Below the pieces are notes generated by a model, which saw nothing but the letters and a program-made list of their open reading frames with translations, was not told the DNA's origin and searched no databases. A stretch of 64,000 nucleotides of DNA, from positions 124,001 to 188,000 of the forward strand of contig NZ_JAGQBH010000003.1 of the NCBI RefSeq assembly GCF_024345535.1. Reading direction: 5' to 3'. Made by a program: the position numbers and the translations under genes. Positions 1-64,000 of the stretch are shown here, piece after piece. The stretch comes from Cyanobium sp. N.Huapi 1H5. Lineage in GTDB: Bacteria > Cyanobacteriota > Cyanobacteriia > PCC-6307 > Cyanobiaceae. The stretch's first letter is position 1. Each line of letters starts with the position of its first letter.

Positions 1-131
1 TCGTTGAGGCAGGCGGCCGCATCAAGGATGGCGAGCTTGCGGAACGCCACGCGAGCGAAGCTTCCAAAGCGGCGCCCCGGCTTCCCTTCAAAGAGGGCCT
101 GGGTGTCGCGGCAACGAAACAACCTGATCAC
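1..131 (-). CDS. HigB/RelE-like toxin, N-terminal part (cut by window edge)
   Basis: Reading the minus strand from a GTG at 131 gives an open frame of 43 codons running off the window. It begins VIRLFRCRDTQALFEG and continues with RFGSF and RKLAILDAAA. This matches the start of HigB-1 (plasmid-maintenance killer) toxins of the RelE/ParE fold, which are ribosome-dependent mRNA interferases. The partner HigA antitoxin normally lies directly downstream, which here is outside the window. The rest of the gene and its integrity cannot be judged. Confidence 0.6.
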   Translation of the reverse strand, partial: MIRLFRCRDTQALFEGKPGRRFGSFARVAFRKLAILDAAACLN

Positions 132-238
132 ACCGTCACCTTACCCACGCTGGACGTAGGCACGCCAGGCAGTGGGGCCGGGCGAAGGCGATCACGCGCT
201 GACATGGCGGCTCGGATTGCCTGTGTTGCTCCTGTTAC

Positions 239-451
239 AAGTGCCAACCCCGTCTCACCCTCGCCAGGATCCCCATCGACCAACCGCTGATGCTCATCGA
301 GCTGCTGGGCCGCCTCAGCCCCGCCCCCGCGCAGGACATCGCCCGGCAGATCCTGGGAAGCGCGTGGTGGGTCGGGTGCACACCGGCAACGGCATCACCC
401 GCTTTGGCAACGGTGCCTACGCCCTGATCGGCGGCGACGAGTTGAGCGACA
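239..451 (+). pseudogene. 5' fragment of an HNH-HIT nuclease gene (copy A)
   Basis: Translation gives DQPLMLIELLGRLSPAPAQD, then ARQILGSAWWVG, then after a frame change near 378 HTGNGITRFGNGAYALIGGD. This is the N-terminal helical region that precedes the HNH domain in HNH-HIT proteins. The homology stops at about 451, where brnA-derived sequence begins. The segment is a diverged duplicate of 1005-1180, so it is a decayed partial copy and encodes no complete protein. Confidence 0.6.
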
Positions 452-507
452 GGGGGAACGTGAGCGGCCCAGAGTGGGGCTCAGGAGTGATCGAGGCGGA
501 AGCAACG

Positions 508-690
508 TTACTGAGGTTGATCGAGCTTGCGCGGCCCCTTGATCACAGCACGTGCCAGATCGTCATCCGTGATCTCCGGAATCTCGGCATACTCTTCAGG
601 CTGGATCACATGCGCATCCACACGCTGTAGATCCGAGCGAATCGGGTCATCAGGAGAAGTGGTGGCGAAAACGTAGTTGCTCTCTTGCAT
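508..690 (-). pseudogene. brnA: BrnA-like antitoxin, truncated before its ribbon-helix-helix
   Basis: The 60-residue product contains VDAHVIQPEEYAEIPEITDD followed by LARAVIKG, typical of the BrnA N-terminal half. Family members then carry a C-terminal ribbon-helix-helix that binds DNA. Here the frame ends at a TAA right after KLDQPQ. The next codons (RCFRLD) still resemble the first strand of that domain, so this looks like a nonsense-truncated antitoxin. It overlaps the end of brnT by 41 bases, the usual toxin-then-antitoxin order. The truncated protein may no longer autorepress. Whether it still blocks the toxin is unknown. Confidence 0.6.
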
Positions 691-922
691 TGGCCTTACG
701 CATCGAAATGACCTGACGGAAAAAGGAACGCTGGGTGTAGATGATCACGACCATGCGACCCTCAAGCAGACCCAGGCAGACAGTCCGAACCTCACCATAG
801 TCGCGCCGGCGGTCTTCAAACTCCAGCGTCGGCCCGGCAAAGACGCGTTCAGCATCGAGAAAGTCCAGGCCTCGCTGCTCCAGAGTCCGCAGCCGCTTGA
901 GGGGATCAAAGCGGATCACCAC
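650..922 (-). CDS. brnT: BrnT family type II toxin
   Basis: The sequence has the BrnT pattern: FDPLKRLRTLEQRGLDF, then ERVFAGPTLEFEDRRRDYGE, then VRTVCLGLLEGRMVVIIYTQ and a C-terminal ISMRKANARE. BrnT toxins are small RelE-fold ribonucleases that inhibit translation. I chose the GTG at 922 because family proteins begin a few residues before the FDP motif. An upstream in-frame start at 1006 would add 28 residues that do not look like BrnT. The frame is intact although its antitoxin gene is truncated. The gene lies between two decayed copies of an HNH-HIT gene. Confidence 0.75.
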   Translation of the reverse strand: MVIRFDPLKRLRTLEQRGLDFLDAERVFAGPTLEFEDRRRDYGEVRTVCLGLLEGRMVVIIYTQRSFFRQVISMRKANAREQLRFRHHFS

Positions 923-1004
923 CCTGCGTGGCTGGGGTGGAGCCGCTGACTGAATCCGCGAGCTGGGTGAGCATGGTGAAAGAGCGGAGAGAACCTCGAA
1001 AGGC

Positions 1005-1180
1005 AAGTGCCACCCCCCGTCTCACCCCGCCAGGATGCCCCCATGCCCCCGCCCAGGCGCACAACGTGGCCCGACGGATCCTGGGAAGCGCATGGTGGGC
1101 CGGCTTCTCCTTCAACGGCATCACCGCCTAAGGCGATGGCCACGACAGCCTGATTGGCGGCGACGAACTGAGCGATGGCG
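1005..1180 (+). repeat. Diverged duplicate of 239-451
   Basis: Positions 1005-1043 closely match 239-276 (shared core GTCTCACC..CGCCAGGAT). Further on the two share ATCCTGGGAAGCGC, then GGCGGCGACGA with TGAGCGA, with indels between. The two copies bracket brnT/brnA, so the toxin-antitoxin pair sits between partial copies of one gene. Confidence 0.6.
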
Positions 1181-1791
1181 AGCGCGACGCGCTGCTGGAG
1201 CTCTGCCACCCGCGCCTCGATGCCTTCCGCGAGCAGCGCGGCGAGGAGGCGTTTGCCCACCGCAGCCGCCACCGCAGCCCGATCAGTGGCTCGGAAAAAC
1301 CAGGGCGGCTCCGACGCCATCAGCAACCTGCAGGCCCTCTGCTTCCGCTGCAACGCCGACAAGCGCGACGGCTGTTTACCTACGCAAGAGGGCGCACCGA
1401 CTTCCGCGGCGTGCAGGCCAGCTACGGCCACCGCGAAGCGGGCTGTCTGTTCTGCGCGCTGGAGGGCAGCGGCCGGGTGCTGCTGGAGAACGAGGGGCAC
1501 AGCCTGGCGATCCCGCGTCGTAATGGGGCCGACGGGCTGGAGCTGCACCAGCCGGAGTGGAATGCCGTGGTGGAGCTGCTGAAGCTGCGGCGAGAGCAGC
1601 TGAGTGCCCAGGACGCCACGATCAGCGGCTGGGCTGGTTTGCTCAACGCAAGAGGGGGGCTGAACTCAGGCGACGCGGCGGGGCAGACGGTGTTTCATGC
1701 GCACTGGCATCTGATCCCGAGGCGAGAGGGGGATTGCGAGGAGCCGCGGGGTGGGGTGGGAGGGGTGATCTCGTCGAGGCGGGACTACTGA
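1005..1791 (+). pseudogene. Decayed HNH-HIT nuclease gene (copy B)
   Basis: The pieces appear in family order but in different frames. ARRILGSAWWAG is followed by a stop at 1129-1131. Then come LIGGDELSDGERDALLELC and FREQRG, an HNH tail (GGSDAISNLQALCFRCNADK), and a HIT domain (ASYGHREAGCLFCALE, FHAHWHLIPRR) from about 1411. The first HNH cysteine pair and the catalytic histidines that should lie between ISGS and NQGGSD are missing, consistent with a deletion of about 100 bases. A frameshift near 1375-1400 separates HNH from HIT. The HIT part alone is open to 1791, ends in a histidine triad, and might be expressed. Confidence 0.7.
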
Positions 1792-1829
1792 AGACGGCCA
1801 GCCTCAACTCGGCTACGAAGACACAAGTA

Positions 1830-2781
1830 GTGGCCGGATCCGTGCCCTCCTACTGGTGGGGGAACCACAAGCAGACCTACCGGCAGGAGACCGACGGCGG
1901 CTACATCTGGTCGCCGAAGACTCGCAAAGGAGACCGGAAAAACCACACCTACGACAACCTCACCCGCTACCAGCGGGGGAATGTGGTGTTCAGCCATGCC
2001 AATGGGCGCATCAGCCAGCTGGGCTTGGTGTAAACGGCGGCGATCACGGCCACCAAACCGCTGGAGTTCGGCTCATCGGGGGAGAACTGGAGCCAGGAGG
2101 GCTGGCTGGTGCGGGTGAGCTGGCAGCCGCTGCGCCAGGCACTGGTGCCGCAGACGTTCTTTGAGCTGCTGCAACCACTGCTTCCGGAACGCCACAGCCC
2201 GATCAGCACCAGCACAGGCCGAGGCAACCATGGGGTGTACCTGGCGGGGCTGAGCGAAACCCTGGGGCTGATACTGCTGAAGCTGATCGAAGACCACGCC
2301 GATGCAGCGGTGCGGGTGCACCTGGCGGTGCTGGCGGAAGAGGGCGACTACACCGCTGCCCTGCTCGATGACATGCAGCTCTTGCGGGAGGTGCCGAGCA
2401 GCACCGAGCGCGATGCGCTCACCAAGGCGCGGCTGGGGCAGGGGTTGTTTCGCCATCGGGTGGCGGAACTTGAGCCGGCCTGCAGGGTCACGGGCCTGGC
2501 GCGGCAGGAGTTCCTGGTGGCGAGCCACATCAAACCCTGGCGATCCTGCGACAACAGCGAACGGCTGAGCGGATCCAATGGCCTCCTGCTCTCCCCCCAT
2601 GTGGACAAGCTGTTTGATCGCCATTGGATCAGCTTCGATTCAGGCGGCGAGCTGATCTGGCAGCACGAGGCCGCAGGGGGCCTTGCGCTGCTGGGGCATC
2701 CAAGGGGCAAATCTGATCCGGCCGTTCAACCGGGAACAGGAGAACTTTTTGGACGCCCATCGGCAAGACTTGAGGCAATAA
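1830..2781 (+). pseudogene. HNH restriction-type endonuclease, broken by a stop and a frameshift
   Basis: The N-terminal part reads VPSYWWGNHKQTYRQE then GGYIWSPKTRKGD and YDNLTRYQRGNVVFS, a module that precedes HNH domains in putative restriction enzymes. A TAA at 2031-2033 interrupts it. The same frame continues with KPLEFGSSGENWSQEGW and PLLPERHSPI, then the HNH region CRVTG, LVASHIKPW, NGLLLSPHVDKLFD. Near 2697 a one-base shift leads from LALLG into another frame that restores IQGANLIRPFNREQENF and ends at 2779-2781. Two independent lesions make it a pseudogene unless the sequence has errors. Confidence 0.75.
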
Positions 2782-2880
2782 GGAGAGTCAAGGAGGCATG
2801 CGCACGATTCACCACAAAAGGTTATTCTTCCTGTCCTGGACGCATTATCACCGCATGGACCAGGAACTCCACGGTTATCA

Positions 2881-2893
2881 GGGGGGGGGGGGG
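2881..2893. repeat. Homopolymer tract of 13 G
   Basis: An uninterrupted run of 13 G follows TTATCA, 100 bases after the end of the broken HNH gene. No gene spans it, so a phase-variation role is not supported. It is a likely site of sequencing error or length polymorphism. Confidence 0.9.
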
Positions 2894-3291
2894 ACAGCAG
2901 AAGGCATCCGCATAAGGCCCTGAGGATCTAGAGGAACTCGGCAAGGGGGCACGGCTGGAAAGGCGAAATCATCAACTAAGTAAGGCTGAGTGCATCAGAC
3001 AGTCTTACGTAGTGATAAAGACTCCAAGAACGGAGATGCGGTCCAAACTGCTATAGGACGTCCAAGCAGACCATGGCTCTTGTATGTACAGTTGGCCGTG
3101 ATTAATTATCAGGTGTGATATCAGGTTTCAATGACAGCATACAGATCGCATAGTTCGGGGCGTCGACTACAAGGCCAGCTTCTATTTGTCATCAGCGAGG
3201 CATAGGGACGTCACTCGGCTACTCGGCATTTCGCCAAATACCACCAAACGCGCTACCTCAAGGAGTGATGGAAAGAAATTGCAATCACTTG
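2894..3291. other. Non-coding stretch left of the restriction island
   Basis: No convincing gene is visible in either strand. Base composition is clearly lower in G+C than the flanking core genome. There is a short direct repeat of TATCAGG in TTATCAGGTGTGATATCAGG. This appears to be the left flank of the lower-G+C island holding the methyltransferase/McrBC operon. No transposase, integrase or tRNA end was recognised. Confidence 0.6.
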
Positions 3292-3308
3292 CTAGTCACT
3301 GGTATAAT
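3279..3308 (+). promoter_or_regulatory. Possible antisense promoter at the 3' end of mcrC
   Basis: TTGCAA (3279-3284) and a perfect TATAAT (3303-3308) are separated by 18 bases on the plus strand, pointing into the 3' end of mcrC in antisense orientation. This is a sequence match only and could be chance. Confidence 0.25.
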
Positions 3309-4656
3309 TCCTCGACAAGTTTGTCATGACGTCTGAGAGTTCCCCGCACTGCTCGGCGGCATCAGCGAAGCTGCCGCCGAGCAGAAGTACCTCGAGAGTC
3401 GCAACCAACGGGATAGGCAGAATACGTAAACCAGTGGTGTCAGATCCTTCGCCCTCGTGCCACACGACTGTTCGTCGCGGGGCGGGAGGCAGTAACGCAG
3501 GATCGTCGAGCATTGGAGCAATTATGAATGCTGGGATTGGGCAGCCCGAATGACTCAAGCGTCGCAAGCGCTCCGCGTAGAAGAAAAGTTGATACGCGTC
3601 ATCCAAGGTGACCCTAGATGCCATGGGAACGGAGACGCCCCCGCTTGTGTAACGGGCCTTGAACTTGGCGTCTAGGACAGCGATCGGTGACTCGTTTGCG
3701 AAGACGACGGCGTCCGGTCTCACGCGTCGATAGACGTCTCCCATTCCGTCAACCAACGCGTCACTCCGCGTGTGTTGCATCCGCACGACCAAGCCAGTTC
3801 GCTCGGCCAACGCGCTGAGCAGCCTCTGGACGAACCGCTCGAACAGCACGGCCATGTTGAAAAGAGGTAGGTCCGTCTCGCGACCAGGTGAGTCCCCAAC
3901 AGTTCGAGTCCCGAGCAATACTGCCTCAGCGAGTGCCAGGGCGGGCCGGTAGTGCTCCGTTTGCCGCGTGAGCCGGACACGGACATTCTCGAAATGCTCA
4001 CGCGTAGGGACTGGCAGAGGTTCAGCGAGACCCCGCCAAGCGAACTCCTGTCGGTTGGCGCGACGACGGATCGGGCCAGGCGGCTGCATCGGGCGCGCCA
4101 CACTCAGTCCAGTAACGAGGAGGCGATTAAGTAACGCATTGGTGGTCTTAAGCTCGTAATGGCATGTCATTGAGCCGTCAGGCGGTCGAGCCATGTCCTT
4201 TGTCCATTGCGGTCTACCTCGAAGCAGCTGCAGCCGCTCGGTTCGGCTCTGATACTCCTGGCTGATGTGGCGTCGACTAACCAACTCTGTCGCCGCCACC
4301 AGAGCGGCACCAAGCGCTGCGCGAAACAATTCAGGTGGCATACCGAGCTCCATTCCCCCTACCGGCGCCTGTTCCATGCGAATCCCGTTGGCGCCATACA
4401 CCAGCGCAAGAAAGCTGCGAGTCGGTATAGGCGGGGGCGCTAATATCGTTAGGTTGCCGAGTTTGATGGATCCGGCCAGGTGGCGTCGGCGTCGAAATTC
4501 GACCGAACTGCCGACCTCATTGATCGTGAACAAGCGACCCGCTGCGACCCGCTGCGACGCATTGGCTTCGTGTAGGAATGAGATGGGCAGTACAACACGG
4601 TCTTGGATGACCAGCGGCTGGTTATTCGCCAACTTCATCCACGGGGGTATCCGCAT
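3292..4656 (-). CDS. mcrC: McrC-like nuclease subunit of a McrBC-type restriction complex
   Basis: The 454-residue protein has McrC features. The nuclease core of PD-(D/E)XK type appears as RPDAVVF then IAVLDAKFKARY near residues 313-336, followed by DAYQLFFYAERL. In known McrBC complexes McrC binds the McrB ring, stimulates its GTPase and cuts DNA. The ATG at 4656 is preferred because a purine-rich GGAAAC lies upstream; TTG 4680 and ATG 4638 are alternatives. It overlaps the end of mcrB by 35 bases and is the last gene of the five-gene operon. Its G+C is lower than the core genome, consistent with acquisition. Confidence 0.8.
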   Translation of the reverse strand: MRIPPWMKLANNQPLVIQDRVVLPISFLHEANASQRVAAGRLFTINEVGSSVEFRRRRHLAGSIKLGNLTILAPPPIPTRSFLALVYGANGIRMEQAPVGGMELGMPPELFRAALGAALVAATELVSRRHISQEYQSRTERLQLLRGRPQWTKDMARPPDGSMTCHYELKTTNALLNRLLVTGLSVARPMQPPGPIRRRANRQEFAWRGLAEPLPVPTREHFENVRVRLTRQTEHYRPALALAEAVLLGTRTVGDSPGRETDLPLFNMAVLFERFVQRLLSALAERTGLVVRMQHTRSDALVDGMGDVYRRVRPDAVVFANESPIAVLDAKFKARYTSGGVSVPMASRVTLDDAYQLFFYAERLRRLSHSGCPIPAFIIAPMLDDPALLPPAPRRTVVWHEGEGSDTTGLRILPIPLVATLEVLLLGGSFADAAEQCGELSDVMTNLSRNYTSD

Positions 4657-5638
4657 TACCGCTGTTTCCGGTCGGAGCAAGCGCAGCCGACACAGCAGTC
4701 TCGAAAAGCGCCTTAACCGTTGTCAATGAGTCCGGCCGGACAGGAGACCCGCCTTCGTTTAAGAAGCCGGGCAAAACCTCACGAATGGCTTCTCGATCAG
4801 CGTAGAGATACTCCTCAACGAGCGGCAGCACGTCGTAGTACAGCCGATCCAGTAGGTCCCGTATGGGGTCGTCGGTAGAGGCAGGAATGCCCAGCAGCGC
4901 GTGGCCTATCTGGCGGTCCACTTCGATGTCGTGTCGGGCGAGACGAGAGTTGAGCTCGACGAGCAACTTGTCGAGCTCAATGCCATCAACTACAGGAAGC
5001 CAGTCTGGCGTTGTAGCGAGAATCGCTGGCTCCGGAGGGCAGGGGATGAAAGCGAACCGACGTCTAAGCGCTACATCAAGCAGACTAATACTCTTGTCAG
5101 CAGTGTTCATGGTGCCAAGAAGATAAAGATTAGACGGCACCGACTTCTTAACTCTGCGGTCCTGCGCCGACGTGAACTCGATCCCACGCTTATCATGTTC
5201 GATATAGGTGATTAGCTCGCCGAATATGCGGGCGACGTCGCCTCGGTTGATCTCGTCGATCAGCAGTAGAACAGGCCGTGGATCGTTATCTACGGCACTC
5301 TTGATGGCATCGAGAAATACTCCAGGCTTCAGGTCGAAGCCCCCTTCGGCACCAGGCTCTGGACGCCAACCCTCTACAAAGTCCTCGTAGTTATACGAGG
5401 GGTGGAACGTCGTCAAAACGACGGAGTCGTTGCCATTCTCCGCTCGCCAGAGCTCCGCAACCTGTAGCGCGGCACGCGTCTTGCCAGTGCCGGGCGGGCC
5501 GTAAAGCACGACGTTTCGCCTTGCCCTCAGCAGGCGGTTCGCCTCAACAGCGTGCGGGTCGAGATCTGCCGTGAGAGTATCGAATGCGGCTGCAAGCCCG
5601 TCGATCTCAGCTTGGCTGATGGGGTCGTCACTAGGCAT
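4622..5638 (-). CDS. mcrB: McrB-like AAA+ NTPase lacking an N-terminal DNA-binding domain
   Basis: At 338 residues this is the motor only. Walker A GPPGTGKT is at 47-54, FHPSYNYEDFVEGWRP at 79-93, Walker B LLLIDEINRGD at 124-134, the McrB-type MNTADKS at 177-183 and LRRRF at 191-195. McrB rings use GTP to translocate DNA and activate McrC. The classical E. coli protein is longer because an N-terminal domain reads modified DNA. That domain is absent here, so target recognition must come from elsewhere, possibly the winged-helix protein whose gene overlaps this one by 8 bases. Neighbouring methyltransferase genes suggest cutting is controlled by host methylation. Confidence 0.85.
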   Translation of the reverse strand: MPSDDPISQAEIDGLAAAFDTLTADLDPHAVEANRLLRARRNVVLYGPPGTGKTRAALQVAELWRAENGNDSVVLTTFHPSYNYEDFVEGWRPEPGAEGGFDLKPGVFLDAIKSAVDNDPRPVLLLIDEINRGDVARIFGELITYIEHDKRGIEFTSAQDRRVKKSVPSNLYLLGTMNTADKSISLLDVALRRRFAFIPCPPEPAILATTPDWLPVVDGIELDKLLVELNSRLARHDIEVDRQIGHALLGIPASTDDPIRDLLDRLYYDVLPLVEEYLYADREAIREVLPGFLNEGGSPVRPDSLTTVKALFETAVSAALAPTGNSGNADTPVDEVGE

Positions 5639-6398
5639 GCGGCACGATCCAGTTCAAAGCGACTGCGGACACCAGTTCGCCACGAAGGACACGGCGTCGA
5701 GCTTCGAGCGCCATGCAGAAGTTAACGCGGCCGACATAACGGGTAGCTGCGCCCCGGGCAGCTTGAAGCATCTTCATCCCAGTTGTTCTAGTCCAACCCA
5801 ACGGAGTTCCGGTAGAATCCGCCCACGCTTCCCACTGTGCATCAGTGATATCCACCACGCTAGCGCCTGACAGCTGGATGACGGTCCAGGGATTGTATCC
5901 CCTGCCGTCAGTGAAGTTAAGATAGCTTACTAGGTATAATGCCAGGGGATTCGCGAACCACTGCTCGGCCGGATGAATTTCGACCAAATTCTTCCAGAAG
6001 TCGCGAGCAGCGCGGTAGACAGGCGGACCGCCCCTGATTCCTTCGTCAACGAGCACCGCCTGACGAACGAGCTCCTTGGCTGGATCTTCGTCGCTGACGT
6101 TAAGAGCTTGCCAACGGCCAAGCACTGCACGGCCCATATCTGTAATTATATAGGAAGCATTCACCCGCTCAACCAAACCCGTACCGGCAAGATCCGTTAA
6201 TCGCTGCACTACATCACCGCCAGTCAACGAGCCGCCAACCGCAAGGATCTCCAAATTTGCAGGGATCTGTTTGGTGACCCGCATGCTAGTAGCAAACACG
6301 TCGAGTTTAATGCCCTGGCGAGTAGGTGAGTTCTCATTCGGGCCCGTTCGTTCCACTAACCACGACGAAAAGCCATTCAGAACCTTCAGTGCATCCAT
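5631..6398 (-). CDS. Winged-helix protein of the methyltransferase-McrBC operon, function unknown
   Basis: This 255-residue protein is not one I recognise. Residues about 45-95 read as a winged helix: GGDVVQRLTDLAGTGLVERV followed by ASYIITDMGRAVLGRW, the usual recognition helix, wing and terminal strand pattern. The C-terminal half has aromatic-rich segments (YLVSYLNFTDGRGYNPWTVI) and a basic stretch (AARGAATRYVGRV). It starts 8 bases after the second methyltransferase and overlaps mcrB by 8 bases, so the three are translationally linked. The position makes it a candidate DNA-recognition subunit or a regulator of the restriction genes. That role is inferred from context only. Confidence 0.65.
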   Translation of the reverse strand: MDALKVLNGFSSWLVERTGPNENSPTRQGIKLDVFATSMRVTKQIPANLEILAVGGSLTGGDVVQRLTDLAGTGLVERVNASYIITDMGRAVLGRWQALNVSDEDPAKELVRQAVLVDEGIRGGPPVYRAARDFWKNLVEIHPAEQWFANPLALYLVSYLNFTDGRGYNPWTVIQLSGASVVDITDAQWEAWADSTGTPLGWTRTTGMKMLQAARGAATRYVGRVNFCMALEARRRVLRGELVSAVALNWIVPHA

Positions 6399-6406
6399 AC
6401 CAGACC

Positions 6407-7678
6407 TCAGCGTTTAACATCCGCAAGCAATAGGAGCTCGTGCACGTCACGCGCCCTATATCCGCCATAACTTGCATAATTTTTGCGTGGGACCTCGCGA
6501 ACTGAAAGCGATCCGTCAACAAACAGATCGCTTGACAACAGTTCTGAGAGTTGAATGAGCCCGGTATCATCACGGCCCGAGTCGAATCTCGACCAATGGT
6601 TCTTGCCCGTGAAGTAAGAAATCAGTACAGAGTCGACGTCGGCACTAGCGATAAGTGATTTCAGCGCTATAAGGAACTTGCCAGCGCTGCAGAATTCGCT
6701 CGTGAAGTCATCATCCGGATTCTGGCCGCGAACATAGGACAGCTGACTAAAATAAGTCTCTGGGTCCACTAGGTCAGGGTATCGGCAAACAAGGTTCGGA
6801 AGGAAATAATAGGCAGTGTACTGCCGAAAGTTATAAGGAGGATCGATATACATCATCCGGTGGTGCCCAACATGGGTAACGAATGTATTGCTGTCCTCTT
6901 GGCCGACGACGTGACCGCCGGCACCGCCGAGCACTCCATCAAGGGCTGGCGGATGGAGTGTGAGCGGCTTGAATGCACGGCTATCCCAGCTATCTCTGGG
7001 AAAGTCATGGTAAGTACCCTGTGTGTTTGCAACCTTCTCTAGAGCATGGCATGTAACAGCTAGGCACATCCAATGAGCAGGTCCAGGTAGTTTTCCAGCT
7101 GCGCGCCACGCACGTAATTGACTCAAAATCAGGTCGAGACGATGGGCATTCTCGGCGGTCAGGAATCGACGCCGTCCAGTGGTCCCCCGGCTGCTCGTGA
7201 ACGCGCTGTATCGACCTTCCGGACAATATGCATCATAGAAATCAGTTCTTAAATAACTTGGCGATATCTCGTCGGCTTCAATAAGTTGAAGATATCGCAG
7301 CGTAGCAAGAAGGTCTTGATATCTGCGGCGGGCATCATCTGAGTCAAGAAAAGAAAAGCCGGGCCTTCCAAGAAGGGAACCCAACTGGTTCTTCGCCTCA
7401 AAACGCAGAATAGCCGCCCTCCGTTCACTCACCAGTGAATCGAGTGGAAACCGTGGAATTAGGGTCGGCTGGAGGTACGCATGCCCGAAGGCAGATGTCA
7501 GGGGATTAACGTCATTGGCTGAAACTGTGTAGCCGGCTTCCTTAAAGGCCATTGATACTGCAAGACTGCCAGCAAAGACATCAAGTACACGATCACCTGG
7601 CACACAGCGCTGTGCTGTCACGTCGAGAATGGTGTCGAGCAGTGCCGTCTTGTTACCCAGGTATCGACTAAGCAGCAT
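6407..7678 (-). CDS. D12-class N6-adenine DNA methyltransferase (second of two)
   Basis: The 423-residue protein opens with RYLGNKTALLDTI. The AdoMet-binding motif I is VLDVFAGSLAVS at 31-42 and the catalytic motif IV is DPPYN at 279-283, followed by QYTAYYFLPNL. Motif I before IV with a long intervening region fits alpha-class enzymes, whose target-recognition region lies between. The reaction is methyl transfer to adenine N6. Motif I has L where FxGxG enzymes have the last glycine. The gene overlaps the upstream methyltransferase by 11 bases. It presumably protects host DNA from the McrBC-like nuclease encoded downstream. Confidence 0.8.
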   Translation of the reverse strand: MLLSRYLGNKTALLDTILDVTAQRCVPGDRVLDVFAGSLAVSMAFKEAGYTVSANDVNPLTSAFGHAYLQPTLIPRFPLDSLVSERRAAILRFEAKNQLGSLLGRPGFSFLDSDDARRRYQDLLATLRYLQLIEADEISPSYLRTDFYDAYCPEGRYSAFTSSRGTTGRRRFLTAENAHRLDLILSQLRAWRAAGKLPGPAHWMCLAVTCHALEKVANTQGTYHDFPRDSWDSRAFKPLTLHPPALDGVLGGAGGHVVGQEDSNTFVTHVGHHRMMYIDPPYNFRQYTAYYFLPNLVCRYPDLVDPETYFSQLSYVRGQNPDDDFTSEFCSAGKFLIALKSLIASADVDSVLISYFTGKNHWSRFDSGRDDTGLIQLSELLSSDLFVDGSLSVREVPRKNYASYGGYRARDVHELLLLADVKR

Positions 7679-9077
7679 GAGCGATCAAGAGAACTTCGGG
7701 GTCATCACGAGACGGGCGGGCTGAATCTCCACTGTTAAACTGCCGGTAGCCATGGGCAAGCTCTCTGACCTCGACAGCGGCAGAGCCGTAGACTTCGAAG
7801 AAGATTTTACACAGTTCATCTAGCGAAATCATGCGCTGGTTACCTGTGGAACCGTTCGCGGAGGTGGAGTAGCTGAGTACCATCGTGGCGCCTGCATCAT
7901 AGCAAGTAGTGGCAAGCTCCTCAAAGGCCGGCGTCGCTTGCCGTTTGCTGCAGAACGGCGAGAAGTAGCGCCCATTGGGGTAAAGGCCACTGGTAACTGC
8001 ACCCCGGTAGATTTGCAATGGATGCGGTACTCCCAGAGCCAAAGTGTCGAGAACATGATAGAATCTAGAATATTGCTGAGCAGTGTACGGTGGATCTGCA
8101 TACACTAGGTGAACATTCCGTGACTTGAGCTCGTCAGCATTGATCTCATTGACCGGCATCTGCAGAACCTCACTAGCTTGCTCAGGTCTTGGGCGACGAA
8201 ATAGTAACCGTACGAACTCTTCAGCAGTTGTCGCGATATCTACCGAACGATCTGCAAGAGCACGGCCGCTATGAAAATTGAGGTTCTTTGAGGCATCTGT
8301 TCGGTGAGGCTGTGCGAAGTGCTTACCCGGACTGTAGGCCGCTTTCGAAGTTGCTGCCAATAGAGCAGTTATCATCACTGAAGACTGCCAGCCATCGATC
8401 TCTCCGCGTTCGACCATCTCGGTGATCGCTTTCCGACGAGCATCTACAGTAACTGCCTGCTCGATGCCTAAGTAGGAACCAGCAACAACTGGCGAGAGAA
8501 GAGCAAGTGACCGTTGACTACCCAGGAGTGCAGCGTCATTCCAGGTAGAAAACAACCGCAGCAAGTTACTCTCAGCTCCTTCAGTCCTCCACACTTGAGG
8601 AACTCTCTGCCCTGCTGAGATTAGCGCCTTCCCATCACGTGCTTGGAGCGCTAATTCTTCCAAGCCTATCCAAGGGGCAAATTTGCTAGTCAGCTCTTCA
8701 TAAGGCGAAGCAGACGCCTGTTGCCATGAGGAGATCATCTCGGAGGGTGACCCCATCCAGTTGGATCGCCCAACTCCAAGAGTGGCTTGCGCCATCGCAC
8801 AACAGGCCGTCGAGACGTCTACAGCCGACACCTTTAAGCCCAGTGCCGTCAGCCCCTGAGAAACAACTGATGTACCAGAGAATAGGTCGAACACCGCATC
8901 ACCTTGACTGACAAGATCCTCGATAGCCGATAAAATCACTCCTAGGGAGCGCTGCTTGTTGCCCAGATACTGAACAGGTCGCAGGACGTTTAGATCTTCA
9001 CCTCTAGCCAGTCGAAGAGGAAGGGGGTTTCTGAGGAGTTCCGTTATTGCCTCCGGAGAGCACTTGGCAACATTCAT
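7668..9077 (-). CDS. D12-class N6-adenine DNA methyltransferase (first of two)
   Basis: This 469-residue protein has the same layout as its downstream neighbour: VQYLGNKQRSLGVIL near the start, motif I FDLFSGTSVVS at 63-73, and motif IV ADPPYTAQQYSRFYHVLDTL from 327. The pair share the signature DPPYxxxQYxxxY but are strongly diverged between the motifs, where alpha-class enzymes recognise their target. Two distinct adenine methyltransferases in one operon suggest either the two strands of an asymmetric site or two different sites. It is the first gene of the operon, with an AT-rich -10-like element about 36 bases upstream of the ATG. Confidence 0.8.
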   Translation of the reverse strand: MNVAKCSPEAITELLRNPLPLRLARGEDLNVLRPVQYLGNKQRSLGVILSAIEDLVSQGDAVFDLFSGTSVVSQGLTALGLKVSAVDVSTACCAMAQATLGVGRSNWMGSPSEMISSWQQASASPYEELTSKFAPWIGLEELALQARDGKALISAGQRVPQVWRTEGAESNLLRLFSTWNDAALLGSQRSLALLSPVVAGSYLGIEQAVTVDARRKAITEMVERGEIDGWQSSVMITALLAATSKAAYSPGKHFAQPHRTDASKNLNFHSGRALADRSVDIATTAEEFVRLLFRRPRPEQASEVLQMPVNEINADELKSRNVHLVYADPPYTAQQYSRFYHVLDTLALGVPHPLQIYRGAVTSGLYPNGRYFSPFCSKRQATPAFEELATTCYDAGATMVLSYSTSANGSTGNQRMISLDELCKIFFEVYGSAAVEVRELAHGYRQFNSGDSARPSRDDPEVLLIAHAA

Positions 9078-9112
9078 TCCCTGATCTTATCCCGTATCTG
9101 CCGAGTGGTCTC

Positions 9113-9118
9113 TTTATA
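9113..9118 (-). promoter_or_regulatory. Candidate -10 element of the methyltransferase-McrBC operon
   Basis: The minus strand reads TATAAA here, ending 35 bases before the ATG at 9077, in a context more AT-rich than the core genome. No good -35 hexamer is visible at the normal spacing, so this is a weak call. Confidence 0.3.
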
Positions 9119-9168
9119 GCGCACTTTTCGCGGAGCCATAGGCGCGACCAGCAGGCAACCCGTTTCTA

Positions 9169-11910
9169 TTGCAGTGGCTGGAGCTCCACGAAATCCCCTC
9201 CGCCCAGCGGATCGACCTGCTCTGCGCCTTCATCAAGTGGAGCGGCCTGCGCCTGCTCCAGCCGGCGCTGTCGGAGTTTCTGCAGGCCCAGCCCCGCCGC
9301 TCGTTGCGGGTGCTCACCACCGTCTACCTGGGCGCCACCGACCGCCGCGCCCTCGATTGGCTGGTGGCCCACGGCGCCGAGGTGCGCGTCAGCTACGACA
9401 CCCGCCGCACCCGCTTGCACGCCAAGGCTTGGCTGTTCCATCGGCCCGGCCTCACGGGCTCACCCCCTGCCTCCACCGCCTACATCGGCTCCTCCAACCT
9501 CTCCACCGCCGCGTTGCACGACGGCCTGGAGTGGAACGTGCGCCTCTCCGCCCACGACAACGAGGGCATCCTCGCCAAGTTCCAGGCCGCCTTTGAGAGC
9601 TACTGGGAGGAGGGCGAGTTCGAGCCCTACCGGTCCAGCGAACTGGAGCAGCGCCGCTTTGATCGGGCCGTGCGCGAGGAGACGGTGGGGGACTCAGCGG
9701 CGGACGCCACCCCGCTCAGCTTCTTCGACATCCGCCCCTACGCCTACCAGCAGGAGATCCTCGACAAGCTGTCGGCTGAGCGCAGCCTCCATGGCCGCTG
9801 GCGCAACCTGGTGGTGGCCGCCACCGGCACGGGCAAAACCGTGGTCGCCGCCCTCGATTACGCCCGCCAGGCCGGACCGGGGCACCCGAGCCTGCTGTTC
9901 GTGGCCCACCGGCGCGAGATCCTGCAGCAGAGCCTCGCCACCTTCCGCCAGGTGCTGCGCGATGGCTCCTTCGGCGAGCTGCTGGTGGATGGCCAGCGCC
10001 CCAGCCAGTGGCGCCATGTGTTTGCCTCGGTGCAGTCGCTCGCTGGGCTGGATCCGGCTGACCTGGCGCCGGACACGTTCGCCGTGGTGATCGTCGATGA
10101 GTTCCACCACGCCGCTGCCTCCAGCTACGAGCGCTGGCTGCGCCACCTGGCGCCCGTCCTGCTGCTGGGCCTCACCGCCACCCCCGAACGCACCGGCGGC
10201 GAGGACATCCTCCATTGGTTTGACGGCCGCATTGCCGCCGAGCTGCGCCTCTGGAGCGCGTTGGAACAGGGCCTTCTGACACCCTTCCACTACTTCGGCC
10301 TCCACGACGGCACCGACCTGTCGCAGATCGAATGGCGCCGCAACGGCTACGCCAGCGAAGCCCTCTCCAACCTCTACACCGCCGACGACGCACGCCTGCG
10401 CCTGATCCTGCGCGAACTGGCAGACAAGGTCACCAACCTGGAGTCGATGCGCGCCCTGGGCTTCTGCGTGAGCGTGGAGCACGCCCATTGGATGGCCCGC
10501 AAGTTCGTGGCGGCCGGCCTGCGCGCCGCCGCCCTGGATGCCTCCAGCCCCCGGGAGCAGCGCGCCGAGCAGATCCGCCGCGTGCGCTCCGGTGAGCTGC
10601 AGATCCTGTTCGCGGTTGACCTGTTCAACGAAGGCCTCGACATCCCCGAGATCGACACGGTGCTGTTCCTGCGGCCCACCGAGAGCGCGATCGTGTTCCT
10701 GCAGCAGCTCGGCCGCGGTCTGCGCCTCTGCCGGGGCAAGAGCTGCCTCACGGTGCTCGATTTCATCGGCCAGGCCCACCGGAGCTTCCGCTTCGACCTG
10801 CGCTACCGCGCCCTGCTCGGCGGAACCCGCGACCAGCTGGAACAGCAACTCAAAGACGGGTTTCCCTTTCTGCCCGCCGGCTGCAGCCTGCAGCTCGATC
10901 GGGTGTCCAGCGAGCGGGTGCTGGCAAACCTGCGCGAGTCGCTGCCCACGCGGCGGCCCCAGCTGCTCGCCGAAGCCCGCCGCCTCGGGCGTTGTTCGCT
11001 GGCGGCGTTGCTGGCGGGGCTTGGGATGGAGCTGGGGGAGTTTTACAAGGTGGCGGGCTCCTGGGCGTTGCTGCAGCGGGAGTTGGGGTGGTTGGTGTCG
11101 CGGGCGACCACCGGCGAGGAGGAGCGGCTGGGGCGGGGGATCGCCGGCGGCCTGCTGCATCTGGACGACCCGGAGCGGTTGCGCTGGCTGGTGGATCAGC
11201 TGCAGCGCCCGGCGCCGCCGGACCCAGCGGGCTTCAATCCGGAGACGGAACGCAGCTGGCGCATGCTGATGGCCCAGCTGTGGGGCAGCGGCCGCCAGCA
11301 CCTGCCCCTGGCCGAGGCGTTGGGGCGGCTCTGGGCCGCCCACGCGATCCGCGCCGAGCTGGTGGAGCTGTTCGCGCTGCTACTCGAGCGCACCGACCAC
11401 CTGGTGAGCCCGCTCGACTGGGACCGCGCCGATCCGCCCCCCGTTCCCCTCAAACTCCACGGCCGCTACTCCCGCGCCGAGGTGTTCGCCGCCTTTGGGC
11501 TGTTGAACGAGGCTCGCCACTTCCCCGGCCGGGAGGGGGTGTTCTTTGACGAAGCCACCCAGTGCGACGTCTTCTTCATCACCCTCAAGAAGTCCGAGCG
11601 CCTCTTCTCCCCCACCACCCGCTACAACGACTACGCCATCTCTCCGTGGGAGTTCCACTGGGAGAGCCAGAGCCTCACCCGGGAAGCGTCCGCCACCGGG
11701 CAGAGATACATCCACCACGTTGAGCGCGGCAGCAGGGTGATGCTGTTCGTGCGGGAGGAGAACAGGCGCGGCGGGGTGACGATGCCGTTTCTGTGTCTGG
11801 GCTTTGCCGACTACGTGAGCCACGAGGGCGAGCGGCCGATGGCGATTCGCTGGCGGCTGCAGCGGGCGATTCCGGCGGCGTTCGTGCCGGAGCTGGCGTT
11901 GGCGGTTTAG
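9169..11910 (+). CDS. PLD-like nuclease/superfamily 2 helicase with DUF3427 region, probably lacking its N-terminus
   Basis: The frame encodes 913 residues. A phospholipase D-like half-site comes first (HAK 84-86, GSSN 107-110). An SF2 helicase follows, with AATGTGKT near 217-224, VDEFHH near 308-313 and QQLGRGLRL, then a DUF3427-type C-terminal region containing FFITLKKSERLFSP. Related full-length proteins have a further helical N-terminal segment of roughly 100-150 residues before RIDLLCAFIKW. Here only a TTG at 9169 is available, a stop lies at 9139-9141, and the restriction operon begins just upstream. The 5' end was probably lost at the island junction, so activity and expression are uncertain. 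Such proteins occur in defence islands. Confidence 0.75.
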   Translation: MQWLELHEIPSAQRIDLLCAFIKWSGLRLLQPALSEFLQAQPRRSLRVLTTVYLGATDRRALDWLVAHGAEVRVSYDTRRTRLHAKAWLFHRPGLTGSPPASTAYIGSSNLSTAALHDGLEWNVRLSAHDNEGILAKFQAAFESYWEEGEFEPYRSSELEQRRFDRAVREETVGDSAADATPLSFFDIRPYAYQQEILDKLSAERSLHGRWRNLVVAATGTGKTVVAALDYARQAGPGHPSLLFVAHRREILQQSLATFRQVLRDGSFGELLVDGQRPSQWRHVFASVQSLAGLDPADLAPDTFAVVIVDEFHHAAASSYERWLRHLAPVLLLGLTATPERTGGEDILHWFDGRIAAELRLWSALEQGLLTPFHYFGLHDGTDLSQIEWRRNGYASEALSNLYTADDARLRLILRELADKVTNLESMRALGFCVSVEHAHWMARKFVAAGLRAAALDASSPREQRAEQIRRVRSGELQILFAVDLFNEGLDIPEIDTVLFLRPTESAIVFLQQLGRGLRLCRGKSCLTVLDFIGQAHRSFRFDLRYRALLGGTRDQLEQQLKDGFPFLPAGCSLQLDRVSSERVLANLRESLPTRRPQLLAEARRLGRCSLAALLAGLGMELGEFYKVAGSWALLQRELGWLVSRATTGEEERLGRGIAGGLLHLDDPERLRWLVDQLQRPAPPDPAGFNPETERSWRMLMAQLWGSGRQHLPLAEALGRLWAAHAIRAELVELFALLLERTDHLVSPLDWDRADPPPVPLKLHGRYSRAEVFAAFGLLNEARHFPGREGVFFDEATQCDVFFITLKKSERLFSPTTRYNDYAISPWEFHWESQSLTREASATGQRYIHHVERGSRVMLFVREENRRGGVTMPFLCLGFADYVSHEGERPMAIRWRLQRAIPAAFVPELALAV

Positions 11911-11948
11911 CGTCATGCCAGGCTCCGCCTCAGCGCTCACTGCCGGCC

Positions 11949-12245
11949 ATGGACGTCAGTTCCGAAACGTTGATCAGCCGGTTGCGCCAGCACGCGCCCG
12001 TCTGGAGTGAGCGTTTCGGCGTGCGCAGCCTGCGGATCTTCGGCTCCTGGGCCCGCGGCACGGCAACACCGAGCAGCGATGTGGATCTGCTGGTGGCCTT
12101 TGACGGCCCTGCCACGGCCAGACGCTTCTATGGCCTCCAGCTGTTCCTGGAAGATCTGCTCCAGCAACCTGTCGATCTGGTGACGGAACAAGCACTCCGG
12201 CAGGAGCTCAGGCCTGCGGTTGAGGCGGATGCCATCACCCTCTGA
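11949..12245 (+). CDS. mntA: MntA-like nucleotidyltransferase antitoxin
   Basis: The 98-residue minimal nucleotidyltransferase has the MNT motif [15 protein letters not shown], that is GS-x10-DxD, at 32-46, which coordinates metal. In MntA-HepT systems MntA transfers AMP groups to a tyrosine of HepT and so silences the toxin. I chose the ATG at 11949 because family members begin about 30 residues before GSxARG. The gene overlaps hepT by 17 bases and starts 38 bases after the helicase, which fits the defence-island setting. Confidence 0.85.
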
Positions 12246-12585
12246 CGGCAACCCGAAACGCGATTGGCGCCTCTATGCGCAGGACATGGATCAGTTTGCC
12301 CGTCGCGCCGTGCGCTACTGCGCCGATCTGAACCGTGCGCAGTTCGAGGCAAATCAGCTGATGCAGGACGCCGTTCTTCGCAACATCGAGCTGATCGGCG
12401 AGGCCGCCACTCGCATCCCAGAGGAGGTGAGGATCGCCCATCCTGAGATTGCCTGGCGGGAGATCATCGCGATGCGCAATCAACTGATCCACGCCTACCT
12501 GGGGGTCGATCTTGATGTGGTGTGGGATGTGATCCAGGTGGAATTGCCGCTGCTGATCCTTCAGCTGAAGACCGTTCTGTCCTGA
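12229..12585 (+). CDS. hepT: HepT-like (DUF86) RNase toxin
   Basis: The 118-residue all-helical protein carries the HEPN active-site motif Rx4HxY as RNQLIHAY at 83-90. The tyrosine is the residue AMPylated by MntA in characterised systems. HEPN toxins cleave RNA. The helix [20 protein letters not shown] is typical of DUF86. The ATG at 12229 overlaps the end of mntA; a TTG at 12220 is an alternative. The module looks intact, unlike several other toxin-antitoxin pieces in this zone. Confidence 0.85.
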
Positions 12586-12640
12586 CGGGCCACCTGGTCG
12601 TGAGGGGATCAGGAGCCTCTTGGATCCACCGCGAAGGCGT

Positions 12641-12743
12641 GCTCGGGCACCAGAGCAGCGCTACCGACCTGCAGTTCATCACTCTGCGCAAAAGAGAAGC
12701 CCTCTTCTCCCCCTCCACTCACTTCGACGGCAGCGGCGAGTGA
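12641..12743 (+). pseudogene. Fragment of a DUF3427-type helicase C-terminus
   Basis: The translation ATDLQFITLRKREALFSPST matches TQCDVFFITLKKSERLFSPT inside the helicase that ends at 11910, but at the DNA level it is diverged. It has no start and ends shortly after in a stop. It looks like a remnant of a second, lost helicase rather than a recent copy. Confidence 0.5.
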
Positions 12744-12796
12744 TGCATGCAAAGCGCATGCGCCGCGAGTAACCTGGCTTCACGACTGCCGCAGCC

Positions 12797-13042
12797 ATGC
12801 CATCCCTGCAGATCCGCGACCTGCCTGAGCCACTGCACCGGTTGCTGCAGCACCGCGCCCAGGTGCACAAGCGCAGTCTCAGCCAGCAGGCACTGGTGGA
12901 TCTCGAGGCCATCGCCGGCGAGGATGGGCGCGAGCGTCGCCGCCTGGTGCTCGATCGCATCGCCCGGCGCGGGCCCCTGGTCACCGCGCTGGCCGGAGAT
13001 CAGACGCCGGAAGCACTGATCCGCGCCGACCGCGAGCGCTGA
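12797..13042 (+). CDS. vapB: VapB/FitA-like ribbon-helix-helix antitoxin
   Basis: The 81-residue protein starts MPSLQIRDLPEPLHRLLQHR and continues with HKRSLSQQALVDLE, the strand-helix-helix pattern of FitA-type antitoxins. These bind the operon promoter and the PIN-domain toxin. Its stop overlaps the start of vapC in TGATG, so the two are translationally coupled. Confidence 0.8.
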   Translation: MPSLQIRDLPEPLHRLLQHRAQVHKRSLSQQALVDLEAIAGEDGRERRRLVLDRIARRGPLVTALAGDQTPEALIRADRER

Positions 13043-13434
13043 TGGCACTCGCCTGCGTTCTCGATGCCTCGGCTGCCGTGCGGCTGATCCTTGGGGATCC
13101 CGCCGCTGCTGCCATGGCGGAGCAGATCCGCGAGGCGGCCGTGGTGATGGCCCCGGAGCTGATGCTCACCGAGGTGGCCAACACCCTCTGGAAACTGCAG
13201 CGGGCCGGCCACCTGGCTGATCTCGATCCCCAGCAGCTGCTGGCCGAGGCCCGCGATCTGGTGGATCGGGTGGAAGCCGACCGCCACCTGCAGGCCGAGG
13301 CCCTGGCCCTGGCCTGCCATCACGATCACCCCGTCTACGACTGCCTCTATCTGGCATTAGCCCGGCGGGAAGCCGCCACCTTGATCAGCCTGGATCGCCG
13401 CTTGCAGCAGCTGGCCGAGCGGGTGCTGCCCTGA
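13042..13434 (+). CDS. vapC: VapC PIN-domain RNase toxin
   Basis: The 130-residue PIN domain retains all acidic metal-binding positions: D8 in LDASAA, E44 in LTEVANTLWK, D100 in HPVYDCLYLALA and D118 in SLDRRL. VapC toxins cleave tRNA or rRNA and are held inactive by VapB. The gene is complete and converges on selO, ending 7 bases from its stop. Confidence 0.85.
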   Translation: MALACVLDASAAVRLILGDPAAAAMAEQIREAAVVMAPELMLTEVANTLWKLQRAGHLADLDPQQLLAEARDLVDRVEADRHLQAEALALACHHDHPVYDCLYLALARREAATLISLDRRLQQLAERVLP

Positions 13435-13441
13435 GCGCCCT

Positions 13442-15217
13442 TCAGGACGAACAGCTGTAGTGCGACACCCCGCCGGCGTTGAAGAATTCCCGGGGCTTCA
13501 GGCGGTCGTAGGTCGCCGCCAGTTCCGCAGGCAGCGCGTCGTAGGGATGGCGGAACACCTCCTGCAGCTCCCTGACCAGGCCGTAATCCCCCTGCGCCGC
13601 CTGTTCGTAGGCCGGGGCGATCAGCCATTCGCGCCAGGTGACGGCCGGGTTCACGCGTTGCATCGTGGCGGCCGTTTCGCGGATGTCGCCGGCTTCCGCC
13701 AGGCGGGCACGCCAGCGTTGCAGCCAGCTCGCCCACTGCTCTTCGAGTTCCTCTGAGCAGGGCAGGTAGAAGCTCTCCTGCAGGGCCGAGACGTGCTCGG
13801 GGATCTCCGAAAGCCTGCGGAAGAAGATCGTGTAATCCACCTTGGAGGCCACCATCAGCTGCAGCAGGTCCTGCACCAGCTCGGCGTCGTAGGTGATCAG
13901 GCCGAGCTTGCTAGCCCACATCGCGTCGAGCGCCTGGCCCATCGCTTCCGCGAAGCCGTCACGGATCGCATCCAGCCTTGCCAGCGCTTCGGTGTTGCCC
14001 TCGAGCAGGGGCCGCAGGGAGGCCCAGAACATCTGGAAGTTGGCTTCCGCCGCCACCGGTTGGTTGAAGAAGCTGAAATGCTGGCCGCCGCCGGTCCAGG
14101 GCTGGAAGCGGGGATCGAACAGTTCGCAGAAGCCGAAGGGGCCGTAGTCGAGGGTGTACCCCCCGGCGGCGCAGTTGTCGCTGTTGAAATTGCCCTGGCA
14201 GTAACCCACCCGCATCCAGTTCGCCACCAGAGACGTGAGCCGTCCCCGGAACAACTCCGCCAGCTCCACCACCTGATCAACGAAGTCCAGAGCCGGATCA
14301 ATCTCCTGGCGGTAGTTGCGCTCGATCAGGTGCGCCACGATCATCCGCAGCTCGTTGCGCGCCTCCGGATGGGCACCGCTGCGCACGCGGCGGGCGAACA
14401 GCTCCAGCTGGCCGACCCGCAGAAACGACGGGGCCACCCGGGTGGTGATCGCCGCCGGGTTGTCCACCAGGACGTCGGGATCAAACGAGCGGGAGTTCGG
14501 CGAATACCAGGGCCGGCGCACGGTTTCCGATCCCGACACATAGAGCGTCAGCGAGCGGGAGGTGGGCACCCCCAGGGCGTGCATCAACTCCTGCGCCAGA
14601 AACTCGCGCACGCTGGAGCGCAGCACGGCACGGCCATCGGCGCCGCGGCAGTAGGGCGTCGGACCGCCGCCCTTGAGCTGCATCTCCCAGCGCCGGCCAT
14701 CGAAAACACCTTCGAACACGGAGATGGCCCGGCCATCGCCGTAGCCGTTGCCGGTGCCGAACGGGCACTGCTGGATGTATTCGCTGCCGTAGATCGAGAG
14801 GGCATAACCGGTGGCCCAGCCATAGGGCCGCATCGACTCCTGAGCCGCCGTGATGTCGCCGGAAAACACCCGGCGGAAGTGGTCGTCATGGGCCAGCCCA
14901 TCGCCCAGGCCCAGCTCATGGAAGAGGGTGCGGCTGTGCGCCACGAGCTCCGGTTCCGGCAGCGGGGTTGGTGTCACCGGCACGTAATGGCCGGAGAACA
15001 CCTGGCGGGGCCGGTGATCCTGGCCGTCAGCTGTGGCCTGGGGATCCTGCCGCAGGGAATCCAGCAGCGAGTAGTCGGCCCGCTGGGCGAAGTCCGCGAA
15101 GGTTGTCGTCAACACGGTGGTGGGCGCTGCTGTCGGCACTGTGGTGGACGCGGCTGTCGGCACGGGTCTCTCGGGTGTGGCGCGGCCTGGGCAGGGCCCT
15201 GACGCTGGGGTCACCAT
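13442..15217 (-). CDS. selO: SelO (YdiU/UPF0061) pseudokinase protein AMPylase
   Basis: SelO-family proteins transfer AMP from ATP to Ser, Thr or Tyr of proteins in redox-stress control. Visible signatures are [51 protein letters not shown], and the metal-binding NFNSDN with LDYGPFGF. The C-terminus ends SCSS, the position where some eukaryotic homologues carry selenocysteine; here it is an ordinary Cys codon. I took the ATG at 15217, giving 591 residues, over a GTG at 15238. The Thr/Pro/Ala-rich first 25 residues are weakly supported. The gene converges on vapC. Confidence 0.9.
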
Positions 15218-15254
15218 CCTGGCGAGCAGCACCCGCACGGTGACGGATCACCCG

Positions 15255-15836
15255 TCAGCCGTCCCAGAGCTCCGCCAGATCCAGCCGCAGCCCGGGGAGT
15301 TCCGGCTCCCCGTCCAGCACCGCCAGCCCCTCCAGCCGCTGCGGTTCACCGCTGCCGTGCCACACCTCCACACCACGGCTTTCGGGCAGCAGCAGCCACC
15401 CCAGCCGGGCCCCATTCGCCTGGTAGGTCGCCATCTTGCGGCGCAGGTCGGGCAGCCGGTCGGATGGGCTGGCCAGCTCCACCACCAGATCGGGGCAGAG
15501 GGGCGGAAAACCCTGGCGCGCTTCGCTGGAGAGGGCCTGCCAGCGCTCCAGCCGCACCGCGCTGGCATCCGGACACAGCACGGAGCCATCGGGCAGCAGG
15601 AAACCGGTGGAGCTGTCGAACACGCACCAGCCGGGCTGGGTGCGGGCCCACAGACCCAGCTGAACAGCCAGCTGGTTGTTGCGCCGGCCGGTTTCGCCGC
15701 CTGCAGGAGTCATCTCGATCAACCGCCCGTCCGCCGCCAGCTCCAGCACCGCCTCCGGATTCGCCGCGCAGAGTTCGGCGAACTGGGCCGGCGTGAGACG
15801 CAGCGCTTCGCTGAGTTGGCGGGGCAGGGTGAGCAT
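15255..15836 (-). CDS. Uma2 family (DUF820) putative endonuclease
   Basis: This 193-residue protein has the Uma2 layout, which is expanded in cyanobacteria: an N-terminal TPAQFAELCAANPEAVLELA, then GRRNNQLAVQLGLWARTQPG, then PDLVVELASPSDRLPDLRRK with a C-terminal GWLLLPESRGVEVW. The PD...E...K arrangement is of the restriction-endonuclease fold. The cellular role of these proteins is not established. ATG 15836 is preferred over TTG 15854. It is upstream of selO on the same strand. Confidence 0.8.
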   Translation of the reverse strand: MLTLPRQLSEALRLTPAQFAELCAANPEAVLELAADGRLIEMTPAGGETGRRNNQLAVQLGLWARTQPGWCVFDSSTGFLLPDGSVLCPDASAVRLERWQALSSEARQGFPPLCPDLVVELASPSDRLPDLRRKMATYQANGARLGWLLLPESRGVEVWHGSGEPQRLEGLAVLDGEPELPGLRLDLAELWDG

Positions 15837-15893
15837 GGCCCTGCAGAGGCGCAAACAGTTGGTTGGATCCTAGGCAGGGTGCAGGCGGCCGCC

Positions 15894-17450
15894 TCAGCCG
15901 CCCAGCACCAGCTCCCCATACCTCCGCACCGCGCCGCGGTGATCGGCGTCGGCCCTCAAGCCGATGAAGCCGTCCGGCCGCACCGCCAGCAGGGTGAGGG
16001 GCCCCAGGCCCAGGCTGGCCGCCTCCTCCAGCCGCAGAGACACCACCGCCTCCACCAACGCCGGCGGCACCGTGCCGGCGGCCCGCTCGGCCTCAAGGTC
16101 GGCCTGCAGGGCGGCGAGGGCCTCCGGAGGCGCTTCCGGGCCGGCCAGCAGCAGCAGCGTGTGGCCGCAGCGGTGGGTGAGCGCGTGCAGCCGATCCGCG
16201 CCGGCCCCGGGCGGCAGCGCGATCGTGGTGGACAACCGCTGTCCGGCACTAAAGGGCTGGCCCTCGCCACCGCCGATGATCGCCGAGCCGGCGTAGCTGA
16301 CGTTCATCTCGGTTTCCGCCACCACCTCCTGCTGGCGGGCCACCGGGTTGGCGAGCATGGCGGCAATCGCCCGGTCGCGGGCGGCGCGCTCACCGCTCTC
16401 CTGCAGCCCGTGGGCCTGCTCGGTGGCATCGCCGGAGCGGCAGATCTGCTGGGCCACCGGACGCCGCTCCTGCTCGTAGCTGTCCAGCAGGGCGGGATCT
16501 GCGGCCCCCTGGTGCACCAGGGCCAGCTTCCAGGCCAGGTTGGCGGCATCGTGCAGCCCGCAGTTCATGCCGTGCCCCTCGGCCGGGGAGCACACGTGGG
16601 CGGCATCGCCGGCCAGGAACACCGGCCCGGCGCGGAAGGCGCTGGCCACCCGGCTGTGGCAGTGGAAGCGGCTGGGGTTCTCCACGCCGCTGAAGCGGGC
16701 CTCCGGCAGGTAGCGCCCCAGCACGGCGGCGGCCTCGGCCACCAGATCACCCTCCTCGGCGGCGGGCCGCAGGTACACCCGCCAGCGCTCGTCGGGCAGG
16801 GCCGTGAGGATCAGGGGGGAGCCGTCCAGATACGCCACGTTGACCTCGTGGCTCTCGGCCCACCCCTCCACCGCCGCATCGAACACGGCCCAGGGCCGGG
16901 CGATGCCATGGCCTTCGAAGTCCAGGCCGCTCAGCGCCCGGGTGGTGCTGCGCAGGCCGTCGCAGCCCACCACCCAGCGGGCCTGCACGGTCTGCTCCAG
17001 CCCGTTGCCGTCCACCGTGGCGGTCACCCCGTCGCCGTGGGCCTCCAGACCCACCAGCCGGCAGGAGCGGTGCACCGTGCTCCCCAGCCCCTCGAGGTGG
17101 TCGGTGAGGATGGTTTCGGTCACCTCTTCGGAGAGGCCAAGGTTGAAGCCGTAGCGGCTGCCGCACTCGGCCAGATCCAGTTCCCCCAGCCGCTGGCCAT
17201 CGGCGTGGATGAGGATCCGGCGCTGCCGGCAGCCGGCCTCGAGAAACCGGTCCACCAGCCCCAGCGCCTCGAAGATCTCCAGGGAGAGGGGGTGGATCAC
17301 CGTGGCCCGGTCCCAGTGCAGGGCCTCGGCGCGGGCGTCGATCAGCAGGTTGGGAACGCCGCGGCGCTGCAGTTCCCCCGCCAGCAGCAGGCCGGTGGGA
17401 CCCGCCCCCACCACGAGCACGACGGTCTGGTGGGGAAGGGATGACGGCAT
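15894..17450 (-). CDS. FAD-dependent aromatic-ring monooxygenase (group A flavoprotein)
   Basis: The 518-residue protein begins VVLVVGAGPTGLLLAGELQ, the dinucleotide-binding motif for FAD. It also has GCDGLRSTTRALSGL (the DG motif) and PVFLAGDAAHVCSPAEGHGM (the GD motif). This is the PheA/TfdB-MhpA type of NAD(P)H-dependent hydroxylase acting on phenolic or polyketide-like aromatics. The substrate cannot be predicted. ATG 17450 fits the usual start just before the GxGxxG. It is divergent from the secreted-protein gene at 17518 with 67 bases between. Confidence 0.85.
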   Translation of the reverse strand: MPSSLPHQTVVLVVGAGPTGLLLAGELQRRGVPNLLIDARAEALHWDRATVIHPLSLEIFEALGLVDRFLEAGCRQRRILIHADGQRLGELDLAECGSRYGFNLGLSEEVTETILTDHLEGLGSTVHRSCRLVGLEAHGDGVTATVDGNGLEQTVQARWVVGCDGLRSTTRALSGLDFEGHGIARPWAVFDAAVEGWAESHEVNVAYLDGSPLILTALPDERWRVYLRPAAEEGDLVAEAAAVLGRYLPEARFSGVENPSRFHCHSRVASAFRAGPVFLAGDAAHVCSPAEGHGMNCGLHDAANLAWKLALVHQGAADPALLDSYEQERRPVAQQICRSGDATEQAHGLQESGERAARDRAIAAMLANPVARQQEVVAETEMNVSYAGSAIIGGGEGQPFSAGQRLSTTIALPPGAGADRLHALTHRCGHTLLLLAGPEAPPEALAALQADLEAERAAGTVPPALVEAVVSLRLEEAASLGLGPLTLLAVRPDGFIGLRADADHRGAVRRYGELVLGG

Positions 17451-17517
17451 GGCGCCCGGGGGGGTCGAGCTGGCGCGGGCCAGTGCCGGGCACACTAAAC
17501 ACACCCCAGGCAGTGTC

Positions 17518-18192
17518 ATGCGTCTGCGCTGCATGAAACGACCGGGCCTTGCGGGGGGTCGCTCCCTGGCCACCGCCACGACCGTCGGCCTGGCCGCGGC
17601 CCTGGCCCTCAGCGCGGCAGCGGCGGCGGCGGCACCCAACGGCACCTGGCTGTCCCAGCCCCAGATCTGGTACTACGCCTCCCGGCAGTCGCTGGACAGT
17701 GTGATGGCCGACATCCGGGGCAGCGACTTCAAGGTGGTGTTCCTCGATGTCCGCAAGGTCTCAGAGGCGATGCAGCAGGAGGCGGCCCAGGCGGCGCGGC
17801 GCCAGGGACTGCTGCCGGTGGTGTGGGTGCAGTCGCCCCAGTACCGGGGGCTGCGGATCGAGCAACTGGTGCACGAAGCCCGCCACGGCGACGCGATCCA
17901 GGTGGACGACCACTTCTTCGCCAACTACTCCCTGGAGGACTTCTATCGGCTGCGCCGGCTGTACCCCAAACCGATCTTCTGCAGCATCCAGCCGTTCCAG
18001 GCCAGCCTGCTGCCCACGGCGGGCTGCAACCAGCTCGATGTGCAGTGCTACAGCGCCCCGCAGTTCCAGCAGTGCCTCAAGCTGGCCGACCGGCTCGGCG
18101 CCGTGGTGAGTCTCTCCAGCGAGAACACCCTCAGGTACCGCAGCCAGCTGGGCGAGCGATCCTTCAACACCTTTCTCTGGCAGGGGCCCTGA
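17518..18192 (+). CDS. Secreted protein of unknown function
   Basis: The 224-residue product has a signal peptide: basic MRLRCMKRPG, a long Ala/Leu core (VGLAAALALSAAAAAAA) and a likely cut before PNGTWL. The mature part includes WYYASRQSLDSVMADIRGSD, KVVFLDVRKV and DAIQVDDHFFANYSLEDFYR. The pattern could suit a TIM-barrel-like or glycoside-hydrolase-like domain. I do not recognise the family. Its end overlaps by 29 bases the convergent lipoprotein gene. Confidence 0.7.
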   Translation: MRLRCMKRPGLAGGRSLATATTVGLAAALALSAAAAAAAPNGTWLSQPQIWYYASRQSLDSVMADIRGSDFKVVFLDVRKVSEAMQQEAAQAARRQGLLPVVWVQSPQYRGLRIEQLVHEARHGDAIQVDDHFFANYSLEDFYRLRRLYPKPIFCSIQPFQASLLPTAGCNQLDVQCYSAPQFQQCLKLADRLGAVVSLSSENTLRYRSQLGERSFNTFLWQGP

Positions 18193-19450
18193 CGGGCGGG
18201 GCGTCCTGCGGCGCCAGATGGGCGCCGATCGCACGGAAGATGTCATCCGCCGCATTGCAGTAGTCACCCTTGTCATCAAAGGCCTCTTCGTCGAAGGTGA
18301 CTGCCACCGCCACCGCGATCTTGCGTGACGGCAGGTAGGCCATCACCCCGGCCTGCCCGGAGAACAGCGGGTTCTGCAGCAGCCAGGGGCCCGAAAGGAC
18401 GATCCCGATCCCATAGGTGTAGAAGTCGTTGAGGGTGGCGCAGGTGGCACAGCCGCCGATCGGCCGGCCGAAGCCCCGCAGCGTCGGAGCGATCTGCAGC
18501 CTGTGGCTCTGTGGCGACAGCAGCTGTCCCGTTCCGATCGCCTCGGCGGAGGTGGCCATGTCGTGGATGGTGGTGAACTGCACCGCACCGCGGGTGATCG
18601 TCCACGACGGATTCCAGAAGGTCGACTCCTCGTAGAAGCGCGTCCCCGCCGGGATGCCAAGGCCCTGGCGCCGTTCCGACGAGAAGGCGTGCAACACCGG
18701 CGGCGCGATCACGGGGGTGCCGCCGGGGTCCCGCGTGTTGCGGAGCTTCAGGGGCCCGAAGATCCGCTCCTGCATCAGCACGGGCATCGTCTGGCCCGTG
18801 ATGCGCTCCAGCGCCAGGCCCAGCAGGAGGTAGTTCGTGTGGGCGTAGTTCCAGCTCGTGCCGGGCTCGTACCAGAGCGTCTTCAGGTCCGCGTAGGCGA
18901 GCAGGTCCTGCACGGAGAACTGCCGGAACGGGTTCTCGAGCAGCGTCTTCTCGAAGGCGGCGTTACCGATCACGTAGTCGCGGTAGCCGGAGGTCATCCG
19001 GGCGAGCTGGCCGAGGGTGACCCGCTCCGCATGCGGGATCTCCGGCAGCCACCGCGCGAGCTTGTCATCGAGGCTCACCTTCTTCTCGTCGACCAGCTGC
19101 AGCAGCAGCGTCGCCACGTAGGAGATGGCGATCGCACCATTGCGGACGTGCATGTCCTCGGTGGCGGGCACGCCCGTCATCGACTCGCCCATCGCCTCGG
19201 TGACCACCTCCTTGCCGTCGATCGTCACCCTCACGATCACCGCCCTGAGATGGTCGTCGGCCATCCGCTGACGAACGATCCGCAGGATGGCGGCCGCCTG
19301 GGGTGAGGCCGCCGGCGGGGCCCCGTCGGCGGTCCCGGCCTGGACGGGGCCCGCTCCACCCAGGCAACCCGCCAGGAAGGCTCCCAGGACCCGTCGTGCC
19401 TGTGGGGCGAACCAGCGACGATCCACACCGGTTCGGGCAGGAAGCGGCAA
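18164..19450 (-). CDS. Lipoprotein of the serine beta-lactamase/CubicO fold, catalytic Ser/Lys missing
   Basis: The N-terminus has a lipobox LAGC with Cys at 29. The rest follows class C beta-lactamase-like hydrolases: DDKLARWLPEIPHAERVTLG, QLARMTSGYRDYV and WNYAHTNYLLLGLALERITG. In active members the first catalytic motif reads SxxK after FRIG. Here the aligned segment is VRNGAIAIS, so Ser and Lys are replaced by Ala106 and Ile109. The YxN motif is YAH. Hydrolysis by the family mechanism is therefore unlikely, and a binding or scaffolding role is more probable. The start is TTG 19450 or GTG 19426. Confidence 0.8.
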   Translation of the reverse strand: MPLPARTGVDRRWFAPQARRVLGAFLAGCLGGAGPVQAGTADGAPPAASPQAAAILRIVRQRMADDHLRAVIVRVTIDGKEVVTEAMGESMTGVPATEDMHVRNGAIAISYVATLLLQLVDEKKVSLDDKLARWLPEIPHAERVTLGQLARMTSGYRDYVIGNAAFEKTLLENPFRQFSVQDLLAYADLKTLWYEPGTSWNYAHTNYLLLGLALERITGQTMPVLMQERIFGPLKLRNTRDPGGTPVIAPPVLHAFSSERRQGLGIPAGTRFYEESTFWNPSWTITRGAVQFTTIHDMATSAEAIGTGQLLSPQSHRLQIAPTLRGFGRPIGGCATCATLNDFYTYGIGIVLSGPWLLQNPLFSGQAGVMAYLPSRKIAVAVAVTFDEEAFDDKGDYCNAADDIFRAIGAHLAPQDAPPVRAPARERC

Positions 19451-19516
19451 CGCTACGCGCCCCGGCGCCTGCCGATCCCGGTGAGCTTCCTAACCTTCCC
19501 CTGGTTGCGACATGCC

Positions 19517-20110
19517 ATGCCCAGCCCCCATGGCCTGCGTCGCTGGGCCGCCCCGCTGCTGGTGGCTGGTGCGCTGAGCGGGGCGATGGCCACGCCCGCG
19601 GCAGCCGGCCCCCCGGCCACCCCGGTGACGCTGGACTTTTCCGGCCAGACCTACCGGCTGCGCTGGTCGTCCCAGCACCAGCACGAGTTCACCCCGGCGG
19701 GGCAGGACGACCTGAGCCGCTGGACGGACATGGTCACCATCAACACCTACCCCGGGGTCAGCGACGGGGAGGGGCTGGCCGATGTGGCCAACCGGGCCCT
19801 TGGCAACTACCGGCGCCACGGGGCCACCGTGCTGCGCACGGCATCCATTCCCCGCACCGCCGAGCGCCCCGCCGAGCACCTGGTCGTGGCCCTCTTCCCC
19901 AGCCGCGCCTTCAGCGAGGCCGTCTTCGCCCGCTGGCGCCTGACAGACGGCCGCGGCACCGCCGTGATCGTCAGCCACCGCATCCATGGCCCGAAGACGG
20001 GGGACGCCATGGCGGCCTGGTTGCAGGCGAACGGACCCGCCGTGGAGCGTCGTCTGATGGCCCTCGATCCGATTCCCAGCCACCGCGTCCTCGAGCCCGC
20101 CGGCCCCTGA
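19517..20110 (+). CDS. Secreted protein of unknown function
   Basis: The 197-residue product has a signal peptide (HGLRRWAAPLLVAGALSGAM then ATPAAAG). The mature part contains LDFSGQTYRLRWSSQHQHEF, YPGVSDGEGLADVANRALGN and EHLVVALFPSRAFSEAVFAR. No family was recognised. ATG 19517 places the basic residues correctly for a signal peptide; a GTG at 19481 is possible. It is divergent from the lipoprotein gene. Confidence 0.6.
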   Translation: MPSPHGLRRWAAPLLVAGALSGAMATPAAAGPPATPVTLDFSGQTYRLRWSSQHQHEFTPAGQDDLSRWTDMVTINTYPGVSDGEGLADVANRALGNYRRHGATVLRTASIPRTAERPAEHLVVALFPSRAFSEAVFARWRLTDGRGTAVIVSHRIHGPKTGDAMAAWLQANGPAVERRLMALDPIPSHRVLEPAGP

Positions 20111-20161
20111 GCCGGGGCAGCCGCCACGGCGCGTTGCGTCAGGTCCGCAGGTCCGATGGCG

Positions 20162-20713
20162 TCAGCCTCCGGGCGCCAGTGGCTGCCCCTCCAGGAAGGC
20201 GATCACCTCATCGCACCAGCGGATCCACTCCTGCTCGAACAGGATGCCCCGCCGCAGGGTGAGGTAGCGGTACTGCTCCTGCAGCGGCAGGGCCGGATGG
20301 CTGTGGAACAGGGCCTCCTTCTCCCGATAGGAGGCCAACTGGCCGGCATGGACGGCGCGGCGGCGGCGCACCTCCGCCAGCAGCTGGGCGGGCTCGCTGT
20401 AGGGGCCGCCGAGCACCTTCACCAGCAGGTCTTCGCGGATGGGGGTGGGCAGCGAGGGCTCGGCGGCCCACTGGCTGAGCTCCCGCCGGCCCGCCTCGGT
20501 GATGGCGTACACCTTGCGGTCCGGCCGGCCCTGCTGGGGCACCACCTGGCAGCGGACCCAGCCGTTCGCCTCGATCCGGGCCAGCTCCCGGTAGATCTGC
20601 TGCTGGCTGGCGGTCCAGTAGCAGGCCATTGTCTCCTCGAACTGCTTGCTGATGTCGTAGCCGCTGGCGTCCCGCTCGCAGAGCACGGTGAGGATCGTGT
20701 GCGCCAGGGCCAT
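20162..20713 (-). CDS. PadR family transcriptional repressor
   Basis: The 183-residue protein opens MALAHTILTVLCERDASGYD then ISKQFEETMACYW, the PadR winged helix, with QQIYRELARIEANGWVRCQV and KVYAITEAGRRELSQWAAEP forming the wing. A C-terminal helical region (EKEALFHSHPALPLQEQYRY) provides dimerisation in this family. PadR proteins usually repress adjacent efflux genes and are released by phenolic or drug ligands. It is divergent from the RND pump operon, which is the obvious target. ATG 20713 is chosen because PadR domains begin here. Confidence 0.9.
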   Translation of the reverse strand: MALAHTILTVLCERDASGYDISKQFEETMACYWTASQQQIYRELARIEANGWVRCQVVPQQGRPDRKVYAITEAGRRELSQWAAEPSLPTPIREDLLVKVLGGPYSEPAQLLAEVRRRRAVHAGQLASYREKEALFHSHPALPLQEQYRYLTLRRGILFEQEWIRWCDEVIAFLEGQPLAPGG

Positions 20714-20833
20714 GGCAGGAGGGAGATCGCAGCGGCTGGGACGTCGATCCTGACCCAGCCGCCGCCGGGCCCGATTGACCTGCCCAACAAGTTGTGCATA
20801 CACTTTGGCGCATACCCAATCTGTTGCATAGCT

Positions 20834-20848
20834 CTGTGCCTGGCACAG
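20834..20848. promoter_or_regulatory. Candidate operator between padR and the RND pump
   Basis: CTGTGCCTGGCACAG is a perfect 15-base palindrome in the 173-base divergent region, 38 bases before the pump start. Just upstream lie three spaced GCATA repeats (TGTGCATAC, GGCGCATAC, GTTGCATAG), which may hold promoters or further sites. The position suits a PadR operator but no binding motif for this protein is known to me. Confidence 0.4.
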
Positions 20849-20886
20849 GTCGTGCCTGACAGAGGGGGTCCCGCCGCCGTCCCCCC

Positions 20887-22101
20887 ATGGATTCCGCCAC
20901 CGCGCCGCCCCCGGCGACGCCGCCAGCGCTGCTGAGCGCCCTGCGACGGTCCCGCTGGGGTCGGCCCCCCTCCTGGGGGCCCCCGATCGCGATCGCCGCG
21001 GCCGCCGCCGGCCTCGCCATTGCTGCCGTGGCGGTGTTCCGGCAGCCCCGGCCCCAGGTCCAGCGCCCCCTGCCGGTGGCGGTGGTGACCGCCCAGCCGG
21101 TGAGCCAGTTCCTCACCAGCCGCGACTACACCGGTGAGGTGGTAGCCGGCCGCAGCAGCAGCCTCGGCTTCGAGCTGCCCGGCACCCTCGAGCGGGTGCT
21201 GGTGGAGGAGGGGGACCGGGTGGTGGCCGGCCAGCCGTTGGCCCACCTCGATCGCCGCCGGCTCCGGGCCCAGCGCCAGCAGTCCCTGGCCCAGCGGGAT
21301 GTGGCGGCGGCCGCCGTGGAGGAGGTGCGTCAGCAGCTGATCCTGGCGGAGCTGCAGCGCGACCGCCGCCGGCAGCTCCATGCCCAGGGGGCGATCTCCC
21401 GCGAGGACCTCGACCAGCAGATCCACGGCAGCGCCGCCCTGCGCAGCCGCCTGGTCCAGGCCGAAGGCCAGGTCGAGGAGGCCGAGGCCCGCCTGCGCCA
21501 GATCGATGTCGACCTGGCCCGCAGCGTGCTGGTGGCCCCCTTCGACGGCACGGTGAGCCGGCGGCGGCTCGATGAGGGGGTGGTGGTGAGCGGCGGCCAG
21601 GCGCTGATCACCCTGGTGGAGGCGGCCCCCCTGGAGCTGCGGGTGGGGGTCCCCCCCGACGCCGCCCGGGGCCTGCGGCCGGGGCAGCGCCATCCCGTGC
21701 GCATCGGCGATCGCCGCCTGCAGGCCACCGTCAGCGCCCTGCTGCCGGAACTCGATGCCGGCAGCCGCACCGCCACGGTGGTGCTGAGGCTGCCGGCCGA
21801 GGATCTGCCGGTGGGGGCCACGGCCCGCCTCAGCCTGCGGCGCAGCGAGACGGGCGCCGGCTTCTGGCTGCCCACCACCGCCCTGGTGGCCGCCGAACGG
21901 GGCCTCTGGTCGGTGTACGTGATGGGCCCCGCCGGCCCCTCGCAGGAGCAGGGCCGCCAGGTGGTCCGGCGCCTGGTGGAGCCGTTGCACAGCGAAGGCG
22001 ACCGCTCCCTCGTCCGCGGCACCCTGCGCCCCGGCGACCGGGTGATCGCCGCCGGCACCCACCGGGTCGTGCCCGGGGTCCGGGTGACGGAGGCGCCCTG
22101 A
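20887..22101 (+). CDS. RND efflux periplasmic adaptor (membrane fusion protein)
   Basis: The 404-residue protein has a single N-terminal membrane segment (IAIAAAAAGLAIAAVAVF). A lipoyl-like half follows (SSLGFELPGTLERVLVEEGD then RVVAGQPLAHLD), then a coiled-coil hairpin of about 100 residues, the second lipoyl half (LVAPFDGTVSRRRLDEGVVV) and beta-barrel and membrane-proximal regions. Adaptors of this type link the inner-membrane pump to an outer-membrane channel. Its stop and the pump start share a base (TGATG), indicating translational coupling. No outer-membrane factor gene is nearby. Confidence 0.9.
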   Translation: MDSATAPPPATPPALLSALRRSRWGRPPSWGPPIAIAAAAAGLAIAAVAVFRQPRPQVQRPLPVAVVTAQPVSQFLTSRDYTGEVVAGRSSSLGFELPGTLERVLVEEGDRVVAGQPLAHLDRRRLRAQRQQSLAQRDVAAAAVEEVRQQLILAELQRDRRRQLHAQGAISREDLDQQIHGSAALRSRLVQAEGQVEEAEARLRQIDVDLARSVLVAPFDGTVSRRRLDEGVVVSGGQALITLVEAAPLELRVGVPPDAARGLRPGQRHPVRIGDRRLQATVSALLPELDAGSRTATVVLRLPAEDLPVGATARLSLRRSETGAGFWLPTTALVAAERGLWSVYVMGPAGPSQEQGRQVVRRLVEPLHSEGDRSLVRGTLRPGDRVIAAGTHRVVPGVRVTEAP

Positions 22102-25100
22102 TGTTCGACATCTTTCACCGCAACCGCCAGCTGCAGCTGCTCACCCTGCTGCTGGTGGTGGTCTGGGGGCTGTCGGCCCTGCTCACCCTGCCGCGGCTGG
22201 AGGACCCCCTGATCACCCAGCGCAACGCCCTGGTGGTGACCGCCCTGCCGGGGGCCACCCCGGAGCGGGTCGAGTCCCTCGTCACCGAACCCCTTGAGGA
22301 GGCCCTGCTGGAGCTGGAGGAGGTGGACCATCTCGACTCCACCTCCTCCACCGGCACCTCGGTGATCGCCGTGAGCCTCAAGGAATCGATCCGCCAGGTG
22401 GCGCCGGTGTGGGGCAAGGTGCGCAGCAAGATCGACGACGCCACCCCCGACCTGCCGCCGGAGGCCTCCGACCCGGAATTCCGCGACGGCAACATCGGCG
22501 CCAGCGCCCTGATCGTCGGCCTCACCTGGGAGCTCGACACCCCCGCCAACCTGGGCCTGCTGACCCGGCTGGCCGACGACATGGCCAGCCGGCTGCGCGC
22601 CCTCCCCGGCACCGACCGGGTGGAGCTCAGCGGCGAACCGGAGGAGGAGATCCGGGTGGAGATCGGCGCCCGGGAACTGGCCCGGCTCGGCCTCACCCCG
22701 GGCGCGCTCGCCGAACGGATCGCCGCCAGCGACGCCAAGGAGGCCGCCGGCCAGGTGCGGGGCCCCCGCAGCGAGCTGCTGCTGGAGGTGGATGGCGCCC
22801 TCGACTCCCTGGAGCGCATCCGCGCCATCCCCCTGCAGACCGGCGCCGATGGGGCCGGCGCCCGCCTGGGACAGGTGGCCGCCGTCAGCCGCGGGGTGCG
22901 CCAGCCCGCCGCCCGCCTGGCCCTGGTGCGGGGCCGACCGGCCGTGGTGGTGTCGGCCACGGTGGCCTCCGGCTCCCGGGTCGACCTGTGGGCCCGCCAG
23001 GCCCGCGCCCAGCTCGACGCGGTGCGCGCCACCCTGCCCGCGGGCCTGGGGCTGCACACCGTGCTCGACCAGAGCCGCTACGTCCAGGAGCGTCTCGACG
23101 GCGTGATCGGCAACCTGATCACCGGCTCCCTGCTGGTGGTGGCGGTGTCGGTGCTGATGCTCGGCGGCCGGGCCGCCCTGGTGGTGGGGGCGGCCCTGCC
23201 CCTGTCGGCCCTGATGGTGTTCGGCTGGATGCGGGTGCTGGAGGTGCCCCTGCACCAGATGTCGGCCACCGGCTTGGTGATCGCCCTGGGGCTGCTGATC
23301 GACAACGCCATCGTGGTGGTGGATGAGGTGCAGCAGCGGCTGCGCTCCGGCGACAGCCCCGGCGCGGCGGTGCGCCGTTCGGTGCGGTACCTGCTGGTGC
23401 CGCTGCTGGCCTCCACCCTCACCACCGTGCTGGCCTTCGTGCCCATCGCCACCTCGCCGGGGGCCACCGGGGAATTCATCGGCACCATCGGCCTCACCGT
23501 GATCCTGGCCCTGGCCAGTTCCCTGTTCCTGTCCCTCACGGTGATCCCGGCCCTCACCGCCCGGCTGCAGTCCTGGCAGCCCTTGGGGCCGGGCGTGGGC
23601 TGGTGGGAGCAGGGGATCAGCCCGGCCCTCCTCGACCGCCCCTACCGCCGCTCCCTGCTCCAGACCCTGCGCCATCCCGGGCGGGGCGTGGCCCTGTCGC
23701 TGCTGCTGCCGCTGCTCGGGTTTCTGGCCTTCGGCAGCCTCGAGCAGCAGTTCTTCCCGCCCACCAACCGCGACCAGTTCCAGATCGAGCTGCGGCTGCC
23801 CCAGCAGAGCGCCCTGGAGCGCACCGAGTCCCTAGCGTTGGCCGTGCGGCAGCAGATCCGTCAGGCCCCCCACGTCGACGACGTGCACTGGTTTCTCGGC
23901 GAGAGCGCGCCGCCGTTCTTCTACAACGTGATCGCCTCCGAGGAGAACGCCCCCCACTACGCCCAGGGCCTGGTGCAGCTGCGGGGGGCGGAGGGGGTGC
24001 GGGCGACGATCCGCTCCCTCCAGCAGGCGCTGGATCAGGCGTTCCCCGAGGCCCAGATCCTGGTGAAGCAGCTGGAGCAGGGGCCCCCCTTCGAGGCGCC
24101 GATCGAGCTGCGGCTGGAGGGGGCCGATCTGGAGCAGCTGCGCCGCAGCGGCGACGAGCTGCGCCGCCACCTGGCCCAGCTGGAGCCGGTGACCCACACC
24201 ACCGCCAGCCTGAGCGAGGCCGTGCCCCGTCTGGCCCTGGCGGTGGACGAGGAGCAGGCCCGGCGCAGCGGCCTCGACAACCGCGCCATCGCCCGCCAGC
24301 TCCAGGGCGGCCTCGAGGGCAGCGTCGGCGGTTCGATCCTGGAGGGGGTCACCACCGTGCCGGTGCGGGTGCGGGTGGCCGAGGCCCAGCGCAGCGATCT
24401 CCAGCAGGTGGCCTCCCTGGATCTGGTGGCCCCCGGCAGCGAGGCACCGATTCCCCTCGGGGCCCTGGCCGGGCTGCGGCTGGAGCCGGAGCTGGCCGCG
24501 ATCGAACGGCGCGACGGGCAGCGGGTCAACACGGTGCAGGCCTTCCTGACGGCGGGGGCGCTGCCGGAGTCCGTGCTGCGGGACTTCCGCCGCCAGCTCG
24601 AGCGGGAGGGCTGGCAGCTGCCGGCCGGGGTGAGCCTGGCCTACGGCGGCGAGGCCGATGCCCGCGGCGAGGCGGTCGGAAACCTGCTCTCCACGGTGGG
24701 CGTGCTGGCGATCCTGATGACCGCCACCCTGGTGCTGTCCTTCCGCTCCTTCCGGATGGCCGCCCTGATCGCCTCGGTGGCGCTGCTGTCGGTGGGGCTG
24801 GCGGCCCTGGCCCTGAGGCTGAGCGGCTCGCCCTTCGGCTTCACCGCCATCCTCGGCACCCTCGGGCTGATCGGGCTGGCGGTGAACGACTCGATCGTGG
24901 TGCTCACCGCCATCCGCACCGATCCATTGGCCCGCAGGGGCGATCCGGCCGCCACCGCCGCGGTGGTGCTGCACGCCACCCGCCATGTGCTGGCCACCAC
25001 GATCACCACCGTGGTCGGCTTTCTGCCCCTGATGCTCGATCCCTCCGGCTTCTGGCCGCCGCTGGCGATCGCGGTCTGCGGCGGCCTGGTGGGGGCCACG

Positions 25101-25208
25101 GCCCTGGCCCTGTACTACGTGCCGGCCGCCCACAGCCTGCTGGCGCGGGCCAGCGGGCCCGCAGCTGACCCGACGTCCCTGGCTCCTGGTCAGAGTTCTG
25201 CGGCATGA
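22101..25208 (+). CDS. RND family efflux permease
   Basis: The 1035-residue protein has the AcrB-type layout: first membrane helix after residue 10, porter domains, helices around 350-550, a second porter half and a terminal helix bundle. The helix 4 relay reads LGLLIDNAIVVVDE, with D401 kept but the second Asp replaced by N402. In helix 10 the usual Lys region reads GLAVNDSIVVL, without a Lys. These substitutions suggest a modified proton path. It probably exports amphiphilic compounds or metals under control of the divergent PadR repressor. Substrates cannot be told from sequence. Confidence 0.88.
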   Translation: MFDIFHRNRQLQLLTLLLVVVWGLSALLTLPRLEDPLITQRNALVVTALPGATPERVESLVTEPLEEALLELEEVDHLDSTSSTGTSVIAVSLKESIRQVAPVWGKVRSKIDDATPDLPPEASDPEFRDGNIGASALIVGLTWELDTPANLGLLTRLADDMASRLRALPGTDRVELSGEPEEEIRVEIGARELARLGLTPGALAERIAASDAKEAAGQVRGPRSELLLEVDGALDSLERIRAIPLQTGADGAGARLGQVAAVSRGVRQPAARLALVRGRPAVVVSATVASGSRVDLWARQARAQLDAVRATLPAGLGLHTVLDQSRYVQERLDGVIGNLITGSLLVVAVSVLMLGGRAALVVGAALPLSALMVFGWMRVLEVPLHQMSATGLVIALGLLIDNAIVVVDEVQQRLRSGDSPGAAVRRSVRYLLVPLLASTLTTVLAFVPIATSPGATGEFIGTIGLTVILALASSLFLSLTVIPALTARLQSWQPLGPGVGWWEQGISPALLDRPYRRSLLQTLRHPGRGVALSLLLPLLGFLAFGSLEQQFFPPTNRDQFQIELRLPQQSALERTESLALAVRQQIRQAPHVDDVHWFLGESAPPFFYNVIASEENAPHYAQGLVQLRGAEGVRATIRSLQQALDQAFPEAQILVKQLEQGPPFEAPIELRLEGADLEQLRRSGDELRRHLAQLEPVTHTTASLSEAVPRLALAVDEEQARRSGLDNRAIARQLQGGLEGSVGGSILEGVTTVPVRVRVAEAQRSDLQQVASLDLVAPGSEAPIPLGALAGLRLEPELAAIERRDGQRVNTVQAFLTAGALPESVLRDFRRQLEREGWQLPAGVSLAYGGEADARGEAVGNLLSTVGVLAILMTATLVLSFRSFRMAALIASVALLSVGLAALALRLSGSPFGFTAILGTLGLIGLAVNDSIVVLTAIRTDPLARRGDPAATAAVVLHATRHVLATTITTVVGFLPLMLDPSGFWPPLAIAVCGGLVGATALALYYVPAAHSLLARASGPAADPTSLAPGQSSAA

Positions 25209-25339
25209 GGCGCCGGCCCTGAGGCGACGCGGTGCCCCGGCAGGCCACGGCGAAGGGAAGGGTTGCAATCAATACAAAACAGTGGAATCGGCGGACTACG
25301 CTGACGTTCTGCATTTCAGCGGTCACAGCTCTGGTGTGG

Positions 25340-27496
25340 ATGCGTCACCTCTCCAGGGGTTCGGTGAATCAGCTCAGCATCAAATCCAAGCTGATCCTGA
25401 TGCTGCTTCTGGTGAGTGGTTTTTCCACCCTCTTCTCCGCCGCCCTGGGCTATCGCAGTGGCCAGATCAATCTCACTGATCGCGTCTTCAATCAGCTCAC
25501 CAGCGTTCGCGCCTCCAAGGCCTATCAGATTGAGTCCTATTTCCGCACCATCCAGAATCACACCCAGACCCTGAGTGAGGATCTGTCGATCATCGCCGCC
25601 GTTCAGCAGTTCGACGCGGCCTATCGCCAGCTCGCCACCGCCCCCGAGCCGGCCGGGTCCGGGCAGGCGTTAGAGAACTACTACCGCACCCAGTTCCTGC
25701 CGCGCCTCGACAAGACCCATTCCGGCACCCCCAACCTGCCCGCCTATCTCCCCAACGGGAAGGCCACGAGGCACCTCCAGTACAACTACATCGCCGCCAA
25801 CCCCAATCCCGTCGGCAAGAAGCAGCAGCTGGTGGCCGCCACGGACGGCAGCACCTACTCCCAGGTGCATGGCCGCTATCACCCGATCTTCCGCAACATC
25901 GTTGCCAGATTCGGCTACTATGACATGTTCCTGATCAACCCGCAGGGACAGATCGTCTACACCGTTTTCAAGGAAACCGACTACGCCACCAGCCTCCAGA
26001 ACGGCCCCTACAAGGACAGCAACCTCGCCCAGCTGGTGCGTCAGGTGATCGCCTCCAAGGAGAAGGGCTTCACCCAGCTGATCGATTTCGCCGCCTACGC
26101 CCCCTCCTACGGCACCCCCGCCTCCTTCATCGCCGCCCCCATCTACAACGGCTCCACCCTGGTGGGGGTCCTGGCCTTCCAGATGCCCGTCGACGAGATC
26201 AACAACGTCATGACCGGCAACCAGGCCTGGCAGAAGGACGGCCTCGGCGAGTCGGGGGAAACCATCCTGGTGGGCCAGGACACGCTCATGCGCTCCGCCT
26301 CGCGCTTCTACCTGGAGGATCCCAAGGCCTACCTGGCCCAGCTCTCCTCCCGCGGCGTCAAGGACGATGCCATCGCCCGCCTGCGCCAGTACGGCACCAC
26401 GATCCTGCAGCAGCCGGTGGCGACCCCGGCCGTGACCAAAGCGATCGCCGGGGGCAGCGGCACCCAGCAGGTGATCGACTATCGCGGCGTGCCGGTGCTC
26501 AGCTCCTACGCCCCCCTGCAGATCAAGGGCTTCGACTGGGTGATCCTCGCCCAGATGGACCTGGCGGAGGCCTACGCCCCGATCCATGCCTTCCAGAACC
26601 AGATCCTGATCACCGTCACCCTGCTGATCCTGGTGGTCACGGTGCTGGCCATGGCCCTGGCCCATCTGTTCGTCAAGCCGGTGCAGCAGCTGATCGACAG
26701 CGCCCGCAAGGTCTCCTCCGGCGAACTCACCAGCATCCCGGCCCTCCATTCGGGCGATGAATTCGGCGAGCTGGCCCAGTCCTTCAATGCCGTCGTGCAG
26801 AGCCTCCAGACCCAGACGGCCTTGGTCGATCAGAAGAACCAGGAGAACGAGAAGCTCCTGTTCAGCGTCTTCCCCGCCGCCATCGCCCGCCGGCTGCAGC
26901 GCGGCGAAACCCAGATTGCCGAGGAGGTGACCAACGTGGCCGTCCTGTTCGCCGACCTCAAGGGATTCTCCCGGCTCGTCTCCACCCTCAGCGCCCATGA
27001 ATCCCTGGCGATCCTCAACGACCTGGTGGCCTCCTTCGATGATCTGGCCGAACGCTTCGGCCTCGAGAAGGTGAAGACGATCGGCGACAGCTATCTCGCC
27101 GTGTGCGGTCTCTCGGTGCCCTATCTCGACCACGACAAGCGGGCGCTGGATTTCGCCATCGAGATGCTCGGGGTTCTGCGGCGCTTCAACCTGGAGCGGG
27201 GCTTCGACCTCGGCATCCAGATCGGTGTGCACTCCGGCGACATCCTCGCCGGCATCGTCGGCAAGAGCCGGGTCGTCTACGACGTCTGGGGAGAAACGGT
27301 GAAAACGGCCCACCTGCTCAGCCAGGTCTGTCCCTCCGGGGCCGTGCTCGTCTCGGCGGTGGTGCATCGCCGGCTCGAGGACCTCTACCAGTTCGAGCGC
27401 ACCAGCGCGGCCGCGGAGGCCCAGCCCGCCCTGCAGGTCTGGCGGCTCACCAGCACCACCGCGGCGGCGGCGGGCGAGCCGGTCAGCGCCCCATGA
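25340..27496 (+). CDS. Membrane class III nucleotidyl cyclase with cache sensor and HAMP, atypical active site
   Basis: The 718-residue protein has two membrane helices (near 15-35 and 415-440) flanking a large extracytoplasmic cache-like sensor, a HAMP linker and a C-terminal cyclase domain. The metal aspartates are present (D539 in FADLKGF, D583 in TIGDSYL), and the Lys before TIGD and D648 in YDVWG fit ATP selection. In active enzymes the next motif is TVNxAxR. Here it reads TVKTAHL, so the transition-state Asn and Arg are K655 and L659. Activity is therefore doubtful or altered. The stop overlaps the channel start in ATGA. ATG 25340 is preferred over 25232. Confidence 0.8.
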   Translation: MRHLSRGSVNQLSIKSKLILMLLLVSGFSTLFSAALGYRSGQINLTDRVFNQLTSVRASKAYQIESYFRTIQNHTQTLSEDLSIIAAVQQFDAAYRQLATAPEPAGSGQALENYYRTQFLPRLDKTHSGTPNLPAYLPNGKATRHLQYNYIAANPNPVGKKQQLVAATDGSTYSQVHGRYHPIFRNIVARFGYYDMFLINPQGQIVYTVFKETDYATSLQNGPYKDSNLAQLVRQVIASKEKGFTQLIDFAAYAPSYGTPASFIAAPIYNGSTLVGVLAFQMPVDEINNVMTGNQAWQKDGLGESGETILVGQDTLMRSASRFYLEDPKAYLAQLSSRGVKDDAIARLRQYGTTILQQPVATPAVTKAIAGGSGTQQVIDYRGVPVLSSYAPLQIKGFDWVILAQMDLAEAYAPIHAFQNQILITVTLLILVVTVLAMALAHLFVKPVQQLIDSARKVSSGELTSIPALHSGDEFGELAQSFNAVVQSLQTQTALVDQKNQENEKLLFSVFPAAIARRLQRGETQIAEEVTNVAVLFADLKGFSRLVSTLSAHESLAILNDLVASFDDLAERFGLEKVKTIGDSYLAVCGLSVPYLDHDKRALDFAIEMLGVLRRFNLERGFDLGIQIGVHSGDILAGIVGKSRVVYDVWGETVKTAHLLSQVCPSGAVLVSAVVHRRLEDLYQFERTSAAAEAQPALQVWRLTSTTAAAAGEPVSAP

Positions 27497-28977
27497 GCAG
27501 CCCCACCCCCATCTGGCTCTGGGGGATCGGCCTGGCCCTCGGCTTCCCCCTGCTCACGATCCTTCTGGGCGAAGCCATCCACCGGCTCAAGCGGCGGCGG
27601 AGGGCGATCGCCGGCACCGTGCGCCTGGTGCGGGACGTGCTGGTGCCGATGCTGGCGCTGCTGGTCTTCCTGCAGCACCTGCTCCAGGTCGATCCCGGCA
27701 CCCGTCTGTTCCGGACCGTGGAGACGGTGTTCTGGGTGTGCGTGATCCATGCCGCCCTCTCCCTGCTCAACGTGATCCTGTTCGAGCAGGCCGAAGCCGA
27801 CACCTGGCGCTCCCGGGTGCCCAAATTGCTGATCGATCTGGCCCGCCTGTTCCTGATCCTGCTGGGCACCGCCTTCGTGCTGGCCACGGTGTGGAACGCC
27901 GATCTGGCCGGCCTGGTCACCGCCCTGGGGGTGAGCTCGATCGTCATTGGCCTGGCCCTGCAGGACACCCTCGGCAGCGTCATGTCGGGCATCGCCCTGC
28001 TGTTCGAGCGGCCGTTCACGGTGGGCGACTGGCTCGAGGTGGGCGGCGTGGTGGGCCAGGTGATCGACATCAACTGGCGCGCCGTGCGCCTGCTCACCCT
28101 GGAGCAGGAGATGGTGGTGATTCCCCACAAGCTGATCAGCAGCGAGGTGATCCGCAACTTCACCAAACCCACCCCGATCCACGCCGAGCGGATCCAGATC
28201 GGCTTCTCCTACAACGATCCCCCCAACCTGGCCCGGCAGGTGCTCAAGAGCACGGCCCTGGAAACCAAGGGGATCCTGCTGGATCCCGAGCCCGATGTGT
28301 TCACCCTCGCCTATGCCGATTCCGCTGTCACCTATGAGGTGAAGTTCTTCATCCGTGACTACGGCGAGATCGAGCAGATCCGCGAACGTTTCATGACCCG
28401 GGTGTGGTACGCGGCCAAACGCAACAATCTCTCCATCCCCTTCCCGATCCGCACCGTCTACAACTTCCACGGCCCCACGAGCCAGCAGAAGGGCCTCGCC
28501 AAGAAGTTCAGTGAAAGCCTGCAGGCCATCCCCTCCTACGTGCCGATCAACCGGGAGGACGACAGCGTCACCCCCTCCGCCTCCGGCATTTCCCTGCAGC
28601 ATTTCGCCGCCGGCGAAAAGGTGATCCGCCAGGGCCAGATGGGCAACGCCCTCTACATCATCGTGGCCGGTCAGGCCCTGATGACCCGACGCGATGGGAC
28701 CGGCGAGGATCGCGAACTGCTGTCCCTCAGAAGCGGGGAATTCTTCGGGGAGATGAGTCTGTTTTCCGGCGAACCCAGCGCCGTCACGATCGCGGCCAGC
28801 AACGACCTGGAGGTGATGAAGATCTCCGCCACGGTGGTCAATCAGATGATCGACCGCCAGCCCAGCTTCGCCCGCGAGATCGGCCAGATCCTCGAGAGCC
28901 GCCGCCTGGCCATCCAGGAGACCACCCAGGCCCAGACCCAGGCCCCCTTCGGCAGCCCGGAACCTGGCCTGATGTGA
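27493..28977 (+). CDS. MscS-like channel with C-terminal cyclic-nucleotide-binding domain
   Basis: The 494-residue protein has four predicted membrane helices, then the MscS pore helix and beta domain (SSIVIGLALQDTLGSVMSGI, FTVGDWLEVGGVVGQVIDIN, VVIPHKLISSEVIRNF). The cyclic-nucleotide-binding fold lies at about 366-470 (FAAGEKVIRQGQMGNALYII, GEFFGEMSLFSGEP). This is the bCNG architecture. The phosphate-binding cassette keeps FGE, but the Arg expected after GEP is S429. A Gln/Ala/Pro-rich tail ends the protein. ATG 27493 overlaps the cyclase stop by four bases, so sensor and channel are made together. Confidence 0.88.
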   Translation: MSSPTPIWLWGIGLALGFPLLTILLGEAIHRLKRRRRAIAGTVRLVRDVLVPMLALLVFLQHLLQVDPGTRLFRTVETVFWVCVIHAALSLLNVILFEQAEADTWRSRVPKLLIDLARLFLILLGTAFVLATVWNADLAGLVTALGVSSIVIGLALQDTLGSVMSGIALLFERPFTVGDWLEVGGVVGQVIDINWRAVRLLTLEQEMVVIPHKLISSEVIRNFTKPTPIHAERIQIGFSYNDPPNLARQVLKSTALETKGILLDPEPDVFTLAYADSAVTYEVKFFIRDYGEIEQIRERFMTRVWYAAKRNNLSIPFPIRTVYNFHGPTSQQKGLAKKFSESLQAIPSYVPINREDDSVTPSASGISLQHFAAGEKVIRQGQMGNALYIIVAGQALMTRRDGTGEDRELLSLRSGEFFGEMSLFSGEPSAVTIAASNDLEVMKISATVVNQMIDRQPSFAREIGQILESRRLAIQETTQAQTQAPFGSPEPGLM

Positions 28978-29047
28978 AGGGCGGCCCCTGCCGGACCCAG
29001 GGGCTGCCGGCGTCAGGATTGCCGTGGACCACCCCCGCTGTCGCCCC

Positions 29048-30103
29048 ATGCCACCGCCCCTTGGCCGCCGTCAGCTGCTCACCCTCTCGGGCCTGGCCCT
29101 GGGGGCGGGCCTCTGGCAGGCGGTCCGGCCGGCCCGATCCCTGGCCGATGACCTGGCCGCGGCCGGCGGCCTGGTGGCCCCACCCCGCGGCGGCACCCGC
29201 CTGGTGCTGATCAGCGACCTCAACGCCGCCTACGGCTCCACCACCTACATCGACGAGGTGCACCGGGGCGTGGCCCTGATCCCCTCGCTGCGCCCGGATC
29301 TGGTGATCTGCGCCGGCGACATGGTGGCGGGCCAGAAGGCGGGGCTGGGGCAGCAGCGGCTGGTCGCCATGTGGGCGGGCTTCGATCGCAGCGTTCTCAG
29401 TCCGCTGCGCCGCGCCGGCCTGGCGTTCGCGCCGGCCATGGGCAACCACGATGCCTCCGGCGCCCGCTCCGGCGGCCGCTTCCTCTTCGACGACGAGCGC
29501 CGCGAGGCGGCCCGCTTCTGGCGGGGGCGCCGCGACAGCCTCGGGCTGACGTTCGTCGACAGCGGCGACTTCCCCTTCCACTACGCCATCCGCCAGAAGG
29601 ACGTCTTCGTGCTGGTGTGGGACGCCTCCACAGCCCAGGTGCCGGCGGAGCAGCTGCGCTGGGCGGAGCGGGTCCTGGCGGGCCCCGATGCCCGCTCCGC
29701 CGGCCGGCGCCTGGTGGTGGGCCACCTGCCGCTGCGGGCGGTGAGCCAGGGCCGCGACCGGCCTGGAGAGGTGCTGGCCCAGCCGGCGGCCCTGCAGCAG
29801 TTGCTGGAGCGCCACGGGGTGGAGGCCTACGTGAGCGGCCATCAGCACGCCTACTTCCCGGCCCGCCTCGGCCAGCTGGACCTGTTCCACCTCGGCGCCA
29901 TGGGCAGCGGGCCCCGTCGGCTGCTGGGCCAGACCACGCCCCCCTTCCAGACCCTCACGGTGCTGGATCTGGTCGGCAGCCCGCCCCGGCTGGTGGACAC
30001 CAGCTTCGATCTCCGCACTCTGCGGCCCATTGACCCCCAGCGGCTGCCCCGCTCCCTGAGCGACGCCGCCGGCCGGCAACTGCCGCGGCGGCCCGGCGCC
30101 TGA
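29048..30103 (+). CDS. Exported calcineurin-like metallophosphoesterase
   Basis: The 351-residue protein starts with a twin-arginine-like signal (GRRQLLTLSGLALGAGLW). Phosphoesterase motifs are in order: ISDLN 55-59, AGDM 89-92, GNHD 132-135, VVGHLPL and GHQH. The first motif is normally DxH; the His is Asn59 here. Substrate is unknown; possibilities include phosphomonoesters or cyclic nucleotides outside the cytoplasm. It follows the channel gene by 70 bases on the same strand. ATG 29048 suits the signal; an earlier start at 29024 is possible. Confidence 0.8.
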   Translation: MPPPLGRRQLLTLSGLALGAGLWQAVRPARSLADDLAAAGGLVAPPRGGTRLVLISDLNAAYGSTTYIDEVHRGVALIPSLRPDLVICAGDMVAGQKAGLGQQRLVAMWAGFDRSVLSPLRRAGLAFAPAMGNHDASGARSGGRFLFDDERREAARFWRGRRDSLGLTFVDSGDFPFHYAIRQKDVFVLVWDASTAQVPAEQLRWAERVLAGPDARSAGRRLVVGHLPLRAVSQGRDRPGEVLAQPAALQQLLERHGVEAYVSGHQHAYFPARLGQLDLFHLGAMGSGPRRLLGQTTPPFQTLTVLDLVGSPPRLVDTSFDLRTLRPIDPQRLPRSLSDAAGRQLPRRPGA

Positions 30104-30157
30104 GGAGCGGGGCCAGAGCCGGCGGATCTATCGTCGCCGCCATCGCAGGCCGACGTC

Positions 30158-30307
30158 ATGAAGTTCCCGGAAGGCTGGCGGATCTACGCCCTGGTCATCG
30201 GTCTCAACGTGGTGGCGCTCTCGCTCTGGTGGGTGGATCGCGACGTGGCGCCCCACACCGTCACCGGGGGCATCGGCGCCTGGATCTCCTCCCGCCTGGG
30301 TTCCTGA
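30158..30307 (+). CDS. Small single-span membrane protein, 49 residues
   Basis: A complete short frame begins MKFPEGWRIYALVIGLNVVA, followed by LSLWWVDRDVAP and a glycine-containing amphipathic tail. One membrane helix (about 9-26) is predicted. It lies between the phosphoesterase and the META-domain gene on the same strand, with 54 and 16 base gaps, so it may be co-transcribed. The function is unknown. Support is the clean start, codon use like its neighbours and the membrane segment. Confidence 0.5.
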   Translation: MKFPEGWRIYALVIGLNVVALSLWWVDRDVAPHTVTGGIGAWISSRLGS

Positions 30308-30323
30308 GCCACCACTGATCACG

Positions 30324-31136
30324 ATGCAAGCGAACGCACAGCGCCGCCCCCTGGCCGTCCTGGCCGGCCTGGCCGGCGTTTCCGCTCTGGTACTCCTGCC
30401 GGCGGCGTCCCAGGCCGCGGCGCTTGCCTCCACTGCGCCCGCCGCCCGGCTGGAGAACACCGCCTGGGTGGTGGAGCGGCTGGGGGAACGGCCGCCCGTG
30501 GGAAGCACCAGCCTGACGCTGCGCTTCGAGAACGGCCGGGTGGCGGGCAGCGACGGCTGCAACCGCTATGGCGCCCCCGTGACCGTGCGGGGATCGGCCC
30601 TGCAGGTGTCGCAACGGGGCATGAGCACGAAGATGGCCTGCCCGCCGGCGGTGATGCAGCAGGCGGAGACCTTCCAGAACGCCCTGCGCAACAGCCGGGC
30701 CTTCCGCTTCGACGGCGGGCGCCTGCGCCTTCTCGCCGCCGACGGCCGGACCCTGCTGGTGCTGGCGCCCCAGGCGCAGCAGCTGGTGGGCAGCACCTGG
30801 CGGGTGGCGGGCTTCAACAACGGCCGCCAGGCCCTGGTGAGCCCGATCCTGGGCACCTCCCTGTCGCTGCGCGTCCTCAAGGGCGGCCAGCTGACCGGCT
30901 CGGCGGGCTGCAACAGCTACACCGCCCCGGTGCGGCTGGAGGGCACCCGCCTGCGCATCGGCGCCCCGGTGGCGACCCGCCGGCGCTGTCCGGGCGCCGG
31001 GGTGATGGAGCAGGAGCGGCAGTTCCTGGCCGCTCTGCCCACGGCCGTCACGCTGCGACTGGAAGGCGACGCCCTCGAGCTGCGCCGCGCCGACGGGGCC
31101 ATCGCCCTCAGCCTGCGCCGCATCGCCGGGTCCTGA
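30324..31136 (+). CDS. Exported protein with two META domains (HslJ-like)
   Basis: After a signal peptide (VLAGLAGVSALVLLPAASQA) the 270-residue protein has two META repeats. Each has a LENTAWVVERLG- or VGSTWRVAGFNN-type start, then a GSDGCNRYGAPV or GSAGCNSYTAPV core, and a later Cys in KMACPP or RRRCPG. META domains occur in heat-shock or outer-membrane-associated proteins such as HslJ; their molecular role is poorly defined. The conserved cysteines could pair in the periplasm. Confidence 0.85.
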   Translation: MQANAQRRPLAVLAGLAGVSALVLLPAASQAAALASTAPAARLENTAWVVERLGERPPVGSTSLTLRFENGRVAGSDGCNRYGAPVTVRGSALQVSQRGMSTKMACPPAVMQQAETFQNALRNSRAFRFDGGRLRLLAADGRTLLVLAPQAQQLVGSTWRVAGFNNGRQALVSPILGTSLSLRVLKGGQLTGSAGCNSYTAPVRLEGTRLRIGAPVATRRRCPGAGVMEQERQFLAALPTAVTLRLEGDALELRRADGAIALSLRRIAGS

Positions 31137-31232
31137 GCCGGAGCGCTGATCCCTGGGGCCCCTGGGCCAGCGGCGTTCCGTCGGCCCAACCCCTTCCGGC
31201 GGCTAGCGTCTGCTCCGCAATGGGGACCGGGC

Positions 31233-31943
31233 ATGGATCTGCCGAGGGTGGTGTTCTTCGGACGCACCGGGGCTGACGCCCTGGCCTTCTTCAACCTCGA
31301 TCTGGCGGACTGGCGCGGCCAGCGGCTGCTCGACTGCCCGGGTGGCCCCGGCTCGTTCACCGCCCTGGCCCGGGCCGCCGGGGTGGAGAGCGTGGCGGCC
31401 GACCCCCTTTACGACCTGTCGCTGCCGGAGCTGGAACAACGCTGCCGCGACGACGTCGCCTTCACCATGGAGCGCCTGGCCCGCAGTCACTCGCTGCGGC
31501 CGGAGTTCGACCTGTCCCGGTTCGAGCAAGGCAAGCTGGAGGCCCTGGAGGCGTTCCTGGCCGACCGGCGGGACCACCCGGAGGCCTACCGGGCGGCGGC
31601 ACTGCCGGACCTTCCCTTCGAGGCGGCCCGTTTCGATCTGGTGCTCTGCGGCCACCTGCTCTTCTGCTACGCACCGATCGCCGACGGCGGGCTCAGCGAA
31701 CAACCCGACTTCGACCTGGAGTGGCACCGCCGCGCCCTGGCCGAACTGCTGCGGGTGAGCCGGCGGGAGGTGCGCATCTACCCCGCCCACACGATCGAGC
31801 GGCGCCCGAAGGTCCATCCCTGGGTGGAGCCCCTGCTGGCCACGCTGCCCCCTGGCTGGCAGGGGCAGCTCGAGGACACGGCCTACGACGAAGGCTTCGA
31901 GGGTGAAACGCCGATGCTGCGGCTGCAACGCGTCGCCGCTTGA
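31233..31943 (+). CDS. SAM-dependent methyltransferase-like protein
   Basis: The 236-residue protein has a Rossmann start LLDCPGGPGSFTALARAAG, a GVESVAADPLYDL acidic strand, and RFDLVLCGHLLFCYAP followed by RALAELLRVSRREVRIYPAH, in the order of class I methyltransferases. The glycine motif is CPGGPG rather than the classic GxGxG. Target unknown. It stands alone between the META protein and a hypothetical gene, with 96 and 120 base gaps. Confidence 0.65.
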   Translation: MDLPRVVFFGRTGADALAFFNLDLADWRGQRLLDCPGGPGSFTALARAAGVESVAADPLYDLSLPELEQRCRDDVAFTMERLARSHSLRPEFDLSRFEQGKLEALEAFLADRRDHPEAYRAAALPDLPFEAARFDLVLCGHLLFCYAPIADGGLSEQPDFDLEWHRRALAELLRVSRREVRIYPAHTIERRPKVHPWVEPLLATLPPGWQGQLEDTAYDEGFEGETPMLRLQRVAA

Positions 31944-32063
31944 TCACGAATTCAACACCTTGAACAGTGGCTATTGATACAAAAGCTGGGGAATGTAACA
32001 GCTCGTGGCTTGTTTTCGCCCCTGGCGACACACTGAAAAAAATTGCACCCGGAGTGATTCCCC

Positions 32064-32774
32064 ATGACGTATCTGACCTGGAGGCGGGAGCTGGTGCGCT
32101 CCGCCATCGATCAGATGCTGGAGGCCACCGATCCCGACCGCGGCCCCTTCGGGGATGGGGGTGTTCTGTTCAACGCCATGATGCAGGAGCTGACCCAGAG
32201 CCTGCCGGCCCTGGAGATCGTGGCCGCTGCCGACGACATCCTCACCGCCCATCGGGGGTTCTGCGAAGGGCGCAGCTGTGAGGTGGCCCAGGCCCTCAAG
32301 GTGTGCCTCTCGATGCCGGCGGAGAAGCAGGGACTTGAGCGCCGTCTGGTGCTCGATCGCGAACGGGTCGAGCACAACGCCCTCGGCCATGACGCCAACC
32401 TGCTGCTGGTCTGGGATGGGCGCCGCAGCAGCGCCATCGAGGAGCTGAGCGCCGCCGGCCTCAGCGAGCGCTTCCCCTGCCAGGGCACCGAGGCCCGCTG
32501 GAACACCGACGAGTTCGTGGCCCTGCTGGAGGCCCGTGCCCTCCAGTGCCGCCGCACCCGGGTGGCCCTGGAGATCGTGGCGGAGGATCCCGCTACCACC
32601 CCCTCGGCCGGCACCGTGGTGCTGGTGTTCCCCACCGACGCCGGCACCCGCCCCTGGGTCGCCACCGTGGCCGTGGCCCTGCGCTCCGAGGAGCTGCCCG
32701 AAAGCGAACCCCCCACCCTCGACGGCTACCAGGCCATGCGGGTGCTGGCGGGGCCCAGCAGGACGTCGGCGTAA
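32064..32774 (+). CDS. Hypothetical protein, 236 residues
   Basis: A complete frame starting MTYLTWRRELVRSAIDQMLE, with ALEIVAAADDILTAHRGFCE and HNALGHDANLLLVWDGRRSS. No signal peptide, membrane segment or known domain was recognised. Codon use is like neighbouring genes. The last 49 bases overlap the convergent ATP-grasp gene, where both frames appear open and plausible. Confidence 0.6.
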   Translation: MTYLTWRRELVRSAIDQMLEATDPDRGPFGDGGVLFNAMMQELTQSLPALEIVAAADDILTAHRGFCEGRSCEVAQALKVCLSMPAEKQGLERRLVLDRERVEHNALGHDANLLLVWDGRRSSAIEELSAAGLSERFPCQGTEARWNTDEFVALLEARALQCRRTRVALEIVAEDPATTPSAGTVVLVFPTDAGTRPWVATVAVALRSEELPESEPPTLDGYQAMRVLAGPSRTSA

Positions 32775-33751
32775 CGGTCGAAGGCCTCGCCCTCCCCCAG
32801 GAACAGGCGCGGGATCACCAGCTCGCACTCCAGCAGCAGCAGCTCGCCCGCCCCATCGCGGAGCCCGTCAATGCGGGCATAGGGCAGCACCCCGAAGCGC
32901 CGGCGCAGGCGCTCCTCGATCGCCGCGGCCCACTGGCGCTCCGACGCACTGGCCTCCCGCAGGGTATTGGCGCCCCCGAAGCACTCGTGGGCGATCCAGC
33001 CGCCGGCCGCCACGGTCTTGGCCACCGCGTGGGAGAAACGGCCACCAAGCATCACGGCGCTGAACTCCCCGTCCCGGCAGACCGCGGGCAGGAACGGCTG
33101 CAGGCACACCTCGCCGTCCCGGGCCAGAGAAGCCAGCCAGCCATCGACAGCGCCGGCCGCCATCGCGCCGGCCCCCACTGGCCGGCTGCCATCGGCTGCT
33201 GTGACCACCAGGTGCGCGCCATCGCGGCCCACCCGGTAGGTGTGCCAGCCCAGGGAGCCGACCGCCGGCTTGAGCACCGCCTCCTGCCAACCGCACGACT
33301 CCAGGAGCTCCGCCAGGGATCCGCACCAGCCGCGGGGCAGCCAGCGGCTGGGGATCAGAGCCACCCCCTCCTGGGCGAGCCGGGGCAGGTAGTCGTTCTT
33401 CGCATGGCCGGCCTCGACCACCGGGAGTGGGTTGGCCAGGGGCACCCCGAGGGCCTCGAGCCGCTGGGCCAGGGCCCGGATCCGGGGCAGGAAGTCGCCG
33501 TGACGGTGGCTGCCGCGGCAGTCACGCACGCTGACCAGATCGAAGCGTCCCCAGTCGGGGGAGTCGGCGGCCAGTGGTTCGTCCGCAGCCGGATCGCCCC
33601 CAGCCAGCGCGTCCTCAGCCAGCGGGGGCAGGGGCACCAGCTCGCTGGCGATGCCGCGCCGGGCGAGATGGGCCCGCAGCGCCGGCGTCTCGTCGTGGAT
33701 CCGCCCCAGATGCAGCAGGGCGATGCGCTTCAGGCGGGCAGGATCCCCCAC
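32726..33751 (-). CDS. ATP-grasp protein (RimK/glutathione synthetase-like)
   Basis: The 341-residue protein has the order of ATP-grasp ligases: an N-terminal Rossmann-like part (IALLHLGRIHDETPALRAHL), a central VEAGHAKNDYLPRLAQEGVA, then WQEAVLKPAVGSLGWHTYRV. GEVCLQPFLPA and YARIDGLRDGAGELLLLECE follow, giving the metal-binding acids. Such enzymes join a carboxylate to an amine using ATP; the substrate is unknown. GTG 33751 is a normal start. A CTG at 33733 overlaps the upstream stop as CTGA and aligns better with the domain start. It follows a hypothetical gene in a tight pair. Confidence 0.75.
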   Translation of the reverse strand: MGDPARLKRIALLHLGRIHDETPALRAHLARRGIASELVPLPPLAEDALAGGDPAADEPLAADSPDWGRFDLVSVRDCRGSHRHGDFLPRIRALAQRLEALGVPLANPLPVVEAGHAKNDYLPRLAQEGVALIPSRWLPRGWCGSLAELLESCGWQEAVLKPAVGSLGWHTYRVGRDGAHLVVTAADGSRPVGAGAMAAGAVDGWLASLARDGEVCLQPFLPAVCRDGEFSAVMLGGRFSHAVAKTVAAGGWIAHECFGGANTLREASASERQWAAAIEERLRRRFGVLPYARIDGLRDGAGELLLLECELVIPRLFLGEGEAFDRYADVLLGPASTRMAW

Positions 33752-34128
33752 TCGCGCTTGACCTGCACGCTGGTGATCTCCCAGGCCTCCTCGGCCGCCA
33801 CCACCGGTCCGCGGGGCTCCTCGGGCGTCAGGCCGCGCCGGGCGAACTCGTTCTGCAGCAGCAGCTGGAACAGCACGCTCTGGGACACCAGCGCGCGCAG
33901 CCGATCCTCGCCGCCCACCCGGGCCATCAGCACCGGATGACCCTCGCAGTCCCGCAGGGCCCGCAGCTGCTGCTGCAGCCACACCCGCTCGTACTGCAGC
34001 ATCGCCTCGCTGCAGCGGGACAGGTTCTCCCGGTAGCAGCCGGCATGGCATTGGATGGCCCCTTCGGACAGGCCCGCCGCCGTGCCGGCGTCCCTCAGGA
34101 GCTGGATCGCATCACTCAGGAAACTCAC
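33730..34128 (-). CDS. Hypothetical protein, 132 residues
   Basis: A GTG-started frame with long helices: MSFLSDAIQLLRDAGTAAGL, NLSRCSEAMLQYERVWLQQQ, then LVSQSVLFQLLLQNEFARRG. I do not recognise the family. It overlaps the start region of the ATP-grasp gene on the same strand, so the two are probably made together. Confidence 0.6.
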   Translation of the reverse strand: MSFLSDAIQLLRDAGTAAGLSEGAIQCHAGCYRENLSRCSEAMLQYERVWLQQQLRALRDCEGHPVLMARVGGEDRLRALVSQSVLFQLLLQNEFARRGLTPEEPRGPVVAAEEAWEITSVQVKREWGILPA

Positions 34129-34241
34129 GCGTGTTCAACGCATCCTGAGCAACCGTAGAAACGGGTGCCGCCCCTGCCCACGAACGGCCCGGCGCGGCAA
34201 TGATCCGTAGCGGGGAGAAAGAAAAGCCAAAATCAGTGGCA

Positions 34242-34257
34242 TTGGCTACAAAGCCAA
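34242..34257 (-). terminator. Possible weak terminator after corA
   Basis: TTGGCT and AGCCAA form a six-base stem with a four-base loop 20 bases past the corA stop. On the minus strand the following sequence contains TTTT tracts but not directly after the stem, so it is a weak candidate. Confidence 0.3.
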
Positions 34258-34277
34258 GGCTGATCCCGGCACGGCCC

Positions 34278-35399
34278 TCAGAGCCACTGCTTGCGGCGGA
34301 AATAGAGGTACAGGGAGATGCCGATCACGATCATCACGCCCCACACCGAGTAATAGCCGCCGCGCCACTCCAGCTCGGGCATCTCCTTGAAGTTCATGCC
34401 ATAGACACCGGCAATGAAGGTGAGCGGGATGAAGATGGTGGAGATGATCGTCAGCACCTTCATCACCTCGTTCATCCGATGGCTGAGGATCGAGAGGTAG
34501 GTGTCATGCATACCCCCGAGAATGTCGCGGTGAGTTTCCACGAGATCGATGATCTGGATGCAGTGGTCGTAGAGATCGCGCCAGAACACCCGGCTCTCGG
34601 CCGTCAGCAGGGGCGACTCACTCTTGACGATCATGGCCACCTCCTCCCGGATCGGCCAGACGGCCTTGCGCAGGCTGAGGATGGCCCGCTTGAGGCCATG
34701 GATCTCCTTGATGTCGCCGGGGTGGGGATCCTCCAGCAGCCGATCATCGACTTCCTCGATGATGTCGCCCATGCGTTCCACGGCCAGGAAGTAATGGTCG
34801 ACAACGGCGTCCAGCAGGGAGTAGGCGAGGTAGTCGGCCTTCATCCAGCGGATCCGACCGCCGGAGGAACGGATCCGATCACGCACCCCGTCGAAGACGT
34901 CGCCGTCATCCTCAAGGAAGGAAATCACGAAGTGATCGCCGAGGATCACGCTCACATGTTCGATGTCAATGGTCTGGGTGTCTTCGTTGAAGGCGATCAT
35001 CTTCAACACCATGAAGACATAGCCAGGAAACTCCTCCACCTTGGGGCGCTGGGTGGTATTGGCGATGTCCTCCAGGGTCATCGGATGCAGGCCGAAGCAC
35101 TCGCCGAGACGCTCCACCAGGGTGACGTCATGGACGCCACTGACATTCATCCAGGTGATGCTGCCCTCCTTCACCGCTTCAGCACAGCCGTTCACTGTGA
35201 AATCGCGATGCTCCGACCAGCCGTTGGCGTCGTAATGGATGAGATCGATCTGTACCTTGGCCAGCCGCTGCTCGCCCACGAACACCACGGTGCCGGGGGA
35301 GGACCCGGGCCGGATCCGGCGGCTGCGGATCCCTCGCCCGCCCGTGGCACCACTGGCGCCACGGATGCGCGGAGACGGTCGCGATGGCCTGGTCTTCAT
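34278..35399 (-). CDS. corA: CorA family magnesium/divalent cation transporter
   Basis: The 373-residue protein has a large cytoplasmic N-terminal domain (HPMTLEDIANTTQRPKVEEF is the typical signature) and a long coiled helix. Two C-terminal membrane spans follow, the first ending in the selectivity motif YGMNF. The very C-terminus is basic (YFRRKQWL). CorA pentamers import Mg2+ down the electrical gradient. ATG 35399 is preferred over ATG 35417 because the stretch between is not conserved-looking. It is divergent from no gene; tyrA lies upstream on the same strand. Confidence 0.92.
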   Translation of the reverse strand: MKTRPSRPSPRIRGASGATGGRGIRSRRIRPGSSPGTVVFVGEQRLAKVQIDLIHYDANGWSEHRDFTVNGCAEAVKEGSITWMNVSGVHDVTLVERLGECFGLHPMTLEDIANTTQRPKVEEFPGYVFMVLKMIAFNEDTQTIDIEHVSVILGDHFVISFLEDDGDVFDGVRDRIRSSGGRIRWMKADYLAYSLLDAVVDHYFLAVERMGDIIEEVDDRLLEDPHPGDIKEIHGLKRAILSLRKAVWPIREEVAMIVKSESPLLTAESRVFWRDLYDHCIQIIDLVETHRDILGGMHDTYLSILSHRMNEVMKVLTIISTIFIPLTFIAGVYGMNFKEMPELEWRGGYYSVWGVMIVIGISLYLYFRRKQWL

Positions 35400-35470
35400 C
35401 GCCGGGCCCGGAGGCATCAATGTGGTTCGGAGCCTATCGGCATCCCACGGTCAGAGAAAGTCGGGCCGCG

Positions 35471-36373
35471 TCAGAGGAAGTCGGGCCGCAGCTGCTGGCT
35501 GAGCACCAGCGACTGCTCCAGTCCGCCCCAGTCCTCCTGCCGCACCATCGCTTCGAGACCGACCAGGGAACGCCGGTAGTGCGCCAGGGCCTCCAGCAAC
35601 GCCTCCCGGTTGGCCCGGGCCATCAGCATCCCCAGCTCCGGGTTGCCGCCGCCGACGCGGGTCGTGTCGGCGAAGCCGCTGGAGGCCAGGGCCCGCACCA
35701 GGCCGGCGCCCTCCTCCGGCGCGGCGCCCGCCTCGCCGCCCCCGGCATCGGCCGCCTGCAGCAGGGCCGCTCCCACCAGCACCGGCAGGTGGGAGATGAG
35801 CGCCACGGCCCGGTCGTGGGCCTCGGCGTCGCAGCACAGCCAGCGGGCCCCGAGGGCCTGGGCCAGCTCCCGCACCGCCTCCAGCGCCGTCGGGTCGGTG
35901 TCCGGCTCCGGGGTCGCCACCCAGGGCCGTCCCCGGAACAGGCCCCTCTCCCCCGCCTCCACCCCGGCCCGGGCCGTCCCCGCCATCGGATGGGAGGCCA
36001 CGAAGCGGGACGCCGCCGGGACGCCGCTGTTCGCCGCCAGCAGCTGCCGCCAGCGGCGCAGCACCGGCCCCTTCACCGAGCCCACATCCGTGATCACCGC
36101 CGCGGCCGGCAGGGCCGCCAGCAGGGCGGGATCCGGCTCCAGCAGCCGGTCGAGGGGCAGGGCAAGCAGCACCAGTCCGCAGCCCGCCAGCACGGTTGGA
36201 TCGGTGCTGATCTCACTGGCCAGCCCCCGCTCCCTGGCCCGCTCGGCGGTGGCCGGCCGGTGTACCAGGGCCCGCACCTGGGCACCGGCCGCCATCAGAT
36301 CGAGACCGAGGGAACCGCCGATCAGGCCCAGGCCCACCACCCCCACCGGTTCGCGCTGCCAGAGGGGTGTCAT
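35471..36373 (-). CDS. tyrA: Arogenate/prephenate dehydrogenase
   Basis: The 300-residue protein starts with a NAD(P)-binding fold VGVVGLGLIGGSLGLDL and has ITDVGSVKGPVLRRW and SHPMAGTARAGVEAGE, the TyrA substrate-binding region around a catalytic His. Cyanobacterial TyrA usually prefers arogenate and NADP to make tyrosine; the cofactor choice is inferred from family knowledge. It starts 44 bases from the divergent helicase-like gene, an arrangement I recall from other picocyanobacteria. Confidence 0.9.
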   Translation of the reverse strand: MTPLWQREPVGVVGLGLIGGSLGLDLMAAGAQVRALVHRPATAERARERGLASEISTDPTVLAGCGLVLLALPLDRLLEPDPALLAALPAAAVITDVGSVKGPVLRRWRQLLAANSGVPAASRFVASHPMAGTARAGVEAGERGLFRGRPWVATPEPDTDPTALEAVRELAQALGARWLCCDAEAHDRAVALISHLPVLVGAALLQAADAGGGEAGAAPEEGAGLVRALASSGFADTTRVGGGNPELGMLMARANREALLEALAHYRRSLVGLEAMVRQEDWGGLEQSLVLSQQLRPDFL

Positions 36374-36416
36374 CGTCGCTGCGGATCGGCTGGGGCCAGC
36401 TTCCTACGATCCGGCG

Positions 36417-37874
36417 ATGTTGGAAGCCCGCGCCCACCAGCACCTCAAGGCTCTCCTGCAGCGAGAGGGGGTGGAACGCTGGCCCCATCACCTCACCCTC
36501 AGCCGCCTGGTGGCCCGCAGCCTGCGCCGGGCCGACCACACCCTGGTGCGGCTGGCCCCCGGCACCGCCCCCAGCTGGTGGATCAGCCTGCTGGTGCCCC
36601 TGGCCCTCAGCGAGGTCCCCCTGGCCCTGGTGGTGACCCCGGCCCTGCGCCAGCGGCTGCTGCGGGTGGAGTGGCCCCGGCTGCGCAGCGTGGGCCTGGA
36701 GCTGGCCTGCTGGGAAGGGCCCGGAGCCCCCGCCGGCACCCCGCTCTGGCTGCTCGACCACCGCGAGCTGGTGACGGCCTGGCGCCAGGGCGAACTGGGG
36801 GAGCGGCAACTGGTGATCCCCGAGGCCGAGACCCTGGAGGCGGCCCTGCGCGAGGCCCTGGAGGTGGAGCTGGAGCCCCGCCACTGGGACCAGCTGCGCC
36901 GCGTCCAGCCCAGCGCCGAAGGCTGCCTGCTGGCCCTGCACGAACGGCTCAGCCGCCGGGTGCTCGCCCACCCCCGCTCCCCCCACCGGCTGGTGGCCCT
37001 GGCCGACGATGACGAGGCCCCCCTGCGCCACCTGCTGCGGCTGCTGGAGCCCCTGCCGGAGCCCTGGCCCCGCTGGCTGAGCGCCGGGGCGGGCTGGAGC
37101 AGCTGGGCCCGGGTGGATCCGTCGTTGCTGCAGTGGAACCTGCTGCGGCAACCGCTTGAACCCCTGAACGAACTGGCCGGCCTTCTGGTGGGGCGGGGGG
37201 CGGTGCTGATCGGCGAGCTGGCCACCGGCCGGGCGGCGGAGGGTCAGCCCGCCTCCGGTGCCGCCCTGGGGCTGAAGCCCGCGGTGGTGCTGGATCTGGC
37301 CGATCCCCCCCTGTCCGACCCCCTGCCCCTCTACGCCCCCCTGCGCCAGCCCCTGCCCAACAGTCCCCAGTACGCCGAACACCTGCTGGAGCAGGGCCGC
37401 CGGCTGGTGCTGGGCCAGAGCGGCCTGTCGGTGGTGCTGATCGACGATCCGGCCCTGTGCCTGGGCCTGGCCAGCGGCCTGGCCGCCGAGTTCGGCAGCC
37501 GCGTGTGCCACCAGAACCTGGCCCCGGAGAGCAACGGGGTGGTGTGCTGCAGCTGGGACTGGTGGCTGGAGCACCAGCCGCGCCTGCCCCTGCCCTGCCA
37601 GGTGGTGGTGGGCCTGCTGCCGATCGCCAGCCTGGAGGATCCGCTGACGGCGGCCCGGGTGGGGGTGCTGCGCCAGCAGGGCCGGGACTGGTTCCGGGAG
37701 CTGCTGCTGCCCGAGGCCCTCAACCGGCTGCAGCGGGGCGTGGCGGGGCTGCGCCGCAGCGGCGGCCGGCTGGCGGTGCTGGATGGCCGCCTGCGGGGCC
37801 GCAGCTGGGGGCGGCTGGTGTTCACCGCCCTGGAGCCCTGGGTGGCCCTGACCCGCCTGCGGCCGGACTCCTAG
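36417..37874 (+). CDS. Helicase-like protein (DinG-related) without a Walker A motif
   Basis: The 485-residue protein starts at ATG 36417. It resembles DinG-type helicases in its N-terminal layout (THxLTSRLVARSLRR-like HLTLSRLVARSLRRADHT) and in its last motif (GGRLAVLDGRLRGRSWGRL). At the place of the Walker A loop it reads RLAPGTAPSWW, with no GKT/S. No DEAH box is obvious. Picocyanobacterial equivalents next to tyrA are commonly named helicase, but ATP-driven unwinding by this protein is doubtful. It may be a structural or DNA-binding derivative. Confidence 0.6.
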   Translation: MLEARAHQHLKALLQREGVERWPHHLTLSRLVARSLRRADHTLVRLAPGTAPSWWISLLVPLALSEVPLALVVTPALRQRLLRVEWPRLRSVGLELACWEGPGAPAGTPLWLLDHRELVTAWRQGELGERQLVIPEAETLEAALREALEVELEPRHWDQLRRVQPSAEGCLLALHERLSRRVLAHPRSPHRLVALADDDEAPLRHLLRLLEPLPEPWPRWLSAGAGWSSWARVDPSLLQWNLLRQPLEPLNELAGLLVGRGAVLIGELATGRAAEGQPASGAALGLKPAVVLDLADPPLSDPLPLYAPLRQPLPNSPQYAEHLLEQGRRLVLGQSGLSVVLIDDPALCLGLASGLAAEFGSRVCHQNLAPESNGVVCCSWDWWLEHQPRLPLPCQVVVGLLPIASLEDPLTAARVGVLRQQGRDWFRELLLPEALNRLQRGVAGLRRSGGRLAVLDGRLRGRSWGRLVFTALEPWVALTRLRPDS

Positions 37875-37902
37875 CCTGCTGCCAGTTGTCACCGAACGCC
37901 TG

Positions 37903-38154
37903 ATGGGGGAAGCCAAACGCCGGGCCGAGCAGGGTCTGCCGCCCCGTGACAAGCCACGCGCCAGCAAGGCCAAGAGCGTCGACACGTCCCCCCGGATCGT
38001 CGATTGGCTGCCCCTGACCCGCGACCAGGCCTCCCGCTTCGTGGCGATCACCACCAAGGGGGCCTGGATCGGCATCGGCGCCCTGGCTCTGTTCTGGGTG
38101 ACCGTGCGCTTCATCGGCCCGGCGGCCGGCTGGTGGACCCTGGCCGACGGCTGA
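37903..38154 (+). CDS. DUF2839 small membrane protein
   Basis: The 83-residue protein begins MGEAKRRAEQGLPPRDK, then SPRIVDWLPLTRDQASRFVA and one membrane helix (GAWIGIGALALFWVTVRFI). This is the DUF2839 pattern, a cyanobacterial family of unknown function. It lies 28 bases after the helicase-like gene, probably in one transcript. Confidence 0.85.
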   Translation: MGEAKRRAEQGLPPRDKPRASKAKSVDTSPRIVDWLPLTRDQASRFVAITTKGAWIGIGALALFWVTVRFIGPAAGWWTLADG

Positions 38155-38298
38155 GCGGACTTGTCGGGGGTCCCACTGGAGGCCTCCCCTGTGGCTGCCC
38201 CGTGCGGGTCTCCCCATTTAGCGACCCTGCCGGGCCGGGGCGCCTGGCGAGAATCGGAAGAAATCCTTATGATCTGCGGATCGTGATGGAAACGACCG

Positions 38299-38664
38299 AT
38301 GTTTCTCCGTCTGGCCGAGCAGTACCGCTCGGCCGTTGAGGATCTGATCCTGAGCCTCCAGGCCCTGGCCGTATCCCTGCGGAAACAGGGTCATGTGGCC
38401 ACCTGCTACACCTGCGGCGACGGCCGCGACGGCCATGGCGCCTCCTTCGTCGCCGACCTGGGTGACAACCACATGGTGCGGCTCCTGGTGTCCGATTTCG
38501 GCATCAGCTGGGTGGAGTCCCGCAACGGCCAGGAGCTGGTGAAACTCGAGGGTGCCGACGCCATCCAGGAACTGCAGCGGGTGGTGCTGGTGCTGCAGCC
38601 CACGGCCGAACCGGCCGCGGCCAGCCCCAGGTCTTCCGGAGCGGCTCTGCCGGCCCAGCCCTGA
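38299..38664 (+). CDS. DUF1815 family protein
   Basis: The 121-residue protein starts MFLRLAEQYRSAVEDLILSL, with HVATCYTCGDGRDGHGASF and HMVRLLVSDFGISWVE, typical of cyanobacterial DUF1815 proteins of unknown function. The Cys pair CYTCG could bind metal or be redox active. A -10-like TATGAT lies at 38268-38273, 25 bases before the ATG. Convergent with recA; the stop lies inside a shared terminator stem. Confidence 0.85.
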   Translation: MFLRLAEQYRSAVEDLILSLQALAVSLRKQGHVATCYTCGDGRDGHGASFVADLGDNHMVRLLVSDFGISWVESRNGQELVKLEGADAIQELQRVVLVLQPTAEPAAASPRSSGAALPAQP

Positions 38665-38691
38665 ATCAGGCTCCCGGGGCGCCTGATTCAG
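38661..38691. terminator. Bidirectional hairpin between DUF1815 gene and recA
   Basis: CTGAATCAGGC (38661-38671) and GCCTGATTCAG (38681-38691) pair perfectly over 11 bases around a nine-base loop. The hairpin separates two convergent genes and includes the DUF1815 stop codon. No T-tract follows on either side, so its terminator role is inferred from position. Confidence 0.6.
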
Positions 38692-38703
38692 GGGCCCCCG
38701 GGA

Positions 38704-39906
38704 TCAGCCCGCGGCGGGCAGCTCTTCCATCTCGGCGGCGTCGGCACCGGCCGCGGGTTTGGCGGCCGCCAGCTTGGCCGCCGCCGCCAGGGGCTTCATC
38801 GAGTTGGCGGTGACCTCGGAACCCTCGGTGAGCTTCTGGCGGGTGAGTGTCTCGATCACCTCCTTCGGTCCGGGGTTCTGCTCCAGCCAGGCGATCGTGT
38901 TGTCGCGGCCCTGGCCGATGTTGTCGCCCTCGTAGCTGTACCAGGCGCCCTTGCGGGTGACCACACCCGTTTCCTCGGCCAGATCGAGCAGGCAGCCCAG
39001 GGTGCTGATGCCGCGGCCGAAGAGGATGTCGAACTCGGCGATGCGGAAGGGGGGCGCCACCTTGTTCTTGGCCACCTTCACCTTGGCCCGGATGCCGTAC
39101 TCCTCGGTGCCGCGCTTGAGGGTCTGGATGCGGCGGATGTCGAGGCGCACCGAGGCATAGAACTTGAGGGCGTTGCCACCGGTGGTGGTTTCCGGGTTGC
39201 CGTAGGTGACGCCGATCTTCTGGCGCAGCTGGTTGAGGAAGATCACCGTGCAGCCGGACTTGCCGATGTTGCCGGTGATCTTGCGCATGGCCTGGCTCAT
39301 CAGCCGGGCCTGGCTGCCCACCGCCAGGTCGCCCATCTCCCCTTCGATCTCGGCCCGGGGGGTCAGGGCCGCCACCGAGTCGACGACGACGATGTCGACG
39401 GCGGCCGAGCGCACCAGCTGGTCAACGATCTCCAGGGCCATCTCGCCGGTGTCCGGCTGGGAGACCAGCAGGTTTTCGATGTCGACCCCGAGGGCGGCGG
39501 CATAGACCGGATCGAGGGCATGCTCCGCATCCACGAAGGCCGCCACGCCGCCGCGCTTCTGCACCTCGGCGATGGCATGGAGGGTGAGGGTGGTCTTGCC
39601 GGAGCTCTCGGGTCCGTAGACCTCCACCACCCGGCCCTTGGGATAGCCGCCCCCGAGGGCCAGATCGAGGGTGAGGGCCCCGGTGGGGACCGTTTCCACC
39701 CGCATGCGGGAGGCATCCCCCAGCCGCATGATCGAGCCCTTGCCGAAGTTGCGCTCGATCTGGGTGAGCACCAGACCCAGGGCCTTGTCGCGCTCCGCGG
39801 CGGCCCGGGGATCGCCGCTGGGGGCGGCGGCGGACACGTAGGAGGTGGACGGGGAGCTGGAGGAAGACGCTGCGGCGGCGGCCGTGGCCCTGGAATCGGC
39901 AGGCAT
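38704..39906 (-). CDS. recA: RecA recombinase
   Basis: RecA forms filaments on single-stranded DNA, drives strand exchange and triggers LexA self-cleavage. The 400-residue protein has Walker A GPESSGKT at 98-105, [40 protein letters not shown] and an acidic tail. The first 35 residues are a Ser/Ala-rich extension before the usual start of homology ([20 protein letters not shown]). The C-terminal Ala/Lys-rich linker is also typical of picocyanobacteria. A 14-base palindrome like a LexA box lies about 150 bases upstream of the start. Confidence 0.97.
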
Positions 39907-40054
39907 GGTGGGGGTAGGTGATGGAACGGGCCGCAGCCGGCTGGAGCCGTGCAGGCGGGGGATGGGGATGGGAGAGGGGGCCGGAACCGGGCGCCATCCT
40001 GCGACCTCTGGAGAACCAGTGCCACCCGGAGAGGCCGGCGTATCAATCCCGTGT

Positions 40055-40068
40055 AGTACGGGCGTACT
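40055..40068. promoter_or_regulatory. Candidate LexA (SOS) box upstream of recA
   Basis: AGTACGGGCGTACT is a perfect palindrome of AGTAC-N4-GTACT form. Cyanobacterial LexA boxes follow approximately RGTACNNNDGTWCB, and this site departs at one position (C at D). It lies between the HAD gene and recA, 149 bases from the recA ATG, implying a long leader if it controls recA. Confidence 0.6.
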
Positions 40069-40076
40069 CTAGCGGG

Positions 40077-40877
40077 TCATGGCCAGAGCGCCAGGGGGGC
40101 CTCAAAACCGGCGGGCTCCAGCCAGCGGATGCCCAGGGGGGCCAGCCCCTCCCCGTCCCCGGGGCCCAGGTACCCCCAGGACACCAGATAGCAGCGCACC
40201 GCCTCCAGCCCGGGGGTGCGCCGCACCAGCTCCAGGGTGGGGCGCCGGTCCTCGACGAACCACAGGGGACGCGCAGCGGGGTCGTGCCCGGCCAGCAGCC
40301 GCGCCAGCACCGACGGCTTGCTGCCCTGTTCGTGGCCGTACAGGGCCAGGGGCGTCAGGCCGGCGGCGGCCAGCAGGCGGGCGGCGAAGGCCCCGCCCTT
40401 GGTGGTGAGCACCGCCCAGTCGGCCCCCTCCGCCGCCAGACGCCGCAGGCGCGCCTCGACGCCGGGGTAGAAGCGGTGCAGGGCCAGCCAGGCGTCGAGG
40501 TCGGTGGCGATGGCCTCGGCCCGCAGACCCTCGAGGGCCTGCTGCAGCTGGTCGGTGGTCCAGCCCCAGCGCCGCAGGGCCGCCCCGAGGAAGGTCTCGT
40601 AGTCGGCCAGGGCGGCGTCGAGATCGATGTCGGGCCGGCCCAGCTCGGCGGCCATCAGCACCATCTCCCAGCCCTTGTGGATCAGGGGCCGCAACAGGGC
40701 GAACCCCGGCGGCGCCTGCTCCGGCAGATGCCAGTCGCCGGGGGCGGCGGTGCCGCGGTCGCCGGCGTCCCCGGCGACCAGGGCCAGGGCCGCCCGCCGG
40801 GCCGACCACCAGTACTCGACCATGCCGTCGACCAGCACGCCATCGAAGTCGAACACCAGCAGCGGGCGTTCAGGCAC
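40077..40877 (-). CDS. HAD-superfamily hydrolase
   Basis: The 266-residue protein starts MPERPLLVFDFDGVLVDG, the catalytic DxD of HAD phosphatases. It then has a long helical cap, WAVLTTKGGAFAARLLAAAG (motif II Thr) and KPSVLARLLAG with WFVEDRRPTLELV (motifs III and IV). The substrate is unknown. It starts 21 bases after the tRNA-Gln gene on the same strand and ends just before the recA control region. Confidence 0.85.
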   Translation of the reverse strand: MPERPLLVFDFDGVLVDGMVEYWWSARRAALALVAGDAGDRGTAAPGDWHLPEQAPPGFALLRPLIHKGWEMVLMAAELGRPDIDLDAALADYETFLGAALRRWGWTTDQLQQALEGLRAEAIATDLDAWLALHRFYPGVEARLRRLAAEGADWAVLTTKGGAFAARLLAAAGLTPLALYGHEQGSKPSVLARLLAGHDPAARPLWFVEDRRPTLELVRRTPGLEAVRCYLVSWGYLGPGDGEGLAPLGIRWLEPAGFEAPLALWP

Positions 40878-40898
40878 CGGTGGGAAGGGGAGAAAAAA

Positions 40899-40970
40899 CT
40901 GGGCCGCTAGGATTCGAACCTAGGAATGTCGGGACCAAAACCCGATGCCTTACCGCTTGGCGACGGCCCA
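40899..40970 (-). tRNA. trnQ: tRNA-Gln (anticodon UUG)
   Basis: The minus strand folds as a complete 72-base tRNA. TGGGCCG pairs with CGGCCCA in the acceptor stem. The anticodon arm has TCGGG/CCCGA around the loop TTTTGGT, giving anticodon TTG, and the T-arm contains GGTTCGAATCC. The discriminator base is G. CCA is not encoded. The gene lies between the Ycf45-like and HAD genes. Confidence 0.95.
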
Positions 40971-41082
40971 ATCAAGCCCATGGGATGGGACAGGCGTCGG
41001 TCCGAAACCGGCGCCTTGCTAGTTACCCACAGCGGCTGGTCCTTCGTCAACTCGCCGGCGTCCACCCCGGCGGCAGGCCCCT

Positions 41083-42681
41083 TCAGGCGGGAAAGACCCG
41101 CAGCCGCTGCTGCAGGCCGCGCCCGAAGACCGCACTGCGCAGCCGGTAGTGGTGCACCAGCTCGGCCTGCAGGGCCCGCACCGCTTCGCTGCGGGGCAGC
41201 AGTTCCACCGGCCGGCCCTCGGGCAGCACCACCTGCTCCACCGCCAGCCGGCATTCCTCCAGGGCCGCATGGGCGTCGTCGAGGCGGGCCGGTGCGGCCA
41301 CTTCCTCCTCCTCCGTCCCGGCTCCCCCGCGGCGCCGCTCCAGCAGGCGCTCCATGGCCCGCTGCAGCTGGTGGGGGGTGTCGGATTTGATCACCAGGAT
41401 CGGCAGGCCGAGGTCGCGGGCCTGGCGGCGCAGCTCCGGGTCGCGTCCCAGCTGGCCGCGCACGCTCAGCAGCGCATCCGCCTGCTCCGGGCCCGCCACC
41501 ACCTGCACCGGCAGCTGGCGGCGGCGCACGGCCTCCTCCAGCTGCTGGGCCGCCAGCCCCACCCCGTAGACCCGCAGGGCAGGCACCGCCGGGGCGGAGG
41601 CGGCGGCGGGGGCCGGCCGGGGGGCCGTCGGATCGGGCCGGGGCACCACCGCCAGGGGGGCGGGGCGCCGGGGAGGTGGAGCGGCGGTGCCCCAGGCGGG
41701 CGGCGGGGCGGGGCGGACAGGACCGTCGTCGCACAGCACCAGGCGGCCGTCGCCGCCCAGCTCCCGCACCTGGGGGTGGGTGGGCTGGCCGCGCAGCAGC
41801 AGGTCCACGGTGCCGGCCACGTCGCGGTGGACGAGCCAGCGGTGGCGGCTGTGCATCTCCACCGCCAGGGGGAAGGTGGGCTCGGCCGCCCGTTCCAGCA
41901 CGGTCTTCTGGGTGCGGCGGCGGCGGGCCTCCTCGTCCCCCAGGGTGACCGACTGGATCCCGCCCACCAGGTCGCTGAGGGTGGGGTTGCGGATCAGGTT
42001 GGCCAGCTCGTTGCCGTGGGCCGTGGCCACCAGCATCACGCCCCGTTCGGCGATGGTGCGGGCCGCCTGGGCCTCCAGTTCGGTGCCGATCTCATCGATG
42101 ACGATGACCTCGGGCATGTGGTTCTCCACCGCCTCGATCATCACCTGGTGCTGCAGCTCCGGGCGGGCCACCTGCATGCGCCGGGCCCGGCCGATCGCCG
42201 GGTGGGGAATGTCGCCGTCGCCGGCGATCTCGTTGCTGGTGTCGATCACCACCACCCGCCGCTGCAGGTCGTCGGCCAGCACCCGGGCGATCTCCCGCAG
42301 GGCCGTGGTCTTGCCCACCCCGGGGCGGCCCATCAGAAGCAGCGACTGGCCCGTGTCCAGCAGGTCGCGCACCATCGCCACCGTGCCGAACACGGCCCGG
42401 CCCACCCGGCAGGTGAGGCCCACCACGTCGCCGGTGCGGTTGCGGATGGCGCTGATGCGGTGCAGGGTGCGCTCGATGCCGGCCCGGTTGTCGCCACCGA
42501 ACGGGCCAAGACGCTGCAGCACCGCCGCCAGATCGGAACGCTCGATCGGGTCGTTGCCCAGGGCCCGCACGCGGCCGGGGTAGCGGGCCTCGGGCACCCG
42601 GCCCAGGTCGAGCACCACCTCCAGCAGCCCCTCCCGCTGCTCCGGTCCCGCCAGGGCCCGCTGCACCACGGGCGGCAGCAC
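41083..42681 (-). CDS. Ycf45-like AAA ATPase with C-terminal R3H-type region
   Basis: This 532-residue protein has the SpoIIIAA/Ycf45 AAA core: Walker A GRPGVGKTT at 118-126, RRVVVIDTSNEIAGDGDIPH, Walker B EVIVIDEIGTE and TAHGNELANLIRNPTLSDLV. A Pro/Ala-rich linker and a C-terminal EAVRALQAELVHHYRLRSAV region of R3H type follow, proposed to bind single-stranded nucleic acid. The family is conserved in cyanobacteria and some plastids but its role is unknown. The first ordinary start is GTG 42681. Conserved-looking residues TDDLDRLLA lie in frame just upstream, so the true start may be a CTG. It lies downstream of ldpA on the same strand. Confidence 0.8.
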   Translation of the reverse strand: MLPPVVQRALAGPEQREGLLEVVLDLGRVPEARYPGRVRALGNDPIERSDLAAVLQRLGPFGGDNRAGIERTLHRISAIRNRTGDVVGLTCRVGRAVFGTVAMVRDLLDTGQSLLLMGRPGVGKTTALREIARVLADDLQRRVVVIDTSNEIAGDGDIPHPAIGRARRMQVARPELQHQVMIEAVENHMPEVIVIDEIGTELEAQAARTIAERGVMLVATAHGNELANLIRNPTLSDLVGGIQSVTLGDEEARRRRTQKTVLERAAEPTFPLAVEMHSRHRWLVHRDVAGTVDLLLRGQPTHPQVRELGGDGRLVLCDDGPVRPAPPPAWGTAAPPPRRPAPLAVVPRPDPTAPRPAPAAASAPAVPALRVYGVGLAAQQLEEAVRRRQLPVQVVAGPEQADALLSVRGQLGRDPELRRQARDLGLPILVIKSDTPHQLQRAMERLLERRRGGAGTEEEEVAAPARLDDAHAALEECRLAVEQVVLPEGRPVELLPRSEAVRALQAELVHHYRLRSAVFGRGLQQRLRVFPA

Positions 42682-42779
42682 GGCCAGCAGACGATCCAGG
42701 TCGTCGGTGACCCGCTGGGGGGAGAGGGAAGGGGGGGGCGAAGGCTCCAGGGGGCGGCGGGGGGAGCTGTCCGTTCGTT

Positions 42780-43862
42780 CTAGCCGGGCCCGGGGCCCGG
42801 CAGACCCCGGGGGCCGGCAGCGCCGCGGGCCAGCCAGGGGGCCACCAGCCCTTCGGCGATGGCCAGGGCCCGGGGCCAGAGCAGGGGCAGGTCCAGCAGC
42901 CGTCGCCCCTCGGCCTGGGCCTCCTGCAGCAGGGGCTGGAGCTGGCGGCGGGCCACCCCACCAAAGGCGACCCCGGCCGCCCCGGGCCCGGCCGCCGGGG
43001 AACGGGCCAGCACCGCCAGGGTGTGGGCATTGGTGCCGCCGGCCAGCTGCAGCGGACCCGGCGGCGCCATCGGCCCCAGCCGCTCCAGCAAGGCCACCGC
43101 CGCATGGGCCGTGCCGGCCCCCACATCGCCGCTCATCGGCCGGCCATCCAACTGCCAGAGCGGCCGGAAGCCGGCTCCGCGCAGCAGGCGGAACCGCGCC
43201 CAGAGCTCCGCCGCCAGCGCCTCCACCGTGGCCCCACCCTCCAGGGCGGCGCTCACCGCCACCCGCCGCAGCGGCACGCCGCTGGCGGCCAGCTGGGCCA
43301 CCCGATCGCCGAAGGCCTCCAGCCGCCCGGGCCGGGTGTGCAGCTCCACCGCGTCGGGGGCCAGCTGCGCCAGCAACGGGCCCACGCCGGAGGCCTCCAG
43401 CACCTGGCTGCGCTCCTCGATCAGCCCCAGGGGACAGGCCGGCAGGCAGCGGCCACAGCCGTAGCAGCGCTCCTCCACCACCCCCGTCCCGACGATGGCC
43501 AGGGCGGGGCAGACCCGCTCGCAGGGCCGGGGGCAGGCGGGGGGGCAGCGGGCCGGATCGAACCAGGCCTTGCGGAAGTGGGGGTCGAGGCCGTCACTGA
43601 GGCTGACCATCAGCCAGGGGCGGGCCGCGCTGCGGGCCTCGGCCCAGGCCATGCCCCGCCGGGCCGCGGCCACCACCGCCGGATCGGCGGCCACATCGAT
43701 GCAGTGGACCCCGGCCAGGGCGTGGATGCCGGCCAGGTCCTCGATGGCGGCCAGATCCTGGTTGCTGGCCCCGCCGATCAGCTTCACCCAACAGCCGGCG
43801 GCCAGGGCCTGCTCGGGGTCCTGCCGGAGCAGCGGCGCGGGGCCCCGGAGCAAGGCACCCAT
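42780..43862 (-). CDS. ldpA: LdpA, iron-sulfur protein of circadian clock input
   Basis: The 360-residue protein carries two four-Cys clusters, CPPACPRPCERVC and CYGCGRCLPACPLG, matching two [4Fe-4S] centres. It also has the conserved WVKLIGGASNQDLAAIEDLA and a C-terminal domain (LAGGTNAHTL). LdpA senses redox state and adjusts clock period to light in Synechococcus elongatus. ATG 43862 is chosen; a GTG at 43895 is possible. The nearby ndhN is a conserved cyanobacterial neighbour. Confidence 0.92.
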   Translation of the reverse strand: MGALLRGPAPLLRQDPEQALAAGCWVKLIGGASNQDLAAIEDLAGIHALAGVHCIDVAADPAVVAAARRGMAWAEARSAARPWLMVSLSDGLDPHFRKAWFDPARCPPACPRPCERVCPALAIVGTGVVEERCYGCGRCLPACPLGLIEERSQVLEASGVGPLLAQLAPDAVELHTRPGRLEAFGDRVAQLAASGVPLRRVAVSAALEGGATVEALAAELWARFRLLRGAGFRPLWQLDGRPMSGDVGAGTAHAAVALLERLGPMAPPGPLQLAGGTNAHTLAVLARSPAAGPGAAGVAFGGVARRQLQPLLQEAQAEGRRLLDLPLLWPRALAIAEGLVAPWLARGAAGPRGLPGPGPG

Positions 43863-43906
43863 GGGTGGCGCGCAGGGGAGCAATGATCCTGCCACCGGCG
43901 GGGCCC

Positions 43907-45163
43907 TCAGCCGGTCACGGACGGCTCCACCGCCGCCTCGGGCTGGGCCAGCCCGAGGCGCTGCACCAGCCAGGGGGCGGTGAACCCCTGCAGGCCGACG
44001 GTCATCAGGATCGTGAGGAACACCAGCCCCTTGAGGGTGGCGCCGCCGGGCACTTCGGCCCGGTCGAGCTCGAGGGCGAACAGGCTCACCACCGCCGCGG
44101 TGACGATGCCCCGCGGGGCGATCCAGCTCAGCAGGGTCTTCTCCTTCCAGTCGAGGCTGGGCAACCCGAGGCCCGTCAGCTGGATCAGGGGCCAGCGGAT
44201 CAGCATCAGGCCCAGCACACAGCCCAGACCGCCCAGGCCGAGGGGACTCAGCTCGGCCCAGGAGACATCGGCCGCCAGCAGGGGAAAAAGCACGGTGATG
44301 GCGAGCATGGCCAGCTGGCGGATCAGCTCGTCGAGCTGGGTGGCGGCCCCGTCGAGGCGCAGGCCCACCACCACCCCGGCGCTCACCGCCGCCGGCAGGC
44401 CGGACTCCGGCAGCAGCGCCTCGCAGCCGCTGAACATCAGGAACAGCACGCCGAGGGTGAGCTGCAGCTCCAGCCCGTTGCCAGCGGCGGCGGGCGCTCC
44501 CCCGGAGCCCCGCGACGCGGCGACGGCCCCCAGGCGCCGCAGGGCCTCCGAGAGCAGCAGCCCGGCCAGGCCGCCGAGGACCACCCCGCCCCCCAGGCGC
44601 AGCAGCAGCCGGGAGGCCACCTCCTGCCAGCTGCCCACGTCCCCCAGGATCACCTGGAGCAGCACCAGGCCGAGCACGGCACTGACCGGTTCGAGGATCA
44701 GGCCCTCCGCCTCCAGCAGCTGGCCCAGCTTCGGAGCCAGACGCAGCTGGCGCACCATCGGGGTGACCACCGTGGGGCCGGTGGCCAGGGCGATGGCGCC
44801 GTAGACCAGCGCCAGGGGCCAGGGCAGGCCCGCCAGGACATGGGCCAGCAGAGCGGCCAGGGGCAGCCCCAGCACCAGCCGCACCAGCACCAGCTGCAGC
44901 ACCGAACGCTGCAGATCGCGGCCGGCCAGACGCAGGTTGAGCCCCCCGTCGAAGAGCACCAGGCTCACCAGCAGACCGACCAGGGGCTCCAGACCGGCGC
45001 CCAGGTTCTCGGGATGGACCAGGTCGAAACCGGCATGGCCCGTGAGCAGGCCGATCGCCAGGAGCAGCACCACCGCCGGCTGGCCGGTGAGCCAGGCCGT
45101 GGCCTGGGCCAGGGAGCCGGCGAAGAAGGCCGAACCCCAGATCAATCCGAGCCGCTCACTCAA
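43907..45163 (-). CDS. Cation/proton antiporter, CPA1 type
   Basis: The 418-residue protein is mostly hydrophobic with about 12 membrane helices. Family motifs include LVLFDGGLNLRL, YGAIALATGPTVVTPMVRQL, LEAEGLILEPVSAVLG and WIAPRGIVTAAVVSLFALEL. Such proteins exchange Na+ or K+ for H+ across the cytoplasmic or thylakoid membrane, useful for salt and pH balance. The start is a TTG at 45163. It lies between ndhN and ldpA on the same strand with gaps of 47 and 44 bases. Confidence 0.88.
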   Translation of the reverse strand: MSERLGLIWGSAFFAGSLAQATAWLTGQPAVVLLLAIGLLTGHAGFDLVHPENLGAGLEPLVGLLVSLVLFDGGLNLRLAGRDLQRSVLQLVLVRLVLGLPLAALLAHVLAGLPWPLALVYGAIALATGPTVVTPMVRQLRLAPKLGQLLEAEGLILEPVSAVLGLVLLQVILGDVGSWQEVASRLLLRLGGGVVLGGLAGLLLSEALRRLGAVAASRGSGGAPAAAGNGLELQLTLGVLFLMFSGCEALLPESGLPAAVSAGVVVGLRLDGAATQLDELIRQLAMLAITVLFPLLAADVSWAELSPLGLGGLGCVLGLMLIRWPLIQLTGLGLPSLDWKEKTLLSWIAPRGIVTAAVVSLFALELDRAEVPGGATLKGLVFLTILMTVGLQGFTAPWLVQRLGLAQPEAAVEPSVTG

Positions 45164-45210
45164 GGGCCTGGAGTCCGCGGAACGGGCCCAGGCTATGGGG
45201 TGAACTCAGT

Positions 45211-45672
45211 TCAGGCCGCCACGAGCTGCTCGAGGGGCTGCCAGCGGAGGGCCCGGGCGCCGCCCATCTCCACCACCAGCTTCAGCCGCGGTTCGCGGCG
45301 GCAGAGCTCGCAGAGGGCGGCCAGCTCGGAGCTGCTGAGCACCTGGCCCTCCAGCAGCCACAGGAGCACCGGGCCGTCGCCGGCCAGGGCAGGGCCCAGC
45401 TGGGGCATCACCCGCTGCACCTCGCCCACGGCGGCCGCCCGGCCGACGCTGTGGTGGCCCAGGTGGGGCGGCCGGATGCCGTGCAGCTGCAGCAGGTAGG
45501 CCTCCGGATCCCCCAGCCCGCGGGCGGAGGTGAGATGGGCCCGGTAACCGGCCGCCCGCAGCCGCCGCAGCAGGCGCGTCTCGGCGCCACCCTCCAGGGG
45601 AACGAACAGGGCGAGGGCACCGCAGCGCTCCAGCTCGGTGCGGAAACCACGGCCGGTCATCAGCAGGGGCAT
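45211..45672 (-). CDS. ndhN: NDH-1 subunit N
   Basis: NdhN is a hydrophilic subunit specific to the photosynthetic NDH-1 complex, which carries cyclic electron flow and respiration at the thylakoid. The 153-residue product has the family core: [60 protein letters not shown] and [23 protein letters not shown] 45672 gives the usual length; an upstream frame to 45738 is not conserved-looking. It is divergent from rplC. Confidence 0.95.
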
Positions 45673-46084
45673 CGGGAGCGGCAGGCGAGTCGGGGCTGAG
45701 TCTGGCAGCCGATGAGGGTCCCAGGGGTGGTGGTGCACACCATGGGGTACTGTTGTCTCTTGTGCCGATGATCTGTGCCCGTCCGCTAGCCGGGCCTCCA
45801 GAGAACGGTACGGGGTCCGTCAGTGGTGACGAACCCTTTCCGGCCCGTACGACTCCCGCAGCGCTCGTCGCTGCCAGGACCGTCGGGATACTGCCCGAGG
45901 CCTCACCGCTTCCGGCAAGTCCCAGCCCGCTGATTCGCCTCGCTAGCTCCTGACCCTCGGGTCAATCTGCGATTCCACGAATTCAGCCCCCCCGCCGTTC
46001 AGCGGGTCCTCCACGGATATCGGGCCTCGGCCCGGATCCATGGCGGCACGCCACGGCAGTCCAGCTGGTGTTGTTCTCCCTCCC
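45673..46084. other. Divergent control region between ndhN and rplC
   Basis: No gene is supported in these 412 bases. Two short palindromes with the same TC centre stand out: TGACCCTCGGGTCA at 45951-45964 and CGGGCCTCGGCCCG at 46021-46034. They could form hairpins in a long rplC leader. The region must contain the promoters for both directions, but no clear -35/-10 pair could be assigned. Confidence 0.5.
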
Positions 46085-46732
46085 ATGTCCATCGGCATTC
46101 TCGGGAAGAAGCTGGGTATGTCCCAGTTCTTCGACGAAGAAGGCAAATCCATTCCGGTCACCCTGATCGAAGCGGGTCCCTGCCGCATCACCCAACTCAA
46201 GAGCGAAGCCACCGACGGCTACACCGCGGTGCAGCTCGGCTTCGGCGAGACGCGCGACAAGCTCGTCAACAAACCCGCCAAGGGCCACCTGGCCAAATCC
46301 GGCGAGGCGCCCCTGCGGCACCTCAAGGAGTACCGGCTGGAGGCCATCGACGGCCTCGAGCTCGGGGCCGCCGTCACCGTCGGTGACTTCGCCCCCGGCC
46401 AGAAGGTCGACGTCAGCGGCGACACGATCGGCCGCGGCTTCTCGGGTTACCAGAAGCGCCACGGCTTCAGCCGCGGTCCGATGAGCCACGGCTCCAAGAA
46501 CCACCGTGAACCGGGTTCCACCGGCGCCGGCACCACCCCCGGCCGGGTCTACCCCGGCAAGCGGATGGCCGGTCGCTACGGCGGCAAGCAGATCACCACG
46601 CGCGGTCTCACCATCCTCAAGGTGGATGCGGAGCGCAATCTGCTCGTCGTCAAGGGCTCGGTTCCCGGCAAGCCCGGCGCCCTGCTCGACATCCGCCCGG
46701 CCCGGCGGGTGGGCGTCCCCGCAGCGAACTGA
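46085..46732 (+). CDS. rplC: 50S ribosomal protein L3
   Basis: A 215-residue L3 begins [20 protein letters not shown] and has the conserved GFQGVMKRH-type region as [20 protein letters not shown] and [16 protein letters not shown]3 binds 23S rRNA early and reaches the peptidyl transferase centre. First gene of the S10-spc-alpha cluster; rpsJ, which precedes it in E. coli, is not here, as usual in cyanobacteria. ATG 46085 is chosen by the conserved start. Confidence 0.98.
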
Positions 46733-46743
46733 GGAGAACACCC

Positions 46744-47379
46744 ATGACTGACTGTGTGATCCGCGACTGGCAAGGCAAGGAGAGCGGCAAGGCTCCCCTC
46801 GACCTCAAGGTCGCCAAGGAAACATCCGCCAACGGCCTGCTGCACCGCGCCGTGGTCCGCCAGCTGGCCCACGCCCGTCAGGGCACCGCCAGCACCCTCA
46901 CCCGGGCCGAAGTGGCCGGCGGCGGCCGCAAGCCCTACAAGCAGAAGGGCACCGGCCGGGCCCGCCAGGGCTCCATCCGCACCCCCCTGCGGCCCGGTGG
47001 CGGCGTGATCTTCGGACCCAAGCCCCGCAGCTATGCGGTGTCGATGAACCGCAAGGAGCGCCGCCTGGCCCTGCGCACCGCCCTGATGAGCCGCGTCGCG
47101 GACATCACCGTGGTGAAGGGCTTCGCCGAAGGGCTCGACACCCCCAAGACCAAGGAGATCACCGCCGCCCTGGCCCGCTTCGGCATCGACGCCGGCGCCA
47201 AGGTGCTGCTGATCCTCGATGGCGCCTCCGATGCGGTCTCCCGCTCGGTGCGCAACCTCGAGAAGGTGAAGCTGATCGCCGCTGATCAGCTCAACGTGTT
47301 CGATCTGCTCCATGCCAACAAGCTGGTGCTCAGCGAAGAGGCACTGGCGAAGATTCAGGAGGTCTACGGCGATGTCTGA
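46744..47379 (+). CDS. rplD: 50S ribosomal protein L4
   Basis: A 211-residue L4 with the rRNA-binding loop [20 protein letters not shown] and [16 protein letters not shown]4 lines the exit tunnel; in E. coli it also represses its own operon, which is unproven here. GAGGAG lies just upstream of the ATG. It starts 11 bases after rplC and overlaps rplW by 8. Confidence 0.98.
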
Positions 47380-47674
47380 GCGTTTTGCAGGCCGGCTGGC
47401 GGACGTGATCCGTCGCCCGCTGATCACCGAGAAGGCCACCCGCGCCATCGAGATCAACCAGTACACCTTCGAGGTGGACCATCGGGCCGCCAAGCCCGAC
47501 ATCAAGGCGGCCGTCGAACACCTGTTCGATGTCAAGGTCGTCGGCGTCAGCACCATGAATCCCCCCCGCCGCACCCGTCGGGTGGGGCGCTTCGCCGGCA
47601 AACGCGCCCAGGTGAAGAAAGCGGTGGTGCGCCTTGCCGAAGGCAACGCCATCCAGTTGTTCCCTGAGTCCTGA
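47372..47674 (+). CDS. rplW: 50S ribosomal protein L23
   Basis: A 100-residue L23 with [20 protein letters not shown] and [21 protein letters not shown]23 sits at the tunnel exit, where signal recognition particle and trigger factor dock. ATG 47372 lies inside the end of rplD, indicating coupled translation. Confidence 0.98.
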
Positions 47675-47689
47675 GGGGTCTGAAACGTC

Positions 47690-48553
47690 ATGGCAATCCG
47701 CAACTACAGGCCCAACACCCCCGGCACCCGCACGCTGGTCGTCACTGATTTCAGTGACATCACGGGCAAGAACCGGGAGCGGGGCCTGGTGGTGTCCAAG
47801 CACCGCCACAAGGGCCGCAACAACCGCGGCGTGATCACCTGCCGCCACCGCGGCGGTGGCCACAAGCGCCTCTACCGCATCGTCGACTTCCGTCGCGACA
47901 AGCACGGGGTGAGCGCCAAGGTGGCCGCGATCCACTACGACCCGCACCGCAACGCCCGTCTGGCGCTGCTCTATTACACCGACGGCGAGAAGCGCTACAT
48001 CCTTGCCCCCGCCAACGTGGCGGTGGGCCAGAGCGTCATCTCCGGCCCCGACGCCCCGATCGAGAACGGCAACGCCCTGCCCCTCTCGGCCATCCCCCTG
48101 GGCTCGAGCGTCCACAACGTGGAGCTCTACGCCGGTCGCGGCGGTCAGATGGTCCGCACCGCCGGGGCCAGCGCCCAGGTGGTGGCCAAGGAAGGTGATT
48201 ACGTCGCCCTCAAGCTGCCCTCCACCGAGGTGCGGCTGGTGCGCCGGGAGTGCTACGCCACCCTCGGTGAAGTGGGCAACGCCGAGCAGCGCAACACCAG
48301 CCTGGGCAAGGCCGGCCGCAAGCGCTGGCTGGGCCGCCGTCCGGAAGTGCGCGGCAGCGTGATGAACCCCTGCGACCACCCCCACGGTGGTGGTGAGGGC
48401 CGGGCACCGATCGGCCGATCCGGTCCGGTCACGCCCTGGGGCAAACCCGCCCTGGGCCTCAAGACCCGCAAGCGCAACAAGCCGAGCAACCGGTTCGTGC
48501 TGCGGAAACGACGCCGCACCTCCAAACGGAGCCGTGGCGGACGCGACTCCTGA
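47690..48553 (+). CDS. rplB: 50S ribosomal protein L2
   Basis: A 287-residue L2 beginning [20 protein letters not shown], with the C-terminal [20 protein letters not shown] that includes the highly conserved His near the peptidyl transferase centre. L2 is needed for subunit joining. Starts 15 bases after rplW. Confidence 0.98.
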
Positions 48554-48588
48554 TGACCCACACCGCTCTGCTGTTCGCCTGATCCGCC

Positions 48589-48864
48589 ATGGGACGCTCA
48601 CTCAAAAAAGGCCCGTTCGTCGCCGACCACCTGCTTCGCAAGGTGGAGAAGCAGAACGCTGCCGACGACAAGACCGTGATCAAGACCTGGTCACGGGCCT
48701 CCACCATCCTGCCGATGATGATCGGCCACACCATTGCCGTTCACAACGGCAAGGCCCACGTGCCCGTCTACGTGACGGAGCAGATGGTGGGCCACAAGCT
48801 GGGCGAATTCGCCCCCACCCGCACGTTCCGCGGTCACATCAAAGACAAGAAGGGAGGCCGCTGA
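48589..48864 (+). CDS. rpsS: 30S ribosomal protein S19
   Basis: A 91-residue S19 with [20 protein letters not shown] and [19 protein letters not shown]. It binds 16S rRNA in the 30S head next to S13. Full family length; 35 bases after rplB and 4 before rplV. Confidence 0.98.
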
Positions 48865-48868
48865 TCCG

Positions 48869-49228
48869 ATGGCAACCACCACACCTGACACCCAGGCCCT
48901 GGCCCACGGCCGCTTCATCCGCGGTTCCGTGTCCAAGGTGCGCCGGGTTCTCGATCAGATCCGGGGTCGCACCTACCGCGACGCCCTGATCATGCTCGAG
49001 TTCATGCCCTACCGCTCCACGGGCCCGATCACCAAGGTGCTCCGCTCCGCGGTCGCCAATGCCGAGCACAACCTCGGCCTTGATCCGGCCACCCTGGTCA
49101 TCAGCCAGGCCAGCGCCGACATGGGACCCTCCCTGAAGCGGTTCCGGCCCCGGGCCCAGGGCCGCGCCTACGCCATCAAAAAGCAAACCTGCCACATCAG
49201 CATTGCTGTGGCAGCGCCCACCGCCTGA
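48869..49228 (+). CDS. rplV: 50S ribosomal protein L22
   Basis: A 119-residue L22 with [20 protein letters not shown] and the hairpin end [20 protein letters not shown] that reaches the exit tunnel, where macrolide-resistance changes map in other bacteria. Starts 4 bases after rpsS. Confidence 0.98.
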
Positions 49229-49247
49229 CCCCCGAGGACACCGCCCG

Positions 49248-49976
49248 ATGGGACACAAGATCCATCCAACCGGCCTGCGCCTGGGGATCACCCAGGATCA
49301 CCGCTCCCGCTGGTACGCCCCAAGCAAGACCTATCCCGTCCTCCTTCAGGAGGACGACCGGATCCGGTCGTTCATCAACAAGAAGTACGCCGCCGCCGGC
49401 ATCAGCGACGTGCTGATCGCCCGTAAGGCCGACCAGCTCGAAGTGGAACTCAAGACCGCCCGTCCGGGCGTTCTCGTGGGCCGCCAGGGCAGCGGCATCG
49501 AGGAGCTGCGCACCGGCATTCAGAAGACCCTCGGCGACGCCCACCGTCAGGTGCGCATCAACGTGGTCGAGGTGGAGCGGGTCGACGCCGACGCCTTCCT
49601 GCTGGCCGAGTACATCGCCCAGCAGCTGGAGAAGCGGGTGGCCTTCCGGCGCGTCATGCGCATGGCGGTGCAGCGGGCCCAGCGGGCCGGGGTGCTGGGT
49701 CTCAAACTCCAGGTGAGCGGCCGCCTCAACGGCGCCGAGATCGCCCGGACGGAGTGGACCCGCGAGGGTCGCGTGCCCCTGCACACGCTCCGCGCCGACA
49801 TCGACTACGCCACCAAGGTGGCCACCACCACGTACGGGGTGCTGGGCATCAAGGTCTGGGTGTTCAAAGGGGAGGTGCTTCCCGGTCAGCAGGACCAGCT
49901 GCCCGTGGGTGGAGCACCGAAACGCCGCGCCAACCGCCGGCCGCAACAGTTCGAAGACCGCTCCAACGAGGAGTGA
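49248..49976 (+). CDS. rpsC: 30S ribosomal protein S3
   Basis: A 242-residue S3 starting [20 protein letters not shown], with the KH-domain loop [16 protein letters not shown]. It lies at the mRNA entry tunnel and contributes helicase activity with S4 and S5. A basic tail ([11 protein letters not shown]) ends it. ATG 49248 matches the conserved start. Confidence 0.98.
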
Positions 49977-49992
49977 TCAGGAGGCCTGAACC

Positions 49993-50451
49993 ATGCTGAG
50001 TCCAAAACGCGTCAAGTTCCGAAAGCAGCAGCGAGGCCGCATGCGCGGCATCGCCACGCGCGGCAACACCATCGCCTTCGGCGATTTCGCCCTGCAGGCC
50101 CAGGAGTGCGGGTGGATCACCTCCCGCCAGATCGAGGCCAGCCGCCGTGCCATGACCCGCTACGTCAAGCGGGGCGGGAAGATCTGGATCCGGATCTTCC
50201 CCGACAAGCCCGTCACCATGCGGCCGGCCGAAACCCGCATGGGTTCCGGTAAGGGCAACCCGGAATTCTGGGTGGCCGTGATCAAGCCGGGCCGCATTCT
50301 CTTCGAGATGGGCGGCCCGGAGATCACCCCCCAGATCGCCAAGGAAGCCATGCGTCTGGCCCAGTACAAACTGCCGGTCAAGACGAAGTTCCTCGCCCTG
50401 GCCGATCAGGAGGCAGCCGCCCCCGAACCCGCCCTCGCCGTCGAGTCCTGA
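49993..50451 (+). CDS. rplP: 50S ribosomal protein L16
   Basis: A 152-residue L16 beginning [20 protein letters not shown], with [21 protein letters not shown]16 helps position aminoacyl-tRNA in the A site. AGGAGG lies upstream of the ATG. The last 15 residues are an Ala/Pro-rich extension beyond the usual end. Confidence 0.98.
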
Positions 50452-50453
50452 CC

Positions 50454-50666
50454 ATGGCCCGTCCCACCATCACCGATGTGCGCTCGCTCAGCGACGCCCA
50501 GATCGGCGAACAGATCGACGGCGTCCGTCGCGAACTGTTCGACCTCCGCTTCCAGCAGGCCACCCGCCGTCTGGAGCACCCGCACCGCTTCAAGGAGGCC
50601 CGCATCAAGCTGGCCCACCTGCTGACGGTGCAGCAGGAGCGTCAGAGCTCCACCGTCGCCTCCTGA
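50454..50666 (+). CDS. rpmC: 50S ribosomal protein L29
   Basis: A 70-residue L29 with [20 protein letters not shown] and [20 protein letters not shown], a two-helix coiled hairpin near the tunnel exit. Starts 2 bases after rplP. Confidence 0.97.
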
Positions 50667-50682
50667 TTCCCCCTCGATCCCC

Positions 50683-50934
50683 ATGGCACTCAAGGAAAGG
50701 GTCGGCACCGTCGTCAGCGACAAGATGGACAAAACGGTGGTGGTGGCGGTGGAAAACCGCTTCCCCCATCCCATCTATCAGAAGACCGTCCGCCGCACCA
50801 CCCGCTACAAAGCCCACGACGAAGCCAACAGCTGCCGCGTGGGTGACCGGGTCCGCATCACCGAGACCCGTCCCCTCAGCCGCACCAAACGTTGGGCCGT
50901 CGCTGAGGTTCTCTCCACCACCAGCGCCGGCTGA
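50683..50934 (+). CDS. rpsQ: 30S ribosomal protein S17
   Basis: An 83-residue S17 starting [20 protein letters not shown], with [20 protein letters not shown]. It is a primary 16S rRNA-binding OB-fold protein. 16 bases after rpmC. Confidence 0.97.
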
Positions 50935-50944
50935 GGAACTCCCC

Positions 50945-51310
50945 ATGATTCAGCAGGAAACCTTCCTCAACGTCGCTGACAACAGCGGCGCCAAGCGCAT
51001 CCAGTGCATCCGGGTGCTCGGCACCAACCGTCGCTACGCCCACGTGGGCGATGTGATCGTGGCCGCCGTCAAGGACGCCATGCCCAACATGGGCGTCAAG
51101 AAGTCGGATGTGGTCAAGGCCGTGGTGGTGCGCACCAGGGCCACGCTGCGCCGGGACACCGGCAACGCCATCCGCTTCGACGACAACGCCGCGGTGATCC
51201 TGGGGAACGACAACAACCCCAAAGGCACCCGCGTCTTCGGCCCGGTCGCCCGGGAGCTGCGCGAGCGCAACTTCACCAAGATCGTGTCCCTCGCCCCGGA
51301 GGTGATCTGA
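50945..51310 (+). CDS. rplN: 50S ribosomal protein L14
   Basis: A 121-residue L14 starting [20 protein letters not shown], with [20 protein letters not shown]. It forms intersubunit bridges and is the docking site of the silencing factor RsfS. ATG 50945 is fixed by the conserved start. Confidence 0.98.
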
Positions 51311-51311
51311 G

Positions 51312-51668
51312 ATGGCCACCGCAACCCCCAAGGCCCGGCCCGTCCAGCGCGTCAAGATGCGCATCCGCAAGGGCGACACCGTCCAGGTGATCGCCGGCAA
51401 GGACCGGGGCAAGACCGGCGAGGTGCTGCGCACCCTGCCCAACGAGAACCGTGTCGTCGTGCAGGGCATCAACCTGCGCACCCGCCACGTCAAACCCACC
51501 CAGGAGGGCGAGACCGGTCGCATCGTCACCGAGGAAGCGTCCCTGCATGCCTCCAACGTGATGCTGTACTCCACCGCCAACAAGGTGGCCAGCCGGGTAG
51601 AGATCGTCGTCCAGGAAGACGGCAGCAAGAAGCGCCGCCTCAAGAAGACCGGGGAGGTGCTCGACTGA
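51312..51668 (+). CDS. rplX: 50S ribosomal protein L24
   Basis: A 118-residue L24 with the KOW motif [20 protein letters not shown] and [19 protein letters not shown]. It starts 50S assembly. One base separates it from rplN. A 116-base C-rich gap with no recognisable feature follows. Confidence 0.97.
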
Positions 51669-51784
51669 CCGCCACCCACCGCGTCGCCATCCCCCTCCGC
51701 GACGCCCCCCACGCTCCGCGTCCCTGCCTCTCTCCCCCGTCCGCCTTCTGACCACGTCCAGAAGCGCCCCCCCATCCCCCCGTC

Positions 51785-52324
51785 ATGTCACTCAAACAGC
51801 GCTACCGGGAGACGATCCAGCCCAAGCTGCTGAAGGATCTCAACCTCTCCAACGTCCACGAGGTTCCCAAGGTGGTCAAGGTCACCGTCAACCGGGGCCT
51901 CGGTGAAGCCGCCCAGAACGCCAAGGCCCTCGAGGCCTCGATCACCGAACTGGCGACCATCACCGGTCAGAAGGTGGTGGTGACCCGCGCCAAGAAGGCC
52001 ATCGCCGGCTTCAAGATCCGCCAGGGCATGCCGATCGGCGTGGCCGTCACCCTGCGGGGCGAGCGGATGTATGCCTTCCTCGAGCGTCTCATCCACCTGG
52101 CGCTGCCCCGCATCCGCGACTTCCGCGGTGTGAGCCCGAAGAGCTTCGACGGCCGGGGCAACTACACCCTGGGGATCCGGGAGCAGATCATCTTCCCCGA
52201 GATCTCCTTCGACAAGATCGATGCCATCCGGGGGATGGACGTCACGATCGTGACCAACGCCCGTAACGACGAAGAGGGCCGGGCCCTCCTCCGCGAAATG
52301 GGAATGCCGTTCCGCAATACCTGA
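51785..52324 (+). CDS. rplE: 50S ribosomal protein L5
   Basis: A 179-residue L5 with [40 protein letters not shown] and [21 protein letters not shown]5 binds 5S rRNA with L18. Full length; the preceding 116-base gap is the largest within the S10/spc part up to rplO. Confidence 0.98.
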
Positions 52325-52344
52325 GCCCCCTCCCGGACACGACC

Positions 52345-52746
52345 ATGGCCAACCACGACCCGATCTCAGACATGCTCACTCGCCTTCGCAATGCGAGTGA
52401 GAAGCGCCACGAGCGCACCAGGATTCCCGCTTCCCGGCTCTCCCGCAGCATCGCCAACGTGCTGCACCAGGAAGGCTTCATCGGCGCCATCGCCGAGGAA
52501 GGCGAAGGTGTGCAGCGCCAGCTGGTGCTCGAGCTGAAGTACAGCGGCAAGCACCGCCAGCCCACCATCCGCTCCGTGCAGCGGGTGAGCAAGCCCGGCC
52601 TGCGCATCTACAAGAACACCCGCCAGCTGCCCAAGGTGCTGGGCGGCCTCGGCGTGGCGATCATCTCCACCTCCCGGGGTGTGATGAGCGACCGTGATGC
52701 CCGAAAGCAGGGCGTCGGCGGCGAAGTGCTCTGCTACGTCTACTGA
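52345..52746 (+). CDS. rpsH: 30S ribosomal protein S8
   Basis: A 133-residue S8 with [20 protein letters not shown] and the C-terminal [20 protein letters not shown]. It binds 16S rRNA; in E. coli it also represses the spc operon. rpsN, which precedes rpsH in many bacteria, is not in this cluster. Confidence 0.98.
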
Positions 52747-52762
52747 TCCCAGGAGTTGTTCC

Positions 52763-53302
52763 ATGTCTCGTATCGGTAAAGCCCCGATCCCCATCCCCGA
52801 CAAGGTCACCGTCAGCCTCGACGGCCTTTCGGTCACCGTGAAGGGTCCCAAGGGCGAACTCAGCCGCGTTCTCCCGGAGGGCGTCAGCGTCAGCCAGGAA
52901 GGCGGCACGGTGGTGGTCAGTCCCACCAGCAGCCACCGCCGCTCCCGGGAGCGCCACGGCCTCAGCCGCACCCTCGTCGCCAACATGGTGGAAGGGGTCA
53001 GCCAGGGCTTCACCCGCAAGCTCGAGATCGTCGGTGTGGGCTACCGCGCCCAGGTCCAGGGGCGCAAGCTCGTGGTCAGCGCCGGCTACAGCCACCCGGT
53101 GGAGATGGTTCCCCCCGAAGGGGTCACCTTCTCGGTCGAGAACAACACCTCGGTCTTCGTCTCCGGCCCCGACAAGGAGCTGGTGGGCAACGAGGCGGCC
53201 AAGATCCGCGGCATCCGTCCGCCCGAGCCCTACAAGGGCAAGGGCATCAAGTACGAAGGTGAGCGGATTCTGCGCAAGGCCGGCAAGACCGGCAAGAAAT
53301 GA
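52763..53302 (+). CDS. rplF: 50S ribosomal protein L6
   Basis: A 179-residue L6 starting [20 protein letters not shown] and ending with the signature [20 protein letters not shown]. It sits near the factor-binding site. ATG 52763 is chosen by the conserved start, 16 bases after rpsH. Confidence 0.98.
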
Positions 53303-53334
53303 GGTCTGCTCGAGCGTCATCCGTCTGATCCCCC

Positions 53335-53700
53335 ATGTCTTCCCTCTCCCGCAAACAGCAGACCCAGAAGCGTCACCGCCGCCTGCGTCGTCTGCTCTCC
53401 GGCACCGCCGACCGTCCCAGGCTGGCCGTGTTCCGCTCCAACAACCACATCTACGCCCAGGTCATCGACGACGACGCCCAGAACACCCTCTGTGCCGCGT
53501 CCACCCTCGACAAGGACCTGCGCACCAGCGTCACCGCGGGCGCCAACTGCGATGCCTCCATCGCGGTGGGCCAGCTCGTCGCCCAGCGCGCCCTCGCCAA
53601 GGGCATCCAGCAGGTGGTCTTCGATCGCGGCGGCAACCTGTACCACGGCAGGGTCAAGGCCCTTGCTGACGCCGCCCGGGAAGCGGGCCTTCAGTTCTGA
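53335..53700 (+). CDS. rplR: 50S ribosomal protein L18
   Basis: A 121-residue L18 with [40 protein letters not shown] and the C-terminal [20 protein letters not shown]. It binds 5S rRNA with L5. Full length. Confidence 0.98.
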
Positions 53701-53714
53701 TCCCTGCTCTCACC

Positions 53715-54380
53715 ATGACCGAAACCAACGACCAGATCCAGACCGGCGCCGTGCCTGCGGCCTCCGACGTCCCCGCCGCTGCCGAAGGCCAGCAGGAGCA
53801 GCGCCGGGGCGGCGGCGGCGGTGGCCGCGGCGATGCCAAGGGTGACCGCCGCGGTGGCGGCGGCCGTGGCCGCGACAACCGCCGTGGCCAGGAACGCGAC
53901 TCCGAATGGCAGGAGCGGGTGGTTCAGATCCGCCGCGTCTCCAAGACCGTCAAGGGCGGCAAGAAGATGAGCTTCCGGGCCATCGTCGTCGTCGGCAACG
54001 AACGCGGCCAGGTGGGCGTGGGCGTCGGCAAGGCCGGCGATGTCATCGGCGCCGTCCGCAAGGGCGTGGCCGACGGCAAGAAGCATCTGGTCAAGGTGCC
54101 CCTCACCCGCACCAGCTCGATCCCCACCCTCAGCAACGGCCGCGACGGCGCCGCCAGCGTGCTGATCCGGCCGGCCGCCCCCGGTACCGGGGTGATCGCG
54201 GGCGGCTCGATCCGCACCGTGCTCGAACTGGCCGGGATCAAGAACGTGCTGGCGAAACGGCTGGGCTCCAAGACCCCGCTCAATAACGCCCGCGCCGCCA
54301 TGCAGGCCCTGGAAGGCCTGCGCACCCACAAGGAGACCGCCAAGGAGCGGGGCATCTCCCTCGAGCAGATCTACTCCTGA
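53715..54380 (+). CDS. rpsE: 30S ribosomal protein S5 with RGG-rich N-terminal extension
   Basis: S5 acts in decoding fidelity and at the mRNA entry. The 221-residue protein has the normal core from [20 protein letters not shown] to the end. It is preceded by about 60 residues that are first Ala/Gln-rich and then Gly/Arg-rich ([18 protein letters not shown]). Similar extensions occur in other picocyanobacterial S5 proteins. Their role is unknown, but RGG-like tracts often bind RNA. Confidence 0.98.
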
Positions 54381-54388
54381 GGCCCGCC

Positions 54389-54844
54389 ATGACGTCCTTC
54401 TCTCTCAACACTCTCCAGCCCCAGACGGGCTCGCGCCGGCGCAAGCTGCGCAAGGGTCGCGGCATCGCCGCGGGCCAGGGCGCCAGCTGCGGCTTCGGCA
54501 TGCGCGGCCAGAAGTCCCGCTCCGGCCGGCCCACCCGCCCCGGCTTCGAGGGCGGCCAGATGCCCCTCTACCGCCGGATTCCGAAGCTCAAGCACTTCCC
54601 GGTCATCAACCCCACCCACTACACCGTGATCAACGTGTCGCGGCTGGGTGAGCTGAAGGCCGGCAGCACGGTCAGCCTCGAGTCCCTCGAGCAGGCGGGT
54701 CTGGTCACCAGCCCCCGCTACCCGCTGAAGGTGCTCGGCAACGGCGAACTGAAGCTGAAACTGACGGTCCAGGCCGCCGCCTTCACCGCCTCGGCCCGCG
54801 CCAAGATCGAAGCCGCCGGCGGCACCTGCGAGATCATCGACTGA
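54389..54844 (+). CDS. rplO: 50S ribosomal protein L15
   Basis: A 151-residue L15 with [40 protein letters not shown] and a C-terminal [20 protein letters not shown]. It extends deep into the 50S core. rpmD (L30) normally precedes it in E. coli and is absent here. A 107-base gap to secY follows. Confidence 0.98.
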
Positions 54845-54951
54845 GGCCGGGCCCTGCCCAGCCCCCAGCCGCGAGCCGCCTGACCGTAGCCTTGTGCTGC
54901 GGCAGGCGGCTCCGGTCGTAGCGACCCGTTCCCTCCACTCCCGACATCACC

Positions 54952-56271
54952 ATGCTCCTCAGCCGGGGGCGCAATCCGAGCGCCGCTGAAATCCTCGTCC
55001 AGCTGGTCCAGTCGAAGGGCCTGCGGGACCGGGTGCTCACCACCCTGGGCCTGCTGCTGCTGGTGCGACTCGGCATCTACATCCCGGTGCCCGGCATCGA
55101 CCGGGTCGCCTTTCAGGACTTCATCCGCCAGGGGGGCCAGCTGATCGGCTTCCTCGACATCTTCACCGGCGGCGGCCTGTCGACCCTGGGCGTGTTCGCC
55201 CTGGGGATCCTGCCTTTCATCAACGCCTCGATCATCATCCAGCTGATGACGGCGGCCCTGCCCCAGCTCGAGGAGCTGCAGAAGAACGAGGGGGAGGCCG
55301 GGCGCCGCAAGCTGGCCCAGATCACCCGCTACGTGGCCCTGGGCTGGGGCATCCTCCAGAGCATCGTCTTCGCCCTGATCCTGCGCCAGTACGCCCTGCC
55401 GGGCCTGCCGGAATGGCTGTTCGTCGTCCAGACGAGCCTGGCCCTGGTGACCGGATCGATGGTGGTGATGTGGGTCAGCGAGGTGATCACCGAGCGGGGC
55501 ATCGGTCAGGGGGCCTCCCTGGTGATCTTCATCAACATCGTCGCCACCCTGCCCAAGGCCCTCGGTTCCACCATCCAGCTGGCCCAGAGCGGCGACCGCG
55601 CCACGGTGGGCGGCATCGTCGTGCTGGTGCTGGTCTTCCTGGTGACGATCGTGGGGATCATCTTCCTGCAGGAGGGCAGCCGCCGCATCCCGATCGTCAG
55701 CGCCAAGCGCCAGGTGGGCGGGGCCAGCACCCTGGCCTCCCGCCAGAGCTACCTGCCCCTGAAGCTCAACGCCGGCGGCGTGATGCCGATCATCTTCGCC
55801 TCGGCGGTGGTCTTCCTGCCCCTGACGATCGCCAACCTCACCAAGAGCCCCTGGCTGATCCGGGTGGCGGGCTACCTCAACCCCACCAGCAGCACCCCCT
55901 GGCTCTACGCCCTGGTGTACTTCGCCCTGATCTGCGGCTTCGCCTTCTTCTACGCCTCCCTCACCGTCAACCCGGTGGACATCGCCACCAACCTGAAGCG
56001 CTCCGGCGTCGCCATCCCGGGGGTGCGGCCGGGCTCGGCCACGGCCGACTACCTCTCGGGGGTATCCAACCGGCTCACCCTGCTGGGGGGCCTGTTCCTG
56101 GGCGCCATCGCCATCATCCCCTCGGCGGTGGAGGGGGCCACCCAGGTGCGCACCTTCCAGGGGCTCGGGGCCACCTCCCTGCTGATCCTGGTGGGCGTGG
56201 CCATCGACACCGCCAAGCAGGTCCAGACCTACGTGATCTCCCAGCGCTACGAAGGACTGGTCCGCCAGTAG
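54952..56271 (+). CDS. secY: Sec translocon channel subunit SecY
   Basis: The 439-residue protein has ten predicted membrane helices and SecY signatures GIYIPVPGIDRVAFQDFIRQ, GILPFINASIIIQLM and the long cytoplasmic loops used by SecA and ribosomes. SecY forms the export channel in plasma and thylakoid membranes. A 107-base gap precedes it, so it may have its own promoter. Confidence 0.97.
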   Translation: MLLSRGRNPSAAEILVQLVQSKGLRDRVLTTLGLLLLVRLGIYIPVPGIDRVAFQDFIRQGGQLIGFLDIFTGGGLSTLGVFALGILPFINASIIIQLMTAALPQLEELQKNEGEAGRRKLAQITRYVALGWGILQSIVFALILRQYALPGLPEWLFVVQTSLALVTGSMVVMWVSEVITERGIGQGASLVIFINIVATLPKALGSTIQLAQSGDRATVGGIVVLVLVFLVTIVGIIFLQEGSRRIPIVSAKRQVGGASTLASRQSYLPLKLNAGGVMPIIFASAVVFLPLTIANLTKSPWLIRVAGYLNPTSSTPWLYALVYFALICGFAFFYASLTVNPVDIATNLKRSGVAIPGVRPGSATADYLSGVSNRLTLLGGLFLGAIAIIPSAVEGATQVRTFQGLGATSLLILVGVAIDTAKQVQTYVISQRYEGLVRQ

Positions 56272-56295
56272 GCCCCTTCTCCCGTTTCCCTTCCC

Positions 56296-56847
56296 ATGAA
56301 ACAGCGACTCCTCTTCCTCGGTCCCCCCGGCGCCGGCAAGGGCACCCAGGCCGAGCTCCTGGCCGAACGCCACGGGCTGCTGCATCTCTCCACCGGTGAC
56401 CTGCTGCGGGCGGAGGTCAAGGCCGGCACCGCCCTGGGCCAGGAGGCGGAGGCGGTGATGGCCCGCGGCGAGCTGGTGAGCGACACCCTGGTGCTGGCGA
56501 TCGTGCGCAGCCGCCTCGAGGGCCACACGGGCGGCTGGCTGCTCGACGGCTTCCCCCGCAACCTCGCCCAGGCCGAGGCCCTCGACGACCTGCTGGCGGA
56601 GCTCGACCAGCGCATCGAACGGGTGCTGCTGCTGGAGCTGGAGGACGGCGTGCTGATCCAGCGCCTGCTCTCCCGCGGCCGGGCCGACGACAACGAAGCG
56701 GTGATCCGCAACCGCCTGGTGGTGTATCAGGAGCAGACCGCCCCCCTGATCGACCACTACCGCCAGCTGGGCCTGCTCTGCAGCGTGGAGGCCTCCGGCA
56801 CCGTCGAGGCGATCGCAGGGCGGATCGTAGCCAGCTTGACGGACTGA
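56296..56847 (+). CDS. adk: Adenylate kinase, short-LID type
   Basis: The enzyme converts ATP and AMP to two ADP. The 183-residue protein has the P-loop LFLGPPGAGKGTQAE, HLSTGDLLRAEVKAGT, GFPRNLAQAEALDD and a short LID around LLSRGRADDNEAVIRNRL, lacking the zinc finger of longer enzymes. Placement between secY and rpmJ is standard for cyanobacteria. Confidence 0.97.
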   Translation: MKQRLLFLGPPGAGKGTQAELLAERHGLLHLSTGDLLRAEVKAGTALGQEAEAVMARGELVSDTLVLAIVRSRLEGHTGGWLLDGFPRNLAQAEALDDLLAELDQRIERVLLLELEDGVLIQRLLSRGRADDNEAVIRNRLVVYQEQTAPLIDHYRQLGLLCSVEASGTVEAIAGRIVASLTD

Positions 56848-56890
56848 TGTGATAAGGTAGCTGTTTGCAAATTCGGAGAGCACAACGCCC

Positions 56891-57004
56891 ATGAAGGTGC
56901 GTGCCTCAGTCAAGAAGATGTGCGACAAGTGCCGGGTGATCCGTCGCCACGGCCGGGTCATGGTGATCTGCACCAACCCGAAGCACAAGCAGCGTCAGGG
57001 TTGA
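56891..57004 (+). CDS. rpmJ: 50S ribosomal protein L36
   Basis: A complete 37-residue L36, [20 protein letters not shown] then [17 protein letters not shown]. The CxxC...C...H zinc ribbon is intact (C11, C14, C27, H32). It binds 23S rRNA late in 50S assembly. Located between adk and rpsM. Confidence 0.97.
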
Positions 57005-57070
57005 CCCCCCACGCTTCCACGGCGGCCGCCTTCGGCCGCCACCCCCTTTGCCCTCTGATCGTTTCCTGAC

Positions 57071-57436
57071 GTGGCTCGGATCGCCGGTGTCGATATCCCT
57101 CGTGACAAGAGGGTTGAGATCTCACTCACTTACGTGTACGGGATCGGGCTCACCAGGGCCCGCAAGATTCTCGCCAAATCGGGGGTCAACCCCGACATCC
57201 GGGTGAAGGACCTCAGCGACGGCGACGTGCAGAAGCTGCGCGGCGCCGCCGACTCCTTCGTCCTCGAGGGCGACCTGCGGCGCGAAGAGGGCATGGCCCT
57301 CAAGCGCCTCCAGGACATCGGCTGCCTGCGGGGTCGCCGCCACCGCATGGGCCTGCCCGTGCGCGGCCAGCGCACCCGCACCAACGCCCGCACCCGCCGC
57401 GGCGCCCGCAAGACCGTCGCCGGCAAGAAGAAGTGA
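57071..57436 (+). CDS. rpsM: 30S ribosomal protein S13
   Basis: A 121-residue S13 from a GTG start: (M)[38 protein letters not shown] and the basic tail [20 protein letters not shown] that touches the P-site tRNA. A 171-base Pro-codon-like C-rich gap follows with no recognised gene. Confidence 0.98.
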
Positions 57437-57607
57437 GGTCCGGGCCTCCAGGCCCGTTCTCCCTTCCCTGCCTGCACCCTCTCCCGGCCCGTGGCCCCTC
57501 GCGGCAGCCACCGGGCCCCAGTCCCGCCGCCCTCCCCTTGCGGAGGTCGTCACCGGGGCTCCCCCCCAGTCCTCCGATCACCTCCCCGCAGCTGCGGGGT
57601 CACCGCC

Positions 57608-58000
57608 ATGGCCAAACCAGCCAAGAAGACCGGCCCCAAGAAGGCCAAGCGCAACGTGCCCAACGGCGTCGCGCACATCCAGAGCACCTTCAACAACACG
57701 ATCGTCTCCATCACCGACACCGCCGGTGAGGTGGTGAGCTGGTCGTCGGCCGGCGCCAGCGGCTTCAAGGGAGCCCGCAAGGGCACCCCCTTCGCCGCCC
57801 AGACCGCCGCCGAAGCCGCCGCCCGTCGCGCCCTCGAGCAGGGCATGCGTCAGATCGAAGTGCTGGTGCGCGGCCCCGGCTCCGGCCGTGAAACCGCCAT
57901 CCGCGCCCTGCAGGTGGCCGGTCTCGAGATCACCCTGATCCGCGACGTCACCCCCCTGCCCCACAACGGCTGCCGCCGGGCCAAGCGCCGCCGGGTGTGA
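57608..58000 (+). CDS. rpsK: 30S ribosomal protein S11
   Basis: A 130-residue S11 with [40 protein letters not shown] and the end [13 protein letters not shown]. It sits on the 30S platform near the Shine-Dalgarno helix. ATG 57608 gives the family length; the frame is open further upstream but not conserved. Confidence 0.98.
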
Positions 58001-58082
58001 GCCCCCGGAGTTCCTCCGGCCTCCTTCCCGCCTTCCCCGGGCCGCCGTCGCGGCCACCGTTCCCTTTTCACCTCCTCAGACC

Positions 58083-59021
58083 GTGTTGCACTACCAGATC
58101 GATCGGGTCGAGCACCAGGTCGCCGACGACCGTTCCCAGACGGGCGTCTTCCTGATCGGCCCCCTGGACCGGGGTCAGGCGACCACCCTCGGCAACGCCC
58201 TGCGGCGCGTGCTGATCGGTGGTCTCGAGGGAAGCGCCATCACGGCGGTGCGTCTCTCCGGGGTCAACCACGAGTACGCCACGGTGCCCGGTGTGCGCGA
58301 GGACGTGCTCGACATCCTGCTGAACTGCAAGTCGGTGCCGGTCAACAGCCGCAGCCGCGACCTCGAGATCGGCCGTCTGATGGTGAATGGCCCGGCCCGG
58401 GTCACCGCCTCGGATCTGCAGTTCTCTCCCCAGGTGCAGGTGATCGACGGCGACCGGGAAATCGCCACCGTCGCCGAGGGCCACAGCCTGGAGATGGAGG
58501 TTCACGTCGAGCGCGGCGTGGGCTACCGGCCGGTGGATCGCCACAACGAAGACACCTCCGCCATCGATCTCCTGCAGATCGATGCGGTGTTCATGCCCGT
58601 CCGCCGGGTCAACTACACCGTCGATGAGACGGCGGTCGGCGAGGGCGGTTCGGCCCACGAGCGCCTGCGCATCGAGATCGAGACCAACGGCAGCGTCACT
58701 CCCGACGACGCCATGGCCCAGGCCGCCAACCAGCTGATCAGCCTGTTCCAGCCCCTGGCCACCCTCACCATGACCGAGGAGCCCGGCCTGGAGCCCGAGC
58801 CTTCGGCCGAGGCCCAGATCCCCCTGGAGGAGCTGAACCTCTCCGTCCGCGCCTACAACTGCCTCAAGCGCGCCCAGGTCAACTCCGTCTCCGACCTCAT
58901 GGGCTTCAGCTACGAAGACCTGCTGGAGATCAAGAACTTCGGTTCCAAGTCCGCCGACGAGGTGATCGAGGCTCTCGAGAGGATCGGCATCTCCCTGCCC
59001 CAGAGCCGCACCAGCGGCTGA
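58083..59021 (+). CDS. rpoA: RNA polymerase alpha subunit
   Basis: The 312-residue alpha has the N-terminal dimerisation domain ([36 protein letters not shown]) and the C-terminal domain ([40 protein letters not shown]) that contacts promoter UP elements and activators. The start is GTG 58083, next to a TTG. The linker is acidic and Pro/Ala-rich. Confidence 0.98.
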
Positions 59022-59067
59022 AAGGCGGTTTCCCCTTCCCCGTTTCGCCACCCGCCCCGTCCCCACC

Positions 59068-59418
59068 ATGCGACACCAGTGCCGAGTCCCCCTGCTGGGA
59101 CGCCCCGCCGACCAACGCAAGGCCATGCTGCGTGGTCTCACCACCCAGCTCATCCGTGAAGGCCGCGTCACCACCACCAAGGCCCGGGCCAAGGCCCTGC
59201 GTGATGAAGCCGAGCGCATGATCACCCTGGCCAAGGACGGCACCCTCGCCGCCCGCCGCCGCGCCATCGGCTACATCTACGACAAGCAGCTGGTGCACGC
59301 CCTGTTCGACAAGGCCCAGGACCGCTACGGCGACCGCCAGGGTGGCTACACCCGCATCATCCGCACGGTGCGCCGCCGGGGCGACAACGCCGAGATGGCC
59401 ATCATCGAGCTGGTCTGA
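59068..59418 (+). CDS. rplQ: 50S ribosomal protein L17
   Basis: A 116-residue L17 with [40 protein letters not shown] and the usual C-terminal ELV. It lies at the tunnel exit. Its stop overlaps the start of truA in CTGA. Confidence 0.98.
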
Positions 59419-60260
59419 AAAGGATCGCCCTCTCGCTGCAGTACGACGGAGCCGCCTTCCACGGCTGGCAGCGGCAGGCCCATCACATCAGCGTCCAGGA
59501 AACCCTGGAGGTCGCCATCGAGGCCCTCGACCCGCACCGGCCCGTCCGGGCGGTGGCGGCGGGGCGCACCGACACCGGCGTCCATGCCGCCGCCCAGGTG
59601 GTGCACTTCGATGCCGTCGGCCCCATCCCCGTGACCCGCTGGGCCAAGGCCCTCAACGGCCGCCTGCCGCCCACGGTCCGGGTGCGGGCCGCCGCCGAGG
59701 TGGCGCCCGACTGGCACGCCTGCTTCAGCGCCACCTACCGGCGCTACCGCTACACGATCCACAACGGCCGCGCCCCCAACCTCTTCCTGGCCCCCTGGAC
59801 CTGGCACCGCTACCAGTGGCGCCTGGATGAGGCCCTGATGGCACGGTGCCTGGAGGCCCTCCTGGGCGAGCACGATTTCTCCGCCTTCCAGCGGGCGGGC
59901 AGCCGCCGCGCCCATGCCCGCACCACCCTCCAGGAGGTGCGCGTGGAACGCTGCGGTGATCTGCTGGTCACCGAGGTGCAGGCCAGCGGCTTCCTCTACG
60001 GCATGGTGCGCCTGCTGATGGGGCAGCTGGTGGCGGTGGGGGAGGGTCGCCTGGCGGCGGCGGAGTTTCTGCACCGCTGGCGCAGCGGCGCCCGCCACGC
60101 CGTCAAGGAGGCCGCACCGCCCCAGGGCCTCTGCCTGCTGCGGGTGGGCTATCCGGAGCCGGTGTTCCCTGAGGCCGCCTGGTATGATTGTCAACCGCGA
60201 TTTCTGTTGGATTCGCGCGATCCTCCCGCCGATCCCTTCGGCGACGAACCGATCGGCTGA
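59415..60260 (+). CDS. truA: tRNA pseudouridine synthase TruA, apparent CTG start
   Basis: TruA makes pseudouridine at positions 38-40 of tRNA anticodon stems. The conserved N-terminus [20 protein letters not shown] begins right after rplQ, and the catalytic Asp is D53 in [12 protein letters not shown]. No ATG, GTG or TTG occurs in frame before 59553, which lies just ahead of the catalytic motif. The codon at the Met position is CTG at 59415-59417, overlapping the rplQ stop as CTGA. CTG initiation coupled to rplQ is the simplest reading, giving 281 residues. Confidence 0.85.
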
Positions 60261-60406
60261 GTGTCCTGCAGGGAGCCCCATCCGGTGGCCCCAGGCAGAT
60301 GGCACCTCTCCGAATTCGCCGGGTCCGGCGACACGGTAGGGTCGAATCTTCCTGTCCCGACCCATCCGGCTGCGATGGGCTCACCCCAAACCGGCCCGCC
60401 GGCGCG

Positions 60407-60859
60407 ATGAACAAGACAACCCCACCCTCCATCGATTCGCTCGAGCGCCAGTGGTACCTGGTCGACGCAGCGGACCAGACCCTCGGCCGTCTCGCCAGTG
60501 AAGTGGCGCAGGTGCTGCGCGGCAAGAACAAGCCCACCTTCACACCCCACCTCGACACGGGTGACTTCGTGGTGGTGATCAACGCCGACAAGGTGCGCGT
60601 CAGCGGCAACAAGGCCACCCAGAAGATCTACCGCCGCCACTCGGGTCGTCCCGGCGGCATGAAGACCGAAACCTTCGAGCACCTGCAGGCCCGCCTGCCG
60701 GAGCGCATCATCGAGAAGGCCATCAAGGGCATGCTTCCCCACAACGCCCTGGGCCGCCAGCTGTTCCGCAAGCTGAAGGTCTACAAGGGTGCCGAGCATC
60801 CCCACGCCGCCCAGCAGCCCCAGCCCCTCGCCCTCGATCCCGCCGCCGCCGCCCAATGA
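60407..60859 (+). CDS. rplM: 50S ribosomal protein L13
   Basis: A 150-residue L13 with [40 protein letters not shown] and [20 protein letters not shown]. It is an early 50S assembly protein. A 146-base gap separates it from truA, and a TATGAT (60183-60188) inside truA could serve a promoter. It overlaps rpsI by 4 bases. Confidence 0.98.
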
Positions 60860-61263
60860 CCAGCACCTCCAACCGCGTCGTCTACTGGGGCACCGGCCGT
60901 CGCAAGACCGCCGTCGCCCGTGTGCGGGTGGTGCCCGGCAGCGGCAGCGTCACCATCAACGGCCGCCCCGGCGACAACTACCTCAACTACAACCCCGTCT
61001 ACCTGGCGGCGGTGAAAGCTCCCCTCCAGACCCTGGGTCTGGAAGCCCAGTACGACCTCCTGGTCAACGTGCGCGGCGGCGGCCTCACCGGCCAGGCCGA
61101 TGCCATCAAGCAGGGTGCGGCCCGCGCCCTGTGCGATCTCTCCCCTGACAACCGCAAGCCCCTCAAGATCGAAGGCCACCTGAGCCGCGATCCCCGGGCC
61201 AAGGAGCGTCGCAAGTACGGCCTCAAGAAAGCCCGCAAGGCTCCCCAGTTCTCCAAGCGCTGA
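60856..61263 (+). CDS. rpsI: 30S ribosomal protein S9
   Basis: A 135-residue S9 with [40 protein letters not shown] and the basic tail [16 protein letters not shown] whose last Arg touches the P-site tRNA. Coupled to rplM by an ATGA overlap. Confidence 0.98.
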
Positions 61264-61271
61264 TTTCCGTC

Positions 61272-61568
61272 ATGCCGAAAGCCGACATCCATCCCACCTG
61301 GTATCCGGACGCCAAGGTGATCTGCAACGGAGAGGTGGTGATGACCACCGGCTCCACCCAGCCCGAGATCACGGTCGACGTGTGGAGCGGCAACCACCCC
61401 TTCTACACGGGCACCCAGAAGATCCTCGACACCGAGGGCCGGGTCGACCGCTTCATGCGCAAGTACGGTATGGGCAGCGCCGATTCCGCTTCGGGGGCCA
61501 AGAAGGCCGCCAAGGCCACCGAAGCCGCCGCCACCCCGGCCGAAGAGCCGGCCGCCGCCGAAGCCTGA
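61272..61568 (+). CDS. rpmE: 50S ribosomal protein L31, zinc-free type with Ala-rich tail
   Basis: A 98-residue L31 starting MPKADIHPTWYPDAKVICNG, with GNHPFYTGTQKILDTEGRVD. Only one of the four zinc cysteines remains, so this is the C-minus form that does not store zinc. The last 30 residues are an Ala/Glu/Lys-rich extension typical of picocyanobacteria. A strong terminator follows. Confidence 0.96.
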   Translation: MPKADIHPTWYPDAKVICNGEVVMTTGSTQPEITVDVWSGNHPFYTGTQKILDTEGRVDRFMRKYGMGSADSASGAKKAAKATEAAATPAEEPAAAEA

Positions 61569-61631
61569 CGTTTCTCTAGGCCTGAGCGATCCCTCGGCCC
61601 ACCGGACCGCGCGCCGGTCCGCTTCTGCTTT

Positions 61632-61662
61632 GGCCGGGTGCCTGACGCACCCGGCCCTTTTT
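61632..61662 (+). terminator. Rho-independent terminator after rpmE
   Basis: GGCCGGGTGC (61632-61641) pairs perfectly with GCACCCGGCC (61647-61656) around a five-base loop, followed by C and TTTTT. This is the clearest terminator in the window and ends the ribosomal cluster; prfA begins 18 bases later. Confidence 0.9.
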
Positions 61663-61679
61663 GTTGCCGGTGCCGCCCC

Positions 61680-62795
61680 ATGGATTCCGAGCTGCTGCAA
61701 TCCCGGCTGGAGACCGCCTGCCGCACCTTCCAGACCCTGGAGCGCCAGCTGGCGGATCCGGCCGTGGCCTCCGATCCGGCCCGGCTGCAGGCGATCGCCC
61801 GGGAACGGGCGCGGCTGGAGCCCCTGGTCAACGACTACGCGCGGCTGCGCAAGCTGGAGCAGGAACGGGAGGAGGCCCGCGCCCTGCTGCGGGCCCACCG
61901 CGACGACCCCGCCGCTGAGGAACTGGCGACCCTGGCCAGTGAGGAGCTGGTGAGCCTCGAGGGCCTCATCGGCGCCCTCAACGAACGCCTCACCCTGAGC
62001 CTGCTGCCCTCGGATCCCCGCGACGAGCGCAGCGTGATGCTGGAGATCCGCGCCGGTGCCGGCGGCGATGAGGCCAGCCTCTGGGCGGGGGACCTGGCCC
62101 GCATGTACGAGCGCTACGCCCAGGGCCAGGGCTGGCAGGTGCAGCCGGTGAGCGCCTCCGAGGCCGATCTCGGCGGCTACAAGGAACTGATCCTCGCCAT
62201 CCGCGGCGACGGGGTCTACAGCCGGCTCAAGTTCGAGGCGGGCGTGCATCGTGTCCAGCGGGTCCCTGCCACCGAATCCCAGGGGCGGGTGCACACCTCC
62301 ACCGCCACCGTGGCGGTGATGCCCGAAGCCGATCCGGTGGAGGTGCAGATCGACCCGGGGGATCTGGAGATCAGCACGGCCCGCTCCGGAGGCGCCGGCG
62401 GCCAGAACGTCAACAAGGTGGAGACGGCGGTCGACCTGCTGCACAAGCCCACCGGCATCCGGGTGTTCTGCACCCAGGAGCGCTCCCAGCTGCAGAACCG
62501 GGAGCGGGCCATGGAGATCCTGCGGGCCAAGCTCTACGAGCGCCAGCTGGCGGAGGCGAACGCCGCCGAGCGCTCCGTGCGCCGCGCCCAGGTGGGCAGC
62601 GGCGACCGCAGCGAAAAGATCCGCACCTACAACGCCAAGGACAACCGGGTGACCGACCACCGACTGGGGCGGAACTTCTCCCTCGAGCCCGTGCTGGCCG
62701 GCCAGATCGAGGACCTGATCGGGGCCTGCATCGCCGAGGAGCAGCGCCAGGGTCTGGAGGCCCTGGCCCTCGAGGCCACCGGGACCGTCGGCTGA
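61680..62795 (+). CDS. prfA: Peptide chain release factor 1
   Basis: RF1 releases finished proteins at UAA and UAG. The 371-residue protein has the codon-reading tripeptide PAT at 196-198 ([14 protein letters not shown]) and the catalytic GGQ at 240-242 ([19 protein letters not shown]), plus the N-terminal coiled domain. ATG 61680 gives standard length; it lies just past the terminator, so a promoter may be embedded there. Confidence 0.97.
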
Positions 62796-62821
62796 AGGGG
62801 CCGGTGACTGCGCGAGTCGGG

Positions 62822-63322
62822 TCAGGCGCCGATCACGTACTTGGCCCACTCCTGGTGCTGGCCGGAGCGGATGCGGCGGTTGGCCTCGAAGCTCAGGCTG
62901 CCCAGGGGCCGGCGGGGTTCCCGGGCCAGGGGCATGCCCGCCTCCCGCGGGGTGCGGTTGCCCTTGCGCACGTTGCAGGGCAGGCAGGCGGTGGTGACGT
63001 TCTCCCAGACGTCGGTGCCGCCCCGGCTGCGGGGCACCACATGGTCGATGGAGAGCTGCTCACCGCTGTAGCCGCAGTACTGGCAGGCGTGGCCGTCGCG
63101 ATGGAAGACGTTGCGGCGGGTGAGGGGGAGCGGCTTGTAGGGCACCCGCACGAACTGGCGCAGCCGGATCACCGTGGGCAGGAAATGGTCCGGACGGATC
63201 GTCCGCTCGGGGTCGTGCTCGAGCCCCTCGGCCTTCCCCTTGAGCAGCATCACCATGGCGCGCCGCCAGGTGGTGATGTTCAGCGGTTCGTAGGACGCAT
63301 TCAGAACGAGTACGTGGCCCAT
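62822..63322 (-). CDS. HNH endonuclease, conserved cyanobacterial type
   Basis: The 166-residue protein starts MGHVLVLNASYEPLNITTWR then AMVMLLKGKAEGLEHD. Its HNH domain has CQYCG, LSIDHVVPRSRGGTDVWENV and CLPCNVRKGNRTP, with both zinc Cys pairs and the catalytic His. Nearly identical proteins are common in cyanobacteria and other phyla; the biological role is not settled. ATG 63322 is the conserved start; 63346 and 63379 are alternatives. Confidence 0.9.
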   Translation of the reverse strand: MGHVLVLNASYEPLNITTWRRAMVMLLKGKAEGLEHDPERTIRPDHFLPTVIRLRQFVRVPYKPLPLTRRNVFHRDGHACQYCGYSGEQLSIDHVVPRSRGGTDVWENVTTACLPCNVRKGNRTPREAGMPLAREPRRPLGSLSFEANRRIRSGQHQEWAKYVIGA

Positions 63323-63396
63323 TCCCGTCCGCTGGATACGCGGCATGCTAACGGGATTCCCATGATTTCCATGGTCCACTCCCTCAGGCGTCGCCC

Positions 63397-64000
<604 letters not shown>

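What the first reader, a model, noticed from the sequence alone, without database searches (positions are those of the whole stretch)
25340..28977. Coupled cyclase and cyclic-nucleotide-domain MscS channel, both missing key ligand residues
Seen: an ATGA overlap joins a cache-HAMP class III cyclase to an MscS channel with a cyclic-nucleotide-binding domain, implying one sensory circuit. The cyclase keeps both metal Asp and the Lys/Asp purine pair but has K655 and L659 where Asn and Arg stabilise the transition state. The channel's phosphate cassette has FGE but S429 in place of the conserved Arg. Loss of partner residues in both suggests a different second messenger, or parallel decay into a non-catalytic sensor pair.
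Basis: partly seen in the sequence, partly recalled or inferred. Interest (0 to 1): 0.75.

Follow-up and report, generated by a model that had tools for sequence, protein, structure and literature searches.

The report
Cyclase-like sensor paired with ion channel
A two-gene module of cyanobacteria couples a membrane sensor with a cyclase-like output to an ion channel with a cyclic-nucleotide-type domain; both have lost residues that the textbook cAMP/cGMP pathway needs, yet they stay together and under selection, which suggests that the parts of a second-messenger circuit were put to another use.

Summary
Genes 25340-27496 (dCache-HAMP-class III cyclase) and 27493-28977 (MscS core plus CNBD) overlap by ATGA. 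The cyclase keeps D539, D583, K579, D648 but has K655/L659 for Asn/Arg; the channel has FGE but S429 for Arg. This is no strain mutation: in 75 deduplicated cyanobacterial receptors the channel gene follows in 73. Channel Arg: 0 of 72 (Ser in 67), against 30 of 31 other MscS-CNBD channels of the same family. Cyclase Arg: 0 of 32 in the window's clade; Lys for Asn in 12 of 12 of its subclade. Other branches lost metal Asps too; 15 of 75 keep all six residues, yet their channels (14 seen) also lack Arg. Both altered domains are under purifying selection (dN/dS about 0.12-0.13). Best reading: a nucleotide-binding, probably non-cyclising receptor wired to a channel whose CNBD no longer reads cAMP/cGMP classically, by contact or another ligand. 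New variant of known parts; no biochemistry available.

The parts
25340..27496 (+). membrane receptor gene: dCache-HAMP-class III cyclase-like protein, 718 aa
   Evidence: the cyclase part of a model of mean pLDDT 70 matches solved class III cyclases (TMt up to 0.89)
25913..26545 (+). dCache_1-like sensor domain, aa 192-402
   Evidence: Pfam 41.9 bits, under the curated cut-off of 45
26657..26809 (+). HAMP domain, aa 440-490
   Evidence: Pfam 48.6 bits
26921..27397 (+). class III cyclase-like domain, aa 528-686
   Evidence: Pfam 135.9 bits
26954..26956 (+). metal Asp D539, kept
   Evidence: 12/12 in the window's subclade, 25/32 in its clade
27074..27076 (+). purine Lys K579, kept
   Evidence: 32/32 in its clade
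27086..27088 (+). metal Asp D583, kept
   Evidence: 32/32
27281..27283 (+). purine Asp D648, kept
   Evidence: 32/32
27302..27304 (+). K655 in place of the transition-state Asn
   Evidence: Lys in 12/12 of the subclade, Asn in 20/20 of the rest of the clade
27314..27316 (+). L659 in place of the transition-state Arg
   Evidence: Arg in 0/32 of the clade
27493..28977 (+). channel gene: MscS core plus CNBD, 494 aa
27493..27496 (+). ATGA stop/start overlap of the two genes
27964..28437 (+). MscS beta domain and C-terminal domain, aa 158-315
   Evidence: Pfam MS_channel_2nd and MS_channel_3rd; dN/dS of aa 136-330 0.053
28597..28857 (+). cyclic-nucleotide-binding-type domain, aa 369-455
   Evidence: Pfam cNMP_binding 67.7 bits; CRP-type fold matches on a low-confidence model
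28750..28752 (+). E420 of the FGE motif, kept
   Evidence: Glu in 63 of 72 pair channels
28777..28779 (+). S429 in place of the phosphate-binding Arg
   Evidence: Ser in 67 of 72, Arg in 0 of 72 pair channels; Arg in 30 of 31 other MscS-CNBD channels

Best explanation
A dedicated two-gene sensory unit. The Cache-type domain senses an unknown periplasmic signal and passes it through HAMP to a cyclase-fold dimer. In the window's protein that domain still looks able to bind a metal-nucleotide (both Asps, Lys and Asp kept) but lacks the residues that stabilise the cyclisation transition state, so it probably binds a nucleotide without turning it over, or turns it over very poorly. The channel is translated from the overlapping next gene and is controlled by this receptor without a classical cAMP/cGMP signal: by direct contact with the cyclase-fold output, with the Ser-type CNBD as docking or relay domain, or with that CNBD bound to a different ligand. 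Shown: the residues, their conservation, the gene pairing, selection, and the uncoupling of cyclase state from CNBD state. Inferred: nucleotide binding, lack of turnover, contact, channel gating.
For: Channel gene downstream on the same strand in 73 of 75 receptor loci, within 500 bases in 71 and within 100 in 56; no other neighbour seen in more than 10 (ORFs of 110 aa or more in up to 6 kb of flank, less where contigs end). Pairing survives loss of catalytic residues: of the 75 receptors 15 have all six, 3 have only the Arg changed outside the window's clade (L170, L174, L205), 32 form the window's clade without Arg (7 of them also without D539), and 25 have lost at least one metal Asp and more; ten other cyclases that one search found in genomes of the family have all six. 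CNBD Arg in 0 of 72; beside complete cyclases in 0 of 14, and 6 of these 14 have lost the FGE Glu too, so the classical ligand seems not to be the link. Ser429 is one of 15 among 96 CNBD positions conserved in at least 85% of rows. Control: Arg in 30 of 31 other MscS-CNBD channels. Purifying selection on both altered domains, 11 genomes. The window's genome has a second MscS-CNBD/cyclase pair, and there Arg (channel) and Asn and Arg (cyclase) are kept. In three loci where the same sensor half carries an MCP output (L185, L186, L212) no channel was found.
Against: No assay, no expression data, no model of a complex. Loss of Asn alone need not abolish activity: Ma1120 has Ala there and works, and its A164N mutant is worse (PMC4215837, passages). 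A cyclase next to a CNBD effector is just what a diffusible-messenger circuit looks like, and such circuits are real (PMC3770947, abstract). E420 is kept in 63 of 72 channels, as if something ribose-like still binds. Invariance of D583, K579 and D648 in 32 rows is not overwhelming, since 44 of 166 domain positions are invariant there; in the subclade 114 of 166 are, so K655 being fixed says little. L178 has a degraded cyclase and no channel nearby. Adjacency does not prove contact. Both structure models are weak (mean pLDDT 70 and 61).
Confidence: 0.5

Rival explanations
1. A different second messenger: the cyclase makes an unusual product (Lys655 taking over phosphate contacts) and the Ser-type CNBD is its matched receptor.
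For: Lys655 fixed in 12 of 12 while positions 656-659 vary; metals and base pair kept; Ser429 conserved as if selected. Precedent for a CNB pocket that lost its Arg and changed ligand: trypanosomatid PKA regulatory subunits bind nucleoside analogues, not cAMP (PMC11006142, passages; PMC6440977, abstract).
Against: The Ser-type CNBD sits beside complete, Arg-less and metal-less cyclases alike, so it is not matched to one product chemistry; the most degraded cyclases should make no product and still keep the channel. Most positions of the subclade are invariant anyway (114 of 166).
Confidence: 0.2
2. Ordinary but weak cAMP/cGMP synthesis; the substitutions are tolerated and the CNBD still binds the product through E420 and backbone contacts.
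For: Metal Asps, K579 and D648 all kept in the subclade; Asn is dispensable in Ma1120; E420 kept in 63 of 72.
Against: Both Asn and Arg are gone, and the C-terminal Lys segment too in 11 of 12; Arg absent in 72 of 72 channels; Glu also lost beside 6 of 14 complete cyclases.
Confidence: 0.14
3. Half of a heterodimer: the receptor supplies the metal site, like mammalian C1, and another cyclase supplies Asn and Arg.
For: The best-scoring solved sequence is AC9, whose first (C1) half also has Leu at the Arg position in the printed alignment; fungal RGC2-cat and NeoR-cat are inactive alone and active together (PMC12264004, passages).
Against: The four other cyclases found in the genome all have both metal Asps and Asn/Arg by eye; none is the metal-less, Asn/Arg-bearing type, and they are of other architectures, three CHASE2 and one AAA/TPR. 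Relatives without metal ligands would need yet another explanation.
Confidence: 0.1
4. Strain-specific mutation or pseudogene decay.
For: A few distant relatives have frameshifts, in-frame stops or an interruption (L151, L152, L175, L201).
Against: The changes are conserved over 12 to 72 sequences and the genes are under purifying selection.
Confidence: 0.03

Closest known systems
bCNG channels (MscS superfamily with a cyclic-nucleotide-binding domain; Caldwell 2010 and Malcolm 2012 seen only as entries in the reference list of PMC4560390)
   Same: MscS core plus C-terminal CNBD
   Different: Ser for the phosphate-binding Arg in 67 of 72 and Arg in none; paired with a Cache-HAMP cyclase-like receptor
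Class III adenylyl/guanylyl cyclases (nearest solved by sequence: AC9; by fold also Rv1625c and the bacterial 5o5l)
   Same: fold, both metal Asps, purine Lys and Asp
   Different: Lys for Asn and Leu for Arg; more residues lost in sister clades
XC_0250/XC_0249 (cyclase linked to a cNMP-binding effector; PMC3770947, abstract)
   Same: adjacent cyclase and CNB effector
   Different: there cGMP is made and bound; here the ligand residues of both are changed and the effector is a channel
cAMP-independent PKA regulatory subunits of trypanosomatids (PMC11006142, passages; PMC6440977, abstract)
   Same: CNB domains that lost the phosphate-binding Arg
   Different: eukaryotic kinase subunits that bind nucleoside analogues; only the CNB domain is shared
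adenylate cyclases near MscS channels on marine Synechococcus genomic islands (PMC7522525, passage)
   Same: cyclase in the vicinity of a CNB-type MscS channel in a related group
   Different: called cAMP-regulated there; the passage seen says nothing of the residues

Membership tests
Class III nucleotide cyclase (fold) | Guanylate_cyc domain over cut-off | tested here: met
   135.9 bits against 21.9; fold matches
Class III nucleotide cyclase (catalytic) | two metal Asps | tested here: met
   D539, D583
Class III nucleotide cyclase (catalytic) | Asn-Arg transition-state pair | tested here: not met
   K655, L659; pair present in 10 of 10 outgroup cyclases
Class III nucleotide cyclase (catalytic) | makes a cyclic nucleotide | not testable with these tools
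   needs an assay
MscS superfamily | MS_channel_2nd and MS_channel_3rd domains | tested here: met
   MscS structures by sequence and fold
bCNG channel | MscS core with C-terminal CNBD | tested here: met
bCNG channel | canonical phosphate-binding cassette (FGE...R) | tested here: not met
   FGE kept, Arg is Ser429; Arg in 0 of 72 pair channels and 30 of 31 others
bCNG channel | gated by a cyclic nucleotide | not testable with these tools
   needs electrophysiology
Pycsar anti-phage system | PycC cyclase with a Pycsar effector | tested here: inconclusive
   low-scoring matches over the cyclase domain (38.7 bits) and the CNBD (37.7 bits) only, no cut-off given
C1-like half of a heterodimeric cyclase | metal-less partner with Asn/Arg encoded in the genome | tested here: not met
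   the four other cyclases found all have both metals and Asn/Arg

The most novel reading that the evidence does not exclude
An old cyanobacterial signalling unit in which a cyclase fold has become a nucleotide-binding, non-cyclising relay and a CNBD has swapped cyclic nucleotides for another ligand or for a protein partner, so that an MscS-type channel is opened by a membrane receptor with no diffusible second messenger.
Probability: 0.35. Interest if true: 0.78.

Novelty: new variant of a known kind. Interest (0 to 1): 0.58.

Why it matters
Class III cyclases and CNBDs are read almost automatically as cAMP/cGMP signalling. Here a natural series runs from complete to fully degraded cyclases, beside the same kind of channel with the same changed pocket. 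That makes two open questions directly testable: what orphan CNBDs without the Arg bind, and whether cyclase folds signal without catalysis in bacteria.

Tried and rejected
Strain mutation or pseudogene: rejected by conservation and dN/dS. Heterodimer with another cyclase of the genome: no fitting partner. Pycsar: only domain-level matches. A link to the upstream efflux genes or the downstream phosphoesterase: these neighbours recur only in the nearest relative, L102. Structure of the CNBD pocket: the channel model is too weak (mean pLDDT 61, residues 421-427 under 50), and no coordinates were available to place K655.

Literature: searches showed, in the listings seen (7 to 15 rows of up to 3,138 papers, one row or none), no paper on this pair or on a Ser-type CNBD channel. 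The library is open-access only and the bCNG papers were seen only as references. One listed paper, PMC2447327, holds the phrase 'inactive cyclase domain', but its text on hand is partial and my find there gave nothing.

Trees: the quick LG+G4 tree and the quick mixture tree of the domain with outgroup agree on the window's clade and on the complete clade; the degraded receptors sit on long branches and their order is unsure, so the counts of changes (D539 6, D583 3 or 4, R659 4 or 5) are not a firm number of losses. The channel family itself was not put on a tree.

Rows dropped before counts: of 85 loci (window, L102-L120, L150-L213, L219) nine gave no usable cyclase row (L119 and L213 cut by contig ends; L158 partial; L175 interrupted; L201 frameshifted; L185, L186, L212 with MCP output; L219 channel only) and one was a duplicate, leaving 75; twelve gave no usable channel row (L110, L114, L119, L152, L155, L158, L178, L185, L186, L192, L212, L213) and one was a duplicate, leaving 72. 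The subclade members L018 and L020, seen with Lys655 and no Arg, are not in the 75. The channel control first held 32 rows, of which two were one locus (L067 and L220); 31 remain. I chose those rows from the list; apart from L216 I did not check whether they have cyclase neighbours.
Full report
What is there. Window 25340-27496 encodes a 718-aa protein with a dCache-type sensor (41.9 bits, under Pfam's cut-off of 45), HAMP and a class III cyclase domain (135.9 bits); 27493-28977 encodes a 494-aa MscS channel with a C-terminal cNMP-binding domain. Stop and start overlap as ATGA. The assignment of these positions to mammalian numbering is recalled; that most cyclases have an Asn-Arg pair for the transition state is said in PMC4215837 (passages), and ten other cyclases of the family's genomes show it in the alignment.

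Is it a strain quirk? No. The receptor found long relatives (E below 1e-150) in 20 of 300 genomes of the family, the window's own included (36 of 300 at E 1e-20 with short matches), matches at E 1e-60 in 28 of 386 genomes across the phylum, and at E 1e-100 in 21 of 61 and 19 of 192 genomes of two other families; a few of these share only the sensor half. Named contigs include Synechococcus sp. BO 8801 (98%), Vulcanococcus limneticus LL (87%), Synechococcus sp. Tobar12-5m-g (64%) and Leptolyngbya sp. FACHB-36 (62%). After removing duplicates and broken rows I aligned 75 receptors and 72 channels.

The cyclase series. In the window's subclade (12 rows) D539, D583, K579, D648 and K655 are invariant while position 659 is Gly, Ser, Ala or Leu. 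In the rest of its clade (20 rows) Asn655 is kept, 659 is Ala in 17, and D539 is lost in 7. A sister clade (17 rows) is DDKDNR in 15. One row (L170) is DDKDNK. The remaining 25 rows have each lost at least one metal Asp and other residues. All ten outgroup cyclases are DDKDNR. So the canonical state is most likely ancestral and was eroded stepwise; the trees need 6 changes at D539, 3 or 4 at D583 and 4 or 5 at R659, with the caveat of long branches. The complete sister clade is not quite standard either: its 17 rows have Arg or Gln where the window has Gly542.

The channel. Arg at position 429 is found in 0 of 72 pair channels, Ser in 67, whatever the state of the cyclase. Beside the 14 channels whose neighbour is DDKDNR there is no Arg either, and 6 of these 14 have also lost the Glu of FGE. 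As control, 31 other MscS-CNBD channels from the window's genome (3) and other genomes of its family (28) have Arg in 30 and Glu in 31; the one exception, L217, is in the window's genome and has Tyr. Ser429 is one of the 15 of 96 CNBD positions conserved in at least 85% of the rows.

One unit, and alive. The channel gene lies downstream on the same strand in 73 of 75 receptor loci, within 500 bases in 71 and within 100 in 56; four of the 73 channels are split or cut by a contig end (L110, L114, L152, L192). The next most frequent neighbour occurs in 10. Among 11 genomes of the subclade the median dN/dS over 55 pairs is 0.146 (Cache), 0.139 (HAMP), 0.127 (cyclase), 0.224 (channel N-terminal part), 0.053 (MscS core) and 0.123 (CNBD; 47 of 55 pairs usable).

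Inside the same genome there is a contrast: contig 1 carries another pair in reverse order, an MscS-CNBD channel with PRSATV followed by a CHASE2-cyclase with VNCAARL. The four other cyclases of the genome (three CHASE2, one AAA/TPR) all have both metals, Asn and Arg by eye.

How it most likely works. The receptor's cyclase fold has kept what binds a metal-nucleotide and dropped what cyclises it; the channel's CNBD has dropped the residue that holds the cyclic phosphate. Because the pairing outlives catalysis, and because the CNBD change is independent of the state of the cyclase, the simplest account is a receptor that acts on its co-translated channel directly or through another ligand. Precedents exist for each half: a non-catalytic, regulatory nucleotide site in a class III cyclase heterodimer (PMC12264004, passages) and CNB domains without the Arg that bind nucleoside analogues instead of cAMP (PMC11006142, passages; PMC6440977, abstract). 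Against this stand the lack of any assay, the activity of Ma1120 without the Asn, the retained Glu420, and the fact that gene pairing alone would fit a diffusible messenger equally well.

Comparison. The parts are known: class III cyclase fold, MscS core, CNBD (bCNG channels). A cyclase near a CNB-type MscS channel has been noted on marine Synechococcus islands (PMC7522525, passage). In the searches named under Tried and rejected I saw no paper on the changed residues. I file it as a new variant of a known kind: it fails the Asn-Arg test for a catalytic class III cyclase and the Arg test for a canonical CNBD, while fold membership is met.

A second look corrected three things: the control holds 31 distinct channels, not 32, and is of 'other', not 'unpaired', channels; the Lys segment is lost in 11, not 12, of 12; and the globin and MCP variants were scanned in all loci where I name them.

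Noticed in passing
L179-L184, L199, L209-L211: In ten loci the receptor has a C-terminal Globin domain behind a degraded cyclase domain (10 of 10 scanned), and a PBP_like_2-type substrate-binding protein gene (Pfam checked in L209, the others by likeness) follows the channel, a three-gene unit.
   Followed up: partly
L108, L109, L111 (upstream, divergent), L115 (downstream), L152 (upstream, same strand): A beta-carbonic anhydrase-like gene lies beside the pair in five of 75 loci from three clades and in three arrangements (Pfam checked in L152, the others by likeness, a short match in L109); a possible hint to CO2/bicarbonate.
   Followed up: partly
L216:169-4181 (own genome, contig 1): A second MscS-CNBD/cyclase pair in the window's genome, reverse order, CHASE2 sensor; channel Arg and cyclase Asn and Arg kept.
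   Followed up: yes
L185, L186, L212: The same sensor half with an MCP signalling domain as output, and no channel found in the fetched stretch.
   Followed up: partly
L217:2031-3524 (own genome, contig 5): Another MscS-CNBD channel with Tyr in place of the cassette Arg.
   Followed up: no
L175: Receptor gene interrupted inside the cyclase domain by about 1 kb.
   Followed up: no
17 receptors of the complete clade (L169, L171-L174, L191-L197, L202-L205, L207): They keep the six classical residues (15 of 17) but have Arg or Gln where the window has Gly542 next to the first metal Asp.
   Followed up: no
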